Of a stretch of DNA of 64,000 nucleotides, positions 1 through 64,000 are shown in pieces; position 1 is the first letter of the stretch; the number at the start of each line of letters is the position of its first letter. A program made the translations under genes and the position numbers. Origin of the DNA: an uncultured Flavobacteriales bacterium (lineage in GTDB: Bacteria; Bacteroidota; Bacteroidia; Flavobacteriales_G; Salibacteraceae). The notes under the pieces are model-generated. The model was not told the origin of the DNA and ran no database searches. It was given only the letters and a program-made list of their open reading frames with translations. The stretch is from the NCBI GenBank assembly GCA_913020435.1, contig CAJVZZ010000006.1, positions 62,001 to 126,000 on the forward strand, read 5' to 3'.

Positions 1-169
1 CGAATTATTCATTAATATACTGAAAGTCACATCATTAAAGTTTTAATTGATTTCTTGTGAAAGGCTGGTACATTTCAACCGCCGGTAAGTTACAGTTACC
101 GCTGTTTTATTCGTTAACAATACTTATGTAATAGTGAAGACTTATAAATTCAAAGCACACACGCGATAC

Positions 170-177
170 TATATTTG
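170..177 (+). promoter_or_regulatory. possible -7 element
   Basis: TATATTTG matches the Bacteroidetes -7 consensus TAnnTTTG and lies 19 bases before the ATG of the S41 protease gene. No TTG is found at the expected 19-base distance upstream, so this is only half a promoter match. Bases 1-169 hold no gene that I can see. Confidence 0.3.
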
Positions 178-196
178 TTAAATCTAAAAATAAAAG

Positions 197-1810
197 ATGA
201 TTCAATACAAAAACGTTGTTGCAGTTTCTGCACTATTATTTAATAGCCTATTCCCCAGCATTTCTAGTGCACAAAGCACAAATCAAGAAGCAAGTCAAAA
301 ATTCAATCAGTTACTCAATGTAGTTTCGGCTGTATATGTTGATTCTGTCGATGAAATGAAAATGGTGGATGATGCAATAGTACGATTGCTTGCAGACCTT
401 GATCCTCATTCAGTTTATATCCCTAAAAAAGACAAGGAAAAAATGAATGAACCATTACAAGGGAAATTCGAAGGCGTCGGAATTCAATTCAATATATTTT
501 TAGATACCATATTAGTTGTGTCTCCTATCTCGGGTGGACCAAGCGAAAAATTAGGGATTTTGAGTGGTGATAAAATTGTAACAATAGAAAACGATACTGT
601 TGCTGGAACTGGAATCAACAATTCTGATGTAGTTAAATACCTAAGAGGAAAAAAAGGTACCATCGTAAATGTTGGAATTAAGCGAAGCGGAGAAACTGAA
701 TTACTGAGTTTTGATATTAAACGAGATAAAATCCCAATTTACAGTGTAGAAGAGGGTTACCTGGTAAATGAAAAAATTGGCTATGTCAAAGTGACTCGTT
801 TCGCAAGAAATACAGTTGCAGAATTCAATGCACAGCTTTCAGCTCTGCAAAAAGAAGGAATGGAAGATTTAATTTTAGACCTTAGGGGAAATGGGGGCGG
901 TTACTTGAGTACTGCAATTTCTTTAGCGGATCAATTTTTGAATGACAATAAATTGCTTGTATATACCCAGGGTAGATCAATGCAAAAAGATGAAGCTTTA
1001 TCATCTCGAGGAGGTTCTTTTAGAAAAGGAAAACTAGTAATTCTTATTGATGAAGGTTCGGCTAGTGCTAGTGAAATCGTTTCTGGAGCAATTCAAGATT
1101 GGGACCGAGGGTTGATTGTTGGCAGGCGTTCTTTTGGAAAAGGATTGGTTCAAAAGCCATTTCCTCTGCCTGATGGATCAGAGTTTAGACTCACCATATC
1201 AAGATACTACACTCCATCGGGCAGATGTATTCAAAAGCCTTATGATAAAGGGAAAAAAGCATATCGAAATGATATTAATGAACGATTTAAGAGTGGAGAA
1301 CTTACTAACCCTGATAGTATTCAAATGCCTGATTCGTTAAAATTCAGCACTAAAATAAACGGAAGAACCGTTTACGGTGGTGGTGGAATAATGCCCGATG
1401 TCTTTGTGCCTATCGATACTAGTACAAGAAGTGATTACTATATGAATCTGCTTCGAAAAGGAGTATTTAATACCTTTTCATTGAGCTATTTGGACAAAAA
1501 TAGAAACAAGTTGTCTAGGACCTACAATGATAAATATGAATTTGCGAAAAACTTCGTTGTTTCGGATGAACTTTTAGCCGACTTCATTAAATATGGTGAG
1601 AAGAAAAAGGTCGAAAAAGTTGAAGAAGATTTAGAGAAATCTAAAGTTGAAATAACAAATTTGTTGAAAGCATACCTGGCAAGAGGCTTATTTAACGCAG
1701 GTTCGTATTTCCAAACTCTGAATTCAGAAGATGATGCATTTAAAAAAGCCGTAGATATACTTTCTGATGATACATTTGATAAATTGAAAGTGAATTATAA
1801 AACACAATAA
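197..1810 (+). CDS. S41 family C-terminal processing (tail-specific) protease
   Basis: A periplasmic serine protease of the CtpA/Prc family, which trims or degrades envelope proteins from their C-termini. The protein has 537 residues. Residues 1-25 look like a signal peptide ending near SSAQS. A PDZ domain (about residues 90-180, with the segment EGVGIQF and a second half around GDKIVTIEND) is followed by the protease core. The catalytic serine is S290 inside GSASASE and the general-base lysine is K315 in FGKG. Their spacing of 25 residues is that of known CtpA enzymes. The C-terminal 100 residues are charged and helical. The DUF1573 gene starts 2 bases after the stop, so the two are very likely co-transcribed. 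The ATG is well placed and nothing upstream competes. Function is certain at family level; the substrate is unknown. Confidence 0.93.
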   Translation: MIQYKNVVAVSALLFNSLFPSISSAQSTNQEASQKFNQLLNVVSAVYVDSVDEMKMVDDAIVRLLADLDPHSVYIPKKDKEKMNEPLQGKFEGVGIQFNIFLDTILVVSPISGGPSEKLGILSGDKIVTIENDTVAGTGINNSDVVKYLRGKKGTIVNVGIKRSGETELLSFDIKRDKIPIYSVEEGYLVNEKIGYVKVTRFARNTVAEFNAQLSALQKEGMEDLILDLRGNGGGYLSTAISLADQFLNDNKLLVYTQGRSMQKDEALSSRGGSFRKGKLVILIDEGSASASEIVSGAIQDWDRGLIVGRRSFGKGLVQKPFPLPDGSEFRLTISRYYTPSGRCIQKPYDKGKKAYRNDINERFKSGELTNPDSIQMPDSLKFSTKINGRTVYGGGGIMPDVFVPIDTSTRSDYYMNLLRKGVFNTFSLSYLDKNRNKLSRTYNDKYEFAKNFVVSDELLADFIKYGEKKKVEKVEEDLEKSKVEITNLLKAYLARGLFNAGSYFQTLNSEDDAFKKAVDILSDDTFDKLKVNYKTQ

Positions 1811-1812
1811 AA

Positions 1813-2385
1813 ATGAACGACTGGAAAGAACTTACGAAAATTGGATTATTAGCGGTTTTAACGGGGACCCTCGTTTATGGCACCTTTTTTAAATCGTCGA
1901 AAAGTAGAGAACGGAAACGCCCTCAAATTGGAAGATCAGCAACTACAGCGCCGAACCCAATTCAACAGCAACCTACTTCCGATCCTAACGAGTTTAATGC
2001 TGAAAATGCTAAATTTCCTGCAAACGATCAATCGGCAAACAAAAGCCAATTTGCGAATACAGCAGTAGTTTTTGAAACGGAAGAGCACGATTTTGGAACT
2101 GTAAAGCAACACTCAGAAAATGATTTCATTTTTACGTTTAAAAACACTGGTGAAGAACCGTTGTTAATCGAAAATGCTCAAGGATCATGTGGTTGTACTG
2201 TTCCTGATTTTCCAAAAGAACCTATTATGCCAGGCGAGGAAGGGGTAATTAAAGTAAAATACTCTCCAGGAACTCAAATTGGTTCTCAAACCAAAACAGT
2301 TGCTATTACTTCTAATACAGAACCAAGAGTTCGGAATTTATTTATCAAAGCAAACGTTGTTGATGCTCCAGACCCAGCTTTATAA
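1813..2385 (+). CDS. DUF1573 domain protein, membrane-anchored
   Basis: A 190-residue protein with an N-terminal membrane helix (about residues 9-26, IGLLAVLTGTLVYGTFF), a low-complexity Q/N/P-rich linker (about 35-75) and a C-terminal Ig-like DUF1573 domain (about 82-185). The domain shows the family hallmarks: HDFGTV near its start, FTFKNTGEEPLLI, a GSCGCTVP cysteine motif and KVKYSPG. DUF1573 proteins are common in Bacteroidetes envelopes, and their molecular role is not established. It follows the S41 protease with a 2-base gap, so the pair probably forms an operon that ends at the terminator at 2401-2437. The domain call is secure; a link to protease function is only inference from position. 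Confidence 0.88.
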   Translation: MNDWKELTKIGLLAVLTGTLVYGTFFKSSKSRERKRPQIGRSATTAPNPIQQQPTSDPNEFNAENAKFPANDQSANKSQFANTAVVFETEEHDFGTVKQHSENDFIFTFKNTGEEPLLIENAQGSCGCTVPDFPKEPIMPGEEGVIKVKYSPGTQIGSQTKTVAITSNTEPRVRNLFIKANVVDAPDPAL

Positions 2386-2400
2386 ATAGACACAATATTT

Positions 2401-2437
2401 GAGAAGCCCCTTTTTTATAAAAATCAGGGGCTTTTCT
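2401..2437. terminator. bidirectional terminator
   Basis: The stem AGAAGCCCC ... GGGGCTTTTCT has an AT-rich loop that supplies T-runs in both directions. It sits between the convergent DUF1573 gene and the LuxR regulator gene, whose stop codon overlaps its right arm, so it can serve both transcripts. Confidence 0.8.
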
Positions 2438-3059
2438 ATGTCTTTATGACAACCAAGGAGGTCTCTATAGCGTATCGAATCAGCTCAGCAGGGGTTTTAA
2501 AATGCAACTTACCCATTATGTTTTTTCTGTGTGTGTTTATTGTGTGCTTACTTAAGCTTAAATCATCTGCGATTTGAGCAGTAGTAAACCCATCGCAAAC
2601 TAATTGCACAATTTCAATTTCGCGTTTGGTCAAAATCGTAGGATCACAGTTAAGCTCGAAGTCTTCTATATCAATTAGGCTATCCAGTACTTTGTTACAA
2701 AAGAATTTTTCGCCTTTAGTTGCGCTTTCAACCGCCTCTAAAATTTCTTCCTCACTACAGTCTTTAGTGATGCAAGCATTTATACCGTTTTGAAGTGTTG
2801 TAAGTATGAATGGACGAGAAAGCTCACTACTTATGCTTATTACACAAGCTTTGGTTTGTTTATCAAAGTCCTTAACCCTGCCAATTTTTACATGAACAGG
2901 ATCTGAAATAATAATATCAAAGACTTCTTTTTTTAGCGCTTTTTTAAAATCTGAATCACAATCTACTTCCTTGAAAGTAAGGTTATCATACTTATGAGCA
3001 AGGACCGATTTCACCCCTTCTCTAAACAAAACACTTGTATCCGCTACTAGAACATTCAT
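2436..3059 (-). CDS. LuxR/NarL-type response regulator
   Basis: A two-domain transcription factor of 207 residues. The receiver domain (1-120) has the phospho-acceptor position D53 (IISDP) and a conserved lysine in CITKD. The acidic pocket is incomplete, because the usual DD pair reads A-D-T with D7 kept and the second acid replaced by T8. The C-terminal LuxR helix-turn-helix (about 140-200) is canonical: LTKREIEIVQLV, then the recognition helix region SKHTINTHRKNIMGKL. No histidine kinase is adjacent, so it is an orphan regulator with an unknown signal. Phosphorylation may be weak or absent given T8, which is inference. A TATCTTTG -7-like element lies on the minus strand upstream of the ATG. 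Confidence 0.85.
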   Translation of the reverse strand: MNVLVADTSVLFREGVKSVLAHKYDNLTFKEVDCDSDFKKALKKEVFDIIISDPVHVKIGRVKDFDKQTKACVISISSELSRPFILTTLQNGINACITKDCSEEEILEAVESATKGEKFFCNKVLDSLIDIEDFELNCDPTILTKREIEIVQLVCDGFTTAQIADDLSLSKHTINTHRKNIMGKLHFKTPAELIRYAIETSLVVIKT

Positions 3060-3153
3060 AAATCTTATTTAGATTTAATCTAAACAAAACAAAGATAGAA
3101 TAGGTCCCCAATTATCTGCGTCATTTGCTTCAGCTTTTTGAATAATTAATAAA

Positions 3154-3161
3154 TATGTTTG
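3154..3161 (+). promoter_or_regulatory. possible -7 element of the WYL gene
   Basis: TATGTTTG fits TAnnTTTG and lies 22 bases before the ATG of the WYL regulator gene. No correctly spaced TTG is present, so confidence is low. Confidence 0.35.
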
Positions 3162-3183
3162 GACAACACAATTTATAAGTTCT

Positions 3184-4200
3184 ATGCCAGCAAATAAATA
3201 CGCACTGCTCCGTTATCGAGTAATAGATAAATGCATTCGCAACAAATACAAACCTTATCCTTCGAAAGAAGACATTAGGCAAGCTTGCGAAGATTTCCTT
3301 TACAATAGCTTCAAAGAAAGAGTTTCGATTTCTACGGTAGAAAAAGACCTCTATGCTATGCGAAACGAAGAAGGATTAGGATACATGGCACCGATAAAAT
3401 TCAGTCGTGATCTTGGAGGTTATTTCTATAGCGAACCCTCCTATTCTATTGATAAATTGCCATTGAATGAAGATGATATTGAAGCAGTGAAATTTGCTGC
3501 GCATACCCTCTCTCAATTTAAAAAAATCAATGTTTTTGACCAGTTTTCTAGTGCTATAGAAAAACTAATGGATAGAATTGAACTAACCGATAACATTCAA
3601 GATGAATCTATAGATCAGCTGGTAATATTTGAGACCGGATCAACAGCAGCTGGATCAGAGCATTTGGGCTTTATTTTTAAAGCAATAAAACAAAAAACCT
3701 CTATTTCAATTGAATATAAAAGCTTTCAAGCTGGTGTAAGTTCATTTCGAAAGATTGAGCCCTACCTTTTAAAGCAATATGAAAATAGGTGGTATGTAAT
3801 TGCTTTTGAGCCAAAGAGTTCTAAAATCAAAACTTTTGGATTAGACAGAATTGAAAAGGTAATCTTAGAAAATCACAAATTTCAAATTATTTCTAGTTTC
3901 TCACGTGAAGACTTCTTCAAATATTCGGTAGGCATAACCACTGGTAATTATAAATATCAAAAAGTTGAAATTCAGTTTTCGCAATTTTCTGCTGGTTATA
4001 TAAAATCAAAACCTATTCACAACTCTCAAAAATCAATATCTCACAACTCTGATGGAGAAGTATTTAGTTTTGAAATATATGTCACTCCGGAATTAACCCA
4101 GAAAATAATGTCATGGGGGAACCACGCAAAAGTTTTAAAACCATTAGAATTGAAACTTGAAATAAAAACGGTACTGGAAAAAACTCTAAAAGAATATTAA
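3184..4200 (+). CDS. WYL domain transcriptional regulator
   Basis: A 338-residue protein with an N-terminal winged-helix DNA-binding part (about 1-75, with VSISTVEKDLYAMR as the likely recognition helix) and a WYL ligand-binding domain (about 165-245). The WYL signature is seen in ENRWYVIAF, followed by KTFGLDRIEKV; the preceding strand SISIEYKSF is also typical. A C-terminal extension domain (about 255-338) is normal for the family. WYL regulators bind nucleic acid or nucleotide ligands and often control stress or defence genes, but no defence genes are adjacent. The 3' end overlaps the convergent small gene by 4 bases. Confidence 0.87.
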   Translation: MPANKYALLRYRVIDKCIRNKYKPYPSKEDIRQACEDFLYNSFKERVSISTVEKDLYAMRNEEGLGYMAPIKFSRDLGGYFYSEPSYSIDKLPLNEDDIEAVKFAAHTLSQFKKINVFDQFSSAIEKLMDRIELTDNIQDESIDQLVIFETGSTAAGSEHLGFIFKAIKQKTSISIEYKSFQAGVSSFRKIEPYLLKQYENRWYVIAFEPKSSKIKTFGLDRIEKVILENHKFQIISSFSREDFFKYSVGITTGNYKYQKVEIQFSQFSAGYIKSKPIHNSQKSISHNSDGEVFSFEIYVTPELTQKIMSWGNHAKVLKPLELKLEIKTVLEKTLKEY

Positions 4201-4661
4201 GCCGAAACTTGTGGTTGCTTGCCGTTCCATGCAGGAACCTTCCCCTGTCTTATAAGCATTTTTGCTTTTCGAGCATGCTCTTCAAAATCACCAAAGCACA
4301 ATGCGTCTAATGCATCTTTTGGTGATTGAATCTCGTCACCTAAGGCATTTTTAATTTCAGAAAAAGCGCGTTCAACATAAAGCTCAAATCGCTCTGGAGC
4401 CCATATATATTCAGCTTTATGCCAGTCTGGCTGAGTTCTATCAATTTGAAATTCCTTAGGAAGCTCGCCATTAATTCTCTTTTTTACCGTAAGACCGTCA
4501 AACTTTTTTGGAATTAACCTATTATCAAAAACGAAAGGTTTAGAAACAGAAATAGCATTTTGTCTACGTGCATGATCCACTACTACCATACCTTCTATAA
4601 CAAGCCCTTTTTTTTCAAGGTGCTTAAATTTAACGCGAAAACGGTCGAGAATTTGAAGCAT
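4197..4661 (-). CDS. hypothetical protein, 154 aa
   Basis: I do not recognise this protein. It is 154 residues long, soluble, and rich in charged residues, with no signal peptide, membrane segment or cysteine cluster. The middle contains several W and F residues (QPDWHKAEYIWAPERFELYVERAF), and the C-terminus is helical with repeated Ala/Lys. It has a near-perfect own promoter (4704-4733), an ordinary ATG and codon use like its neighbours, so I believe it is a real gene. It overlaps the WYL gene tail to tail by 4 bases. No function can be assigned. Confidence 0.75.
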   Translation of the reverse strand: MLQILDRFRVKFKHLEKKGLVIEGMVVVDHARRQNAISVSKPFVFDNRLIPKKFDGLTVKKRINGELPKEFQIDRTQPDWHKAEYIWAPERFELYVERAFSEIKNALGDEIQSPKDALDALCFGDFEEHARKAKMLIRQGKVPAWNGKQPQVSA

Positions 4662-4703
4662 ATAAAATAATTTTTCTGTTACTAAAATAAATTGCGCAGT
4701 CTA

Positions 4704-4733
4704 CAAATTTATTAACATTGCAGAAACCTTCAA
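4704..4733 (-). promoter_or_regulatory. promoter of the 4197-4661 gene
   Basis: Read on the minus strand, TTG (4731-4733), exactly 19 bases, then TAAATTTG (4704-4711). This is a full match to the Bacteroidetes sigma-A consensus TTG-N19-TAnnTTTG. The leader to the ATG at 4661 would be about 35 bases. Confidence 0.62.
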
Positions 4734-4779
4734 GGATTTTACACATAAAAATTTCAAATTCAAAGATTAAGCAGTTCTT

Positions 4780-5544
4780 ATGCCAGTATTACGTAAAGAT
4801 GCTTTAGGTAAAATAGTGCTTTTAAAACGATTACTTATCATGATATTAGGCCTCATTGGCTATTATAGATTGGTAATCAGAAATAAAGCTCGTATTGAAG
4901 GAATGAACCATTTAAAGGGGCTTCCAAAAGAAAATGTACTTTTTGTCAGTAACCATCAAACCTATTTTATGGATGTGGTTTTAATGTATATGGCTTTTTG
5001 CGCAAACAAAAATGGCTTTAGTAAAACCGTCAAAAATCCATTCTATTTATTTAATCCACTAACGACCTTCTATTACGTTGCTGCCAAAGAAACCATGAAT
5101 AGCAGCATTCTCTCAAAAATTCTGGCTTATACTGGAGCGGTTACAATTAAAAGAACTTGGAGAGAAAAAGGAAAAGACATAAATCGTACAGTGGATCTGC
5201 GAGACTTGAGTAATATTTTTCAAGCGCTGGATAGTGGGTGGTTGGTGACTTTTCCTCAAGGAACAACGACTCCATATGCAAAGGGGCGGAAAGGTATTGG
5301 ACATATTATCAAGCACAATAAACCCATAGTAGTTCCAATTCAAATTGATGGTTTTAGAAAAGCATTCAATAAAAGCGGAATTATGCTTAAAAAAAGAGGA
5401 ACCAATATTTCATTAACATTTAAGGAACCAATCCGTTTTAATGGTGAAGAACTGCCTGGTGAAATCTTAAATACGCTAATGACCCAAATTGGCCAAAGTG
5501 AGGAAGATATCCCTGAAGTTTTAAAGGAAAAAATACGAAACTAA
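4780..5544 (+). CDS. PlsC-type lysophospholipid acyltransferase
   Basis: A membrane-associated acyltransferase of 254 residues, of the 1-acyl-glycerol-3-phosphate acyltransferase superfamily, which transfers a fatty acyl chain in phospholipid or aminolipid synthesis. Residues about 12-32 form a membrane helix (LKRLLIMILGLIGYY). The catalytic H-x4-D motif is NHQTYFMD. The substrate-binding motif FPEGTR appears as FPQGTT, with glutamine for the usual glutamate; this makes the exact acceptor uncertain. Motif IV is near KPIVVPIQI. It stands alone between divergent or spaced neighbours. Family assignment is firm; whether it makes phosphatidic acid or an ornithine/glycine lipid cannot be told. Confidence 0.85.
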   Translation: MPVLRKDALGKIVLLKRLLIMILGLIGYYRLVIRNKARIEGMNHLKGLPKENVLFVSNHQTYFMDVVLMYMAFCANKNGFSKTVKNPFYLFNPLTTFYYVAAKETMNSSILSKILAYTGAVTIKRTWREKGKDINRTVDLRDLSNIFQALDSGWLVTFPQGTTTPYAKGRKGIGHIIKHNKPIVVPIQIDGFRKAFNKSGIMLKKRGTNISLTFKEPIRFNGEELPGEILNTLMTQIGQSEEDIPEVLKEKIRN

Positions 5545-5601
5545 TATCTACATCAACAAACTTAATATCGTAAGATTGCGTTAGTACTAGTGTAATATTG
5601 T

Positions 5602-5615
5602 TTGACATTTGTCAA
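5602..5615. promoter_or_regulatory. short inverted repeat upstream of 5637 gene
   Basis: TTGACA and TGTCAA form perfect 6-base arms around a 2-base spacer, 22 bases before the ATG of the next gene. It could be an operator half-site pair. A chance palindrome of this size cannot be excluded. Confidence 0.25.
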
Positions 5616-5636
5616 TAACAAATTAAACCTTACTTA

Positions 5637-7058
5637 ATGTCAGTTGAAAGAGTAAAAAGTACTCGAGAAAAAGCGCTTAAAATAAACTTGGATAGAGATA
5701 TCTATGGATCATTTGGAGAAATCGGTGCTGGACAAGAAGTGGCTAATCACTTTTATCGTGCTGGAGGTGCTTCTGGAACAATTGCATTTTCATTATCTGC
5801 CTATGATATGAAAATCAGTGATTTCATTTATGGCGAATCTGATAGATATGTAAGCGAAGATCGCCTGAAGCAGATGATCAATTTTGAGTATAAGCTTACT
5901 ACTCGAAAATTAAATGCTCGGTCAAAACATACTCGATTCTTTACATTTTCAAATACAGTTGAAGTTCTAAACTTCAGCAAGACTAATGAGGGGCATGGTT
6001 GGCTAGGTGTTAGGTTCCAGCTTAAACCCATGACGGAACCAAATGAGTGCATAATTCATGTTAATATGCACGACAATGACCAAAAATTACAACAAAATGC
6101 TCTAGGGGTGCTTGGAGTAAACCTTCTCTATGCATGTTATTTCTTCAGTCACGATCCTAAGCTTTTCCTAAAATCATTACTGGACAACGTTGAAGATAAT
6201 CGCCTAGAGGTTAATATGTTTAGTCTTAAAGGTCCTGATTTTAAACATATTGACAACAGGCTTATGGCCCTTAGGTTGGTTAAATATGGTATGACAGAAG
6301 CAACCATTTTTGGTAGCAACGGAAACTTACTTCAACCAGCAGAATACTTGTACAAAAAGAATGTTTTGGTTATGCGTGGAAGGTTTAGACCGATTACACA
6401 CGTAAATATTGACATGTTAAACAAGGGAAAAGAGCTTTTTGAAAAAGAAGAAGATGTTGATACAGATAGATCTCGAATTGTTTTCGAACTGACTCTGAAG
6501 GATTTAAGCGCAGAAGGAGCAATCATTGATAAAGATTTCTTGGACCGAGTAGATATTTTATGTTCGTTAGGACACACTGTAATGATTTCAAACTATGTGA
6601 AATATTACAAGGTGGTAAACTATCTTTCTCAAATTACCCGCGGACGTAAAATTGGAGTAATTCTTGGAATTTCAAATCTCAAAACTATATTTGAAGAAAA
6701 GTATTACGAAAATCTGCAAGGTGGAATTTTAGAAGCATTTGGTTTAGGATTTGGAAATAATATCAAGCTTTATGTATATCCTGCAATTGATGCAGAATCA
6801 AACCAACTTATTAATACAAAGTCTTTAAACCTGGAAAGTCACTTGTTAGGATTAATGAATTATTTAAAGTCTTGCAATAAGATTTGTGATATTGTGAATG
6901 CAGATAAAAGCATACTGAATATTTTTTCTGATGATGTTCTTAAGCTGATATATGAAAACAAAGATGGCTGGGAAAGAATGGTTCCAAAAGCAGTAGCGGA
7001 TAGAATAAAAGAAAAAGAATTATTTGAATACGAAGCTCCAGTAAAAGAAACAACTTAA
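5637..7058 (+). CDS. conserved protein of unknown function, 473 aa
   Basis: A soluble-looking protein of 473 residues with no signal peptide or membrane helix. The N-terminus is very conserved-looking (GSFGEIGAGQEVANHF, then GGASGTIAFSLSAYDM). Later come a segment HVNMHDND, a hydrophobic patch LGVLGVNLLYACYFF, then DNRLMALRLVKYGMTEATIF and VLVMRGRFRP. I recall similar proteins in many bacteria carrying contradictory automatic labels (for example TonB-dependent receptor or nucleotide adenylyltransferase). Neither label is supported here: there is no plug or barrel, and no HxGH motif. The T9SS protein gene follows after one base, so the two may share a transcript. The role is unknown. Confidence 0.8.
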   Translation: MSVERVKSTREKALKINLDRDIYGSFGEIGAGQEVANHFYRAGGASGTIAFSLSAYDMKISDFIYGESDRYVSEDRLKQMINFEYKLTTRKLNARSKHTRFFTFSNTVEVLNFSKTNEGHGWLGVRFQLKPMTEPNECIIHVNMHDNDQKLQQNALGVLGVNLLYACYFFSHDPKLFLKSLLDNVEDNRLEVNMFSLKGPDFKHIDNRLMALRLVKYGMTEATIFGSNGNLLQPAEYLYKKNVLVMRGRFRPITHVNIDMLNKGKELFEKEEDVDTDRSRIVFELTLKDLSAEGAIIDKDFLDRVDILCSLGHTVMISNYVKYYKVVNYLSQITRGRKIGVILGISNLKTIFEEKYYENLQGGILEAFGLGFGNNIKLYVYPAIDAESNQLINTKSLNLESHLLGLMNYLKSCNKICDIVNADKSILNIFSDDVLKLIYENKDGWERMVPKAVADRIKEKELFEYEAPVKETT

Positions 7059-7059
7059 T

Positions 7060-9447
7060 TTGAAATTAAACAGCCAATATAGTCTAGCTGTACTAATTTG
7101 TTTTTTAGGATTGGTAAATGGTAATTTTTCCTTTGCACAAGAATCTCGTAGTTCTGAATCTTTTACAATTTTTGGAGATACTTTATTTCAAGGAAAATGG
7201 TCTGCAAGAGGAATAGATAATCAAGCGGGACAAGTTGCTTTTGCCGAATACGATACTTATGATTCTAGCTATACTTTTATAACTACACAAGGGTATATTT
7301 TCACAACTAAAGAGTCTGCAATAGATTGGTTATTACTAAACCCTCAGCATATATTTGATAATCCTATAGCAGGTTTCAGCCGATTTTCAACTGGCGGAAA
7401 AACCTATTTAAATGTAGTTACAAGAGATGGATTCTATTACCATTCTGAAGATTTAGGAAAGTCTTGGAATTCTGGTATTGGTTTAAAAGCTATTGAAGGA
7501 TTTGCTACCGTTCAAAAAATGGTTCAAGCTGGTAATGGAGACATTTTACTCTTGCTAGAAGAAAAATTAGGTCAAGCAGATGTTACGCTTTATGAATCTA
7601 ATGATTATGGGACTAGTTTCAATAAGATTAAAACTTTCGATTCACCTATTCCTTTAGCCTTAAATAATTACGACATCTCCAAGCCCATTGGAAATGATAG
7701 TACTTTACTCATACTGTATGTAGACACTTTATCAATATATAATGTATTCACAGATAGTTTTAAGTTTCATTCTAAGGTTCCTGCTTTTTCATTTAGAGAA
7801 GCTAGAATTTCAGGTTCATTTTCTAATGGTAATTATAATTTCTACCTATGTCGAGGGGCCTCGGTCTATCAATATGAACACAGTAATTCCTTCTGGAAAA
7901 GAAAATCTCAAATTTCATTTGAATCAAGACTTCCTCATACCTTTTCTGCAAGTAGCACGAAAATAAATAGCTTATTCGTTGGAGGATATGATTTTCATAA
8001 ATCAGCAGATACCGCGAAAACCTGGTCAGTTCAAAACACTTTGAACGATTTCTTAGTCAACAAAAGTTCGAAACTGCACCCTGGAATAAACTTTATTCAA
8101 TCTTTTAAAAATGTACGTCAATCTGAAATATTTTTAATTGCCTCGGATGGGGGATTATTTTTGAGTCAAGATCAATTTAATACCGTGATTAATCTTACTC
8201 CCAACGGAATTCAAATTGGCAATCATTATGACTTGAAGATTCTAAAGGACAACATTTCTAAGCTTTACACTTCCATGGAATCTCAAGGGTTGCATACCTA
8301 TAAAAATTACAATTCTGATAGTACTATTAACTCGGAACACATTGCATGGAGTAGTAATTTTGGATTGGAGAGTAGCAAGTCAAACAACAATTTATGGGCT
8401 GCTTCAGAACAAGAGATTGGTTATGTATCGAGTTTAACTGATCGATTCTATAGAACAAGCTGGACATACTCTGATAGTTTAACGCTTAGTGGTAATAAAC
8501 CAATTTTAGAAGCTCACCCTAACATTTCAACTGAAGCATTTTGTTCAGGCTTATATCCTAAAAATGATCCAGACAAAAAAAGCTATATATATAAATTGAG
8601 CTACGATGGAACCGATATTAATGCGGAACCCATGAATAAGAACTTCAATCTAAATTTATCTAAAACGGAGTTTATTTCGGCTTTTGAAATATCAGAAATT
8701 AATGATAGTAATTGGTATGTAATCACTAACGAGGGAAACTTTTACGGGTCTACTGATGCTGGCGCGACATGGAAACGTTCAGCATTTTTCAATGGACTGC
8801 TTTCAAACAGGAAATTTGGAAGTGCAATTTTAGTATCACCAATTACAGCAGGATTGGTTTATGTTGGAGGAAGAGGAAATGGGAATGGCAGTATTTATTA
8901 CTCCCAAAATTTCGGAAAAGACTTTAAACTTTTAGGAAGTGGATTAAAAAATACTGAAGTTTTTGGAATTTCAAGTGTCAAAAACGATAGTCTCCTATTT
9001 GTTGCAACTAAGAACGGTCCATACGTATATTCAGAAAAATTTGAAGAATGGGAGTCGCTATTAACCAACGACATACCAACAAGAAACTGGACTTGTGTTC
9101 AAGCATTTGAAAATGAAAATTCAGTTTGGTTTGGGACTTTTGGTCGTGGATTATGGGAGTTTGACTATCAATATTTTAAAGGTTCCATAAACTCAATGTC
9201 GAATTTACTATCCACTGAATCCTCAATACAATTATATCCGAACCCAACAAATGGAATTCTTAAAATTGAGACCTTAGTCGAATTCAAGTCGGTTTCCTTA
9301 TTCTCCATTGAAGGTAAAAAAGTTGAGACTTTCAAAATGAACGATTCAAATGAAATCGATATTAAAAGCTTGGATAATGGAACCTATGTCTTGCGATTTC
9401 AACTCGAAAACGGCCAAGTGTCAAACCACAAAATCGTTAAAGAATAA
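7060..9447 (+). CDS. T9SS type A sorting domain protein, sialidase/BNR-like propeller
   Basis: A secreted protein of 795 residues beginning with TTG and a clear signal peptide (residues 1-27, hydrophobic core AVLICFLGLV, cleavage near FSFAQ). The body is a beta-propeller of the BNR/VPS10-like kind: Asp-box-like turns such as SEDLGKSWN, STDAGATWKRS and SQNFGKDFK recur at intervals. The last about 75 residues form a T9SS type A sorting domain, with YPNPTNG at its start and a terminal KIVKE strand. The protein should be exported by Sec, crossed through the outer membrane by the type IX system, and released or anchored to lipopolysaccharide. The ligand or substrate is unknown. Its gene ends one base before the convergent hisC gene. 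Confidence 0.87.
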   Translation: MKLNSQYSLAVLICFLGLVNGNFSFAQESRSSESFTIFGDTLFQGKWSARGIDNQAGQVAFAEYDTYDSSYTFITTQGYIFTTKESAIDWLLLNPQHIFDNPIAGFSRFSTGGKTYLNVVTRDGFYYHSEDLGKSWNSGIGLKAIEGFATVQKMVQAGNGDILLLLEEKLGQADVTLYESNDYGTSFNKIKTFDSPIPLALNNYDISKPIGNDSTLLILYVDTLSIYNVFTDSFKFHSKVPAFSFREARISGSFSNGNYNFYLCRGASVYQYEHSNSFWKRKSQISFESRLPHTFSASSTKINSLFVGGYDFHKSADTAKTWSVQNTLNDFLVNKSSKLHPGINFIQSFKNVRQSEIFLIASDGGLFLSQDQFNTVINLTPNGIQIGNHYDLKILKDNISKLYTSMESQGLHTYKNYNSDSTINSEHIAWSSNFGLESSKSNNNLWAASEQEIGYVSSLTDRFYRTSWTYSDSLTLSGNKPILEAHPNISTEAFCSGLYPKNDPDKKSYIYKLSYDGTDINAEPMNKNFNLNLSKTEFISAFEISEINDSNWYVITNEGNFYGSTDAGATWKRSAFFNGLLSNRKFGSAILVSPITAGLVYVGGRGNGNGSIYYSQNFGKDFKLLGSGLKNTEVFGISSVKNDSLLFVATKNGPYVYSEKFEEWESLLTNDIPTRNWTCVQAFENENSVWFGTFGRGLWEFDYQYFKGSINSMSNLLSTESSIQLYPNPTNGILKIETLVEFKSVSLFSIEGKKVETFKMNDSNEIDIKSLDNGTYVLRFQLENGQVSNHKIVKE

Positions 9448-10548
9448 TTACTTTTTATTGGTAATTTCCTTTAAAGCATTTATACACATTTCATTTTCAC
9501 GTGGAATTCCAACTGTTATTCTTAGACAATGCGGAAGGCCAAAAGCTTTGAGTGGGCGCACAAACACTCCTAATTTCATTAACTCTTCAAAATAAAAATG
9601 AACGGTTTCCTCATTTTTTAAATCAAGCATTATGAAGTTTCCAAAGCTTGGTGTATAATTCAAGTTAAGATCTTCAAAAGTTTGATAATATTTTTTGATC
9701 TCAGTTGAATTATTTTCAATTGTATTCTTTAAATATTCTGTATCGCTAAGGGCTCCAATTCCTGCTGCCTGTGCAAGGTTTGATGGCTCGAATGTTAACT
9801 TTACTTTCATTATGGCCTCTATTAGTTTTTCGTGACCAATTGCATAACCAATTCGTATTGCTGCAATACCATATGCTTTTGAAAAAGTCCGCAGTGTTAA
9901 TACATTTTCATAATCGTAGCTCGCGCTATTTGGGAAATCTGAAGATAAATCATGAGCAAATTCGTAATATGCTTCATCCACAATGATTAAAATATCATTC
10001 GGGACTTTTCGAATAAATTCCACTAAATCCTTTTCTGAAATCATTGATCCAGTAGGATTATTTGGGTTTGATAAATATATCGCCTTTGTTTTATCGTTAA
10101 TCGCGTTATATAAAGCATCTAAATCGAAGCCAAAACCCTCTGCCAAAGGAACTGTTTGAACCTTCACATTATTCGCTTTTGCCCAAATATATACCGCAAC
10201 AAAAGTCCCAGAACAGGTCAATAATTCATCGCTATTCTCAAAAAACGCATTAAACAAATTATTAAAAATAGATTCACTTCCATTTCCAACAGCAACCTCC
10301 TCAAATTTCCGCTTCCACTTAGTTGCCAGTAAGTTTCGTAATTCTGTACATACTGGATCTGGATAATAGTGTGAATTAGAAAGCGAAGTGGTTACATAGT
10401 TCATTGCTTTAGGAGAAGGACCAAAATTATTTTCATTGTTCCATAAAACAGCAACTTCCTTTAGCTGAAGTTCTTTTATGATTTGATCCAAAGGCTTGCC
10501 AGGCTTGTAACTTTTTAATTCAGCAATATTTTCAGGGATTTGAATCAT
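9448..10548 (-). CDS. histidinol-phosphate aminotransferase-like (class II) enzyme
   Basis: A PLP-dependent fold-type I aminotransferase of 366 residues, of the HisC family. It contains the PLP-binding lysine K224 in TFSKAYGIAAIRIGY, the YLSNPNNPTG segment, the DEAYYEF aspartate that contacts the pyridinium nitrogen, and a C-terminal arginine in CLRITVG for the substrate carboxylate. HisC converts imidazole-acetol phosphate plus glutamate to histidinol phosphate. No other histidine genes are near, and related enzymes use aromatic amino acids, so the true substrate is open. It converges with the T9SS protein gene with no spacer. A TATATTTG element sits upstream at 10565-10572 on the minus strand. 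Confidence 0.82.
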   Translation of the reverse strand: MIQIPENIAELKSYKPGKPLDQIIKELQLKEVAVLWNNENNFGPSPKAMNYVTTSLSNSHYYPDPVCTELRNLLATKWKRKFEEVAVGNGSESIFNNLFNAFFENSDELLTCSGTFVAVYIWAKANNVKVQTVPLAEGFGFDLDALYNAINDKTKAIYLSNPNNPTGSMISEKDLVEFIRKVPNDILIIVDEAYYEFAHDLSSDFPNSASYDYENVLTLRTFSKAYGIAAIRIGYAIGHEKLIEAIMKVKLTFEPSNLAQAAGIGALSDTEYLKNTIENNSTEIKKYYQTFEDLNLNYTPSFGNFIMLDLKNEETVHFYFEELMKLGVFVRPLKAFGLPHCLRITVGIPRENEMCINALKEITNKK

Positions 10549-10564
10549 GTATTTTTCTTTGATT

Positions 10565-10572
10565 CAAATATA
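10565..10572 (-). promoter_or_regulatory. possible -7 element of the hisC-like gene
   Basis: Minus-strand TATATTTG fits the TAnnTTTG consensus 16 bases before the ATG. A TTG is present upstream, but at 13 bases rather than 19. Confidence 0.35.
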
Positions 10573-10659
10573 AATTAGTCGAGTACAAAAAGAGGCAGAT
10601 TATTTCAGTTGATTAAAAGATTTACTTTGCGGTGTATTAATGAACACATAACAGTGCCA

Positions 10660-11433
10660 ATGAAGATTTTTAAAAGTTTTTTTCTAATTATTAATTATAA
10701 GACTGTAATAACCTCACTAATATCCTTGGGGGCAGCATACTTATGCAATATATACGAAATCAAAGCTGAGTTTCCGCTTTATCTCATAAGCATCGCAATC
10801 GTATTTCCCATAGTTTTTTCAATTGATAGCGCTTATAAAAGGAGAGAGTTTGCTTTACAACAATACGCTGACCTTAAGGCACATGCACTGTCTTATTACT
10901 TTGGAGTGCGAGAATGGGTGCAACCGTATAAACCAGAAATCGCAGCTGAAGTTAAGGTTGAAATAAATGCATTGTTTGAAAATATGAGTGCCAACTTTTT
11001 ATTAAATCCAGAAGAAGCGAAAAAGAAAGAACAAGAAATGTACGCGAGATTCTCAAATCTTTCGGCCAGAGTTGCAGATTTCAAAGAATATGGCAGTGCC
11101 GGAAGTGAGAATTCACGTTTACATCAATATGTAAGTAAAATGATTGTTTCTTATGGTATTATGAAGAATGTTTTCTACTATCGAACGCCTATAACCTTGC
11201 GTGCTTACAGTAAAGTTTTTATTTATTTCTTCCCTATACTTTATGGTCCATTCAGTGCGAGTACTTTTTCTGACTATTCACATGGAATCGGCTATGTAAT
11301 CGCAGTTTTGTACAGTGTAATTTTAGTGAGTTTGGATAACCTTCAAGAACATATAGAAAATCCATTTGATCAGGTTGGAGAGGATGATATTAAGTTTGAT
11401 GTTGAAGAGCTAAATGACGCAATGATTAAATAA
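10660..11433 (+). CDS. bestrophin-like membrane protein
   Basis: A membrane protein of about 257 residues from the ATG at 10660. The frame is open from a TTG at 10609, which would add 17 polar residues; I prefer the ATG because the hydrophobic region follows it. There are two hydrophobic hairpins: one at the N-terminus (TVITSLISLGAAYLCNI and a second helix ending FPIVFSID), and one near the C-terminus (VFIYFFPILYGP, then GYVIAVLYSVILV). This 2+2 layout and the C-terminal IENPFDQ-x-DDI motif echo the bestrophin encoded at 44498-45376 (IEDPFG-x-DDNDLP), so it is probably a divergent bestrophin-type channel. That is inference from topology and one motif. The TerB-like gene follows after 11 bases. 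Confidence 0.7.
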   Translation: MKIFKSFFLIINYKTVITSLISLGAAYLCNIYEIKAEFPLYLISIAIVFPIVFSIDSAYKRREFALQQYADLKAHALSYYFGVREWVQPYKPEIAAEVKVEINALFENMSANFLLNPEEAKKKEQEMYARFSNLSARVADFKEYGSAGSENSRLHQYVSKMIVSYGIMKNVFYYRTPITLRAYSKVFIYFFPILYGPFSASTFSDYSHGIGYVIAVLYSVILVSLDNLQEHIENPFDQVGEDDIKFDVEELNDAMIK

Positions 11434-11444
11434 TAAAGTCAATT

Positions 11445-11867
11445 ATGCAAGACCCGTTTGAAAAAATGCACTACAACAAAAAGTCAATGCTAGCACTTTT
11501 TGTATCTATGTCGAAGTCCGATAATGATATAGACAATGATGAAGAAATTTTCATTGAAGAAATGCGCGAAAAATTGGGTGTTTCAGAAGATGAACTAAAA
11601 TACATTTGGGAAAATGGGGCAGATTACCCTCTTAATCCGCCAAAATCAGAAAAACACCGCATGACAATCATGTACCAGTTACTTTACCTTATGGTAATTG
11701 ATGGAATAGTTACTGATGAGGAAAAAAAGTTCCTCTATGAAGTGGGACTCAAGTTAGCCATTAAGCCAGCGTTAACAAATGATCTTGTTAATACAATGGA
11801 GGAGCATATAGGAAAAGAACTTCCAGATGGTTTGCTTAATTCTATTATTGCTAAGTACTTGAACTAG
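11445..11867 (+). CDS. TerB-like (tellurite resistance B fold) protein
   Basis: A cytosolic, mostly helical protein of 140 residues with a strongly acidic face. The pattern SKSDNDIDNDEEIFI at about residues 23-37 and VIDGIVTDEEKKFL in the second half resembles the paired D-G-x-(V/I)-x-x-E-E signatures of TerB domains, which bind divalent metal. TerB proteins link membrane or stress complexes in ways that are poorly defined. Its position 11 bases after the bestrophin-like gene suggests a functional pair. Its 3' end overlaps the convergent recQ by 4 bases. The fold call is moderately sure, the role unknown. Confidence 0.68.
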   Translation: MQDPFEKMHYNKKSMLALFVSMSKSDNDIDNDEEIFIEEMREKLGVSEDELKYIWENGADYPLNPPKSEKHRMTIMYQLLYLMVIDGIVTDEEKKFLYEVGLKLAIKPALTNDLVNTMEEHIGKELPDGLLNSIIAKYLN

Positions 11868-13765
11868 GACGACCCAGATAAAGACACAATATCTCCGTCA
11901 ACACATATCATTTTTTGCTCTTCCAAAAGTTCTAGCACTTTTATTATAAGAGCATCATCATATTTAGAGTGAGCTTCCATCAAGTCGTGCATTAGTGCAG
12001 TTGAATTTTCTAGATGAAATAGAACCGAATTTGCAATTGTTATAAAAGAATTAGAGCTTCCAACTTTTTCTTTTATGCTCAGGCAATAATCACATTTCCC
12101 ACAATACTTATTAGAAACTTCACCAAAATACTCCAGTAACATTCTTGAACGGCAATCGCGTTTTTCCAGTAATTGCTTCATCGCTTTAAACCGTTCAATC
12201 GCTCTACTTTTTAAGGTATTATAATTAGCGCGTTTAAAGTTTATTTCATTGCTTTTTAAACGTTCCTGAGTTAGCAGAACCGAGGTGGATTCCAACAATT
12301 CTTGATAGTCAACAATCCCTTTTTTTGACATTAAACGAAGCACCTTTTGAACTTCAGATAAATTCCAATCCAATCGCTCCGCTAATTCTGGCTCGCGAAT
12401 GGCCGTTGGAAAATCAAATAGTCCGGAATAGGATCGAAGTAAGACATCAAACATCTGACTTTCTCTAGACTCTTCCTCTTTGAAGTAGCGCCTGCTTACC
12501 TTAATCTTTACTCTAGAAAGCTCAAAGCTTGCATCGGGAATATTAAGTAGACCCTCCAGTGCTAAAATGCGCAGCGCCGACATTGCATCCAGTTGCTTGA
12601 TCTTGTATTTTTTGCAAAACAAAACCAAATCAAAATCGTGAAACTCTTCTAATCCAGAACCTATAGCAACTTTTAAATGGTTCATAAACCAGCCGTATAC
12701 CTTCCGAATAAATTCTTTGGAAGGATATTTTCGCAACACGCTTTGCTCCAGTGCAGCTAAATCAGTTTGATCGTACATTAGAACAGCATAGGACTTCTTT
12801 TCATCTCTACCTGCCCTACCCGCTTCTTGAAAATACGATTCTGGATTTTCTGGAATATCGAAATGAACGACCCAACGCACGTCAGGTTTATCTATCCCCA
12901 TTCCAAATGCATTAGTTGCCACAATTACCTGAACCTCATTGTTAATCCACTTTTCTTGGGCTTCAGATCGCTGAAATAGATCAAGCCCAGCGTGATAAGC
13001 CAATGCCGAAACTTCTCTATTTATTAAAAGCTGAGCGTATTCCTCTGTTTTTCTTCGATTTTGAACGTAGAGAATTCCTGATCCGCCTGTTTTTTGAATC
13101 AATCGCTCCAGACGGTAAAATTTATCCTCTTCTTGTTTGATGATATATGCTAGGTTGGTTCTTTCAAAACTTTTTTGAATCAAGTTTGGACTTTTAAATA
13201 CTAGTTTTTCTTGAATATCAATGGCTACTGATGGTGTCGCCGTTGCTGTTAAAGCAATTATTGGGACGTTTGGAAGGAACTCTCTTATTTCAGCAACTTC
13301 GAGATAGTCTGGCCTAAAATCATAGCCCCATTGCGATATACAATGCGCTTCATCAACTGCAATCAAATTGCATTTTATAGATGGTAACCGCGCCAAAAAA
13401 AGTTCAGTTTTTAATCGTTCTGGCGATACATATAAAAACTTGGTATTTCCATAAATACAATTGTCCAATGCCTGATCGATTGCCGTTTTCGACATTCCTG
13501 AAACCAGACAGTCTGCATTAATTCCGAGCTTTTTAAGCTGATGAACTTGATCCTTCATCAATGCTATCAGTGGCGATACAACAATGGTACAGCCACCTAA
13601 ATACAAGCCTGGAATTTGGAAGCAAATCGATTTACCTCCTCCAGTTGGAAGCAAGGCTAAAGTATCTTTTCCAGCCATTACCGATTCAATAATATCCTCT
13701 TGTTTACTCCTAAAGGAATCAAATCCCCAATGGGATTTCAGTAGTTGATGAATCGATTTAGCCAC
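11864..13765 (-). CDS. recQ: RecQ family ATP-dependent DNA helicase
   Basis: A 3'-5' superfamily 2 DNA helicase of 633 residues used in recombinational repair and fork processing. Walker A is TGGGKS (41-46) and the DEAH box is at 138-141, directly followed by the RecQ-specific aromatic loop HCISQWGYDFRP. Helicase C motifs include ATNAFGMGIDKPDVR and the arginine finger segment QEAGRAGRD. A zinc-binding region with CRSRMLLEYFGE and CGKCDYC follows. After this there is no HRDC domain, so it is the shorter RecQ form frequent in Bacteroidetes. The start is an ATG with MAKSIHQLLK. The gene is flanked by the TPR gene upstream (34-base gap), with which it may be co-transcribed. Confidence 0.93.
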   Translation of the reverse strand: MAKSIHQLLKSHWGFDSFRSKQEDIIESVMAGKDTLALLPTGGGKSICFQIPGLYLGGCTIVVSPLIALMKDQVHQLKKLGINADCLVSGMSKTAIDQALDNCIYGNTKFLYVSPERLKTELFLARLPSIKCNLIAVDEAHCISQWGYDFRPDYLEVAEIREFLPNVPIIALTATATPSVAIDIQEKLVFKSPNLIQKSFERTNLAYIIKQEEDKFYRLERLIQKTGGSGILYVQNRRKTEEYAQLLINREVSALAYHAGLDLFQRSEAQEKWINNEVQVIVATNAFGMGIDKPDVRWVVHFDIPENPESYFQEAGRAGRDEKKSYAVLMYDQTDLAALEQSVLRKYPSKEFIRKVYGWFMNHLKVAIGSGLEEFHDFDLVLFCKKYKIKQLDAMSALRILALEGLLNIPDASFELSRVKIKVSRRYFKEEESRESQMFDVLLRSYSGLFDFPTAIREPELAERLDWNLSEVQKVLRLMSKKGIVDYQELLESTSVLLTQERLKSNEINFKRANYNTLKSRAIERFKAMKQLLEKRDCRSRMLLEYFGEVSNKYCGKCDYCLSIKEKVGSSNSFITIANSVLFHLENSTALMHDLMEAHSKYDDALIIKVLELLEEQKMICVDGDIVSLSGSS

Positions 13766-13799
13766 TTTTCAAAAATAACGCAATCTTATTCTCTCAGCC

Positions 13800-14714
13800 C
13801 TATGCAGCCTTTCTATGATTCTGACGTTTTGATAACAAATTAGCCAACAAACCATTTGCTTTTGGATGTCCCAAAGCACGAGCAAATTGTAAATCATTCA
13901 ATGCCGATTTTTCTTCAACTTTAAACTCAATCTTTATCAATGCCAGTTTTACAATTGCCTCAGCATTATGTGGCTCCATTGCAAGAACACTTTTAAATAT
14001 TTTATATGCCTTAGGCCACTTTTTTTCTTCGAACAATACCGTCCCCTTTAGCATTAGCGTTTCTGTATGACTTGGAATTAAAGTCTCCATTTTTTCCATG
14101 TCTTCAATCGCCAAATCAATATTTTTTAGTGCAATCCTTAAGTATGCTCTTCCTTTTAAAGCCGAAAAGCTGTTTGGATTTAATAGCAATGCAAAATTCA
14201 AATCGTTCAATGCTCTGCCATCTTGATCTAAGTGAGAATACAATTTAGCACGTTGAATATAAATACTTTCAGCATTAGGCTTAATATGCACGGCCTCATT
14301 TATGTTGCTTAATGCCGCTCTATACAATCCTTGTTGTTTAAGGCAATCGGCTAACTGCAATCTTCCACTTACTGATTTTGTATCAAGAGACAAGTGCAAT
14401 TTTAATTTTTCGATCGCTGCATCAATAGCGCCGTGCTTCATTAAATTAATTGCTTCCATCAATAATTCGTTGCTCCACGTTTTGATATGACCATTATTCG
14501 CAAATCGAATCAATGCCTTATTGTCTAAAATTAAATTTCCTTCTGTATCTAAAAGCATTTCGTAAAACTCTTTGCAGGATATCATAACTTGACGTCGAAC
14601 TGATATACCTTTATCGTGTTCTTTCCAAAGCTCGGCTGCTACTTTTTTCAATACATCCCAAACTCTAGGGTTCATTCCTACTGGTCTTACTGTTGTTTTT
14701 TCGTTCTTTTTCAT
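13800..14714 (-). CDS. tetratricopeptide repeat protein
   Basis: A 304-residue protein with no signal peptide. The first about 90 residues contain a segment rich in basic and aromatic residues (NPRVWDVLKKVAAELW). From about residue 95 to 285 there are at least five TPR units, for example HLSLDTKSVSGRLQLADCL, HIKPNAESIYIQRAKLY, LLNPNSFSALKGRAYLRIAL and AMEPHNAEAIVKLALIKI. These form a scaffold for protein-protein contacts. The partner is unknown. The gene lies 34 bases upstream of recQ in the same direction. Its leader contains two stacked inverted repeats (14754-14774 and 14794-14819), which may regulate it. Confidence 0.8.
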   Translation of the reverse strand: MKKNEKTTVRPVGMNPRVWDVLKKVAAELWKEHDKGISVRRQVMISCKEFYEMLLDTEGNLILDNKALIRFANNGHIKTWSNELLMEAINLMKHGAIDAAIEKLKLHLSLDTKSVSGRLQLADCLKQQGLYRAALSNINEAVHIKPNAESIYIQRAKLYSHLDQDGRALNDLNFALLLNPNSFSALKGRAYLRIALKNIDLAIEDMEKMETLIPSHTETLMLKGTVLFEEKKWPKAYKIFKSVLAMEPHNAEAIVKLALIKIEFKVEEKSALNDLQFARALGHPKANGLLANLLSKRQNHRKAA

Positions 14715-14753
14715 ATCCTTGTTTATTTATTACGAAGCGAAGAAACTGTCTGA

Positions 14754-14774
14754 GAACGTAAAGTATTTACGTTC
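14754..14774. repeat. perfect 9-3-9 inverted repeat
   Basis: GAACGTAAA, spacer GTA, TTTACGTTC. It lies in the divergent region between the TPR gene and dinB, 40 bases from the TPR start codon. It looks like an operator for a dimeric repressor. The regulator is unknown. Confidence 0.5.
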
Positions 14775-14793
14775 CCAAAAAAAAGATTTAAAC

Positions 14794-14819
14794 CCCTTTA
14801 AAATCAGCTATTTAAAGGG
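14794..14819. terminator. inverted repeat with flanking T-runs, terminator or attenuator
   Basis: CCCTTTAAA and TTTAAAGGG with an 8-base loop. On the plus strand it is followed by TGTTTTTATTT. On the minus strand an 8-T run follows at a short distance. It sits upstream of both divergent genes, so it is better read as a transcription barrier or attenuator than as a normal gene-end terminator. Confidence 0.45.
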
Positions 14820-14849
14820 TGTTTTTATTTCACATAAAACTTAAAACAC

Positions 14850-15365
14850 ATGCATAAACCTCAACAATCAGAATACGCTAAATACTACGAGACTTACGTT
14901 TCAAAGGTTGAGGACAAACCATTGGATAGACAGCTTAGTATGAATAGTTTCATTCTGATGGAGATACTAATTAGCCTTGAAGAGGAACAACTTGATTTTG
15001 CATATGCAGACGGAAAATGGACAATTCGAGAATTGTTTCAGCACATTATTGACACTGAAATTGTGTTTGCTTACCGTGCGTTTTCTATTGCACGTGGTGA
15101 ATCTCAGCCATTACCCGGTTTTGATCAAAATGAATATGCAGCGATTGCTGCTAAAGAAAAATTAAGTTTAGAAGAATTAAAAAATGCTTATCGCCAAACT
15201 AGAAGATTTACCGTTTCACTTTTTGGTTATTTAAAAGATGCTGATCTCAAAAGAATCGGAACTGCCTCAGGAAGCCCGTTATCTGCACGTGCAGCTGGCT
15301 ATATTATTATTGGGCACGAATTGCATCATTTGAAAGTGCTCATGGAGAAATACATTAATGTGTAA
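14850..15365 (+). CDS. DinB family metal-dependent protein
   Basis: A four-helix-bundle protein of 171 residues of the DinB/YfiT superfamily. The expected metal-binding histidines are present: one in the segment FQHIIDTE (about residue 69), and the pair in GHELHHLKVL near the C-terminus. Members act in thiol-dependent detoxification or have unknown roles; no thiol cofactor genes are nearby. The start ATG (HKPQQSEYAKYYETYV) is typical of this subfamily. The 3' end overlaps the remains of a lipoprotein gene on the other strand. Family assignment is good, the reaction unknown. Confidence 0.82.
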   Translation: MHKPQQSEYAKYYETYVSKVEDKPLDRQLSMNSFILMEILISLEEEQLDFAYADGKWTIRELFQHIIDTEIVFAYRAFSIARGESQPLPGFDQNEYAAIAAKEKLSLEELKNAYRQTRRFTVSLFGYLKDADLKRIGTASGSPLSARAAGYIIIGHELHHLKVLMEKYINV

Positions 15366-15582
15366 TGAATGAGCTTATAGTATGTTGCTATTGTGGTTTT
15401 AGGTAGTGTAATGAACGTATTCTTGCTGACAAAATGCACGGTGCTATCTGCATTTTGAATTAAAATAGCTTTCTTATAGTTTTTAAGAGATTGAGAAACC
15501 TCTTTTTTCCCCTTATTTCCAGAGCAAGAGAGAATTGTCAAAATGATTATCGGTAAAACTAGATTTCGTAGACTTATTCGTT
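15326..15582 (-). pseudogene. broken small lipoprotein gene
   Basis: Reading from 15580 downwards gives a hydrophobic stretch LVLPIIILTILSCSGNKGKK, which is a lipoprotein signal peptide with lipobox cysteine. The frame has no ATG, GTG or upstream TTG start before a stop at 15581-15583. A TTG exists only inside the signal sequence. The mature part (ADSTVHFVSKNTF and following) then runs out in sequence antisense to the end of dinB. I read it as a truncated lipoprotein gene. A rare ATA start would be the alternative. Confidence 0.45.
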
Positions 15583-15701
15583 ACGGATTATTATTGCTAG
15601 CGGTTTATATAAAATGCGTTTTAATGCACTTTTACATAGTGTTATGATTGTTTTTTTCGCAAGAAAAGTTTGTGATTTTCTTCTAATTTATGTGCTTAAT
15701 T

Positions 15702-16344
15702 CTAGTGGTTTTTCAGGTAGCCATTAAGTGCCCGCATGGTTTTTAGTGCCCAACCTTTTTGAATCATGTTTTTTAGAAAACCGGGTATACTTCCACCTGG
15801 ATCAACTTGAACCATTACATCGAGATGAGTTTCTTTTTCACTTGCCGCTTCAAGTGTAAAAACACAGGTTGGCAATTCACCCCTTACTCGATCAGTTTTC
15901 TCTGGGTAGTCAGGGTATTCTATAGATGATACTTTGACTATAGTTTTATTCTTTTGTTCATACATTGACTTTTCTAATGTCTACTGAAATACATAGTCAC
16001 GGTCGCTAATAGGCCATGACAAACCATAGGATTCATAGCTTAGCCATTTTCCTTGATTGGGTTTACCTTCAATAAGAATATTTTTTTTTCATGCGCTCGA
16101 CCCAATTCATACGTGCCTTGGGTTCACATATAGCCTCCGTAATTTCATCTATGCCATAGGCCAGAGTAGTGGTACCACGAAACATTCTTATTTCTCCGGG
16201 TATATCTTTACTTTCTGTAATTGCCTTTGGACTATTAGGAATTCCAGGTTCTAATGGTTTCTCATCAACTTTTAACCAATTTCTTGTTTTCATATAAGAA
16301 TAGTTATTGTGTCTAATTAAGCATAACAATTGTGTAAAGTACAT
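15702..16344 (-). pseudogene. START/SRPBCC domain protein, frameshifted and stopped
   Basis: Two open pieces on the minus strand are the halves of one START-type lipid-binding domain. The first (16344-16069) ends ITEAICEPKARMNWVERMKKK. In the reading frame that then continues, the sequence reads ILIEGKPNQGKWLSYESYG and WPISDRDYVFQ, which is the START signature. The frame change falls in a run of nine T on the plus strand (16081-16089); eight would restore the frame. A second lesion, an in-frame TAG, lies at 15981-15983. The last piece (15965-15702) supplies KNMIQKGWALKTMRALNGYL. Two independent lesions make sequencing error unlikely as the whole cause. Confidence 0.8.
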
Positions 16345-16491
16345 GTATTATATCCGCACTATACTTTTTCAGATTTAATTAATATAGCTATCTCTTTAAT
16401 TTCTAATAATCAAATACTTAAACGATAAAACCGTTTACAACCATTTACAAATGGTACATGCATATCTTCTTTCAATATCCAATCAATTACC

Positions 16492-19239
16492 TTAATGCGT
16501 TACTAAAAAACGCTGCACCTTAGATTTTCCTTCCCCATTAATCCTTAGAAAATAAACTCCATCAGCTAAATCCAATTGATAACTGAGTTCAAACTGTCCT
16601 TTTTCAATGGATTCATCTTTCTTAAAAATCGTTCTTCCCATTACGCTCACGATACTGATTTGAACATCAATATTCTCATTAACAAAAGACTTTACATGGA
16701 ACCGTCCGCTGTTCGGGTTGGGGAATAAAGTGAATTGAGCGTTATTGAAAATCTCAGAAACAAACACTGCAGGCTCCTCAATTACTGTATCTTCTTTTGT
16801 GGTGTCCATAGGAAAAATATGAATGGTATCTATGGCACCAACAGACCATATTCCTCTTCCAAAAGTCGAAGCATATAATCTTCTATCCTTCATATGTATC
16901 TCTAAATCAGACACAATTACATTTGGAAATGATTTCGCATACAGCTGCCAATTGGCTAGACTATCGTTGATATAATAAACACCGACATCACAACCTAAGT
17001 ATAGTGTATTGTTTTTCGATTGAAGATCCTGAACAATCGTATTCACAGGAACATCGGGTAAGTTCTTACTCATGTTAACCCACGTTTTTCCACCGTCATC
17101 TGAACGAAAAACTTTTTGACCTTGCGAAAAACCTCCAAAAGTTGCCCAAACAATATTTGGGTTTCTATCATCAATGGCCACTGCAGTGCAGTACAAACTA
17201 TCTGGTAAACCTAGCGTTATATCTGTCCAAACTGCGCCTTCATTCTCTGTATAGTACAATTTGGTATTCACATTATTTGAAAAGTAAGGTCGCTTGGCTA
17301 CAATTAAATGTTGTGTATTTAATCCAGAAATTGCAAATGCAGAAATGGGTTCGTTAGTACTTCCCGGAATGTTTCCTAACCTCCTTGTACCTGTTGCAAT
17401 AGAACTGTGTGTAATGTTATTGGTCCCAAAATAATATGCTCCTGGAATGTTTGGACTTTGCTCAATTGGAGTTGTCCAACCGCCTGCACCGCCAAGGTTT
17501 GCATTAAAATTAGAGATCGATGATCCATTAGTGTAAAATCTATAAAACCGACCATATTGAGAGGAGGAAATTCCTTGTTTAGGGTCAGCCCTGTGAATTA
17601 CGGCATCCATTCCATCACCACCAGTAATATTCATCCACTTCCCCTTATCATCTCTATAGAAAGTTCCGTTATCCTGTGCACCAGAAATGATATAACCTGG
17701 AACGCTGTCACACAATCCAACGCGATACAATGAGGTAATTTGCATACCACTGGAGACGTCCTGCCATTTGGTCGGAAACTCATAATTTGCTACATTATTG
17801 GCATCATTCCACGATCCTATTAAAATAGAATCTGTTCTAAATACTCCCCCATCATTGCACATGTAATACTTGTTGTCCAGTGGATTATGAGTCAAAAAAT
17901 GTTGATCGGCATGCGGCGTAAAACCATAATACCTCAACCAATACGAACAACCATCCCAAGTTAAGCCTCCATCGTCCGTTCCCCAAATGTTCACACCTCC
18001 AACAAATACCTTTTCCTTGTCTTTTTTATCCACATAAATGGTCAAATCATAAGCTCCTTGACCTCCCGTTCCTCCGCCTTCGCTCCATTCCAAAATATTG
18101 GGTCCTACTGCAGCGCTTATTTGTTGAGTCCAGGTGCTTCCTGCATCGATACTTTTATAAAAACCAAACAGTCCTTGATCTTTACCACAAGAAACAGCAT
18201 ACATATAATTCGTATCTAAACTAGAAATCGTTAATTCTACCCGCGACATAGCCTTACTCGCATTAAATTGACCCGTGCCAATCATTTTCCAAGTATCCCC
18301 AAAATCATGTGACACCATCATTTTAGGTTCTCCAATTCCAAGATTATAGAGATATCCAGAACTTGCGAATAACGTATTGGGGTTTAATGGGTTTTGCTCA
18401 AAATCCCAAATCAATCCATTGTGTTTTTTTGTCCAAGTATCACCTCCATCTAAAGATTTTAAAATTCCTTCTACTCCCGCACAAATCAACTCCTGGGAGT
18501 TTTTAGGGTTTACGAAAGTTCGTCGAATCAAGGAATAATCGTATTGATCTTGTTGGTAGGTAAGTCCAGTTGGTTTCCAACTTAAACCACCGTCATAACT
18601 CTTGTACAAACCAGCTCCGTAATGTGTATTTCGTTTTCGATCATCTGTACTTAGTGCAATTCCAATGTAAGCGTAATCACATACAGAAGCATACAATGTA
18701 TCAGGATGGTTTTTATCTACCGCAATATCACTGATTCGCAGAATAGGAAGCCCGTCGTTCATTGGTGTATAAGTTTTTCCACTATTGGTTGTTTTCCATA
18801 TTCCACCTTGAGATACTCCTACCCAATAGGTATTGGTATCTGTAGGATGGAATGTTATCGTGTTTACCCTTGCAACTCCGTGACTCGAAGCTGAATTATA
18901 CGCTCCAGTCAAAGTATCTGGTCCTTCAGGAGCCCAAGTTGAGTCGGATGCTCTAGAACCAAAGCTCGGTCCTTTTTGCAGGGTAACTTGTGCCGATGCT
19001 TCTAAGTAACTTTTAATTGAAACCGATCTTCCATAAGCTCCAGTTCTCGTTTCAGTAAAGTTTAACCAGCGCATGTGCCATTTATATCCTTTTTGATCTT
19101 CATCGATATTCTGTCTCCAATCGTCAAATTGTTTTTGATAATCTAAAAAAGAATTTGATGGTGTTTTTGGTAGATAATCCTGCTGGGCTAGACTTGACAA
19201 ACTCAACAGAATAGTGGCTATAATTAGAAGTGCTTTCAT
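16492..19239 (-). CDS. T9SS type A sorting domain protein with BNR/sialidase propeller
   Basis: A secreted protein of 915 residues. The signal peptide is residues 1-18 (MKALLIIATILLSLSSLA). The body is a large beta-propeller of the VPS10/sortilin-BNR class with many Asp-box motifs: TTNSGKTYTPM, KSYDGGLSWKP, KSLDGGDTWTKK, KSIDAGSTWTQQ, RSDDGGKTWVNM. The last about 85 residues are a T9SS type A sorting domain that opens with FPNPNSG and closes with KVQRFLVTH. Proteins like this are exported through the outer membrane and often anchored at the surface; the substrate is unknown, and BNR repeats alone do not show sialidase activity. It is monocistronic by position, with 250 bases of clear sequence downstream. 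Confidence 0.87.
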   Translation of the reverse strand: MKALLIIATILLSLSSLAQQDYLPKTPSNSFLDYQKQFDDWRQNIDEDQKGYKWHMRWLNFTETRTGAYGRSVSIKSYLEASAQVTLQKGPSFGSRASDSTWAPEGPDTLTGAYNSASSHGVARVNTITFHPTDTNTYWVGVSQGGIWKTTNSGKTYTPMNDGLPILRISDIAVDKNHPDTLYASVCDYAYIGIALSTDDRKRNTHYGAGLYKSYDGGLSWKPTGLTYQQDQYDYSLIRRTFVNPKNSQELICAGVEGILKSLDGGDTWTKKHNGLIWDFEQNPLNPNTLFASSGYLYNLGIGEPKMMVSHDFGDTWKMIGTGQFNASKAMSRVELTISSLDTNYMYAVSCGKDQGLFGFYKSIDAGSTWTQQISAAVGPNILEWSEGGGTGGQGAYDLTIYVDKKDKEKVFVGGVNIWGTDDGGLTWDGCSYWLRYYGFTPHADQHFLTHNPLDNKYYMCNDGGVFRTDSILIGSWNDANNVANYEFPTKWQDVSSGMQITSLYRVGLCDSVPGYIISGAQDNGTFYRDDKGKWMNITGGDGMDAVIHRADPKQGISSSQYGRFYRFYTNGSSISNFNANLGGAGGWTTPIEQSPNIPGAYYFGTNNITHSSIATGTRRLGNIPGSTNEPISAFAISGLNTQHLIVAKRPYFSNNVNTKLYYTENEGAVWTDITLGLPDSLYCTAVAIDDRNPNIVWATFGGFSQGQKVFRSDDGGKTWVNMSKNLPDVPVNTIVQDLQSKNNTLYLGCDVGVYYINDSLANWQLYAKSFPNVIVSDLEIHMKDRRLYASTFGRGIWSVGAIDTIHIFPMDTTKEDTVIEEPAVFVSEIFNNAQFTLFPNPNSGRFHVKSFVNENIDVQISIVSVMGRTIFKKDESIEKGQFELSYQLDLADGVYFLRINGEGKSKVQRFLVTH

Positions 19240-19363
19240 GAATAAGAATTGAATTACAAATAAACCATTTTATTGGGGTGCTATTTGAACACCTCAAGAC
19301 GAATTAGAGTTTGGATGATTTTCAAAAAAAATAATCGAATACCATTCATTTTATTCCCGTCAT

Positions 19364-19471
19364 TCCAGAATCGTAATTGAACAAAACGAAGAATGAAGTT
19401 TTCGTGAAATAGATATCAGGAATCTATCTTGACGGAATTAGATTACCTATTGAAGCTTCGCTAATTCTCGA
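19364..19471. repeat. dispersed intergenic repeat, copy 1
   Basis: Shares with 23127-23223 the landmarks GTAATTGAACAAAAC, ATGAAGTTTTC-TGAAATAG-TATCAGGAATCT, GATT-C-TATTGAAG and TTTCGCTAA/CTTCGCTAA in the same order and orientation, with scattered substitutions and small gaps. It is non-coding. Confidence 0.7.
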
Positions 19472-19550
19472 TACAATTTTCTTCCTAAAGCTCCAGAAAA
19501 CCACTCGAATGGACACTAATTATTAACTACTACTTTCATATAAATACCCA

Positions 19551-19597
19551 TGTCAGTTCGAGTGCTTCAAACGAAAGGAGAAGTGTATCGAGAACTT
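19551..19597. repeat. REP-like intergenic element
   Basis: Begins GTCAGTTCGAGTG and ends TATCGAGAACT, giving partly complementary ends around an AG-rich middle. It resembles short palindromic elements I associate with Flavobacteria genomes. Only one copy is evident in this window. Confidence 0.35.
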
Positions 19598-19598
19598 T

Positions 19599-21752
19599 TT
19601 ATTCTTCAGTAGTAACTTCTTCCACCTCAGGTTGGAGATTAAAACCAGCCTCCACAAAAACAAAGGAATTGTCATTTAAGTTATAATAAGCTAGCTTTTC
19701 ATTGGATTGAAGCAAAATGAGAGTCTCCGTTATTTCTTCAATTTTCTCATACTTCACGGAAAGCACTACCTCATTATTTCGATTTATTAAACCATAAAAT
19801 CCACCCTTTTTGACCCGGAGTAGGTTTTGCTCAAAGCCCTCTATTTCGCTATACTCAGCTGGAATAACGAACTTCCCATCAGAATTAATGATACCAAACT
19901 TCTCCTTGATTTTTACTTTGGCCAAACCAAATTCAAAATCGCCAGCATACTGATATTTATAATTGATTTTCAGTTTAACACTTTGGTTAGCATAACCCCA
20001 CTTATTGTATCTCATCACAGCCGTCAATCCATTTGGAATGAATAATCCGATCTGTTGAAACATAATCGGAAATACTTTCTCTCCATTTGAATCGATAACT
20101 CCGAAAAGACCTTTTGCATTTCGAACCTCTTTATACCCATTCTTAAATTCGTTATTTACGCCAACCAACTGACTATAATCATATTTCAAATCAATTAGTC
20201 TTTCTCCTTGTGCAGTTACAAATCCATATTTACCGTCAATAGCTATCATTATTTTACCCTCTGACAATTCACCTACAAACTGATAATTGAATCGCAAAAT
20301 CGTATCTAATTTCAAATTCAATAAGCCATAATTAGCTTCAATCTTAAGCTTTAGCAAAGAATCATTTAGAAATGAAATCCAATCAAATTCTGGTTGTAAC
20401 ACATAATTCCCTAGTTGATCGATTAACCCTTTTTTTCCATTTTCAGAAACTATCGCAAATCCATTTTCAAAAGGCTTAGCTCTATCAAATCGGAAGGCAA
20501 TTTTCAAACTAATATCATTAGAGCAGTAACCATATTTTCCTTCCCTTTGCACTCGGATCAATCCATTTTGCATTTCTCCAACATTATCGTATCGAGCAGG
20601 CAAAACTAATTGACCGTGGTTGTTCACTAATCCATAAAAATCACCTTTTTGAACCCAGGCAAAGCCATTGATGAAATTGCCCGCATCATCATACGTTATT
20701 GGCACAATTACATTTCCAGATTTATCTATAAAACCTGAAAATTCTCCTTTTCCTACCATTGCCAATCCTTCACTAAATGGCTCCACCCATGCGTATTTAG
20801 GCTTTAACTTCTCCTTGCCTTTATCGTTGATATAGCCCCAAAGGTTCCCATTTTTGAATGGAAAAAAGTCTTCGTTTAGTAATTCAACATTGAGCAGAAT
20901 CTCGTTTTTATTAGGATAATCTGGGTATTTAGTAAGGAAGGCTTGAATTTGTGTGGGGTCATTTTGAGTTACCGAGAGCATATAAACTCTTTTCCAAGCC
21001 TCTTTTACGTTTTTATTATTCGGATGTTGAACTATGAAATCATGATACATTTTCGAAGATTCTTTTGCTGTGCTTCGAGCATAAATTTCATCCTGCGCCT
21101 CACCCACGTATGGATTCATAGGATAGTCTTTTATAAAAGCCTTAAAATCAGCTATTTTCTTAGATTGAGTTTTGTCCTCGTAGTATAACCTATCGTACTT
21201 ATGACGTGCAGTTGCTGCCTGTTTAGACTCTGGATAATCGGTAAAAAAAGCCTGAAAAATTTGCCATGTATTTTCGTTGCTCGCTTCACGGTAAGCCACT
21301 CGATTTCTAAAAGCAACCGCCTCATACATATCCTTCGACCAAGAATGGTCTTTTATAAATGTATTTAGGGCAAAAGAATTGTTTTCCCGTTTTGCATTTT
21401 CAAAAAAAAGTTGACTCACCTTCTCTTTTTGCTCTTGAATCTCCATTAAATCAATTCCCAAGACAAAAAGCTTTGCTTTTTTCTTGTCGTCCAATTGTAA
21501 GAATGCCTTTTCAGAAGTAAGAATGAATTTATAAGCCGAATCGGGTTGGTGAAAAGGATTGTTTTGACGTAAGTAGATTATGCTCAAACCATAGCCCGCA
21601 CCTGACGTATCTTTTTTATAGCTTTTCTCAAATAACTCTTTTGCTTTAAAGTAGTTATGAATTTTTAGTGCTTGGTAGCCTTTTTCTAGTTTTCCTGCAG
21701 AAACAGAACTAACGAAAAAAACCAAAATAAATACGCCAATTATTCTTCCCAT
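19599..21752 (-). CDS. WG-repeat protein with N-terminal TPR-like region
   Basis: A secreted or periplasmic protein of 717 residues. The signal peptide is residues 1-19 (IGVFILVFFVSSVSAG). Residues about 20-280 are helical and TPR-like (KGYQALKIHNYFKAKELFEKSY, then repeats such as FIKDYPMNPYVGEAQDEIY). From about residue 295 to the end there are around eleven WG repeats of about 35 residues, for example LWGYINDKGKEKL, FSGFIDKSGNVIVP, FYGLVNNHGQLVLPARYD, KYGFVTAQGERLIDL, KFGIINSDGKFVIPAEYSEI. WG repeats fold into beta structures whose ligand is not known. The gene stands alone and has a TAATTTTG element just upstream. Confidence 0.85.
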   Translation of the reverse strand: MGRIIGVFILVFFVSSVSAGKLEKGYQALKIHNYFKAKELFEKSYKKDTSGAGYGLSIIYLRQNNPFHQPDSAYKFILTSEKAFLQLDDKKKAKLFVLGIDLMEIQEQKEKVSQLFFENAKRENNSFALNTFIKDHSWSKDMYEAVAFRNRVAYREASNENTWQIFQAFFTDYPESKQAATARHKYDRLYYEDKTQSKKIADFKAFIKDYPMNPYVGEAQDEIYARSTAKESSKMYHDFIVQHPNNKNVKEAWKRVYMLSVTQNDPTQIQAFLTKYPDYPNKNEILLNVELLNEDFFPFKNGNLWGYINDKGKEKLKPKYAWVEPFSEGLAMVGKGEFSGFIDKSGNVIVPITYDDAGNFINGFAWVQKGDFYGLVNNHGQLVLPARYDNVGEMQNGLIRVQREGKYGYCSNDISLKIAFRFDRAKPFENGFAIVSENGKKGLIDQLGNYVLQPEFDWISFLNDSLLKLKIEANYGLLNLKLDTILRFNYQFVGELSEGKIMIAIDGKYGFVTAQGERLIDLKYDYSQLVGVNNEFKNGYKEVRNAKGLFGVIDSNGEKVFPIMFQQIGLFIPNGLTAVMRYNKWGYANQSVKLKINYKYQYAGDFEFGLAKVKIKEKFGIINSDGKFVIPAEYSEIEGFEQNLLRVKKGGFYGLINRNNEVVLSVKYEKIEEITETLILLQSNEKLAYYNLNDNSFVFVEAGFNLQPEVEEVTTEE

Positions 21753-21759
21753 ATCGTTG

Positions 21760-21767
21760 CAAAATTA
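21760..21767 (-). promoter_or_regulatory. possible -7 element of the WG-repeat gene
   Basis: Minus-strand TAATTTTG fits TAnnTTTG but ends only 7 bases before the ATG, which would give a nearly leaderless transcript. No spaced TTG is seen. Confidence 0.3.
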
Positions 21768-21926
21768 AGTTTTAGAATTAGCGGGTTTTAAAAGAGTGGA
21801 AATCATTTGTTAACGCACATTGTTGGCAGTTTTAACATCGTAATTAGCATTTATTGGCAACTGGAAACCACTTTATCTCATTTCAGAAAGAAGTGGAAAA
21901 TAAATAAGGTTTTCTTTGCAAAAATT

Positions 21927-23099
21927 ATGGGAGAAAAAAAATCCTTTTACACTTTTCAGTTTTGGTTATTGTGCACAAGCTCGGTCCTTTTTATGGCGAG
22001 TTTCAATATGATTATTCCTGAACTCCCCTCCTATTTGGACGCCATGGGCGGAGAAGATTACAAAGGACTAATCATAGGTCTTTTTGCAAGTACAGCTCTT
22101 ATTTCCCGTCCATTCTCGGGAAGGTTAGCCGATACCATTGGCAGAATTCCCGTTATGATTATTGGTCCATTGGTTTGCGTCACATTGGGTTTATTATATC
22201 CAGCTTTCACCACCATTTGGGGATTCCTATTCTTGCGTATTCTGCATGGATTTAGTACAGGATTTAAACCAACAGGAACAACGGCCTATTTAGCGGATAT
22301 CGTTTCTAGTAAAAATCGAGGCGAAGCAATGGGTATTCTTGGCGTTGCGGGAAGTATTGGAATGGCTGCAGGCCCAGCAATTGGAAGCTATATTGCCATG
22401 GAGTTTTCATTAAACGCTATGTTCTATGCTTCATCCTTTACTGCATTATTATCAGTATTGGTGCTTTTTGGAATGAAGGAAACACTGCAGGATAAAGTTA
22501 AATTCAAACCTAGTTTATTGTTGATTCATCCAAGAGATGTTGTTGAACCAAGGGTTATACAGCCTTCAATTATAATGTTTTTGAGCGTTTATGCTTTTGG
22601 AACAGTATTAACGGTTACACCAGATTTAAGCGATCATTTAGGCATAGGTAATCGAGGCTTATTTTTTACCGCTACACTGCTTGCTTCTGTAGTCACCCGA
22701 CTTTTTGCAGGAAAAGCAAGTGATCGATTTGGAAGAGAAAAAATCATGATGATTGGAATGACTTTGCTCATTGCTTCAACAATTTTACTTGGCTTTTCTG
22801 ACACACCTCAACTGTTTTATATGAGCGCAGCTATTTATGGAATCGCAGCTGGAATAAATTCCCCTACACTGTTCGCATGGACAGTCGATCTTGCAGATGA
22901 ATTAAACCGAGGAAAAGGAATGTCTACTATGTTTATAGCTTTGGAGTTAGGAGTCATTCTAGGGTCGATTTTTGGAGCAGAAATTTACGACAATGATGTC
23001 ACTAGATTTAAATATGCTTTCTGGTTTAGTAGCTTCATGGCAGCGCTTGGGTTGAGTTATTTAATAAGATTGCTTGCATTGAAGAGGAAAGAGAAATAG
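21927..23099 (+). CDS. MFS family efflux transporter
   Basis: An inner-membrane transporter of the major facilitator superfamily with about 390 residues and twelve predicted membrane helices. The motif between helices 2 and 3 reads RPFSGRLADTIGRIPV, and the matching half in the second bundle reads TRLFAGKASDRFGREKIM. Both are the classic G-x-x-x-D-R-x-G-R signature. Family members of this drug/H+ antiporter kind export small molecules with proton exchange; the substrate is unknown. The frame is open from a TTG at 21807, but the extra 40 residues are polar and unlike MFS starts, so I choose the ATG at 21927 (MGEKKSFYTFQFWLL). The gene is followed by dispersed repeats. Confidence 0.87.
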   Translation: MGEKKSFYTFQFWLLCTSSVLFMASFNMIIPELPSYLDAMGGEDYKGLIIGLFASTALISRPFSGRLADTIGRIPVMIIGPLVCVTLGLLYPAFTTIWGFLFLRILHGFSTGFKPTGTTAYLADIVSSKNRGEAMGILGVAGSIGMAAGPAIGSYIAMEFSLNAMFYASSFTALLSVLVLFGMKETLQDKVKFKPSLLLIHPRDVVEPRVIQPSIIMFLSVYAFGTVLTVTPDLSDHLGIGNRGLFFTATLLASVVTRLFAGKASDRFGREKIMMIGMTLLIASTILLGFSDTPQLFYMSAAIYGIAAGINSPTLFAWTVDLADELNRGKGMSTMFIALELGVILGSIFGAEIYDNDVTRFKYAFWFSSFMAALGLSYLIRLLALKRKEK

Positions 23100-23126
23100 T
23101 GGATCGTAACTTTTACTCAATGTCAA

Positions 23127-23223
23127 CCCAGCATTGTAATTGAACAAAACATGAAGTTTTCCTGAAATAGGTATCAGGAATCTGCACACATCGGATTTAG
23201 ATTCCGTATTGAAGTTTCGCTAA
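23127..23223. repeat. dispersed intergenic repeat, copy 2
   Basis: The partner of 19364-19471, in the same orientation and about 3.7 kb apart. It is non-coding and lies downstream of the MFS gene. Confidence 0.7.
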
Positions 23224-23322
23224 ACCTCCTTCGTCGGCAAACTCATCTATGCTTACGGAATGACGGCAGCTGGAGGAGTTTGCTGACCAAAGCTATCTTC
23301 GTACTAAACAATAGTTGTAGAG

Positions 23323-23342
23323 ATTCCCGTTTTCACGGGAAT
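23323..23342. repeat. perfect 8-4-8 inverted repeat
   Basis: ATTCCCGT, loop TTTC, ACGGGAAT. It lies between the convergent MFS and mutase genes and is followed by GACGG. It may act as a hairpin terminator without a strong T-run, or be the end of a dispersed element of the GTCATTCCCG kind; the sequence GTCATTCC also occurs next to repeat copy 1. Confidence 0.5.
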
Positions 23343-23383
23343 GACGGTGAGTTATATCTTTGAGATCAACGAGATAAAACCAC

Positions 23384-26300
23384 TTACATATTCCTTCTAT
23401 ACTGTCCACCAACCTCGAACAACGCACTTGTTATCTGACCTAAAGAACAGTACTTTGTTACTTCCATCAATAGTTCAAAAATATTTTCATTTTGAATAGC
23501 AGCTTCTTGAATTGATTTAATCAACTCATCAGTTTTATGAGCATTTCCTTCATGCAGTTCTTTAAGCATACTGATTTGGTATTCCTTTTCTTCAGATGTT
23601 GCTCTAATTACTTCCTGAGGCAATACTGTTGGAGAACCTTTAGAACTTAAAAAAGTGTTTACCCCAATAATTGGGAATTCACCATTGTGTTTCAAGGTTT
23701 CGTAATACAACGATTCTTCTTGAATCTTAGAACGCTGATACATCGTTTCCATCGCACCTAAAACCCCACCTCTTTCAGTAATTCTTTCAAACTCCAGCAA
23801 TACAGCTTCTTCTACCAATTCAGTCAATTCATCAATTATAAATGAACCTTGAAGTGGGTTTTCGTTTTTCGCCAATCCCAATTCCTTATTGATAATCAAT
23901 TGAATTGCCATGGCTCTTCTTACAGACTCCTCCGTTGGTGTTGTAATTGCCTCATCATAAGCATTGGTATGCAGTGAATTACAGTTATCATAAATCGCAT
24001 ACAGAGCTTGAAGAGTAGTTCTAATATCGTTGAAGTCAATTTCTTGAGCATGCAATGATCTGCCCGAAGTTTGAATATGATACTTCAACATTTGAGCACG
24101 AGAATTTGCTCCGTACTTCATTTTCAGAGCTTTTGCCCAAATACGTCGAGCAACACGACCAATTACCGCATATTCTGGATCAATTCCATTACTAAAGAAG
24201 AACGATAGATTTGGACCGAATTTATCGATGTCCATTCCTCTACTTAAATAGTATTCTACGTAAGTAAACCCATTGGAAAGTGTAAACGCTAATTGTGTAA
24301 TTGGATTTGCACCAGCTTCGGCAATATGATATCCTGAAATAGAAACTGAGTAGAAGTTTCGTACATTATTTGTAATAAAATACTCCTGAACATCACCCAT
24401 CAAACGCAATGCAAATTCCGTAGAGAATATACACGTGTTTTGAGCTTGATCCTCTTTTAGTATATCCGCCTGAACCGTTCCACGAACTTTGGTTAAAGTT
24501 TCGATTTTAATTTTATTATAAACGTCTTGCGGAAGAACCTGATCACCTGTTACTCCTATTAACACAAGACCTAGTCCGTCATTGCCTTCTGGTAAATCTC
24601 CTTGGTAACTAGGGCGAGTTACCCCAGCCTTTTTGTACATCTCAGCAATCTTTGCTTCGATTTCTGTCTCAAGGCCATTTTCTTTAATGTACTTCTCACA
24701 ATTTTGATCAATTGCTGCATTCATAAAGAAACCCAACAACATTGGTGCAGGACCATTGATTGTCATAGATACCGAAGTCATTGGATTCGATAAATCAAAC
24801 CCTGAATACAACTTCTTTGCATCGTCTAAACAACAAATAGAAACTCCAGCATTCCCGATTTTACCATAAATATCTGGTCTAAAATCTGGATCATTACCGT
24901 ATAAGGTTACCGAATCAAAAGCAGTAGAAAGTCGCTTTGCGGGCATACCTAAGCTCACATAATGAAAACGTTTGTTTGTTCTTTCTGGCCCACCTTCTCC
25001 AGCAAACATTCTCGTTGGATCTTCACCTTCTCTTTTAAAAGGGAATAGTCCAGCAGTATAAGGGAATTCTCCGGGTACATTTTCTTGCAGACTCCACTTA
25101 AGAATATCACCCCAACTGCGATATTTTGGTAATACGACTTTTGGAATTTGAGAGTGAGATAAAGACTCTGAATGGGTTTTAATTTTCAATTCCTTATCAC
25201 GCACTTTGAAGATATATTCCGGAGCTTTATACCTTGCTTTTTTCTCTTCGAATTCCTCTATTATTTTCAGATTTCGAGGATCTAAATCAAGCTTTACGGT
25301 TTCATAGGATTCTTGTAGTTTTTTAATCAGACGATCTTTATCATCAATCGCAGAATCTTTTAGCGTATTCATGCTGAGTTGCAGTCCATATAAGCTTTCT
25401 GCAATATCTGCTTGATCATTCACCCACTGATCGTAGGAGCGATTGCTCTCTGCAATCTCAGCCAAATAACGGTTTCTTTTGGGTGGAATAATGTAAATTT
25501 TTTCAGACATTTCATTGGTAATTTCAAATGAACTTTCCAACTGAGTTCCTGTCTTCTCAACCAATTTCTCCATTATTTTCTTATACAACGTATTCATCCC
25601 TGGATCGTTGAATTGAGAAGCAATTGTCCCAAAAACAGGCATAGTATCTATATCATCATGAAACAGAGTGTGATTGCGTTGATATTGCTTTTTTACGTCT
25701 CTTATAGCATCTAAAGCACCTCTTTTGTCGAATTTATTCAGCGCAATGATATCTGCAAAATCGAGCATATCAATCTTTTCCAATTGAGTAGCTGCACCGT
25801 ATTCTGGTGTCATTACATATAAACTAACATCTGAATGATCCAAGATCTCCGTATCCGATTGGCCAATTCCCGATGTTTCAAGAATAATTAAGTCAAACTT
25901 GGCAGCTTTAATAATTTGCAATGCTTCATTTACGTGCTTTGATAAAGCCAAGTTGGATTGGCGAGTTGCCAAAGAACGCATATAAACACGATTCGTGTTT
26001 ATGCTATTCATTCTAATTCTATCCCCTAACAATGCTCCTCCGGTTCTCCGCTTTGAAGGGTCAACTGACACAACTGCAATACTTTTATCTTGAAAATCAA
26101 TCAAAAACCGTCTTACCAATTCATCGACAAGCGAAGATTTACCTGCACCACCCGTTCCTGTAATTCCTAAAACTGGCGTATCTATAGATTTCGCCATTTC
26201 ATGAATTTCATCCAAGGTTGTTTTAGTTTGTTCTGGAAAATTCTCCGCAGCAGAAATTAATCTAGCAATTAAGGGTGTATTTTCTTTTGATAAATCTTTT

Positions 26301-26764
26301 AATTCACCATTTAAAACACCTCCAAGTGGATAATCTGATTGTTTCACCAAGTCATTTATCATTCCTTGTAAACCAAGAGAACGACCATCGTCAGGAGAAT
26401 ATATCTTGGTAATTCCATATTCGTGCAATTCTTTGATCTCATCAGGAAGAATGACCCCGCCTCCACCACCGAACAATTTGATATGGGTAGAGTTTTTCTC
26501 TTTCAGTAAATCGTACATGTACTTAAAGTACTCGACATGCCCGCCTTGGTAAGAAGTCATCGCAATTGCATTTGCATCTTCTTGAATTGCACAATTCACT
26601 ACTTCTTCAACACTTCTATCGTGCCCTAGGTGAATTACCTCAACCCCAGTTGCTTGAATAATCCGGCGCATAACATTGATGGCTGCATCGTGCCCATCAA
26701 ATAATGATGCTGCAGTAACTATCCTAACTTTATTAATTGGTTTATAAGGTGCAATTTGTTCCAT
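23384..26764 (-). CDS. icmF: fused B12-dependent acyl-CoA mutase with MeaB-type GTPase (IcmF type)
   Basis: A single 1126-residue chain that joins three parts in IcmF order. The cobalamin-binding domain (1-150) has the axial histidine H25 in [10 protein letters not shown]. The MeaB/ArgK chaperone GTPase (about 190-420) has its P-loop GTGGAGKS at 203-210 and NKFDKRG as the base-specificity motif. The mutase TIM barrel is about 530-1126. Such enzymes rearrange isobutyryl-CoA and n-butyryl-CoA, and the built-in GTPase edits the cofactor. At the position that in methylmalonyl-CoA mutase carries the carboxylate-binding arginine (context V-R-N-T), this protein has Q775 (A-Q-N-T), which argues for a non-carboxylated acyl-CoA. 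It stands alone. Automatic pipelines would probably call it methylmalonyl-CoA mutase. Confidence 0.88.
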
Positions 26765-26954
26765 AATGTAGCGATTTTAAGGATCGCAATAGTAAGCTAT
26801 AAAAGAGCTAGGAGCAAATACTAGAAGTGTTTTTGGAACTTCACAAATCCAGAGATGTTATTCATAAAACGTAGCCACACATACGAACAGTTTATGGTAC
26901 TTTTTAAACAGATGGGGTAGAAAGAATCAAACGAAATGTTACCTTAGTTGCTCG

Positions 26955-27812
26955 ATGAAAACGAAAAAAGTAGCTTCTTTACTATTATTTCTAGGAATAG
27001 GTTTCCTTGGCTTTGCCCAACAAAATCTTGACGAAAAAAATAAACTGCAAATTAGTGAACCGCTATTTGAACCTATCATTCAAACTAAAAGTGAAGTAAT
27101 TTGTAATGGAGAAGCCAAGTTCATTAAGATTGATTTTGCTGAAAAAGACATCCTATCCTATACACCAAAAAGTACCGTTGTTAAGTTTGAAAATAATGGT
27201 ATTTGGGTTCAACCAATAGAAAACACTACCTATAAAATTATTTACCAGTCAAATAATGGTTTAATAAAAACACTCAAAATAGAAACTGAACTTGAATTTG
27301 TAACGGCTCGTTTTTCTGTAAATCCAAGTATTGGAACTGCACCATTCAGTATAGAAATATTTAACGAAAGTGAAAATGCTGTTTCCTACAAATGGGATTT
27401 AGGAACAGAACTTTCTAATGAAACTACACCACGTATTTTATATAATGAGCAAGGAACTCATGAAATTAAATTAATTGCAAAAGGTGCTTTAGGTTGCGAG
27501 GGTATTTCAATTAAAAAAGATATTCAAGTTTTTGAAGAAGGAGAATTCTTTATTCCAAATGCTTTTACTCCAAATTTTGATGGAAGAAATGAAACGTTCT
27601 TTGTGATTCCAAAAAATATTAAAGAATTCTCATGTTTGGTTTATAACCAACACGGCGATTTAGTGAACACCCTTTCTTCAAAAGAAGAGGCCTGGGATGG
27701 ATATTTTAATGGTTATCCTGCTCCTTCTGGAAGCTACATATACAAAATCCAATACACCAACTTAGCTGATGAAATAAAGAAGATCATCGGTGCTGTTGAA
27801 TTAAGAAGATAA
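26955..27812 (+). CDS. PKD-domain protein with gliding-motility-type (T9SS type B) C-terminus
   Basis: A secreted protein of 285 residues. The signal peptide is residues 1-21 (VASLLLFLGIGFLGFAQ). A PKD-like Ig domain lies at about 115-195 (NPSIGTAPFSIEIFNES, YKWDLGT, GTHEIKLIAKG). The C-terminal about 85 residues match the gliding motility-associated C-terminal domain: FFIPNAFTPNFDGRNETF, LVYNQHGDLV, AWDGYFNG and PSGSYIYKIQY. This tail directs export by the type IX system and usually leaves the protein attached to the cell surface. It is short for this class, which often reaches thousands of residues. It converges with the HPt gene, with 8 bases between the stops. Confidence 0.85.
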   Translation: MKTKKVASLLLFLGIGFLGFAQQNLDEKNKLQISEPLFEPIIQTKSEVICNGEAKFIKIDFAEKDILSYTPKSTVVKFENNGIWVQPIENTTYKIIYQSNNGLIKTLKIETELEFVTARFSVNPSIGTAPFSIEIFNESENAVSYKWDLGTELSNETTPRILYNEQGTHEIKLIAKGALGCEGISIKKDIQVFEEGEFFIPNAFTPNFDGRNETFFVIPKNIKEFSCLVYNQHGDLVNTLSSKEEAWDGYFNGYPAPSGSYIYKIQYTNLADEIKKIIGAVELRR

Positions 27813-27820
27813 TTTATCTC

Positions 27821-28585
27821 CTACAGAATTTTCTGAATCTCTATTCGGGCACATTTACACTTTTCATTTAAGTTTCCGGCTGCCTCATGTACCATATTCC
27901 AGTCTGGAAACTCCTTTTCCATTTCATTCTCAAGGGTTTCCGTTAAAGAAATAAAATCTTTCACACCAACTATATGCAAAGGTGACTTGACCTTATGTGC
28001 TATTTGAGAAATCTTTATTTTATCTCGACTTGAAATACTTTTTTCTAGTTCTTTAAAATACTCGGGAACTTCTTTTTCAAAAGTTTTAAAAACTAATTGA
28101 ACAAATGCTGAATCGTTATTTGCCAGTTGAATAACGCTCTCCACATCTAATGGAAATGTTCCTGAATAATTAGCCTCCCTCTGTTTTAAAATAGAAATGA
28201 AATTTTTTTCCCCTAAAACCTTATCAGAAAATGCAGTAAGCTCGGTTTGAGTGAAATTGGAACTAAAGAAAGTCTTTACTCCAAAATCTAGAAGCATTAA
28301 TTGTATACTTGGAGAAATATCAGCTCCAAATACACCTATTTCAGTATCGTTTGATCTATTTACAAAACGCAGAAAAGTCATTGTTTTTCTGAGTTCCTCC
28401 GGTTTAAAAAATTGATCCGCGTTTATAAGTACTAATTTGTAGTTCCTTGATCTAAACAATCCAATTGCAGAGAGCCCAGCCATAACATGTGAAGGCTCAA
28501 TGTTTGCTCGTTCCCCTTCCTTTTTTATTTGATTAAAAGTAGATTGGTTCATTTCAAGAACAAGCATTTTAATATTTTCCGTCAT
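27821..28585 (-). CDS. pseudo-receiver plus histidine phosphotransfer (HPt) protein
   Basis: A 254-residue cytosolic protein. The first about 125 residues fold like a response-regulator receiver (MLVLEMNQST, KLVLINADQFF, GVKTFFSSNF), but the acidic pair is missing and the phospho-aspartate position is N in LVLIN, so it cannot be phosphorylated in the normal way. Residues about 165-254 are an HPt four-helix domain with the phospho-histidine H197 in QIAHKVKSPLHIVG. The product should take a phosphoryl group from a hybrid kinase elsewhere and pass it on. The LytTR regulator encoded divergently next door (28674) is the obvious candidate partner; that is inference. Confidence 0.8.
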   Translation of the reverse strand: MTENIKMLVLEMNQSTFNQIKKEGERANIEPSHVMAGLSAIGLFRSRNYKLVLINADQFFKPEELRKTMTFLRFVNRSNDTEIGVFGADISPSIQLMLLDFGVKTFFSSNFTQTELTAFSDKVLGEKNFISILKQREANYSGTFPLDVESVIQLANNDSAFVQLVFKTFEKEVPEYFKELEKSISSRDKIKISQIAHKVKSPLHIVGVKDFISLTETLENEMEKEFPDWNMVHEAAGNLNEKCKCARIEIQKIL

Positions 28586-28673
28586 TAGAATAGGATTTCA
28601 ACTAATAATTCTTTACAATTGATTAATATTTTGGATTAAGATTCAACAATACTAACTAAAACTATAAACTAGA

Positions 28674-29360
28674 ATGAATTGTGTAATTGTAGATGACGAA
28701 AAACTGTCCAGAACTATAGTCGAAAAGTTTGTTCAAGATACCAGTTCATTAAATTTAGTAGGCTCATATTCAAAGGGCAGTGAGTTGCATAAAGCTTTAA
28801 ATTCTAAACAAGTCGATCTTATCTTTTTGGATATTAATATGCCTGAAATCAATGGTATTGATTTGGTAAAAACAACTGAAAACATTCCTCAAGTAATTTT
28901 CATAACCAGTCACACTGATTATGCAATTGAAGCATTCGAGCATGATGTTACCGATTATCTTGTAAAACCAATAAAGTTTCAACGTTTCCTTAAATCTGTT
29001 GATCGAGCGGAAAAAATCCACAATGCATTTAGAATTGAAGAAACCGATAAAAACACGATTTATGTAAAGAGTGATAGTCGACTAATAAAAATAGACCTCA
29101 CTAAACTTACTTACATCGAAGCATTAGGGGATTATGTTAGAATTCATTCTAAGCATGGGAAATACACTGTTTTAAGTACTATGAAAGCGATGGACCTGAA
29201 GCTTCCAGATGATCAATTCATGCGTGTCCATAAATCATATATTGTACGTATCGATAAAATTCAAAAAGTGATTAAAAGCGAAGTCCATCTGGAAGGGTAT
29301 ACAGTACCAGTTTCAAGAAGTTACAAGGATGCTCTTAAAGAAAGGCTCCCTTTACTCTAG
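28674..29360 (+). CDS. LytTR family response regulator
   Basis: A 228-residue DNA-binding response regulator of the LytR/AlgR family. The receiver has all key residues: acidic pair D7-D8, phospho-acceptor D53 (FLDINMP), the switch S in FITSHTDYA and the lysine in YLVKPIKF. The LytTR domain (about 125-228) shows YVKSDSRLIKIDL, YIEALGDYVRIHS, STMKAMDLKLP and HKSYIVRIDKI, typical of this beta-rich DNA-binding fold. LytTR kinases are often adjacent in Bacteroidetes, but here only the HPt protein is, on the other strand. It probably reports on a phosphorelay rather than on a direct kinase partner. Confidence 0.88.
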   Translation: MNCVIVDDEKLSRTIVEKFVQDTSSLNLVGSYSKGSELHKALNSKQVDLIFLDINMPEINGIDLVKTTENIPQVIFITSHTDYAIEAFEHDVTDYLVKPIKFQRFLKSVDRAEKIHNAFRIEETDKNTIYVKSDSRLIKIDLTKLTYIEALGDYVRIHSKHGKYTVLSTMKAMDLKLPDDQFMRVHKSYIVRIDKIQKVIKSEVHLEGYTVPVSRSYKDALKERLPLL

Positions 29361-30129
29361 AATTTAGGTTGTTGAGCTCTTCTGTCCATTTAGGATGCGG
29401 TTGTATTTAATACTGCATCACGGATAAAAGATGATAGATTTTAGGAATATTATTCTGGCTAGTTTACTAACCTTAAGTTTAGTCGATTGGTGCTTCAAAT
29501 CACTTACTACTAACGCATTAACCATTATTATTCTTGACAACAACTGGTCTTACTCCAAATGTTAATTGACTCAGAAATTTTAATCGGACCTCAAAGCAAT
29601 ATAAATTCGTAAAACCAGACAATAGCTTTTACAGAATTGATAATTATCGTGGTTTTTTTTCATTGGATAATCAAAAACATGATATCGATGATCTTGATTT
29701 CTATAGTGACGAGTAATTCGACAACTTATGTTAAACGCTCGATATAGTCTATTTCGAAGCTACTTACAGTGTGCCACAATGCATGGTATCAAGAAAATAA
29801 TGAAACTGAACATTCCGAAATAATATATGGTAGAACCTCATAAAATGACTTTGATCTCGCGCAAAATAATTACGAGAAACAAAAACTCAATATCGACGAG
29901 TTTAAGCCGTAGCAAAGAATACATAGTCAATTTACGTTGTTGCAATCTTTTAAAAAATGAGTATTTTTTTATAAACAGAATTAAATTTCATCACTAAATT
30001 ATTAATTTAGCACCATTCAGGAAGATGAAAAATTAAGGTTTCCTGATTCTTTTAGTTAATATTCGAAGAAATGTCAGCTTAGTCGATTTTAATAATGTTT
30101 TCAAATCTCGCAATCTAGACTCGCCATTT
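29361..30129. other. decayed coding region, unidentified
   Basis: About 770 bases with no intact gene but with clear coding scraps on the plus strand. One runs from about 29578 (TSKQYKFVKPDNSFYRIDNY, then RGFFSLDNQKHDIDDLDF) to a stop near 29716. Others follow in shifted frames (EIIYGRTS, then NDFDLAQNNYEKQKLNIDEF). I cannot name the parent protein. The pattern is that of an old pseudogene or several. Confidence 0.5.
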
Positions 30130-30270
30130 GAGAGGCCTTAAAATAATAGCAGTAGAAAATGAAAAGATGCTACTCGAAACAGTCGAATTTCGATTAAGAA
30201 AAGAAGGATAAAATATCGTAGCGACTGAGAATGAAAAAGTTGCCTTATTCTTCAAAAAAATTAACCAATT
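30130..30270 (+). pseudogene. receiver-domain (response regulator) fragment
   Basis: One frame reads LKIIAVENEKMLLETVEFRL, RKEG, stop, NIVATENEKVALFFK. This is the beginning of a receiver domain: beta-1, acidic pocket, first helix, then the conserved G-(Y/F) and beta-2. The DD pair has become EN, and the codon after RKEG is TAA (30209-30211) where tyrosine is usual. The rest of the domain, including the phospho-acceptor, is gone. It ends just before the BadF-type kinase gene. Confidence 0.6.
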
Positions 30271-30273
30271 AGT

Positions 30274-31119
30274 ATGTCTAAACTTATTTTAATAGGAGAA
30301 AGTGGTTCAACTAAAACAGATTGGGTTTTAGTTTCCGACTCTCATCAAAAACATCTCACCACTATTGGGCTTAACCCATTTATTGTTGACTCAGCAACTG
30401 TAATAGAAACTATTGATGAGCACGAATTCTTCTCAGAGAAAAGCAATAAAGACCTTGAAATTCATTTTTATGGTTCTGGTTGTTCTACACCAGAGCGAAA
30501 TGCCGTTATCTCTTCTGGGTTAGAGCTTTCTTTTCCAAAAGCTGCTGTAACTATATATCATGATATTCAAGCGGCTGTAAATGCAACCTGTAGCGAAACA
30601 CCTGGTGTAGTTGGCATAATTGGAACAGGATCAAATTGCGTTTATTTCGATGGAAAGTCAATAAATTACGGACACCCGTCACCGGGTTATTTATTAGGCG
30701 ATGAAGGCGCTGGTAGTAATATTGGCAAGGTTTTACTAAGGGATATTTTATACGAAATTGCTCCAAGTGATCTACTAGAATCTTTCCGTGAAACCTATAA
30801 CCTGTCACCTGCTCAATTAATTGATGAGGTTTATAATTCTCCTCTTCCCAACGCATATATCGCGTCTTATGTGCAATTTTTAGGGCAACACAGCAAACAC
30901 CAGTATACCAAAGAATTATTACACCGCTGTTTTACCCAGTTTGTAAAATTTCATGTAGTTCAATTTCCCGAATCAATGCACGTCCCTTTGCATTTGGTAG
31001 GCTCAATTGCGTATCACTTTGAAAACATTATTACTGATGTACTTGGTGAGTGGAATATTGAAAAAGGCCAAATTCTTAAATCACCATTGGAAGGACTAAT
31101 CGATTTTCACAAACCATAA
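30274..31119 (+). CDS. BadF/BadG/BcrA family ATPase, N-acetylglucosamine-kinase-like
   Basis: A 281-residue protein of the actin-like ATPase fold. The N-terminal phosphate-1 loop is GESGSTKTDWVLV, the second phosphate loop region is GVVGIIGTGSNCVYFDGK, and the connecting segment GYLLGDEGAGSNIGK is characteristic of N-acetylglucosamine kinases of this family. These enzymes phosphorylate amino sugars recovered from peptidoglycan or from diet. There are no iron-sulfur cysteines, which rules out the benzoyl-CoA reductase activator branch. The likely role is amino sugar salvage; the exact sugar is uncertain. The small membrane protein gene follows after 52 bases. Confidence 0.82.
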   Translation: MSKLILIGESGSTKTDWVLVSDSHQKHLTTIGLNPFIVDSATVIETIDEHEFFSEKSNKDLEIHFYGSGCSTPERNAVISSGLELSFPKAAVTIYHDIQAAVNATCSETPGVVGIIGTGSNCVYFDGKSINYGHPSPGYLLGDEGAGSNIGKVLLRDILYEIAPSDLLESFRETYNLSPAQLIDEVYNSPLPNAYIASYVQFLGQHSKHQYTKELLHRCFTQFVKFHVVQFPESMHVPLHLVGSIAYHFENIITDVLGEWNIEKGQILKSPLEGLIDFHKP

Positions 31120-31159
31120 ATCTGTTTTCTTTTTATACTGCAGCTTTATCTTCAGTGGT

Positions 31160-31167
31160 TACTTTTG
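31160..31167 (+). promoter_or_regulatory. possible -7 element, leaderless start
   Basis: TACTTTTG ends 4 bases before the ATG at 31172. If used, the transcript would begin at or near the start codon. Confidence 0.3.
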
Positions 31168-31171
31168 TATC

Positions 31172-31483
31172 ATGGACAAATTAAAAGAGCGGTGGGGAAT
31201 CACTTCCAATTTTCAGGTAATTCTGATTATCATCGTTTTTTCAATAAATGGCTCATTGTCAGCTTGGGTTGCAAAGCCAATTACTGAATTTATTGGTATT
31301 TCGCCGGAAGAAAACGGTTGGCTGGTTTATCTTCCGATTAGAATTTTATTGATTTTCCCAATTTACCAAACAACACTTCCGCTAGTTGGATTTCTTTTTG
31401 GTCAATTTAAATTTTTCTGGAATTTCGAAAAGAAAATGTTGACTCGAATGGGATTGGGTTTTCTGTTTAAAAAAGAAAACTAA
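31172..31483 (+). CDS. small membrane protein (DUF6787-like)
   Basis: A 103-residue protein with two to three hydrophobic helices (FQVILIIIVFSINGSLSAWV; WLVYLPIRILLIFPIYQTTL; the region before FFWNFEKKML). The pattern W at the N-terminus, GS in the first helix, P-I-YQ in the second and a final FFWNFEKKMLTRMG is what I remember of the Bacteroidetes family DUF6787, but this naming is from memory and not checked. It lies downstream of the sugar kinase. The function is unknown. Confidence 0.65.
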   Translation: MDKLKERWGITSNFQVILIIIVFSINGSLSAWVAKPITEFIGISPEENGWLVYLPIRILLIFPIYQTTLPLVGFLFGQFKFFWNFEKKMLTRMGLGFLFKKEN

Positions 31484-31554
31484 AAATAAATGAACACAAC
31501 CAACCAAGGTATTCTTAACACAGCGTTATATTTCCTAAAAGGATAGAATCTATC

Positions 31555-31734
31555 TTAATCTTTACTCCACAGCTCTATATCTAAACTACAATTAGATACT
31601 GAATTCGCATTATACTCTGAATTTTTTAATGCAAATAATTCGATGTATAGGCGGTCTTTATTCAAACAAAATTCATCTTGTTGATAGGGCTGGGTATTTT
31701 TGTTGAATTGGTAACATTGGCAGTTGATTTCTCT
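31555..31734 (-). pseudogene. C-terminal gene fragment, unidentified
   Basis: On the minus strand an open frame of about 59 codons with coding character (QCYQFNKNTQPYQQ, DRLYIELFALKNSEYN, SLDIELWSKD, stop) begins directly after a TAG and has no start codon. Sequence just upstream in another frame (FLFNKANNTYGNLFLLNNQL) also looks coding, which suggests a frameshift. It may be the tail of a lost gene in the ABC transporter operon. The stretch 31484-31812 holds nothing else. Confidence 0.45.
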
Positions 31735-31812
31735 CTAATTCCCAATTGATTATTTAAGAGAAATAAGTTTCCGTAAGTATTATTGGCTTTGTTAAACAGA
31801 AAAATTCTTGAA

Positions 31813-32493
31813 CTATTTAAGGCCTAACTTATCCAAACGTTTCAAAACAGTTTCTTCTTTCATTGACTTCTCTAATTCAACGTATTCATGCTTTAAAATT
31901 GGATTCGAAAATTTCCCTTTTTTCAGAAGAAAAATTTGATCACATGTATCGCTTAACGTAGAGAAAATGTGTGACGATAGAATTATCGTTTTATTGAGTG
32001 CTTTCAATTTTAAAATAATCTCAGAAATCAATATATTGCTTTGAATATCAACACCATTAAAAGGTTCATCAAGAATAAACACACTATTCTCTTGCAATAG
32101 AATTGCCGTTAAAGCAAGCTTTTTCTTCATACCAGTGGAATAAGTTTCAGCATATCGGTTAAGTGGAAGATCAAAAACATTTCTTTCTAAGAGGTTATCA
32201 GGGTCTATACTTCGAGCTTGACACATAAATTTCAAATATTCCAAGCCAGTAATCTTGGTCATAAAAAAAGGTTCAGTTAACAGTAATCCTAATTCATTTT
32301 TTAGCATTCCTCCATCGTACTCGATTTCACCTTTATAATTTTCAATTCCAGCCAAACACCTAAACAAAGTTGTTTTACCCGAACCATTTTCACCAACAAT
32401 ACCATAAACATTGCCCTCTACTAAAGTTGCAGTTACTCCATTTAGGACTTGATTTTCGCCAAATTCCTTTTTAAGATTTAATATTTTAATCAT
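31813..32493 (-). CDS. ABC transporter ATP-binding subunit
   Basis: A 226-residue ATPase of the ABC-2 export type. Walker A is GENGSGKTT, the signature motif is the weak form YSTGMKKKLAL in place of LSGGQ, Walker B is SVFILDEPFNGVD, and the switch histidine is in LSSHI. It powers the membrane partner encoded immediately upstream, whose gene overlaps by 8 bases. The cargo is unknown; short two-gene systems like this export lipids, peptides or drugs. The start ATG is within the 3' end of the permease gene, so translation is coupled. Confidence 0.87.
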   Translation of the reverse strand: MIKILNLKKEFGENQVLNGVTATLVEGNVYGIVGENGSGKTTLFRCLAGIENYKGEIEYDGGMLKNELGLLLTEPFFMTKITGLEYLKFMCQARSIDPDNLLERNVFDLPLNRYAETYSTGMKKKLALTAILLQENSVFILDEPFNGVDIQSNILISEIILKLKALNKTIILSSHIFSTLSDTCDQIFLLKKGKFSNPILKHEYVELEKSMKEETVLKRLDKLGLK

Positions 32494-33415
32494 GCAAAAT
32501 TATTTTTAAACTTCTTATTGATTGATTGTAGAAATATGGAATCAATGCTAATAATAACGGGGGAAAAAGCAGAGAAAAACCTACTAAAAGACCCTTAGGA
32601 AGTGGGACTTCTCTCGGGAAGGTAGAATACTTAAGCAAAATCACGACTAGAAGGAATACATAACCTAAGGCGATAAAACAAGCAAGAATGAGAACTTGAG
32701 CTTTAAAAAAAATCAACAAAAAAATTGAAGTAGGAGCAATAATCAAGGAACTAAAAAATACCGCAAATTTCATTTTATGAAATAGGAATTTTTTGGCATT
32801 GCTTTTATAAACCCAAACATAAATCTCATTCTCTGGTATACCATAAAACGAAATACAAGTTAGCAGTAAAAGCAATAATGAGAAAACGCCTAGGTTTGGG
32901 TTTCCTACTTTAATAGCAATAAATAGTAATATATATGATCCAAGTATTACTAAATAGGTTTTCCTCAATCCAACCGAAAACTCAAATGGAAATTCAGAAA
33001 AAGGTCTTGGAATTGGAAAAGTATAATTTGAAGAAAAACTAAAAACTCGTATTGCAATGATCGTTGATAAAAAAAGAAGCGTAATAATCAAAATCCATTC
33101 TTGAAAAACTAGGAACACAATAAGAATCGGAATTGAAATAATGGTGTTTTCAATAATTCTAATTCTGAAATATTGAATCAAACTCATTGAGCTTTTTAGA
33201 AAATCATTTCGCCTTTTTACGGTCAAAGGAAACAACCAGCTCATTGAGACAATTAAAAGAATATGCCCACCAAATTCTGTTTTAGCCATTAAAAGATTAG
33301 AGCCAATAACAAATAATGCTAATATGGCCAATGACGCAAAGATTGGATTCACGCCAAAATCTCTAAGTTTCCGAACCTGTCTTGTAAATTGAAGTTGGAA
33401 ATAATATTTAATCAT
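32486..33415 (-). CDS. ABC transporter membrane subunit
   Basis: A 309-residue integral membrane protein with about eight to ten hydrophobic helices, including PIFASLAILALFVIGSNLLM, NTIISIPILIVFLVFQEWI, YLVILGSYILLFIAIKV and GLLVGFSLLFPPLLLALIPY. It has no recognisable catalytic motif. The 8-base overlap with the ATPase gene identifies it as the permease of the same exporter. Sequence similarity to named ABC-2 permeases is not evident by eye, so the family name stays open. Confidence 0.78.
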   Translation of the reverse strand: MIKYYFQLQFTRQVRKLRDFGVNPIFASLAILALFVIGSNLLMAKTEFGGHILLIVSMSWLFPLTVKRRNDFLKSSMSLIQYFRIRIIENTIISIPILIVFLVFQEWILIITLLFLSTIIAIRVFSFSSNYTFPIPRPFSEFPFEFSVGLRKTYLVILGSYILLFIAIKVGNPNLGVFSLLLLLLTCISFYGIPENEIYVWVYKSNAKKFLFHKMKFAVFFSSLIIAPTSIFLLIFFKAQVLILACFIALGYVFLLVVILLKYSTFPREVPLPKGLLVGFSLLFPPLLLALIPYFYNQSIRSLKIILHD

Positions 33416-33480
33416 TAATGGACTTTGAATTCAAGAAACGAGATTTTCAAAAAAGGACAAACCGTTCATCACAATAGTAA

Positions 33481-33714
33481 TTACCTTCTTTTTACCAAAC
33501 TCAATAGAGCAACTCCAGCCCAAAACACATTTATAATAATAAATGGATAAGAACCCAAGTGGAAAGCATTTAAAGTGAGCAGCACCGCACTTACTAAATT
33601 TGCAACCTGATAAGATTTATCAGAAGCAGTAATTTTCCCGGTAGAATTCAAGTAAAAAGCAACCAACAATCCTGCTGCTCCAATCCAACCACATGCTTGA
33701 AATAAAATATCCAT
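33481..33714 (-). CDS. small membrane protein, CBU_0592-like
   Basis: A 77-residue protein with two to three membrane helices (ACGWIGAAGLLVAFYLNSTG; VANLVSAVLLTLNAFHLGSY; IIINVFWAGVALLSL). This resembles the small CBU_0592 family, of unknown function. The frame is open from a TTG at 33738, but that TTG lies inside a -7 element (TACTTTTG at 33736-33743). The ATG at 33714 follows a strong AGGAGG (33719-33724) at ideal distance, so I start there. It may have been transcribed with the broken gene upstream. Confidence 0.75.
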   Translation of the reverse strand: MDILFQACGWIGAAGLLVAFYLNSTGKITASDKSYQVANLVSAVLLTLNAFHLGSYPFIIINVFWAGVALLSLVKRR

Positions 33715-33718
33715 AGAA

Positions 33719-33724
33719 CCTCCT
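33719..33724 (-). promoter_or_regulatory. strong Shine-Dalgarno sequence
   Basis: AGGAGG on the minus strand, 4 bases before the ATG at 33714. Most genes here lack such a sequence, so it decides this start and is unusual for the genome. Confidence 0.6.
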
Positions 33725-33735
33725 GTAATGTTTCG

Positions 33736-33743
33736 CAAAAGTA
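33736..33743 (-). promoter_or_regulatory. -7 element of the small membrane protein gene
   Basis: Minus-strand TACTTTTG fits TAnnTTTG, 21 bases before the ATG. A TTG is present upstream, but at 15 bases. Confidence 0.4.
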
Positions 33744-33759
33744 GTTTTTCTGAAATTAC

Positions 33760-34200
33760 AATTAATAGACTTTATTGGCCTTAGATTAGGTTCTACCCAA
33801 TTATGACGAGCCTTAACTGAGATCAACAATTCTTCTGAATAAAACTGCAATTGAAAATTATTTTTTTTAAAATAGGATATTATAAAATCGTTAGTGTTTC
33901 GTTCTAGGTCTTCTAGATCTTGAGCTTCTAAAAACTGATCTGAAATCATTAATCAGAACTTAGTTATGATTGCATAATAGCCATCATTATCATCGTTTAT
34001 AGTACCAACCGAAATGTTGTGTTTCGTGATTCGATTTCATACAAGTGCTAATGCCTTTTCAAAACCTAGTTTTGATACATACCAAATAGCAACAGCCAAA
34101 TGAGCTTCTTGCGTCCATTCCGATTGTGGCAATTCTTCTTTTCGAAACGTTGGATTAGGAAACACGTTTGAGGAAATGTATAAATATTCATTCCTGAAAA
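33760..34200 (-). pseudogene. broken gene of a W-T-x-E-A-H-L family protein
   Basis: One continuous minus-strand frame reads FPNPTFRKEELPQSEWTQEA, HLAVAIWYVSKLGFEKALALV, stop, NRITKHNISVGTINDDNDGY, AIITKF, stop, LMISDQFLEAQDLED, and finally FYSEELLISVKARHNWVEPN. The frame is kept throughout; only two TGA codons interrupt it (34037-34039, where arginine is expected, and 33953-33955, where tryptophan is expected). The layout matches a family I remember, with W-T-H-x-A-H-L near the start, N-x-x-x-G with GYHETIT in the middle, and A-R-x-x-W-x-E-P-D-L at the end; its function is not known. The 5' end is missing, and a direct repeat begins there. Confidence 0.75.
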
Positions 34201-34205
34201 TGTGT

Positions 34206-34256
34206 TTTGTTTTTTATTCCCTCTTCTTTTGCTCAAGCTAGCTTGGCAACGAAGTT
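34206..34256. repeat. 51-base direct repeat, copy 1
   Basis: Identical to 34329-34379 except for one base (TTGGCAAC versus TTGACAAC). It contains GCTCAAGCTAGCTTG, itself a palindrome-like core (CAAGCTAGCTTG). It is non-coding. Confidence 0.85.
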
Positions 34257-34328
34257 CAATACGAGAGTGCCTGCGGCTTTCTCGACCTTTCCCGATAAGT
34301 GGATAAAAACATAATCGCTATGCGATTC

Positions 34329-34379
34329 TTTGTTTTTTATTCCCTCTTCTTTTGCTCAAGCTAGCTTGACAACGAAGTT
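34329..34379. repeat. 51-base direct repeat, copy 2
   Basis: The second copy, 72 bases after the first and directly beside the tmRNA terminator. The sequence between the copies shows no gene. Confidence 0.85.
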
Positions 34380-34380
34380 G

Positions 34381-34414
34381 AAATAAAAAACCACCTCGCA
34401 AAGCGAAGTGGTTT
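34381..34414 (-). terminator. tmRNA terminator
   Basis: AAACCAC-(C)TCGC, loop AAA, GCGA-(A)GTGGTTT, followed on the minus strand by TTTTTTATTT. It lies just after the tmRNA 3' end. Confidence 0.8.
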
Positions 34415-34422
34415 CATCATCT

Positions 34423-34816
34423 AGTGGAGCCGGCGAGAGTCGAACTCGCGTCCAAACATGGAACAATTAAGATTTCTACATGCTTAGCTTATCATTAGTT
34501 TTCGACTTGAGCACGGCAAAAAGCAACCAAACTCAAGCTTATCTTCTAAATTTCGCATACAATTCGAAGCAGATTGCACACTAGCCTTCCTCAATGAATC
34601 TCCATATTCACTAAAGCGTACGGCGAGCTTTAGTGAGAAGATACCTGTCGATACACCTAGTGCACCGATTAAGCCATCCTACTATAATTCGGATTAAGCT
34701 GCAAGTGCGTAGTTGTTTTCGCCAACTAAAACGTTGCAACACTTGTTACGGATAGTCTTGCAAAACCCGACATGCTTACACAACTCTTCATCATGCTGTC
34801 AAAACCAGTCGGCCCC
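34423..34816 (-). ncRNA. ssrA: transfer-messenger RNA (tmRNA)
   Basis: One-piece tmRNA that rescues stalled ribosomes. The 5' end GGGGCCG pairs with the 3' CGGCUCC to give a seven-base-pair acceptor stem, followed by discriminator A. The genome then reads CTA, so the CCA end is not encoded. The 5' region GGGGCCGACTGGTTTTGACA and the 3' T-arm GAGTTCGACTCTC are typical. The tag frame at 34694-34723 reads GGC GAA AAC AAC TAC GCA CTT GCA GCT TAA, so the peptide is (A)GENNYALAA, as expected for Bacteroidetes. A TATTTTTG element upstream and a hairpin terminator downstream frame the gene. Confidence 0.95.
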
Positions 34817-34847
34817 ATTATTATTAAAAGAACATGCGTTCTAACTA

Positions 34848-34855
34848 CAAAAATA
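34848..34855 (-). promoter_or_regulatory. -7 element of ssrA
   Basis: Minus-strand TATTTTTG, about 31 bases before the mature 5' end of tmRNA, which allows a short 5' leader that is trimmed. No spaced TTG is seen. Confidence 0.4.
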
Positions 34856-34895
34856 CAGCAATCTTTCTACTTTTACCGTCCTTATAAAAAGCCCT

Positions 34896-36104
34896 ATGTT
34901 AAAGATTGGAATCATTAAAGAACGCAAGTCTCCACCTGATGAAAGGGTGCCTCTTTCACCTACTCAAGTTGCTCAATTAAACAAGGAGAATTTGGATGTC
35001 AAATTCGTTATAGAATCAAGTGATATTAGAAGATTTAAGGATACAGAATACACTAATCTCGGAATTGAAGTCGTGACTGATGTTACGGATTGCGATATTC
35101 TTATGGGCGTAAAAGAGGTTCCGAAAGAAGCTTTAATTGAAGGAAAAAAATACTTTTTCTTCTCGCATACGATTAAAATGCAGCCCTACAACAAAGCACT
35201 ACTTCAAACTATCTTAAGAAAAAACATTCAATTAATGGACTACGAATGTTTAGTGAATTCAAAAAACCGAAGGTTGATTGGTTTTGGTCGTTACGCTGGC
35301 ATCGTTGGTTGTTACAATGCATTTTGGGCTTTGGGTAAAAGAAACCATTCTTTCGACTTAAAGCCTGCCTATTTATGTGAAGACCGCGTGGAAATGGAAG
35401 GTGAACTTTCTAAAGTGAAGTTTGGAGAAAAAGGACTGAAAATAGCTCTGACTGGTAACGGTCGAGTTGCTCATGGAGCAATGGAGATTTTAGATTTAAT
35501 GAACATCCAAAAACTTGAAGTTGAAGAATATATAGGTTATACGGGAAATGATCCAGTATACTGTCAGTTAAAGGTTACCGACTACAACAAGCGTAACGAT
35601 AACTCTGAAGGAAGTATTAGAGAGTTTTTCAATTCTCCAGAATTATACAAAAGCGATTTTGCACGATTTTCTTCAAACTCTGACTTATATATCGCTTGTC
35701 ATTTTTGGGGAGATGGATCTCCTTTTATTTTCACTAGAGAAGAAGCAAAACATCCTGATTTCAATCTAAAAGTCGTAGCAGATGTCAGTTGTGATATCGA
35801 TGGCCCTGTAGCTTGTACTCTTCGTCCTTCAACTATACCAAATCCAATTTATGGCTATAATGCTCAATCCGAATCTGAGGTTGCATATGACAACCAAAAT
35901 GCAATCACAGTGATGGCTGTAGATAATTTGCCCTGTGAATTGCCAAAAGATGCCTCAATGGATTTTGGTGAAGAGTTTATCAAAAAGATCTTTCCAGCTT
36001 TAATTAATGGTGATAAAGATGAAATTCTGAAACGAGCATCGATTACTAAAAATGGTATGTTGACGGAACGATACGTGTATCTAACAGAATATGCAGCTGA
36101 ATAA
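34896..36104 (+). CDS. NAD(P)-dependent dehydrogenase, alanine/lysine-forming saccharopine dehydrogenase-like
   Basis: A 402-residue enzyme with the alanine dehydrogenase/PNT N-terminal domain (residues 1-135; KIGIIKERKSPPDERVPLSP is the signature start). A Rossmann domain follows, with G-x-G-x-x-x-G in LTGNGRVAHGAMEIL. The C-terminal part contains VADVSCDIDGPVACTLRPST, a segment typical of lysine-forming saccharopine dehydrogenase homologues of bacteria. The reaction would be an NAD-linked oxidative deamination of an imine-linked or simple amino acid, but no lysine degradation partner is adjacent, so the substrate is not fixed. The gene faces away from ssrA and stands alone. Confidence 0.8.
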   Translation: MLKIGIIKERKSPPDERVPLSPTQVAQLNKENLDVKFVIESSDIRRFKDTEYTNLGIEVVTDVTDCDILMGVKEVPKEALIEGKKYFFFSHTIKMQPYNKALLQTILRKNIQLMDYECLVNSKNRRLIGFGRYAGIVGCYNAFWALGKRNHSFDLKPAYLCEDRVEMEGELSKVKFGEKGLKIALTGNGRVAHGAMEILDLMNIQKLEVEEYIGYTGNDPVYCQLKVTDYNKRNDNSEGSIREFFNSPELYKSDFARFSSNSDLYIACHFWGDGSPFIFTREEAKHPDFNLKVVADVSCDIDGPVACTLRPSTIPNPIYGYNAQSESEVAYDNQNAITVMAVDNLPCELPKDASMDFGEEFIKKIFPALINGDKDEILKRASITKNGMLTERYVYLTEYAAE

Positions 36105-36240
36105 TGGTGATCAATTACAGAACCTATGACCCTAAACTCATTTCAAAATCTCCAATTGCATAAATAGTTGAGATACTGAAACCTTGCGGAGTTCAAAGCA
36201 ACAGACAAAAGTTAACTACAAAAAAGCTTGTTCTTATTCA

Positions 36241-36375
36241 TTACTCAACTATCACCAACTTCCTTTTGGATAAACACCCTGCACTATCAATAATTTGAGC
36301 GGCATAAATTCCTAATGCAAAATCGCTAATGTCTACTTTAGAAGAATGACCAGTGATATTCTCACTAATAATAAG
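36241..36375 (-). pseudogene. remnant of a T9SS type A sorting domain
   Basis: On the minus strand the frame reads LIISENITGHSSKVDISDFA, LGIYAAQIIDSAGCLSKRKL, VIVE, stop. This is the last half of a type A sorting domain (V-D-I-S-x-(F/L)-x-x-G-I-Y, then a final K-L-V-I strand). It is preceded in frame by TAG (36376-36378), and no gene body is attached. It is what is left of a secreted protein gene. The rest of 36105-36388 shows nothing. Confidence 0.7.
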
Positions 36376-36388
36376 CTAGAATCTTCTA

Positions 36389-37192
36389 TTAATTCTCTGA
36401 CTTATAATATTTTAATGCCTCTGGCATTAACGCCTGTAAATCATTTACACGAGTTTCACTTTCAGGGTGAGTAGAAAGAAATTCTGGTGGAGCTTGTCCT
36501 CCAGATAATGCTGCCATTCGTTGCCAAAAACTAGTAGCTGCTTGAGGATTATAACCCGCTTTAGCCATTAAAATAAGACCAATATGATCGGCTTCAGATT
36601 CATTGCTTCTTGAAAATTTCAAAACACCTAGTTGTGTTCCCATTCCAATCGATTGCAAAAGCAATTGTTTTGTCAAGGTAGGGTTTTCTCCCATAGCAGC
36701 TCCAAGAGTTCCCATCCCCATTTGCGCTATCATTCCCTGACTCATTCTCTCTCCACCATGATTTGCTAGTGCGTGAGCAACTTCATGACCCATAACTACT
36801 GCTACACCCGTTTCATCTTCGCAAATTGGAAGGATACCCGTGTAAAACGCAACCTTTCCTCCCGGCATACACCAGGCGTTTACTTGGTCTGAGACAATTA
36901 GGTTGTATTCCCAATCGTAACCTACAAGGTCCTTTTCTAGTTTATTTTCTTTGTAATAATCTTCAGCAGCTTTTTGAATCTTTTGCCCTACCCTTTTGAT
37001 CATGGCAACTTGTTCCTCATCTGTGCTCAACTCACTTTCGGACAATACTTGAGTATATTGCTCAAAACTCATTGGAAGTAATTGTCCATTCGGAATTAGT
37101 TTCAATTGCTTTCTTCCAGTAATTGGAACGGTACTGCACGCCACAAAAAACAGCAGAAATACCACGTAAAACGTCCTATTAATTTTCACCAT
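36389..37192 (-). CDS. M48 family metallopeptidase, lipoprotein
   Basis: A zinc protease of 267 residues with a lipoprotein signal (FYVVFLLFFVACS, lipobox cysteine at about 19). The catalytic site is HEVAHALANH, and the third zinc ligand is the glutamate in SNESEADHIGL. This is the Loi-type soluble M48 family found in the periplasm, where it takes part in outer-membrane quality control (compare LoiP/BepA). The segment TVPITGRKQLKLIP after the cysteine is a family hallmark. It starts one base before the end of the rpe gene region and is probably co-transcribed with it. Confidence 0.9.
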   Translation of the reverse strand: MVKINRTFYVVFLLFFVACSTVPITGRKQLKLIPNGQLLPMSFEQYTQVLSESELSTDEEQVAMIKRVGQKIQKAAEDYYKENKLEKDLVGYDWEYNLIVSDQVNAWCMPGGKVAFYTGILPICEDETGVAVVMGHEVAHALANHGGERMSQGMIAQMGMGTLGAAMGENPTLTKQLLLQSIGMGTQLGVLKFSRSNESEADHIGLILMAKAGYNPQAATSFWQRMAALSGGQAPPEFLSTHPESETRVNDLQALMPEALKYYKSEN

Positions 37193-37849
37193 TTATTGTG
37201 CGCAATTTGCTAATTCTTTAATAGTCTGTTCAGGGTTATTTGACTTAAAAACAAAACTACCTGCAACCAACGCATCAGCTCCAGCTTCTACCAATCTTTT
37301 TCCCGTTTCTGTATTGACTCCGCCATCAATTTCAATTTTCGCAGAACTATTTTTTTGAAGTATCAGGTCTTTCAATCTAGCGGTTTTACTCAAAGTATTC
37401 TCTATGAATTTCTGTCCACCAAAACCAGGATTAACCGACATCAGTAAAACTAGATCAACATCTTGAATAATATCCTCCAATAGGTGAACTGGTGTATGTG
37501 GATTTAATGAAACTCCTGCATGCATGCCAGCAGCTTTAATAGCTTGAATTGTTCTGTGTAAATGTGTACATGCTTCATAATGCACTGTCAGATTATGTGT
37601 TCCTGCATCCTTGTAATCCTGAATGTACCTATCAGGGTTAACAATCATCAAATGTGAGTCGATATACTTTTCGGTATAACTCGCCATTTTTTTAATAATC
37701 GCTGGACCATAAGAAATGTTTGGAACGAATACTCCGTCCATAACATCCATGTGGAACCATTCAGCAACCGAACGGTCAACCATTTCTACATCTCGCTGCA
37801 AGTTTCCAAAGTCTGCAGCTAACATTGAGGGGGCAATAATAGGCTTCAT
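37193..37849 (-). CDS. rpe: ribulose-phosphate 3-epimerase
   Basis: A TIM-barrel enzyme of 218 residues that interconverts ribulose 5-phosphate and xylulose 5-phosphate in the pentose phosphate pathway. The metal- and acid-base residues are visible in PSMLAADFGNL, FHMDVMDG, SHLMIVNPD, MSVNPGFGGQKF and EIDGGVN, followed by the phosphate-binding ADALVAGSFVF. Length and motifs match the family exactly. The M48 gene begins directly after its stop. The terminator at 37864-37905 separates it from pnp upstream. Confidence 0.95.
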   Translation of the reverse strand: MKPIIAPSMLAADFGNLQRDVEMVDRSVAEWFHMDVMDGVFVPNISYGPAIIKKMASYTEKYIDSHLMIVNPDRYIQDYKDAGTHNLTVHYEACTHLHRTIQAIKAAGMHAGVSLNPHTPVHLLEDIIQDVDLVLLMSVNPGFGGQKFIENTLSKTARLKDLILQKNSSAKIEIDGGVNTETGKRLVEAGADALVAGSFVFKSNNPEQTIKELANCAQ

Positions 37850-37863
37850 AACGGCAAAGTTAT

Positions 37864-37905
37864 AAAAACAAAAGCCCCGTCTCGATTGCTATCGGAACGG
37901 GGCTT
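37864..37905 (-). terminator. terminator of pnp
   Basis: The minus strand reads AAGCCCCGT, loop, ACGGGGCTT, then TTGTTTTTA. It lies 26 bases beyond the pnp stop and before rpe. Confidence 0.85.
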
Positions 37906-37931
37906 ACCATACTTATAAAAAGTTATTAGTA

Positions 37932-40064
37932 CTAGCTAGCAGTTTCTGGTTTTGGCAACAAAACTTTTCTTGAAAGTTTCATCTTCCCAGTCTTGCTATC
38001 AATATCTACTAGTTTCACCTCAACGGTATCACCTTCCTTAAAGTATTCGTTAACGTCATTTACTCGCTTCCAATCAATTTCAGATACGTGCAACAATCCA
38101 TCTTTTCCAGGAAGTACTTCAACGAATGCTCCGTAAGACTGAATTGACTTAACCTTTCCTTGGTAAATTTCACCAATTTCAGGTAATGAAACGATTCCTT
38201 TGATTCTAGCTTTTGCTGCTTCGATACCTTCTTTGTTTGCAGAAGAAATATCGATAACACCTTTTTTATCTACTTCTTCAATTGTAATAACTGTTTCAGT
38301 AGCTGCTTGAATTTCTTGAATGATTTTTCCACCAGGTCCTATGATCGCACCAATGAATTCACCAGGAATAACAACTTGCTCCATACGTGGAACGTGTGGC
38401 TTGTAATCAGATTTAGCTTCAGCAATAGTTTTGTTCATTTCACCCAAAATATGAAGACGTCCTGCTTTAGATTGCGCTAAAGCTTGTTCCATAATTTCGT
38501 AAGAAAGACCACCAACTTTAATGTCCATTTGACAAGCAGTGATACCATCTTTCGTTCCAGCTACTTTAAAATCCATATCACCTAAATGATCTTCATCTCC
38601 AAGTATATCAGATAATACTGCAAAATTTTCTCCGTCAGTAATTAAACCCATAGCAATTCCTGATACTGCTTTCTTAATTTTAATTCCTGTATCCATTAAT
38701 GCCATTGAACCAGCACAAACAGTAGCCATTGAACTTGAACCGTTAGACTCAAGAATATCTGACATAATTCTAATCGTGTAAGGATTATCCTGACCTGTAG
38801 GAACCATCGGCTTAAGTGCTCTAAGAGCCAAGTTACCATGACCTACTTCTCTTCTTGAAGTTCCTCTCATTGGACGAGCTTCACCTACAGAGAATGGAGG
38901 GAAATTATAATGAAGAATGAATTTTTCTGATCCTTTACCCATTGCTCCATCAATATTCTGCTCATCCAATTTACTACCTAAAGTAACTGAAGTTAACGAT
39001 TGAGTTTCGCCTCTTGTAAAGATTGCAGAACCGTGAGTCATTGGTAAGTAATCAACTTCTGACCAAATTGCACGAATCTCATCTAGGTTACGACCATCTA
39101 AACGTGTTCTATCTTCTAAAATCATTTTACGAACCGCTACTTTCTCCACATCGTGGAAGTAAGTATTAATTAAAGATTCGTTTCCTGCTAATTGATCTTC
39201 TGATAAAGTAGCCTTATATGCCTCTCGTATTGCTTTGAATCCTTCTCCACGTTCTTGTTTTGAAGTACCTTTTTTAGCTAATTCATAACAGTTGTCATGA
39301 CAAGCAGCCATTACAGCGTCTTTTAAATCAGCATCATGTGTTTCATGACTGTATTCTCTTTTTGTTGGAATACCACCAATCATTTCAGCTAGCTTCAATT
39401 GAGCATCACACTGAATTTTAATTGCTTCGTGAGCGATTTTTATTGCCTCTAGCATTTCTGCTTCAGAAATCTCAGTCATTTCACCCTCTACCATCACTAT
39501 ACTGTTTGCTGTAGCAGCAACCATAATATCAATGTCACGTCCTTCGCTAGCCATCTCCGATTTGGTAGGATTAACTTTAAACTCTCCATCAATACGCGCT
39601 ACTCTAACTTCAGAGATAGGCTCTTGAAATGGAATATCAGAAACTGCAATAGAAGCAGAAGCTGCAAAACATGCAAATGCGTCTGGAAGTGTTTCTCCAT
39701 CAGAAGAAATTAACGAAACCAATACTTGAGTATCCGCATGATAATCTTCTGGGAATAATGGACGAAGTGCTCTATCTACTAATCTTGAAGTAAGAATTTC
39801 AGAATCTGCGGGTCTAGTTTCTCGTTTTAAAAATCCGCCTGGAAAACGTCCAGCAGCAGAGAATTTTTCACGGTAATCTACCGTAAGGGGCATAAAATCG
39901 ATACCCTCTTTAGCACTTTTTGCTGAAACAGAAGTTGCTAATAACATCATACCATTGCATTTTACTACAACAGATCCATCGGCTTGTGTAGCCAGCTTAC
40001 CAGTTTCTATGGTAACCTCTTGTCCTTGAATTTCGAACGAATAGTTTTTTCCTATTTGACTCAT
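37932..40064 (-). CDS. pnp: polyribonucleotide nucleotidyltransferase
   Basis: A 3'-5' phosphorolytic exoribonuclease of 710 residues, normally a trimer in the RNA degradosome. The order of domains is RNase PH 1 (about 10-145, with [12 protein letters not shown]), a helical linker, RNase PH 2 (about 320-540; catalytic region [16 protein letters not shown]), a KH domain (about 555-615; [20 protein letters not shown]) and an S1 domain (about 622-692; [20 protein letters not shown]). Length and motifs are standard. It lies downstream of rpsO, the classic rpsO-pnp order, with a terminator in between that must be partly read through or replaced by a separate promoter. Confidence 0.97.
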
Positions 40065-40115
40065 ATAATTGTGTATATAAAATTTATAAGGTTGGTTGTA
40101 GTTGAATATAAAAAG

Positions 40116-40144
40116 AAAAAGGCATCCGTTAGGAATGCCTTTTT
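40116..40144. terminator. terminator between rpsO and pnp
   Basis: AAAAAGGCAT and ATGCCTTTTT around a short loop, 8 bases after the rpsO stop. It is symmetric, so it works for either direction. Confidence 0.85.
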
Positions 40145-40152
40145 CAAATAAA

Positions 40153-40422
40153 TTATTTTCTCATACCGAGTTCTAATATTAATTCCCGGTATCGAACAAT
40201 GTCTTTTGCTTTAAGATAATTAAGAAGTGACCTTCTTTTTCCTACCAATGCAATCAAAGATTTTTGGGTAGCGTAATCTTTATGGTTTTGCTTTAAGTGA
40301 CCAGTAAGATGCGTAATTCTATTTGTAAAAAGCGCTATTTGCCCTTCAGTACTTCCTGTGTTGGTATCAGAACCACCAAATTCTTTGAAAATTTCTTTTT
40401 TCTTTTCTGACGTTAAAATCAT
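40153..40422 (-). CDS. rpsO: 30S ribosomal protein S15
   Basis: A small-subunit protein of 89 residues that binds 16S rRNA at the central domain junction. Motifs: [21 protein letters not shown], the [19 protein letters not shown] region with conserved H and D residues, and [11 protein letters not shown]. The frame is open from a TTG at 40431, but the ATG at 40422 ([12 protein letters not shown]) gives the standard family length and start. A full-consensus promoter lies at 40460-40489 and a terminator follows the stop. Confidence 0.97.
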
Positions 40423-40459
40423 ATCAATCAATAAATTATTGCCTCATTTTTGAAGGCTG

Positions 40460-40489
40460 CAAATTTAAATAAAACCCAGTACAAAACAA
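40460..40489 (-). promoter_or_regulatory. promoter of rpsO
   Basis: On the minus strand TTG (40487-40489), exactly 19 bases, TAAATTTG (40460-40467). Full match to the Bacteroidetes consensus. The leader to the ATG is about 30 bases. Confidence 0.7.
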
Positions 40490-40504
40490 GGAATTAATTC
40501 CACC

Positions 40505-41353
40505 TTATTTTTCAAGCATCGTTAGCATACTTGAAAGATTATTTTTTAATTCTTTTCTATCCACGATGTAATCCAAAAACCCGTGCTCTAGCAAGAACTC
40601 AGAGGTTTGAAATCCTTCTGGTAAATCTTTCCCAATCGTTTCTTTTACAATTCTAGGTCCAGCAAAACCAATTAATGCTCTTGGTTCAGCTATGTTAACG
40701 TCTCCCAACATCGCAAATGATGCGGTTACTCCGCCCGTTGTAGGATCAGTTAAAATTGAAATAAAAGGCAATTTTGCTCTAGCAAGTAGCGCCAATTTCG
40801 CACTGGTTTTAGCCATTTGCATCAAAGAAAACGCCGCTTCCATCATTCTTGCTCCACCTGATTTTGAAATCATAATAAATGGAACCTTCTTTTTTATAGC
40901 CTCATCAATTCCACGAGCGATTTTCTCTCCCACTACGGAACCCATTGATCCCCCAATGAAATTAAAGTCCATACAGCCAATAACCACAGCATGACCGTCT
41001 AATTTACCGTGAGCAGTTCTCACGGCATCTACTAATCCTGTTTTACGTTTTGAAGACTTCAATCTATCGACATATTTCTTTGTATCCTCAAAAGTCAATG
41101 GATCACCAGAAGAAAGATTTCTATTGATTTCAGTGAATTTATTCTCATCAAATAAAATTCGGAAATACTCGATAGAACCTATTCTTTCGTGATAACTGCA
41201 AGAATCGCATACCCAATAATTTGCAGAATGATCTTCGGATGTCATTACGTTTTTACACGAGCGACACTTGTACCAAAGTCCTTCTGGTGTCTCTTTTTTC
41301 TCTTTTGTCGGAGTTTGAACTCCTTGTTTTGCCCTCTTAAACCAACTACTCAT
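40505..41353 (-). CDS. accD: acetyl-CoA carboxylase carboxyltransferase subunit beta
   Basis: A 282-residue subunit of the carboxyltransferase that moves CO2 from biotin to acetyl-CoA to make malonyl-CoA, the first step of fatty acid synthesis. The N-terminal zinc ribbon is visible as [10 protein letters not shown] followed by WVCDSCSYH. The crotonase-like core has [48 protein letters not shown] and [13 protein letters not shown]. It lies 26 bases after the aldolase gene in the same direction, so the two are likely co-transcribed. Confidence 0.96.
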
Positions 41354-41379
41354 TCGATAGTATTATAAGATTAAACTTT

Positions 41380-42441
41380 TTAAGCTAAATCAATCTTCGA
41401 ATCAAGATAGACATCTTGAACCGATTGAATCAATTGAATTCCTTCTGAAACTGGTTTTTGGAACGCTTTACGTCCCATAATCAATCCTTGACCACCAGCA
41501 CGTTTATTAATGACGGCAGTTGTAACAGCATCTTGTAAATCAGATGCGCCAGCAGAGGCTCCACCTGAATTGATTAAGCCAATTTTACCCATATAACAAT
41601 TTGCTACTTGGTAACGAGTCAAGTCAATTGGATGGTCTGAAGATAATTTAGAATATACATCTGGATGTGTTTTTCCAACATCAATAGCATTGTATCCTCC
41701 ATTGTTGGTAGGCAATTTTTGCTTGATAATATCTGCTTGAATAGATACTCCAATATGATTTGCTTGACCAGTTAAATCAGCCGCAGTATGATAATCTATT
41801 CCGTCTTTTTTGAAACCCGAGTTTCTCAAATAACACCATAGAATCGTTGCCATTCCAAGTTCGTGTGCTCTTTCAAATGCAGCAGCGACTTCTTGAATTT
41901 GTCTTTCTGATTCTTCTGAACCGAAATAAATAGTTGCACCTACAGCAGTTGCTCCCATTTCCCATGCATCTTCAACCGAACCAAACATGATTTGATTGAA
42001 TGATTTTGGGTAAGTCAAAAACTCATTGTGATTCAACTTAACAATGAATGGAATTTTATGTGCGTATTTTCGTGAACATTGCGCAAGAACTCCAAATGTA
42101 GAGGCTACAGCATTACAACCTGACTCCATTGCCAGTTCAACGATATTCGCTGGATCAAAGTATCTTGGATTGGGTGCAAAAGAAGCCGCAGCCGAATGCT
42201 CAATTCCCTGATCTACAGGAAGTATGGAAACATAACCTGTCCCACCTAATCTTCCGTGATTGTATAGTCTAGCAAGATTATTCAATACTTGATTACTTCT
42301 GTTTGAACCTATGAAGTGTTCTGTAAGAAATTCAGAACCCGGAGCAGCGATACTCTCTTTTGAAATTGTTTTGGAAGTATGACCTAGGTAATATTCAGCT
42401 TGATCGCCAAGTAGGTTTTCGATTTGAGATAAATTGCTCAT
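41380..42441 (-). CDS. fbaB: fructose-bisphosphate aldolase, class I (DhnA/FbaB type)
   Basis: A Schiff-base aldolase of 353 residues that cleaves or forms fructose 1,6-bisphosphate in glycolysis and gluconeogenesis. The family signatures are [14 protein letters not shown] near residue 75, [11 protein letters not shown], the long middle with [11 protein letters not shown], and the C-terminal [28 protein letters not shown]. It belongs to the archaeal-type class I branch, not to the metal-dependent class II. A TACTTTTG element lies upstream. accD follows. Confidence 0.93.
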
Positions 42442-42476
42442 TTCTAAAGTGTATAATTCAAATTATTTTAGGGCGG

Positions 42477-42484
42477 CAAAAGTA
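42477..42484 (-). promoter_or_regulatory. -7 element of fbaB
   Basis: Minus-strand TACTTTTG, with TTA (one mismatch to TTG) 19 bases upstream, and 35 bases before the ATG. Confidence 0.45.
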
Positions 42485-42512
42485 GGAAATATTGGGAAGA
42501 CAGTAATAGGTT

Positions 42513-42544
42513 AAATAAAAAAGGCCAGCTAAATGCTGGCCTTT
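42513..42544 (-). terminator. terminator of fhs
   Basis: AAAGGCCAGC, loop, GCTGGCCTTT with a T-rich tail on the minus strand (TTTTTATTTAA), 24 bases beyond the fhs stop. Confidence 0.88.
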
Positions 42545-42567
42545 AAATTCAATTCTATTTCAGATAA

Positions 42568-44256
42568 TTAGCTCAATCCAGAAATAACTCCATCATTATC
42601 AATATCCATATGCTCTGATGCTGGCACAGGAGGCAGACCTGGCATACGCATCATTGCTCCAGTAATCGGAATTATAAACCCTGCTCCTGCTGCAAATTCA
42701 ATCTCACGCACTGTAACTCTAAATCCTGTTGGACGTCCAATTAATTTATCATTATCTGAGAATGATTTCTGAGTTTTCGCCATGCAAATAGGCAGTTTAT
42801 CTAATCCAAGCTTATACAACCTTTTCAAATCGATTAAAGCTTTTCCTTGATAGTCTACTCCATCGGCTCCGTAAACTTTCTTAGCAATGGTTTCTACTTT
42901 TTCTTCAATCGTAGCATTCCAATCGTAAAGTGGTTTAAAGGCGTTTCCTGCATTTTCAATATTTGCAACAACTTCTCTTGCTAAATCCGAAGTTCCTTCT
43001 CCACCATTTGCCCAACCCATGCTTACAACGGCCTTAACGCCCATTTTAGCACATGCTTCTTGCACAAATTTGATTTCATCTTCGCCATCACCCGTTCTGT
43101 GGTTAATTGCTACTACTGGAGTAATTCCAAATTGCTTAGCGTTTTCAATGTGCTTTTCAAGGTTTGGAAATCCTGCTTGTACTCTTTCTAAACTTACAGC
43201 TCCATATTGTTCTTTCTCCGCTCCACCATGATGGCGAAGTGCTCTTATAGTAGCAACTAATACAATTGTACTTGGTTTAAGATCCGCATAACCACACTTA
43301 ATATCCATGAATTTTTCAGCACCTAGATCAGACCCAAACCCAGCTTCAGTAACTACATAGTCGCTCAATGTCAATCCCATTTTAGTCGCGATAATCGTAT
43401 TAGTTCCTTGTGCAATATTTGCAAATGGTCCACCGTGAATAATTGCAGGATTTCCTTCAAGCGTTTGAACCAAATTTGGTTTAATGGCATCTTTCAATAA
43501 AATAGCCATTGCATTTTGAGCATTTAAATCTCTAGCATAAATTGGGCTCCTATCCATTGTAAAGCCAACGAAAATATTCCCCAATCGCTCTTTTAAATCT
43601 TGTCTATCATTACTCATGCATAGGATAGCCATAACCTCAGAAGCTGGAGTTATATTAAATCCATCTTGACGAGGAATACCGTTTCCAGCACCACCCAATC
43701 CTATTGTAATATCTCTTAATGAACGATCATTCATATCCATTACACGCTTCCAGTAAATCAATCGTGGATCTAGATTTAGGCTTCTGGTTTTACTTTGGAT
43801 ATTGTTATCAATCAATGCAGAAAGCAAGTTATTCGCTTTTTCGATAGCAGAAAAATCTCCGGTAAAGTGAAGGTTTATATCCTCCATAGGCACTACTTGA
43901 GAATAGCCGCCACCTGCAGCCCCGCCTTTTATTCCGAATACAGGTCCTAAAGATGGCTCTCTAAGCACAACTGTAGCTTGCTTACCTATTTTATTTAACC
44001 CTTCAGTAAGTCCAATAGAAACGGTTGTTTTACCTTCTCCTGCAGGAGTTGGTGTAAGAGCAGTAACTAAGATTAACTTATTCTGTTTTGCTTTAGCGTC
44101 ATCAATTAAGTTCAACGGCAATTTTGCTTTGTACTTTCCATAATGCTCCAAATCGTCAACACCAATGTTTAGTTTAGCAGCAATATCATTAATGTGCTCC
44201 ATTTTAGCCGCTTGCGCTATATCAATATCCGAACCTACTTTTCTTTCTGTACTCAT
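42568..44256 (-). CDS. fhs: formate--tetrahydrofolate ligase
   Basis: A 562-residue ATP-dependent enzyme that makes 10-formyl-tetrahydrofolate from formate, feeding one-carbon units to purines and formyl-methionine. The ATP site is TPTPAGEGKTTVSIGL. Other family blocks are REPSLGPVFGIKGGAAGGGY, LHFTGDFSAI, GPFANIAQGTNT, EAGFGSDLGAEKF and the C-terminal GAGFIIPITGAMMRMPGLP. Length and motifs are standard. It stands alone with its own terminator; the 240 bases upstream to the bestrophin gene show no gene. Confidence 0.97.
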   Translation of the reverse strand: MSTERKVGSDIDIAQAAKMEHINDIAAKLNIGVDDLEHYGKYKAKLPLNLIDDAKAKQNKLILVTALTPTPAGEGKTTVSIGLTEGLNKIGKQATVVLREPSLGPVFGIKGGAAGGGYSQVVPMEDINLHFTGDFSAIEKANNLLSALIDNNIQSKTRSLNLDPRLIYWKRVMDMNDRSLRDITIGLGGAGNGIPRQDGFNITPASEVMAILCMSNDRQDLKERLGNIFVGFTMDRSPIYARDLNAQNAMAILLKDAIKPNLVQTLEGNPAIIHGGPFANIAQGTNTIIATKMGLTLSDYVVTEAGFGSDLGAEKFMDIKCGYADLKPSTIVLVATIRALRHHGGAEKEQYGAVSLERVQAGFPNLEKHIENAKQFGITPVVAINHRTGDGEDEIKFVQEACAKMGVKAVVSMGWANGGEGTSDLAREVVANIENAGNAFKPLYDWNATIEEKVETIAKKVYGADGVDYQGKALIDLKRLYKLGLDKLPICMAKTQKSFSDNDKLIGRPTGFRVTVREIEFAAGAGFIIPITGAMMRMPGLPPVPASEHMDIDNDGVISGLS

Positions 44257-44497
44257 AGTCTTTTATTTTTTGGTAATACAATAATAGGAAAAGTCACGAA
44301 GGGAATTAGTTCCTCCAAACCAGAAACTATTTATTAGTATTTAAATATAAATCCAGCTCTTGAAATATTCGATTCTAGTACTTCTGATTTTATCAATATT
44401 TCAATCCTATAAAAAGGAAGATTTCAAAAAAGAGAACCTTTGTAGAGGTTAACCAGCAATACTTGCACTTGTTGATTTCAAAGTTTCTGTCTGGAAA

Positions 44498-45376
44498 TTA
44501 ATTGGAAAGTAGAATTTCCTCAACATTCCGTTTGATCTTTCCACTTAAACTATCCGTTGGCAAATCATTATCGTCCATTCCAAACGGATCTTCAATTTCT
44601 TCAGCAATCAACTCTGTACTTACTAGTAAATAAAATAATATACACGTAATTGGAATCGTCCAATAATGAGTAATACTCATTATACCAAAAGGAAGAGTGA
44701 CAGAATACGTAAAAATAAATTTCTTTATATACATATTGTATGAATAAGGAATTGGCGTGTTTTTAATACGCTCACAAGCTCCTAATATGTCTAAAAATTC
44801 TTGCATCTCTTGATCAATTATCCAAAACTGTTCGGCACTAATAATCGCTGATGATCGTAGTTCATTTAAGCGCTTGTACATACAATTAACAATATAAGCA
44901 GGCATATGATTCTTTGTTTCCAGTTCATTTTTAAAATCACCAGTTTTCAAATCTTGAATCTCTTCCATATTAACCCCTTCTCGCAAGTGTTCTTTCATTG
45001 CAAAAACAAAATTGGAAATCATAACTGCAAAAAACTCTTTATCGTCTTTGTGACTTTCTGGCAGGCAGGTATTAAACTTTATGGCTGTATTTCTAGAACA
45101 ATTTACCAGCGCACCCCACTGTTTTCGGCCCTCCCACCATCTATCATATGCAGTATTGGTTCTGAAAACTAAAAACAATCCAAGTACAACTCCAAGTAAA
45201 GAGTGAATGGCTGTACCTCCAGGATAGTGAAAATTGAAAAAATGATTGAAAACAAAAACAACCACAGTTGTATAAACAAGCAACGTAAGCATTGGCGGCC
45301 ATAATTGCTTAAAAATATTCTTACTGTCGTTATTGAAAATGAGTTTTACCCAGCTGTGCGGATCGTAATCTACCAT
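44498..45376 (-). CDS. bestrophin family channel protein
   Basis: A 292-residue membrane protein of the bestrophin/RFP-TM family, which forms pentameric anion or cation channels. N-terminal W residues are followed by two helices (LTLLVYTTVVVFVFNHF; LLGVVLGLFLVFRTNTAYDRWWEGRKQWGALV, the strongest family signature). The second pair of helices lies at about 215-255 (TYSVTLPFGIMS; PITCILFYLLVSTELIAEE), and the cytosolic neck motif IEDPFGMDDNDLP follows. It begins 49 bases after the KdsC-like gene and may be the last gene of the Kdo operon. Confidence 0.9.
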   Translation of the reverse strand: MVDYDPHSWVKLIFNNDSKNIFKQLWPPMLTLLVYTTVVVFVFNHFFNFHYPGGTAIHSLLGVVLGLFLVFRTNTAYDRWWEGRKQWGALVNCSRNTAIKFNTCLPESHKDDKEFFAVMISNFVFAMKEHLREGVNMEEIQDLKTGDFKNELETKNHMPAYIVNCMYKRLNELRSSAIISAEQFWIIDQEMQEFLDILGACERIKNTPIPYSYNMYIKKFIFTYSVTLPFGIMSITHYWTIPITCILFYLLVSTELIAEEIEDPFGMDDNDLPTDSLSGKIKRNVEEILLSN

Positions 45377-45425
45377 AAACTTATTTTATTGATTTTGGAA
45401 ATCAGAATACTAAACATAAAGTAGT

Positions 45426-46151
45426 TTAAGGAGTATAATGTTCAGTGATTTTACCATCATTATTCTTAGTGTAATAAACTGTTGACCTGCTATTTCTATC
45501 TTCTAAATATTTCGCATAGGTATCGGAAAAAGCGACTCGTTCTTCAACGCACTTAACAAAGTTAAAATTTAATTCCATTAGCATTTCAGAAGCTTCTCTT
45601 ACACCATGATTTCCACCACTATATGCGGTAATATAGTCGGCCAATTGATAGTGTTTTACGTATTCAGAAAACGCCACCTTAGCATCAGATCGAACAAAGA
45701 CTCGCACGCCCACTTCCTTTGCAATAGACAGGTCCAAAATATCATCATAAAAAAACGCAATTTCTTCGCTTTTCAGACCACAATCTTCCATTAAATGCTT
45801 GAGCGCTAATTTTTTATCCGTAAAACCAAAGTAAACTTTGTCAAAATGTTCTCTCGCTGCAAAATCTAATGACACCTCATTATTTGCTCCTGTTACAATT
45901 GCACTAATGGGCATCGAGTTTTGCTGTTTTAACCAAGTAGAAAATCGCAACATATTTGTGCCCATCGAATCAATCTCTGAAAACCCTGAGTGATTTCCAC
46001 CGCCTTTATTGCCTTCATTAAAAACACCATCCCAATCAAACAAAATAGCTTTAATGTTCTTTAATTTTTGTGCTAAAACAAAAGGCGGGATTATAAAAAC
46101 CCCGCCTTTTGTTTCAAAAATATGCTGTGTGTGTTCTAAGGAATTATCCAT
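45426..46151 (-). CDS. KdsC-like HAD phosphatase
   Basis: A HAD-superfamily phosphatase of 241 residues. The nucleophile motif is LFDWDGVFNEG, motif II is the threonine in SAIVTGAN, a lysine follows in FTDKKLALKHL, and motif III is FFYDDILDLS. This is the cap-less layout of KdsC, which removes the phosphate from Kdo 8-phosphate. It is longer than E. coli KdsC and the segment after the nucleophile differs, so I call it KdsC-like. Its position 10 bases after the transaldolase-CBS gene and two genes after kdsA supports the role. A strong hairpin (46080-46110) lies inside its first 25 codons. The start is an ATG; no later start precedes the catalytic motif. Confidence 0.72.
   Translation of the reverse strand: MDNSLEHTQHIFETKGGVFIIPPFVLAQKLKNIKAILFDWDGVFNEGNKGGGNHSGFSEIDSMGTNMLRFSTWLKQQNSMPISAIVTGANNEVSLDFAAREHFDKVYFGFTDKKLALKHLMEDCGLKSEEIAFFYDDILDLSIAKEVGVRVFVRSDAKVAFSEYVKHYQLADYITAYSGGNHGVREASEMLMELNFNFVKCVEERVAFSDTYAKYLEDRNSRSTVYYTKNNDGKITEHYTP
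46080..46110. terminator. terminator-like hairpin inside the KdsC-like gene
   Basis: Perfect ten-base arms AAAAGGCGGG (as read at 46080-46089, A-A-A-A with the base before) and CCCGCCTTTT (46101-46110) with an 11-base AT-rich loop. On the minus strand it is followed by GTTTT. It has the form of an intrinsic terminator, but encodes the residues KGGVFIIPPF of the KdsC-like protein. It may act as an attenuator or an RNA-stability element. Confidence 0.5.
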
Positions 46152-46161
46152 AGTTCAAATT

Positions 46162-47172
46162 TTACTTTGCCAAATCTTGAATATCTAGCATTCCAATTGG
46201 TTTACCATTTTCAGTTACCAACAAAGTATCTACTTGAGTAGATTTAAAAAGATCATTTGCGTCGTTTAGTAAAGCACCAGCATCGATAGATTTTGGTGTT
46301 CCATACTCCATGTCCGAAAGTTTCATTCCATGCACTGCATCACCTTTAGATCCAATTAACCGTCTAAGGTCTCCATCAGTAAATACTCCTTTAATATTTC
46401 CACTAGCATCAAGCACTGTTACAGAACCATATCCATATTCAGTCATTTTTAGGATAGCATCAGGAATAGATAAAGACTCAGAAACTGTTGGATTTACGTC
46501 TCTCAACGCAGATTTTACATTATTGGTCATTAACTTTGTGTGTTCAAAAAACTGATCTGTACCTAAAGTAGTAAAGTTATTTTCAGTCAATTGGGTCATT
46601 ACCTTCCAAGGAACAGTACAAACATGAACCCCAGCATTTATAGCATTTCTAATATGCTCTGGGTAACGGACAGATGAGAACATGATTTTCGTATCGTAAC
46701 CATAATAGTTTACAGCTTCAACACATTGACTCACCAATTCTAGAGCATCATGACCTTGATCTTGCAGGCGACCTACTAGAGGACACACATAAGTTGCACC
46801 TGCTTCCATTGCCATATAGGCTTGTTGCAATGTGTACACTAAATGCACATTCACCATGATATCTTGATCTGTAAGAATCTTACAAGCTTTAACCCCTTCT
46901 AAAGAAACTGGAATTTTAAAAACCGAACGATCTTTCTTCAATCCCATTTCTAACTGACGATGAGCTTCAGCAACAATTTCTTCTGCAGTTTGACCTAGTG
47001 CCTCAACTTGAAGTATTGGAACCATATCAGCTAGCTTTAAAATCAAGCCATCAATATCAGTAACACCATCGCGATGCATAAAAGTAGGTGTTGTTGTAAG
47101 TCCGGTTAAGAAGCCTAATTTAAACGCTTCTTCTATCTCATTTATGTTTGCCGAATCTAAATATAATTCCAT
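46162..47172 (-). CDS. transaldolase/fructose-6-phosphate-aldolase-like barrel fused to KdsD-type CBS pair
   Basis: A 336-residue two-part protein. Residues 1-215 align by eye with small aldolases of the FSA/TalC family: D6 in MELYLDSAN and the Schiff-base lysine K86 in VFKIPV are kept. The usual Asn of TTNPS is T28 (TTTPT), the FSA Thr109 position is H110 (VHLVY), and the Tyr131 position is L132 (CPLVGR). Residues about 225-336 are two CBS motifs whose segments GVFTDGDLRRLI and PIGMLDIQDLAK are near copies of those in arabinose-5-phosphate isomerase KdsD. The gene sits between kdsA (31-base gap) and the KdsC-like gene (10-base gap). I infer a role in supplying or gating arabinose 5-phosphate. 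Plain transaldolase is the alternative. Confidence 0.8.
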   Translation of the reverse strand: MELYLDSANINEIEEAFKLGFLTGLTTTPTFMHRDGVTDIDGLILKLADMVPILQVEALGQTAEEIVAEAHRQLEMGLKKDRSVFKIPVSLEGVKACKILTDQDIMVNVHLVYTLQQAYMAMEAGATYVCPLVGRLQDQGHDALELVSQCVEAVNYYGYDTKIMFSSVRYPEHIRNAINAGVHVCTVPWKVMTQLTENNFTTLGTDQFFEHTKLMTNNVKSALRDVNPTVSESLSIPDAILKMTEYGYGSVTVLDASGNIKGVFTDGDLRRLIGSKGDAVHGMKLSDMEYGTPKSIDAGALLNDANDLFKSTQVDTLLVTENGKPIGMLDIQDLAK

Positions 47173-47203
47173 TTTTTTGGTATTGTATGTATTGTACTTA
47201 TTA

Positions 47204-48034
47204 TTATCTGTATTGAACTTCTAAATTATGCATTTCAATCAAAGGTTTTAAAAACTCCTCAAGATCGTATACACATAATTGACTTGCTGCATCGCACAGC
47301 GCTTTTTCTGGTTCTGGGTGAGTTTCGATAAAGACACCATCGACTCCAGCCGCTACACCAGCTCTTGCAATGGTTGGTAAAAACTCTCGGTTGCCTCCTT
47401 TTGGATCTGCACTTGGAATTCCATACTTGCGAATAGAATGTGTGATATCAAATACAACTGGATAACCAGGTTGTCTTAAATGATAAAAACTTCTTGGATC
47501 TACAACCAAATCGTTATATCCGAAGGTATAACCTCTTTCGGTTAAAATAATTTGATTATTGCCCGATTCTAAAACTTTTTCTACTGGCTTAATCATATTC
47601 TCTGGAGCTAAAAACTGACCGTGCTTTATATTAACCACTTTGCCTGTTTTTGCCGATTCAACCAACAATTCCGATTGCATACACAAGTATGCTGGAATCT
47701 GTATAACATCAAGCACCTCGCCTGCCGGAGCAGCCTGAGCCGGAGTATGAATATCAGAAAGTATCGTAAAACCAAATTGATCTTTAATCTTCTGAAGTAA
47801 TTTCAACCCTTCGTCTATACCTGGTCCTCTATAGAATTTTAAAGAAGAACGATTATCTTTAACAAATGAAGATTTATAAATGATTTTAATGTCCATGCTC
47901 TCTGAAACTTCTTTTAGTTTCTCAGCAGTTTTCATCATTGTAGACTCATCTTCAATAACACATGGACCCGAGATAAGAAATAGCTCATCAGAACCACAAT
48001 CAATATCCCCAACTTTTACAATTTTACTTGACAT
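47204..48034 (-). CDS. kdsA: 3-deoxy-8-phosphooctulonate synthase
   Basis: KdsA condenses arabinose 5-phosphate with phosphoenolpyruvate to Kdo 8-phosphate, the committed step of the lipid A inner core sugar. The 276-residue barrel shows LISGPCVIEDE, IIYKSSFVKDNRSS, GPGIDEGLKLLQ, ILSDIHTPAQA, VNIKHGQFLAPENM, ILTERGYTFGYNDLVVDPRS, FDITHSIRKYG and FIETHPEPEKALCD. The asparagine in VNIKHGQ rather than cysteine suggests a metal-independent form; this follows from family knowledge and was not tested. It has its own near-consensus promoter and leads the operon kdsA, transaldolase-CBS, KdsC-like, bestrophin. Confidence 0.95.
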   Translation of the reverse strand: MSSKIVKVGDIDCGSDELFLISGPCVIEDESTMMKTAEKLKEVSESMDIKIIYKSSFVKDNRSSLKFYRGPGIDEGLKLLQKIKDQFGFTILSDIHTPAQAAPAGEVLDVIQIPAYLCMQSELLVESAKTGKVVNIKHGQFLAPENMIKPVEKVLESGNNQIILTERGYTFGYNDLVVDPRSFYHLRQPGYPVVFDITHSIRKYGIPSADPKGGNREFLPTIARAGVAAGVDGVFIETHPEPEKALCDAASQLCVYDLEEFLKPLIEMHNLEVQYR

Positions 48035-48056
48035 TCTTTCAATTTGATATCCGTTG

Positions 48057-48085
48057 CAAAAATAGACTTTTGAATTGTCCTACAA
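48057..48085 (-). promoter_or_regulatory. promoter of kdsA
   Basis: On the minus strand TTG (48083-48085), 18 bases, TATTTTTG (48057-48064), 22 bases before the ATG. Confidence 0.55.
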
Positions 48086-48117
48086 GTATCTCTAAACTGC
48101 TGTAATTTGACATTAAA

Positions 48118-48873
48118 TTATTGCTGTTCTTTTAATAATAATCTCACCTTTTTTAAATCATCAATTGTATCAACTGGAATGGTATCATGATAGGTCAATT
48201 CAACATAAATATCATTTCCATTTTCTATCCAACGGTTTTGCTCTAAGGACTCAACTCGTTCCAATTTAGAACTGGGTAAATTAGCAAACTCTTTTAAAGC
48301 ACTATAACTATAGGCATACAATCCTACGTGCTTAAAGTAAGTATGATGTTCCAACCAATGTGTTTGATGAACCCCTCGGATATGAGGAATAACTGAACGA
48401 CTGAAATACATCGCTCTATTCTTTCTATCAAAGACTACAAAAACTTCACTTTCATTAAATAAATCTTGCACCGATTTAACGGGACTTACTAACGTTGAAA
48501 ATCTGACATCTTGATTATCAAAAGGTTTCAATAACTCGCTTAACTGCTCAGGTTCGAGCATTGGCTCATCACCCTGAACATTTACAATTACATCATATTG
48601 CTCATCTAGCTTCTCAGTAATTCTTTCATATGCCTCCAAACATCTGGTCGTACCATTTTCATGATCTACTGATGTCATTATCACATTTCCGCCAAAGTCG
48701 ATTACTACTTGCTTAATACGTTCGTCATCCGTTGCAACAAAAACAGTTGGAATTGCTTTTACCGTTTGCTCATAAACTCTCTGAATCATTGGTTTACCCA
48801 AAATGTCTACTAATGGTTTACCTTCTAATCTTGAACTTCCAAAACGCGCTGGAATAATAGCTATAGCCTTCAT
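48118..48873 (-). CDS. kdsB: 3-deoxy-manno-octulosonate cytidylyltransferase (CMP-Kdo or CMP-Kdo8N synthetase)
   Basis: A nucleotidyltransferase of 251 residues that activates Kdo with CTP before transfer to lipid A. Motifs: IIPARFGSSRLEGKPLVDI (CTP-binding loop), TDDERIKQVV, the Mg-binding segment VNVQGDEPMLEPEQL, YFSRSVIPHIR, KHVGLYAYSYSALKEF and a final VDTIDDLKKVR. In organisms with KdnA and KdnB the KdsB enzyme can use 8-amino-Kdo; since kdnA and kdnB start on the opposite strand 85 bases away, that is likely here too. It lies upstream of kdsA, in the same direction with an 83-base gap. Confidence 0.94.
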   Translation of the reverse strand: MKAIAIIPARFGSSRLEGKPLVDILGKPMIQRVYEQTVKAIPTVFVATDDERIKQVVIDFGGNVIMTSVDHENGTTRCLEAYERITEKLDEQYDVIVNVQGDEPMLEPEQLSELLKPFDNQDVRFSTLVSPVKSVQDLFNESEVFVVFDRKNRAMYFSRSVIPHIRGVHQTHWLEHHTYFKHVGLYAYSYSALKEFANLPSSKLERVESLEQNRWIENGNDIYVELTYHDTIPVDTIDDLKKVRLLLKEQQ

Positions 48874-48892
48874 ATTATCTGGAATAAGGTGG

Positions 48893-48900
48893 CAAAGATA
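48893..48900 (-). promoter_or_regulatory. -7 element of kdsB
   Basis: Minus-strand TATCTTTG, 19 bases before the kdsB ATG, back to back with the kdnA element. No spaced TTG. Confidence 0.45.
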
Positions 48901-48915
48901 GAAGAAAGATTATCC

Positions 48916-48923
48916 TACTTTTG
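48916..48923 (+). promoter_or_regulatory. -7 element of kdnA
   Basis: Plus-strand TACTTTTG, 35 bases before the kdnA ATG. The kdsB element lies 15 bases away on the other strand, so the two promoters overlap. Confidence 0.45.
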
Positions 48924-48958
48924 CCTTCTTAAAATTCATCACATATTACAACGATACT

Positions 48959-50155
48959 ATGCCGGGATTAGAACTTTTTGGAGACGAGGAAAGAAAAGAA
49001 GTAATGGACGTTTTAGACTCAAAATGTTTGTTTAGATACAATCATGAGCACATAAGAAATGGTCATTGGAAAGCTAAAGAACTAGAAGCTGAAGTACGGA
49101 ATTTTACTGGCGCAAAGTTCGCGCATGCAGTATCTAGTGGATCAACAGCTGTTGCTTGTGCAATGGCGAGTGCAGGTATTGGTTATGGAGATCATGTTAT
49201 CGTTCCTCCGTTCACTTACATCGCTACTATTGAGGGCGTCATATTTGGTGGAGGTGTTCCTGTTTTTGCAGAAATTGATGAGAACTTGTGTCTTTCAGCT
49301 GCTGGAATTGAAGCTGCAATTACTCCAGAAACAAAAGCAGTTTGCTTGGTACATATGTGCGGTGCAGCTGCTAATATGGATGAAATAATGGAGGTTTGTA
49401 ATAAACATAACCTTGTGCTTATTGAAGATGCAGGTCAAGCTTTAGGAGCTTTTTACAAAGGCACCTCTGTTGGTCTTTTTGGTAAAACTGGTGCTTATTC
49501 TTTCGACTTTTTTAAAATTACTACAGCTGGCGAAGGTGGATTATACGTTACTAATGACGAAGCTTGCTATCGATTAGCTGATTCTTATTCAGATCACGGT
49601 CACGATCACCTTGGTGCAAATCGTGGTATGGAACAGCATCATATTCTTGGATTTAATTACCGTCTGAGTGAATTGCATGCAGCTATTGGTTTGGCTCAAA
49701 TGCGAAAAATAAATACGATACGAGACGTAAATCGTAAAAATAAAAGTCATCTAAAATCTCTTTTAGCGGGCACTCCTGGTCTTTCATTTAGACCAATTCC
49801 GGATGAAGATGGTGACAGTGGAACATTCTTAAACTTCTTCTTACCTAATACAGAAATTGCTCAAAAAGTAATGGCTGAATTTGGAAAAATGGGAATTGGT
49901 GGGTTCAATTATTGGTACACTAACATGTATCATTTCATCAATCAATGGGATCATTTGAAAAATTTAAAATCTGCTGCTCCACTGCATTTACACAAAATGG
50001 ATCTGCCCCAAGATTATAATAATCTAGATTTACCAAAATCTCAAGAGGTTGTTGGTAAACTAATTTCTCTTGGAATTAGCACTCAATGGTCTGAAGAACA
50101 AATGAATGAATTGGCAGTAAATATGAAAACTGCAATCGCAAACGCACAATTATAA
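48959..50155 (+). CDS. kdnA: 8-amino-3,8-dideoxy-manno-octulosonate transaminase (KdnA-like)
   Basis: A DegT/DnrJ/EryC1-type PLP aminotransferase of 398 residues. The start MPGLELFGDEERKEVMDVLD and the following FRYNHEHIRNGHWKAKELE match what I know of KdnA, which transfers an amino group from glutamate to 8-oxo-Kdo. PLP contacts: VSSGSTAVACAMAS, EDAGQALGAFYKG, and the Schiff-base lysine K186 in SFDFFKITTAGEGG. The C-terminal segment FNYRLSELHAAIGLAQM is a family hallmark. The KdnB-like gene follows after 8 bases. Shewanella uses the same pair to make Kdo8N. Other sugar aminotransferases are possible but fit the context less well. Confidence 0.88.
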   Translation: MPGLELFGDEERKEVMDVLDSKCLFRYNHEHIRNGHWKAKELEAEVRNFTGAKFAHAVSSGSTAVACAMASAGIGYGDHVIVPPFTYIATIEGVIFGGGVPVFAEIDENLCLSAAGIEAAITPETKAVCLVHMCGAAANMDEIMEVCNKHNLVLIEDAGQALGAFYKGTSVGLFGKTGAYSFDFFKITTAGEGGLYVTNDEACYRLADSYSDHGHDHLGANRGMEQHHILGFNYRLSELHAAIGLAQMRKINTIRDVNRKNKSHLKSLLAGTPGLSFRPIPDEDGDSGTFLNFFLPNTEIAQKVMAEFGKMGIGGFNYWYTNMYHFINQWDHLKNLKSAAPLHLHKMDLPQDYNNLDLPKSQEVVGKLISLGISTQWSEEQMNELAVNMKTAIANAQL

Positions 50156-50163
50156 TTTCGGAG

Positions 50164-51246
50164 ATGCAACACATCAATTTCAATAACATTGGTAAAGTCT
50201 GCTATGGTCCCGGTAGCTTCTTGCAACTAGGTGAAATCATTGAACCAAGAAGAGTCGACAACAAGGGTTACATGGTCTTTATAGTGGACGATTATTTTGA
50301 GGGCAAAGAATTGGCGAATAAAATACCAGCAAAGCAAAATGACCGCGTTTATTTTATAGATGCTAGTCATGATGAGCCAAAAACATCTCAAATAGATGAA
50401 TTACGTGACGAACTGTTAATGGATCAAGGTCTGCCTTCTGGTATTATTGGAATTGGTGGTGGCAGTATAATGGATATAGCTAAAGCCTTATCGCTTATGG
50501 TCACGAACGAAGGCTCTTCAGTGCTATACCAAGGTTTAAACTTGATCAAAAAGCCTGGTATTTATCATTGTGGTGTTCCTACAATATCAGGAACTGGAGC
50601 TGAATGTTCTATGACCGCAGTTCTTTCTGGACCAGAAAAAAAATTGGGATTAAAGTGTGAGTGGACCGTTTTTAATCAAGTAGTTTTAGATCCAACCTTA
50701 ACGGCATCTGTTCCAAATGACCAGTGGTTTTTCACAGGGATGGATACGTATATTCACTGTATTGAAAGTGCTTCTGGAATCAAATACAATACTTTCTCAA
50801 AAGCATACGGAGATCAGTCTATTGAACTTTGCAAAGCAGTTTTCTTAGGACAAAGTGCTGGTCAAAATCCTGAGAATGACGAGAAATTAATGCTTGCTTC
50901 TTTGTTCGGCGGATTGAGTTTGACTTACTCTGAGGTTGGAGTTTGTCATGCATTATCCTATGGATTAAGTTTTGTTTTTGGAACAAGACATGGTTATGCG
51001 AATTGCCTGGCTTTTAATCACTTGAAAGATGTTTACGGAGATGCTGTTGACGAATTTCATGGAATGCTGGAGCGCTTTAATGTTGAGCTTCCTCAAAACC
51101 TCTCTAAAGATTGGACCGATAAAGAAATTACTGCAATGGCTAAAATTGCAATTCGATTGGAACATATGTGGAACCATGCCTTTGGTCCTGATTGGAAGAG
51201 CCAAGTTTCAATGGAATATATTGAGGGATTGTACCGGAGAATGTAA
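50164..51246 (+). CDS. kdnB: 3-deoxy-manno-octulosonate 8-oxidase (KdnB-like)
   Basis: An iron-type (group III) alcohol dehydrogenase of 360 residues. The NAD site is GIGGGSIMDIAKAL. The metal ligands expected for the family are in the segments DTYIHCIES, VCHALSYGLSFVFG and TRHGYANC. KdnB oxidises the C8 hydroxyl of Kdo to the aldehyde that KdnA then aminates. Eight bases separate it from kdnA, so the pair is translated from one message. The combination of kdnA, kdnB, kdsA and kdsB in one locus is strong support for Kdo8N synthesis. Confidence 0.88.
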   Translation: MQHINFNNIGKVCYGPGSFLQLGEIIEPRRVDNKGYMVFIVDDYFEGKELANKIPAKQNDRVYFIDASHDEPKTSQIDELRDELLMDQGLPSGIIGIGGGSIMDIAKALSLMVTNEGSSVLYQGLNLIKKPGIYHCGVPTISGTGAECSMTAVLSGPEKKLGLKCEWTVFNQVVLDPTLTASVPNDQWFFTGMDTYIHCIESASGIKYNTFSKAYGDQSIELCKAVFLGQSAGQNPENDEKLMLASLFGGLSLTYSEVGVCHALSYGLSFVFGTRHGYANCLAFNHLKDVYGDAVDEFHGMLERFNVELPQNLSKDWTDKEITAMAKIAIRLEHMWNHAFGPDWKSQVSMEYIEGLYRRM

Positions 51247-51326
51247 GACTGAGCTGTACTTTATTTAATGTACTCTTAATATTCTATTGGCTTTCTTTAT
51301 CTTGATTTGCAGGTTAAATTAACTGA

Positions 51327-51848
51327 ATGAAAACAATTTACATAGCAAGACATGCAAAATCAAGCTGGAAAAACAAACAAATTACAGATGTTGACCGCCC
51401 ATTAAAACCTAGTGGAATAATTGCACTCCAAAAAATTTCGGAACGATTGAAAAATACTGCGCCTGGACTCGATGCTATATATACAAGCCCAGCAGTGCGA
51501 GCAACGCATACAGCTTTAATCCATGCTCGATATTTAGATTTTCCAGAGAACGGAATTGAAATAAGAAACTCAATTTATGAACAGGGAAAAGAAGGGCTTT
51601 TTGATTTGATAAAATCATTTGATAATAATCTAAACTCAATAATGATTTGCGGACATGATCCAACATTGACAGATTTTGTAAATGATTTCCTAAGAATTCC
51701 GCTTGATAAAATACAAACTTCAGCGGTTATGAAAATACAATTTCACTCTGATTCTTGGAGTCAAATTCAATTTGCTGATTTAGAGCAATTGATATACTTT
51801 AACCGTCAAGAAACAAAGGAATTAAAGTATGCCAAAACAGCTAGTTGA
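51327..51848 (+). CDS. sixA: SixA-like histidine phosphatase
   Basis: A small branch-2-type histidine phosphatase of 173 residues. The catalytic motif is YIARHAKSSWKN (phospho-histidine in RHA), the second arginine is in YTSPAVRATHTA, the glutamate is in IYEQGKEGL and the second histidine is in MICGHDPTLTDFVN. SixA removes phosphate from HPt-type phosphohistidines in E. coli. Here its 3' end overlaps the polyphosphate kinase start by 20 bases, so it is translationally coupled to ppk1. A role with the phosphohistidine of Ppk or with polyphosphate turnover is inference from position. Confidence 0.88.
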   Translation: MKTIYIARHAKSSWKNKQITDVDRPLKPSGIIALQKISERLKNTAPGLDAIYTSPAVRATHTALIHARYLDFPENGIEIRNSIYEQGKEGLFDLIKSFDNNLNSIMICGHDPTLTDFVNDFLRIPLDKIQTSAVMKIQFHSDSWSQIQFADLEQLIYFNRQETKELKYAKTAS

Positions 51849-53883
51849 AAGATTTGTAAACCGAGAATTAAGCTGGTTAAGTTTTAATGAACGTGTACTT
51901 CAGGAAGCTGCAGATATTAGAAACCCGCTTATTGAGCGCCTTCGTTTTTTAGGGATCTACTCAAATAATAGGGATGAGTTTTTCAGGGTGCGTGTGGCTG
52001 CCGTGAAACGCAGAATACAACTAGAAAAAACAAACTTTGATCTTGTTGAAGGAAACCCAAGACAGTTATTAGAAAAAATTCAATCAACCATTATAAAGCA
52101 ACAAAAGCGATTTTATAGAATTTATGATGAAATTATAAATAGTCTAAGAGACCAGCATATTTATTTGTTGGACGAAAAACAAATGAATGATAATCAGCAA
52201 TTATTCGTTGAAGACTACTTTACAAAAAATGTTTACCCCGAATTGGTTCCAATAATGATTTCGAATACCCGAAAGTTCCCGACTATGAATGATAAGTCGG
52301 TCTATTTCGCAATTCACATGATTCGCAAGGAAACCGATAAAGGTAAATATGCAATCGTTGAACTTCCCTCATCTCTGCCACGCTTTGTTGAGCTTCCATC
52401 TGAAGGTCGAGATCGTTTTGTAATGATGTTAGACGACGTAATTCGTCACAACCTGAATTATCTATTTGGGATGTATGGCTACTGTAAGGTTGAAGCATAT
52501 ACAATAAAATTGACTCGTGATGCTGAGATAGATTTAGATGCAGATGTCTCCAAAAGTTTCTTAGACGCAATGCAAGAAGGGGTTTCTGATCGAAAAAAAG
52601 GACAACCCGTTCGCTTTGTGTATGATGAGAGAATTTCGGAATCTCTGCTAAAATATCTTAGAAAACGTTTGAAATTGGGTTCTTCTGATAATCTGATTGC
52701 TGGAGGCCGATACCACAATTTTAAAGATTTCATGAATTTTCCTAATATAGGAGGAAGGTTGCTAGAGTTTAAAAAAGCGCCACCTGTTCGGCACAAAGAC
52801 TTAGCTCCATTTTCTAGTGTGATAAATGCTATAAAGAAAAAAGACATTTTATTACATTATCCTTATCAAACCTTCGATCATCTTATTGATTTTCTTAGAG
52901 AAGCAGCAATTGACCCTAAGGTTCGTTCTATTAAAATGACACTTTATCGTGTAGCTAAAAACTCTAGGATCATAAATGCATTAATCAATGCAGCACAAAA
53001 TGGGAAAGATGTCACTGTTTTAGTCGAACTACAGGCTCGATTTGACGAAGAAAATAATATCAAATTTGCCAACCTATTGTCTGATGAAGGCATAACTGTA
53101 CTGTTTGGTTATCGCGGACTTAAGGTACACTCTAAGGTGTGCTATATCAGTCGAAGAGAAGACAATAAATTAGTCGGTTACGCTCACGTAGGAACCGGAA
53201 ATTTCCATGAATCTACCGCAAAGATTTATGGTGATCTTTCGCTTTTAACTCGAAACGTAGAAATCACAAATGAAGTTCGTAGGATGTTCGAATTGTTGGA
53301 AGGGAATTTTACTCCATACCATTACAAGCATCTATTAGTGAGTCCATTAAACATGAGAACCCAATTGGTACGAATGATTAATCAAGAAATACGGAATGCT
53401 CAGATCGGGAAAAATGCTTTTATACATCTTAAACTCAATAATATAATCGATCCTGATTTGATGGATAAGATTTATCAAGCTTCCCAAGCTGGAGTGAAAA
53501 TAAAGCTGAACATTCGCGGAATATGTGGCATTCGCCCAGGAATAAAAAATTTGAGTGAAAATATTGAAGCAATTAGTATCCTAGGAAAATATTTGGAACA
53601 TACTCGTATTATGATTTTCTGCAATAATGACGAACCAAAATATTTTATTGGTTCGGCCGATTGGATGGAACGAAACCTCGATAGAAGAATTGAAGTTACC
53701 TGCCCCATCTATGACAGAGACATTCAGAAAGAATTGCGTTTTATATTTGATCTGCAATGGAGCGATAATGTAAAGGCACGTCAAATAGATGGTAATTCAA
53801 AAAATGAATATCGAAAAACTGATAAAAAAGCTAATACCAGAGCGCAAATGGAATTTTACAAATACTATTCAGAAAATCAATAG
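51829..53883 (+). CDS. ppk1: polyphosphate kinase 1
   Basis: A 684-residue enzyme that builds polyphosphate from ATP. The N-terminal domain begins FVNRELSWLSFNERVLQEA. The middle has FPTMNDKSVYFAI. The two phospholipase-D-like catalytic domains contain GLKVHSKVCYISRRED (histidine that is phosphorylated, HxK motif) and YAHVGTGNFHESTAKIYGDL. The C-terminal part has FIGSADWMERNLDRRIEV. Length and motifs are standard. The start overlaps sixA by 20 bases; ppx follows 3 bases after the stop. The three genes make a polyphosphate operon. Confidence 0.95.
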   Translation: MPKQLVERFVNRELSWLSFNERVLQEAADIRNPLIERLRFLGIYSNNRDEFFRVRVAAVKRRIQLEKTNFDLVEGNPRQLLEKIQSTIIKQQKRFYRIYDEIINSLRDQHIYLLDEKQMNDNQQLFVEDYFTKNVYPELVPIMISNTRKFPTMNDKSVYFAIHMIRKETDKGKYAIVELPSSLPRFVELPSEGRDRFVMMLDDVIRHNLNYLFGMYGYCKVEAYTIKLTRDAEIDLDADVSKSFLDAMQEGVSDRKKGQPVRFVYDERISESLLKYLRKRLKLGSSDNLIAGGRYHNFKDFMNFPNIGGRLLEFKKAPPVRHKDLAPFSSVINAIKKKDILLHYPYQTFDHLIDFLREAAIDPKVRSIKMTLYRVAKNSRIINALINAAQNGKDVTVLVELQARFDEENNIKFANLLSDEGITVLFGYRGLKVHSKVCYISRREDNKLVGYAHVGTGNFHESTAKIYGDLSLLTRNVEITNEVRRMFELLEGNFTPYHYKHLLVSPLNMRTQLVRMINQEIRNAQIGKNAFIHLKLNNIIDPDLMDKIYQASQAGVKIKLNIRGICGIRPGIKNLSENIEAISILGKYLEHTRIMIFCNNDEPKYFIGSADWMERNLDRRIEVTCPIYDRDIQKELRFIFDLQWSDNVKARQIDGNSKNEYRKTDKKANTRAQMEFYKYYSENQ

Positions 53884-53886
53884 AAA

Positions 53887-54783
53887 TTGAAACGAAAAAA
53901 GTACGGAGCGATTGATATAGGATCAAATGCAATTCGGTTATTACTAGTAAATGTTTTTACCGAAAATGGAGTTAGTACATTTAAAAAAGTCTCACTTACA
54001 CGTGTTCCTTTAAGACTAGGAGAAGACGTTTTTATGGACGGGAAAATTTCTCAAGAAAAAGCAATTGATTTTGAGCGCACAATGATTGCATTTGAGCACT
54101 TAATGAAAGTTCATAAAGTAGATCAATACAGAGCAACTGCCACAAGTGCAATGCGTGATGCTGCAAACGGTCCAGCCATTGTGGAAGGAGTAAAAGCTAG
54201 AACTGGAATCAATATCGAGGTCATTACTGGAGACGAAGAAGCTAAAATAATTCGCAGTACCCACGTTCAAGAACGACTTTCCGCTAGTCATGACTTCTTA
54301 TATGTAGATGTCGGTGGTGGAAGTACTGAAATCAGTCTTTTTGTAAAAGGCGAAATGCATGCTAGCCGTTCATTTAATATAGGAACCATTAGACTTTTAA
54401 AAGACCAAGTAAATGAGGCAAAATGGGATGATATGCACGATTGGCTCAAGGAAATCACTAAAAACCATCATGGTCTTGAAATAATCGGTTCTGGCGGAAA
54501 CATAAATAAAATCTACAAGATTTTAAATAAACAAGATTGGCAAGCAATTAAGTATGACGAATTAAAAGAAGTTGTTGATGAACTTGCAGGTATGACTTAT
54601 GAGCAGCGAATTATGATCCATCGATTGCATCCTGACAGAGCTGATGTAATTGTTCATGCTGGACTCATTTTTCAATGCATCATGAAATGGACTGAAGGTT
54701 CAGAAATTCACGTCCCAAAACTGGGATTGGCTGATGGATTGGTAAAATCTATGCACCGAGAATTATCATTTAAAACCTACTAA
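53887..54783 (+). CDS. ppx: exopolyphosphatase (Ppx/GppA family)
   Basis: An actin-like-fold phosphatase of 298 residues that releases phosphate from polyphosphate ends. It begins with TTG. The first nucleotide/phosphate loop is YGAIDIGSNAIRLLL, the second is YVDVGGGSTEISLF, and RATATSAMRDAANG and the glutamate-rich VITGDEEAKII lie between. The protein has only the two N-terminal domains and lacks the HD-like C-terminal region of longer E. coli Ppx, which is the usual short form. It closes the sixA-ppk1-ppx operon, so synthesis and breakdown of polyphosphate are encoded together. Confidence 0.92.
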   Translation: MKRKKYGAIDIGSNAIRLLLVNVFTENGVSTFKKVSLTRVPLRLGEDVFMDGKISQEKAIDFERTMIAFEHLMKVHKVDQYRATATSAMRDAANGPAIVEGVKARTGINIEVITGDEEAKIIRSTHVQERLSASHDFLYVDVGGGSTEISLFVKGEMHASRSFNIGTIRLLKDQVNEAKWDDMHDWLKEITKNHHGLEIIGSGGNINKIYKILNKQDWQAIKYDELKEVVDELAGMTYEQRIMIHRLHPDRADVIVHAGLIFQCIMKWTEGSEIHVPKLGLADGLVKSMHRELSFKTY

Positions 54784-54989
54784 AGGGAAATTGCAAAAAC
54801 AAATTCTCCTTTCTAAACAAACAATTTTTTCAATAGTATCAGTTCTAGAAATCTTGTTTATTTCAAATGTGCTTTTTATAGATGAAAGTGGAAAAGAAAC
54901 ATATTGTAAACCTGAATAACTAATTGACTGTAAAAAAGAACCTTATTATTTTTTTCATCATAGAGTTATAACTGGCTATTTCTAATATT

Positions 54990-55209
54990 TAACAAAGGCA
55001 AATGCATATTTAAAATTAGCAATTGGTGGCCTTTAAAGTTATTTAAGGCCGGTGGTAAAGATGGTCATTACGGACACTCTCCGATTAGTTAATACTTAAA
55101 GCATGGAGATGAAATAACCAAAGTAAGGGCTATGGAACATGGATATTGGTTTCAAATGAGAAATTGCTTTAAAGATGACCCCGAAATACTCAAATCTAAT
55201 TTTTATTGA
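54990..55209 (+). pseudogene. unidentified gene remnant
   Basis: The frame NKGKCIFKISNWWPLKLFKA, GGKDGHYGHSPIS, stop, YLKHGDEITKVRAMEHGYWF, QMRNCFKDDPEILKSNFY, stop has strong coding character and one in-frame TAA. There is no start codon in a sensible place. Its stop overlaps the stop of the isocitrate dehydrogenase remnant on the other strand by a few bases, as two formerly functional convergent genes would. Confidence 0.5.
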
Positions 55210-55515
55210 CCTTGACCTAATGAATAACCTGTCTTACCATCAAATTCATATAAGTTCTCCGTTTTAATCACATCAACATTATTAGTTAGAGCCATAGTCA
55301 GGACCGCTATGATATCCGCTTTTTTAATTGAAGAATTATCTTTTGGCATGAATCTACATCTCCAGTGATTTGTGCAATACGTTTCATCGAAACCGTTTGG
55401 CCAAACCTTAACCCCACGATTTGTTATCAGCAGTAACTCTAAGTCGTTTGTTTCAATCGTTTTGCAACTTCATCAGGATTTTTATCAATATCGTCAACAA
55501 ACACATCTACTCCAA
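55203..55515 (-). pseudogene. isocitrate dehydrogenase C-terminal fragment
   Basis: On the minus strand VGVDVFVDDIDKNPDEVAKR is followed, after a one-base frameshift, by LELLLITNRGVKVWPNGFDE, TYCTNHWRCRFMPKD, VDVIKTENLYEFDGK and TGYSLGQGQ, stop. These are the hallmark blocks of the extra C-terminal domain of Thermus-type NADP isocitrate dehydrogenases (L-I-x-N-R-G-x-K-V-x-P; E-x-L-x-x-F-D-G). The catalytic part is absent. A full copy may exist elsewhere in the genome. Confidence 0.7.
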
Positions 55516-55580
55516 CCAAAAGTTATGGATTCCTAAAAAAAAGTTGTGAAGACAACTCCTGATTTTTAAAGAATTGTAAT

Positions 55581-55675
55581 TAGAATAGCCCAAAAATCCG
55601 CTGTTCAAGTATTAATAGACCTTGCTAAAAATGAAGTGTGGAAAAAAAACTTAATAGCACAAGTTAATTCTTAGA
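55581..55675 (+). pseudogene. short coding scrap
   Basis: The frame RIAQKSAVQVLIDLAKNEVW, KKNLIAQVNS, stop resembles the helical end of a protein. It has no start and no identity that I can give. Confidence 0.25.
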
Positions 55676-55928
55676 AATTATTGAAAATAGAAATTATATA
55701 GACTTTTTTTATGTGTCACCAAATCATTTATGGAAAGGGGTCGCTCAACGTATCTAACAAGAATTATAGCAGGATTCTTCAGGTTGAGAAATAAAAAATC
55801 ACTACGCAATCTACATGATAACTCAATAAAAAGTGATAACTTCGAACTAATATAATTGTAAATCAATCATTTAGAATAAATCAAGCCTAATTATATTGCA
55901 TTCTAAATTAACTAAAACACCCAAAATA

Positions 55929-56264
55929 ATGGAAGTACAAAGAGTAGATATGTTCATAATAGCTAATGGAAAATTTTTCGAAAGTCATCAAGTTGCTATA
56001 GTAAGAGATCGGTTATTGGAAGTAGATGACTCGAAATGGGCGATAATTCAAACACTTCAGTTTAAAAATCCAACTACAATGCTTATTGTTTCATTGCTTG
56101 CTGGAAGTCTAGGAATTGATCGTTTTATGATTGGCGATACAGGATTAGGAATAGGAAAACTGCTTACTTGCGGTGGATTGGGAGTATGGGCGATTATTGA
56201 TTTGTTCATGATTATGGGTGCTACCAGAGAAAAAAATAATGAAAAACTCCAAACGGTAATTTAA
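55929..56264 (+). CDS. TM2 domain protein
   Basis: A membrane protein of 111 residues. After a 60-residue N-terminal part with VDMFIIANGKFF comes a TM2 domain: a first helix (TTMLIVSLLAGSLGIDRFMIG), the D-R-F signature, then GDTGLGIGKLLTCGGLGVWAIIDLFMIM. The frame is open from a TTG at 55896; I use the ATG at 55929, which gives the more usual family start (MEVQRVDMF). The DUF2752 gene starts 2 bases after the stop. TM2 and DUF2752 proteins are often paired in Bacteroidetes, with no known function. Confidence 0.83.
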   Translation: MEVQRVDMFIIANGKFFESHQVAIVRDRLLEVDDSKWAIIQTLQFKNPTTMLIVSLLAGSLGIDRFMIGDTGLGIGKLLTCGGLGVWAIIDLFMIMGATREKNNEKLQTVI

Positions 56265-56266
56265 TC

Positions 56267-56683
56267 GTGACAATTTCCAGCAAACAGCTTTACCTTTTGC
56301 TGGTGATATTACTGATAGTTGGCTATAGCTGGGTTTTTTATTCGAGTACAGTTATGCAAACTTCTGGCTCAGCTTTGGAGGTTTGTATTTTTAAGAAAAT
56401 AACATCACTACCTTGTCCCTCTTGCGGAGCAACTCGCTCTGTTTCTTCGATTCTAAAAGGAGATTTTATTCAAGGAATAATTACAAATCCTATGGGGCTA
56501 GTAATTTCAGTTATAATGCTAATTACTCCTGTCTGGTTAATTGGTGACTTATTTACAGAAAAAGAAACGCTTCATCAATTCTATTTACGAGTTGAAAAAG
56601 TGCTAAATAAGAAGATCGTCTTTATTCCTCTTATTATTTTGATTTTATGCAATTGGGTGTGGAATATTTATAAAAATCTATGA
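56267..56683 (+). CDS. DUF2752 membrane protein
   Basis: A 138-residue membrane protein starting with GTG. The first helix is LYLLLVILLIVGYSWVFY. The family signature, CIFKKITSLPCPSCGATRS followed by a helix-breaking NPMG, is intact. Two further helices end the protein (LVISVIMLITPVWLIGDL; VFIPLIILILCNWVWNIY). The conserved C-P-x-C pair may bind metal or form a disulphide, which is inference. It overlaps the next gene by 4 bases (ATGA type), which shows tight coupling. Confidence 0.85.
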   Translation: MTISSKQLYLLLVILLIVGYSWVFYSSTVMQTSGSALEVCIFKKITSLPCPSCGATRSVSSILKGDFIQGIITNPMGLVISVIMLITPVWLIGDLFTEKETLHQFYLRVEKVLNKKIVFIPLIILILCNWVWNIYKNL

Positions 56684-57117
56684 TTGCAACGAAAGAGTTT
56701 GATTATGAGCCCGGTGAACATGAATCTGAAAAGGCTTCAAACAGTTACCTAATGTCGCTAGTTGCTATAATAGCTGGGTTGCCTTTACCTATTATAAACC
56801 TCATTGCAACCTTCGCGTTTTATATGGGAAATAAAAACGGAACCTATTTCGTAAGGTGGCATTGCACACAGGCGCTTCTTTCACAAATCTCAATGTTATT
56901 TGTAAATAGTTACGGGTTTTGGTGGTCCGTTTCTATTGCATTTACAGCTGAGGAGATTACTAATAAATACATTGCCTTCATATTGGCTGCCATTATTTTC
57001 AACCTTTCTGAATTTATTGCCACTGTTTACACTGCAATTCAAACTCGTAAAGGAAAACATGTTACGTGGTGGTTCTATTCTGAAATAACTAACTTAATAT
57101 GCAAAGCCAACAAATAA
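56680..57117 (+). CDS. DUF4870-like membrane protein
   Basis: A 145-residue membrane protein with about four hydrophobic segments (LMSLVAIIAGLPLPIINLIA; TQALLSQISMLFVNSYGFWW; YIAFILAAIIFNLSEFIATV). The segment GTYFVRWHCTQALLSQ resembles the F-V-x-x-H-x-x-Q-A-L signature of DUF4870, and the terminal KGKHVTWWFY is also in keeping. Its gene overlaps DUF2752 by 4 and the M48 gene by 19 bases. The family has no known function. Confidence 0.7.
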   Translation: MIATKEFDYEPGEHESEKASNSYLMSLVAIIAGLPLPIINLIATFAFYMGNKNGTYFVRWHCTQALLSQISMLFVNSYGFWWSVSIAFTAEEITNKYIAFILAAIIFNLSEFIATVYTAIQTRKGKHVTWWFYSEITNLICKANK

Positions 57118-57911
57118 AAAAACCATTTCTCCAGTCAGTTTTAATTGTAATTAGCTTTTTCTTAGTTTGGTTTTTACTCAATCAGATAAGCTGGATGAAA
57201 CTATTTGAAATTAAAAAAAATGAAATTAGAACGGAAGATAAACTCGGAAAGCTTTATTGGAAATCAATTAAAAGCTCTGAAATTGAAGTATCAAATAAAA
57301 TTATACTGAACTCGGTTGACAGTATCATCGAAAAAATTTGCGAAACAAACGGTCTGAATAAGGATAAATTTAAAGTGCATATTCTTCACAACTCTCAGAT
57401 TAATGCATTTGCCCTGCCGGGTGGACATATTATTATCTACACTGGGCTTATAACTCATAACGATAATCAAGATGCTGTTACCGGAGTAATTTGTCATGAG
57501 CTTGCTCACATTGAACTCAACCATGTTATGAAAAAACTAGTGAAAGAAATAGGATTGTCTGCTCTTCTTTCAGCTGCATCAGGAAGCGGCGGAGAGGTAA
57601 TTAAAAAAGGAAGTAAAATATTGTCTTCTCTAGCTTTTGACCGATCTCTTGAAAAAGAAGCCGACTTAAAAGCAATTGAATATCTAAGAAACGCCAGCAT
57701 AAACCCTGAACCTCTGGCCAACTTTCTTTACCTATTAGCTGGAGAAGAAAGGGGATTACTAGAAAGCCTGTCTTGGATAAGCACGCATCCCGTTTCAAAA
57801 GAAAGAGCTGAGTATATTATCGCTGAAATTAATAATGCTGAAGAATACACTTCAGCTATTTCTAATTCAACTTGGCAGGCTTTAAAAATGGAAATTCAAG
57901 AATTGGACTAG
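57099..57911 (+). CDS. M48 family metallopeptidase, membrane-anchored
   Basis: A zinc protease of 270 residues with one N-terminal membrane helix (SVLIVISFFLVWFLLNQI). The substrate-facing segment NAFALPGGHIIIYTGL and the catalytic HELAHIELNH are classic for M48; the third ligand is in LEKEADLKAIEYL. A second copy of this family is the lipoprotein at 36389-37192. Here the gene overlaps the DUF4870-like gene by 19 bases, and forms the end of a four-gene membrane cassette. It may process one of the cassette proteins; this is inference. Confidence 0.88.
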   Translation: MQSQQIKKPFLQSVLIVISFFLVWFLLNQISWMKLFEIKKNEIRTEDKLGKLYWKSIKSSEIEVSNKIILNSVDSIIEKICETNGLNKDKFKVHILHNSQINAFALPGGHIIIYTGLITHNDNQDAVTGVICHELAHIELNHVMKKLVKEIGLSALLSAASGSGGEVIKKGSKILSSLAFDRSLEKEADLKAIEYLRNASINPEPLANFLYLLAGEERGLLESLSWISTHPVSKERAEYIIAEINNAEEYTSAISNSTWQALKMEIQELD

Positions 57912-58858
57912 CTAGTTTCGCTAACTAATCTATTCAGAATTCCGAAAGCAGTCTCTGCCATTTTATTGCCTTTATTATCTAGTAAAGGGTTGATTTCTAC
58001 AAACTCTATACAAGCTGTTTTTTCTATGCTTAAGAAGTACTTAAGAATAGAATAAGCTTCTTTTTCATCCAATCCTTTTTGGACAGGCGTGCCGGTTCCG
58101 TATGAAATTAAATCACAGTCCATACTATCCACATCAAAGCTGATATAAATAACATCACATTGGCTCAAACTTTCTTCAGCTTCCTTCAAGCAAACTTCTA
58201 ATCCTCTGTATCGAATCTCTTCTACTTTGTAGTTTTTGATATTGTGTTCCTCCGCTAAATTATCTTCAGGCTCTTCGGTATCGCGTACAGCAAAAAACAC
58301 AATATCAGAAGGTAGAATTTTAGGTTGAATCCCTCCAAGGTTTTTAAGCTCATTCCAAATCGTTTTTTCCTTTTCAGAAATATCATTGATTTGACTTTTC
58401 AGATTATCAGCTCCTAATGATATAGCGACTGGCATACCATGCATATTTCCAGATGGTGTAGTGTAAGGTGTGTGCAAGTCCCCATGAGCGTCTACCCAAA
58501 TCACTCCTACTCTTTTATCAGGATTTGCCGCTTTTATTCCCGCTATAGTTCCTGCAGCATTAGAATGATCACCTGAGAGTACAATTGGAAATTTTCCTTT
58601 TTCCAATTCTCCCTTAACACCGTTCATTAATGTCTCTAGCACTTTCTTTAATCCTTCGATTCGAATCGCATTAGGCGTATCCACTTTTTCATGAAGTAAG
58701 TGGTTTTGATCTTCTAATTCAACTGAATGAACATCACGAAATAACGTGTTTTTATCATTGATAGCGGCTATTTCTAATGCATCAATTCCTAAACTTGCTC
58801 CTCTTGTTCCCGCTGCAATTTCGGAGCGAATTTTCACAAATACCTTTTCCTTCCTCAT
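57908..58858 (-). CDS. arginase/ureohydrolase family protein
   Basis: A binuclear manganese hydrolase of 316 residues, of the arginase/agmatinase fold. The metal ligands are visible in GDHSNAAGT, WVDAHGDLHTP and ISFDVDSMD, and the catalytic glutamate region is FVEINPLLD. The segment PSGNMHGMPVAISLG, including the arginine-binding serine and asparagine, points to arginase (arginine to ornithine and urea) more than to agmatinase or formimidoylglutamase. The gene converges with the M48 gene and overlaps it by 4 bases. No urease or other arginine genes are near. Confidence 0.87.
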   Translation of the reverse strand: MRKEKVFVKIRSEIAAGTRGASLGIDALEIAAINDKNTLFRDVHSVELEDQNHLLHEKVDTPNAIRIEGLKKVLETLMNGVKGELEKGKFPIVLSGDHSNAAGTIAGIKAANPDKRVGVIWVDAHGDLHTPYTTPSGNMHGMPVAISLGADNLKSQINDISEKEKTIWNELKNLGGIQPKILPSDIVFFAVRDTEEPEDNLAEEHNIKNYKVEEIRYRGLEVCLKEAEESLSQCDVIYISFDVDSMDCDLISYGTGTPVQKGLDEKEAYSILKYFLSIEKTACIEFVEINPLLDNKGNKMAETAFGILNRLVSETS

Positions 58859-58926
58859 AATAGTGCGAATCTAATTAATTCTTGAGCGTATGTTAAAGGT
58901 AATCCATTTGACTAATTTTGAGAATA
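58859..58926. other. short spacer before pseudogenes
   Basis: Contains TTACCTTTA on the minus strand, a weak -7-like sequence for the arginase gene. Beyond it begins a run of broken genes up to about 59806. Confidence 0.2.
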
Positions 58927-59322
58927 TGGACGGGAACAAACGTATTATTCAAAACCTGTAGACTTATTTAAAAACTGGAGAAGGAGAAAAAATAGCCGCT
59001 TTATTTCATTCGGATATTGAATGGAAACAAATGGAAGGTTTTCCAAATGGGGGGAACCTATGTTAGATCTAAAGAAATATTTAAAAACGTTTTTGGACAA
59101 TTTGCTAAATATTGAAAAGGTTGGGCTGCTTTTCCTGAAGAGCTTCTATCAATAAATAATAGAATTATTATACTTGGATATTACAAAGGAGAAAGTATAA
59201 AAACTGGCAATTATATGGAGGCTTCTCTTGTACACATCCATACCTTAAATACAGGATTAATACCCCATTTTCTAAAATATACAGACACCTGCATTGCACA
59301 GAGCGCATTAAATCATGATTGA
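58927..59322 (+). pseudogene. SnoaL/NTF2-like protein, broken
   Basis: The remains of a small cone-fold (NTF2-like) protein. ATG at 58927 gives MDGNKRIIQNL, stop, TYLKTGEGEKIAALFHSDIE, WKQMEGFPNGG. After a frameshift in a G-run the sequence continues GTYVRSKEIFKNVFGQFAKY, stop (TGA where W is usual), KGWAAFPEELLSINNRIIIL, GYYKGESIKTGNYMEASLVH, LKYTDTCIAQSAL. The order and motifs (W at the core, G-G-x-Y, K-T-G-x-Y-x-A-x-x-V-H, Y-T-D-T) match the SnoaL-like family. At least three lesions are present. Confidence 0.78.
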
Positions 59323-59806
59323 ACCCTTCAAAAATGAAATCAAATTTCGTTTATATGAAAACCTACCTAGAATTGAGAAATGTCTTAATCTTTTGAATGA
59401 AGAGTAGATATGGTCAAAACCAAATAAAAGACGAATGCGATCGGTAATTTAATTTTGCATTTAACCGGAAACATGCGTCAATATGGTATTCATGTATTTA
59501 CACAATCAAAGTATAATAGCAATAGAGATCTGAAATTCAGCAGCAGTAAATCAATGAATAAAAAGGAACTGCATCAAGTTATTTCGCATTCGATAATAGA
59601 ACCTTACAAGGTTATTGAACAATTAAACATTCAACAATTTGAAAATACTATTCGATTCGAGGGTTTAAATTAAATGGGTTTCAGTTGCTGTTCATATTAG
59701 CGAGCACCTTTCATATCTTGTCAGTCAAATTGCTGTAATAACCAAAATAACTCCCGATGAGGATTTAGAGTTTTATACTGGTTTAAACCTTAATATCACT
59801 GATTAA
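59315..59806 (+). pseudogene. DUF1572/DinB superfamily protein, broken
   Basis: Begins MIEPFKNEIKFRLYENLPRI, EKCLNLLNEE, stop (TAG), IWSKPN. After a frameshift comes AIGNLILHLTGNMRQYGIHV, then a stretch with KKELHQVISHSIIEPYKVIE. After a second frameshift come VAVHISEHLSYLVSQIAVIT and DLEFYTGLNLNITD, stop. This is the DUF1572 layout (W-x-x-P-N, G-N-L-x-L-H-L-x-G-N-x-R-Q, H-x-x-E-H-x-x-Y-x-x-x-Q). It overlaps the end of the SnoaL remnant, so the two were once an operon. Confidence 0.78.
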
Positions 59807-59840
59807 AACTGTAATTTTCACTAATAACACCAACTAAATC

Positions 59841-59870
59841 TTGTTTGTTTGAAAGAATTCAATATATTCG
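59841..59870 (+). promoter_or_regulatory. promoter of the 59925 gene
   Basis: TTG (59841-59843), exactly 19 bases, TATATTCG (59863-59870), one mismatch to TAnnTTTG. The leader to the ATG would be about 48 bases. Confidence 0.55.
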
Positions 59871-59924
59871 CTTTAGTGGCGTTTACAAATTCGCCTTAAC
59901 TGTTAAGAAAACATAGATTACGTT

Positions 59925-60149
59925 ATGGGAAGACCTCCTACAAAACCGAAAAGCCTTAAAGATGGCTGGTATTTAGAAGTTAGAAATAAAGGTTCAAAAT
60001 CGGGTATCAAAATCCGAAGAGACACGGAAAAAGATATGAAAGCTGCTATTGAAGAATACACAAGAACCAAAGAGGTAATTGTACTTGGCGAATGTGTGAA
60101 AACAAAATTTGTCAATCCATCAAAAGTAGCGAAGAATAAAGCTAAGTAA
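59925..60149 (+). CDS. small basic conserved protein, 74 aa
   Basis: A 74-residue, strongly basic protein that begins MGRPPTKPKSLKDGWYLEVR and continues NKGSKSGIKIRRDTEKDM, with a helical middle and a lysine-rich tail. I remember nearly the same start from Flavobacteria proteins of unknown function. The combination of a matching promoter before it and a terminator after it supports a real single gene. A nucleic-acid-binding role would fit the charge; this is inference. Confidence 0.78.
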   Translation: MGRPPTKPKSLKDGWYLEVRNKGSKSGIKIRRDTEKDMKAAIEEYTRTKEVIVLGECVKTKFVNPSKVAKNKAK

Positions 60150-60172
60150 GCTAATCTTCATAAATTAAAACT

Positions 60173-60203
60173 AAGGCTTTCCGATTTCTGGAAGGCCTTT
60201 TTT
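60173..60203 (+). terminator. terminator of the small basic protein gene
   Basis: AAGGCTTTCC, loop, GGAAGGCCTT with a following T-run, 24 bases after the stop. Confidence 0.75.
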
Positions 60204-60370
60204 ATGCCCTTTTCTTTATTCTTTTACTACTAGCTATACCTGAATCACCAGAAAGCACATATGAGTTTGTACCTAATGAAACCATTGGTAATTTTGAGTT
60301 TATAGAAATAATTTATAACCACTGAATTGCTGAAACAAATTCAGCATTACAGTAATATTACAATTTCTTA
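60204..60370. other. spacer, possible coding scrap
   Basis: No gene is supported. A plus-strand frame around 60236-60321 (SPESTYEFVPNETIGNFEFI) might be a fossil, but it is too short to judge. Confidence 0.2.
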
Positions 60371-60406
60371 AAAAAAAAAGCCCTCTCAATTTCTCGAGAA
60401 GACTTT
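60371..60406 (-). terminator. terminator of gyrB
   Basis: On the minus strand AAAGTCTTCTC, loop, GAGAGGGCTTT with two or three G-U pairs, then a run of about nine T. It lies 25 bases after the gyrB stop. Confidence 0.75.
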
Positions 60407-60430
60407 CAAATTATAGTATGTATTTAAACA

Positions 60431-62410
<1,980 letters not shown>

Positions 62411-62450
62411 CTACACATCCAGTATTAATGGGGACTTTAACAGCTTCAGA

Positions 62451-62458
62451 CAAAGATA
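62451..62458 (-). promoter_or_regulatory. -7 element of gyrB
   Basis: Minus-strand TATCTTTG, 73 bases before the ATG. No TTG at 19 bases. Confidence 0.4.
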
Positions 62459-62540
62459 TTTCTTAAGGGTCCTGGAATGATAAATCAATTGGCTAAATAC
62501 CCTGTTTTTATCAACATTAAATTAACAGGAAAGTAGTGTA

Positions 62541-64000
62541 TTATTTCCCCTTTCGATTACCCCAAAATGAGTAACTAATTCCACCGATAATAGTAATACC
62601 TTGAGTATTGTATTGATTGTAAAACTGATAATTCTGATTGGCTAAATTATAGCTGCGAATAAAAGCAGTAAATCGCTTTGTAAAGAAGTATTCAATTCCA
62701 AGATTTAAATCTACTAATCCATCTAATTGTTTGGAATAAATCCCACCACCTAGATCATACCCATCATTAGGGTTAATACTAAATGATGATCGAGTTGATA
62801 CAGCAATAATATCAGCTGTAAAAACTAGCTTGTCACTGATATCATACCAACCACTCAAAGTAACTTTAAAGTCGGGCATATTCCAAGCAGATTTCTGATT
62901 TTCAAGATTGTAAACAAAATAATCACCTCGAATTAAACCATTGAATTTGTTGATTTTCTGTAATCCAAACTCAGCTCCAATTTGTGTGATTTGAACATTA
63001 TCATAAACAACTCCAAACTGATTGTTAGCCGAAACAGTTCCGTAGAAAGTTGAGTCATTAACAAACAACGGCATATTATCTACTATCTTATGGCTCATTG
63101 TTACATTATAAGAAGAGTTCGAACTAAACTGCCCTCTAATGCCACCATAAACCTCTACTCTATTATTTCTATTATTTGTCAAAATATCCTCTCTCACATA
63201 TGGATTTACTTGAGTAAGCGATTTGAAGTTGTTACGTTCAAGCCCTCCTCTTAAACCAAGATAGGGAATTAACAAACCTTCCACTAAGTCATATTTAGCA
63301 TATAAATGTGGGTAAATATTAAAATCAGTAAGCGTATCTGAACTAATGTTTCCCTCAATTCCAACAGTAACTTTCCATTTATTTTGACCAGCCGTAACTT
63401 GTGGTTTGAAACCAAAAATAGTATTGGAGAATTCCGGTATAATTCCTCCCACTAATGGATCAAACCTAAACTGATTGTAATCGAGAAACAAACCCAACTG
63501 AGCAAAATTATCATCATAATATCGATCTAAATCAAGATCTAATCTAATATTGTTTTCAATCGAATTAGCACGATTTGTATAGTTTGTGAACTTCAGATTA
63601 AACTCCGAATTTATAGCTGTAGAATCTTTGAAGTAAGTTTTGAAATTAACCTCAGGTGCAATATTCTGGTAGGAGGTTGCTATGTTGTCTTTAGATAGCT
63701 CATTTTCAAGAATTATATCTGGAAATAAGGCTTCGTCAAATCCATAATAATGCAGCGTATTTAACCCGTAGTTGAGATTAGCACTTAATATTTTATTGTA
63801 AAAAAATTTCTTGCCGTACAAGTCTATTTTATTATCACTGAAATTTGATGCTCCTCTTTCTGGAACATTTCCATTTGAACCGTGGTGCCATGCCTTCAAT
63901 CCATAATCCCATTTCCTAGATCTTATAGAGTTCAGTACAAATTCTCCACGAGTAGAAAGGTTATTACCAGCACCTAGCAAAACATAAGCCCGATATAATT
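62541..64000 (-). CDS. outer-membrane beta-barrel protein, C-terminal part (runs off the window)
   Basis: The frame is open to the right edge of the window, so only about 486 C-terminal residues are seen, and the N-terminus lies outside. The visible part is a run of amphipathic strands separated by acidic turns (LSANLNYGLNTLHYYGFDEAL, TAINSEFNLKFTNYTNRANS, YDDNFAQLGLFLDYNQFRFD, LVDLNLGIEYFFTKRFTAFI) and ends GISYSFWGNRKGK. This is the look of a large outer-membrane barrel, possibly of a TonB-dependent receptor type. No plug domain is in view, so the class is undecided. Confidence 0.72.
   Translation of the reverse strand, partial: LYRAYVLLGAGNNLSTRGEFVLNSIRSRKWDYGLKAWHHGSNGNVPERGASNFSDNKIDLYGKKFFYNKILSANLNYGLNTLHYYGFDEALFPDIILENELSKDNIATSYQNIAPEVNFKTYFKDSTAINSEFNLKFTNYTNRANSIENNIRLDLDLDRYYDDNFAQLGLFLDYNQFRFDPLVGGIIPEFSNTIFGFKPQVTAGQNKWKVTVGIEGNISSDTLTDFNIYPHLYAKYDLVEGLLIPYLGLRGGLERNNFKSLTQVNPYVREDILTNNRNNRVEVYGGIRGQFSSNSSYNVTMSHKIVDNMPLFVNDSTFYGTVSANNQFGVVYDNVQITQIGAEFGLQKINKFNGLIRGDYFVYNLENQKSAWNMPDFKVTLSGWYDISDKLVFTADIIAVSTRSSFSINPNDGYDLGGGIYSKQLDGLVDLNLGIEYFFTKRFTAFIRSYNLANQNYQFYNQYNTQGITIIGGISYSFWGNRKGK

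What the first reader, a model, noticed from the sequence alone, without database searches (positions are those of the whole stretch)
46162..47172. Aldolase barrel fused to a KdsD-type CBS pair in place of arabinose-5-phosphate isomerase
Seen: a barrel of the FSA/transaldolase kind with D6 and Schiff-base K86 kept, but with T28, H110 and L132 where E. coli FSA has Asn28, Thr109 and Tyr131. It is joined to two CBS motifs with GVFTDGDLRRLI and PIGMLDIQDLAK, segments nearly identical to the CBS tail of KdsD. The gene sits between kdsA and a KdsC-like phosphatase gene, where kdsD would be expected. Known: KdsD makes arabinose 5-phosphate with a SIS domain followed by CBS; FSA-type aldolases can use glycolaldehyde as donor with glyceraldehyde 3-phosphate. 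Inferred: the SIS domain was swapped for an aldolase barrel that makes, senses or channels arabinose 5-phosphate.
Basis: partly seen in the sequence, partly recalled or inferred. Interest (0 to 1): 0.8.

Follow-up and report, generated by a model that had tools for sequence, protein, structure and literature searches.

The report
Aldolase replaces isomerase in Kdo pathway
In many Bacteroidota the usual enzyme that makes the sugar precursor of the endotoxin sugar Kdo is missing, and its place is taken by an unrelated aldolase barrel carrying the same regulatory tail, always together with a Kdo synthase whose sugar-binding site is altered.

Summary
On the minus strand, 46162-47172 encodes a 336-aa protein: a transaldolase/FSA barrel (1-215) joined to a CBS pair whose nearest relatives are KdsD CBS tails. 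It lies in a kdsB-kdsA-fusion-KdsC-like phosphatase operon. The genome (98.4% complete) has no KdsD and has a separate ordinary transaldolase. In the order, 25 genomes have kdsA: 17 have the fusion, 8 have KdsD or a SIS-only version, none has both. In a phylum sample, 4 of the 6 kdsA+/KdsD- genomes carry it and none of 155 kdsA+/KdsD+ genomes does. More widely exclusion is strong but not absolute: 5 of 50 fusion genomes also have KdsD. Every KdsA I read from a fusion genome, linked or not, has the same substitutions in its aldose-binding site (KANR to KDNR, loss of the Arg equivalent to Aquifex R106); KdsA from KdsD genomes never does. Three viral contigs carry the barrel without CBS together with kdsA, adjacent and overlapping in two. 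Best reading: a CBS-regulated Schiff-base aldolase supplying arabinose 5-phosphate in place of KdsD. The exact chemistry, and whether the altered KdsA still takes the phosphorylated sugar, are untested.

The parts
46162..47172 (-). TAL/FSA barrel fused to a KdsD-type CBS pair, 336 aa
46528..47172 (-). aldolase barrel, residues 1-215 (D6, T28, E57, K86, N108, H110, C130, L132, R135, S167, R169)
46165..46524 (-). CBS pair, residues 217-336, KdsD-like
47204..48034 (-). kdsA (Kdo-8-phosphate synthase) of the variant type: KDNR, CMQ, KHGQF
45426..46151 (-). KdsC-like HAD phosphatase, divergent; Arg86 of E. coli KdsC replaced
48118..48873 (-). kdsB, CMP-Kdo synthetase
48959..50155 (+). KdnA-like 8-amino-Kdo transaminase, divergent to the operon
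   Evidence: PDB 5k8b, E 3e-132
50164..51246 (+). KdnB-like Kdo 8-oxidase
   Evidence: PDB 5k8c, E 1e-112

Best explanation
The protein is a Schiff-base aldolase of the transaldolase family that supplies the pentose phosphate for Kdo synthesis in place of the SIS-type isomerase KdsD. Shown by sequence: a catalytic barrel with Lys86 and the acceptor-phosphate residues kept and the donor side remodelled, fused to the CBS pair of KdsD, and confined to kdsA genomes that mostly lack KdsD. Inferred: Lys86 forms an imine with a two-carbon unit (glycolaldehyde) and adds it to glyceraldehyde 3-phosphate, giving D-arabinose 5-phosphate; the CBS pair adjusts this committed step to an end product such as CMP-Kdo; the variant KdsA condenses the product with PEP; KdsB activates it; KdnA/KdnB in many of these genomes make the 8-amino form. 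The sub-claim 'fills the aldose-supply step' I hold at about 0.8; 'by making A5P with aldol chemistry' at about 0.5.
For: Own genome lacks KdsD. Order: fusion 17, KdsD or SIS-only 8, sum 25 equals all genomes with kdsA, no overlap (by hand 1 in C(25,8), about 9e-7, not corrected for kinship). Phylum sample of 218: 4 fusions, all among 6 kdsA+/KdsD- genomes, none in 155 kdsA+/KdsD+. Positional swap: kdsA-kdsD adjacent in G031, kdsA-fusion in G030 of the same genus; kdsB-SIS-kdsA in G006. All 40 kdsA within 6 kb of a fusion, and all 30 read in genomes where most are unlinked, share KDNR/CMQ/KHGQF; 8 of 8 from KdsD genomes have KANR/RQ/KK. Three viral contigs with a barrel of the same active site also carry kdsA; in two the barrel stop overlaps the kdsA start. 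FSA makes A5P from glycolaldehyde and G3P (PMC6298115, PMC9947464).
Against: No glycolaldehyde source was identified. 5 of 50 fusion genomes also keep KdsD, and two of these five were searched and have only the variant KdsA. The variant KdsA lacks the Arg that in Aquifex is R106, which from memory binds the A5P phosphate, so its substrate may not be A5P. Two kdsA genomes (G064, G241) have neither source found. Substitutions at H110 and L132 make the chemistry hard to predict. No assay exists.
Confidence: 0.55

Rival explanations
1. Ribose-5-phosphate 2-epimerase: the barrel binds ribose 5-phosphate as an imine on Lys86, then inverts C2 by deprotonation (H110 as base) or by retro-aldol and re-addition, giving A5P without free glycolaldehyde.
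For: Explains the missing glycolaldehyde source and the new invariant His110. A transaldolase variant, TalB F178Y, forms ribose 5-phosphate besides A5P (PMC9947464), and that position aligns with L132 here (alignment from memory). AraD is a known aldolase-derived epimerase (from knowledge).
Against: No direct evidence; no 2-epimerase of this family is known to me.
Confidence: 0.2
2. The route is dephospho-first: the barrel makes A5P, the HAD enzyme removes its phosphate, and the variant KdsA condenses free D-arabinose with PEP to give Kdo directly.
For: Variant KdsA lost the R106 equivalent and gained Asp at the A47 position in all sequences read. The HAD lost KdsC Arg86 in 75 of 75. The HAD stays beside the fusion in 28 of 40 loci where kdsA is not near. 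Viral KdsA paired with the barrel keep Arg or Lys there.
Against: The HAD is also next to kdsA-fusion in most linked loci, as expected of a normal KdsC. KdsA Arg49 and Ser50 equivalents are kept, and new R202/K203 could bind the phosphate instead. Roles of R106 and KdsC Arg86 are from memory.
Confidence: 0.17
3. The barrel makes a different sugar phosphate, so that the operon makes a Kdo stereoisomer or analogue.
For: Donor side of the barrel, KdsA aldose site and HAD all changed together.
Against: kdsB, KdnA/KdnB and in 8 loci a WaaA-like gene of ordinary type accompany it; viral KdsA partners are of canonical type.
Confidence: 0.1
4. An ordinary transaldolase or FSA of central metabolism that happens to carry CBS domains.
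For: Barrel is 33-37% identical to transaldolases; pgk is the upstream neighbour in 13 of 80 loci.
Against: A separate 222-aa transaldolase is in the genome; five active-site positions differ invariantly; strict tie to kdsA.
Confidence: 0.04
5. A catalytically inactive sensor that regulates KdsA.
For: CBS pair is a regulatory module.
Against: D6, E57, K86, N108, R135, S167, R169 invariant; viral barrels lack CBS yet pair with kdsA.
Confidence: 0.04

Closest known systems
KdsD/KpsF/GutQ arabinose-5-phosphate isomerase (SIS + CBS)
   Same: same CBS pair, same pathway step, same place beside kdsA, mostly mutually exclusive
   Different: no SIS domain; unrelated Schiff-base TIM barrel instead
Fructose-6-phosphate aldolase / TalC transaldolase family (PF00923, TIGR00875)
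   Same: fold, Lys86, Asp6, acceptor-phosphate residues; FSA can make A5P in vitro
   Different: T28, H110, C130, L132, F165-S166; CBS tail; TIGR00875 score 166.5 against a cut-off of 246
Shewanella 8-amino-Kdo genes kdnA/kdnB
   Same: close homologues lie next to this operon
   Different: I know of no aldolase fusion with the Shewanella genes (from memory, not tested)

Membership tests
KdsD/KpsF (TIGR00393) | SIS isomerase domain | tested here: not met
   only profile positions 155-267, the CBS part, match
KdsD/KpsF (TIGR00393) | C-terminal CBS pair with TDGDLRR motif | tested here: met
KdsD/KpsF (TIGR00393) | A5P-ribulose-5-phosphate isomerase activity | not testable with these tools
   needs assay
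FSA equivalog (TIGR00875) | score over curated cut-off | tested here: not met
   166.5 bits against 245.95
Transaldolase/FSA superfamily (PF00923) | barrel fold and Schiff-base Lys | tested here: met
Transaldolase/FSA superfamily (PF00923) | Asn28, Thr110, Phe/Tyr132 donor-side residues | tested here: not met
   T, H, L in all
Canonical KdsA (partner) | KANRS motif and R106 equivalent | tested here: not met
Canonical KdsC (partner) | score over curated cut-off | tested here: not met
   59.8 bits against 208

The most novel reading that the evidence does not exclude
A second Kdo pathway: a CBS-regulated aldolase makes arabinose 5-phosphate from two- and three-carbon units, the HAD removes the phosphate first, and an altered KdsA condenses free arabinose with PEP, so that Kdo 8-phosphate is never formed.
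Probability: 0.13. Interest if true: 0.88.

Novelty: new variant of a known kind. Interest (0 to 1): 0.74.

Why it matters
[quoted passage not shown] If right, a large part of Bacteroidota starts the pathway with an unrelated enzyme that has captured the same regulatory domain, and viruses carry the catalytic part alone. It would explain kdsA genomes with no KdsD, give a physiological role to A5P-making aldolase chemistry so far known to me only from test tubes and engineered cells, and warn against assuming KdsD- or KdsA-directed inhibitors act across the phylum.

Tried and rejected
Looked for the fusion in other publications by full-text search: nothing found. Tested whether 8-amino-Kdo genes are required: KdnB is in 13 of 17 fusion genomes of the order and in none of the 8 KdsD genomes, so it is nested in the fusion set but not needed. 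Searched the annotated phage collection with the viral barrel: only ordinary talC-type relatives under 39%. Strict exclusion of KdsD phylum-wide was rejected by 5 of 50 genomes. First guess that K138H touches the PEP-phosphate lysine was dropped: in the alignment the first K of KK, which from memory is that lysine, is kept.

Full report
What is there. The ORF at 46162-47172 is on the minus strand, 336 aa, inside a tight operon: kdsB 48118-48873, kdsA 47204-48034, the fusion, and a KdsC-like HAD phosphatase 45426-46151. Residues 1-215 are a transaldolase/FSA barrel, the rest a CBS pair. An AlphaFold model (mean pLDDT 83.5, pTM 0.56) matches transaldolase structures over the barrel, TM-score about 0.87 on the target, and has a CBS-like secondary structure after it. 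Within the loci held here, the CBS tail is nearest to KdsD: 12 KdsD proteins at 46-72 bits, IMPDH at 33.

KdsD is missing. The window's genome is 98.4% complete. Its SIS proteins are GlmS, MurQ, GmhA and a Pgi/Pmi-like protein; no KdsD or GutQ is found. An ordinary 222-aa transaldolase lies on another contig, so the fusion is not the only member of its family.

Distribution. In 42 genomes of the order, 25 have kdsA. The fusion is in 17 and KdsD (7) or a SIS-only version (G006) in 8; no genome has both and none has the full fusion without kdsA (G037, with only fragments of the fusion and kdsA at contig ends, is not counted). The swap is seen inside one genus: G031 has kdsA-kdsD adjacent, G030 kdsA-fusion. 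In G006 the order is kdsB-SIS-kdsA. In an even sample of 218 good genomes of the phylum, kdsA is in 161, KdsD in 157 and the fusion in 4; all four are among the only six kdsA+/KdsD- genomes. A pattern scan found at least 464 related loci in named genomes; the best 80, all full-length fusions, are almost all labelled as Bacteroidota groups, including cultured Thermonema rossianum. Exclusion is not absolute: 5 of 50 of those genomes also hold a KdsD, in three of them next to a mannose-1-phosphate guanylyltransferase-like gene.

An altered KdsA travels with it. Aligning KdsA from fusion and KdsD genomes gives fixed differences: A60D (KANR to KDNR), R119M, K138H, Q202R, P204Y. R119 aligns with Aquifex R106, which from memory binds the A5P phosphate across the subunit interface; PDB 1t8x carries Gly there. 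All 40 KdsA within 6 kb of a fusion have KDNR/CMQ/KHGQF, and so do all 30 KdsA read in a second set of fusion genomes, most of them unlinked (three of these 30 are linked copies already in the first set). Variant KdsA form one group in a tree, though with weak support, 0.62. So the fusion is tied to the variant KdsA more strictly than to the absence of KdsD.

Viral contigs. Three IMG/VR contigs carry a 213-aa barrel, 60-64% identical, with the same active-site residues and no CBS. All three also carry kdsA; in L189 and L190 the two genes overlap at stop and start. These viral KdsA have canonical KANR and CRQ or CKQ, which argues that the barrel product is a phosphorylated pentose, most simply A5P.

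Chemistry (inferred). The barrel keeps D6, E57, K86, N108, R135, S167, R169 and changes T28, H110, C130, L132, F165-S166. From family knowledge the kept Arg and Ser bind the phosphate of the acceptor, and the changes are on the donor side, as if the donor were no longer dihydroxyacetone. E. coli FSA uses glycolaldehyde and G3P to give A5P (PMC6298115; PMC9947464), and the stereochemistry fits (from knowledge). No glycolaldehyde source was found, so epimerisation of ribose 5-phosphate on the same lysine is a serious rival.

The phosphatase. The HAD scores far below KdsC cut-offs. KdsC Arg86 is replaced in 75 of 75, and the gene stays beside the fusion in 28 of 40 loci without a nearby kdsA. Together with the KdsA change this permits a dephospho-first route. 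I rate it as possible, not likely.

Limits. Most genomes are MAGs. The 80 named loci are the closest hits, not an even sample. Probabilities given were computed by hand and ignore kinship. Roles of R106 and KdsC Arg86 are recalled, not tested. KdsA was not searched for genome-wide in three of the five genomes that hold both sources. No literature on the fusion was found in the open library, which lacks most subscription papers.

Noticed in passing
window 48959-51246: Close homologues of Shewanella KdnA and KdnB (PDB 5k8b, 5k8c) lie divergent to the operon, so this Bacteroidota lineage probably makes 8-amino-Kdo; in the order KdnB is found only in fusion genomes.
   Followed up: partly
L106, L107/L190, L189: Viral contigs carry kdsA plus the aldolase barrel; L106 also has a 101-aa HAD-like ORF overlapping the end of kdsA, and two have SPASM radical SAM genes nearby.
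   Followed up: partly
L117, L124, L127, L133, L136, L141, L144, L146, L151, L152, L156, L161, L169: Phosphoglycerate kinase gene lies 46-177 bp upstream of the fusion in 13 of 80 loci.
   Followed up: no
genomes G064, G241: kdsA present but neither KdsD nor the fusion found; source of A5P unexplained or assembly gap.
   Followed up: no
L221-L225: Five fusion genomes also have a standard KdsD; two of them were searched and have only the variant KdsA.
   Followed up: partly
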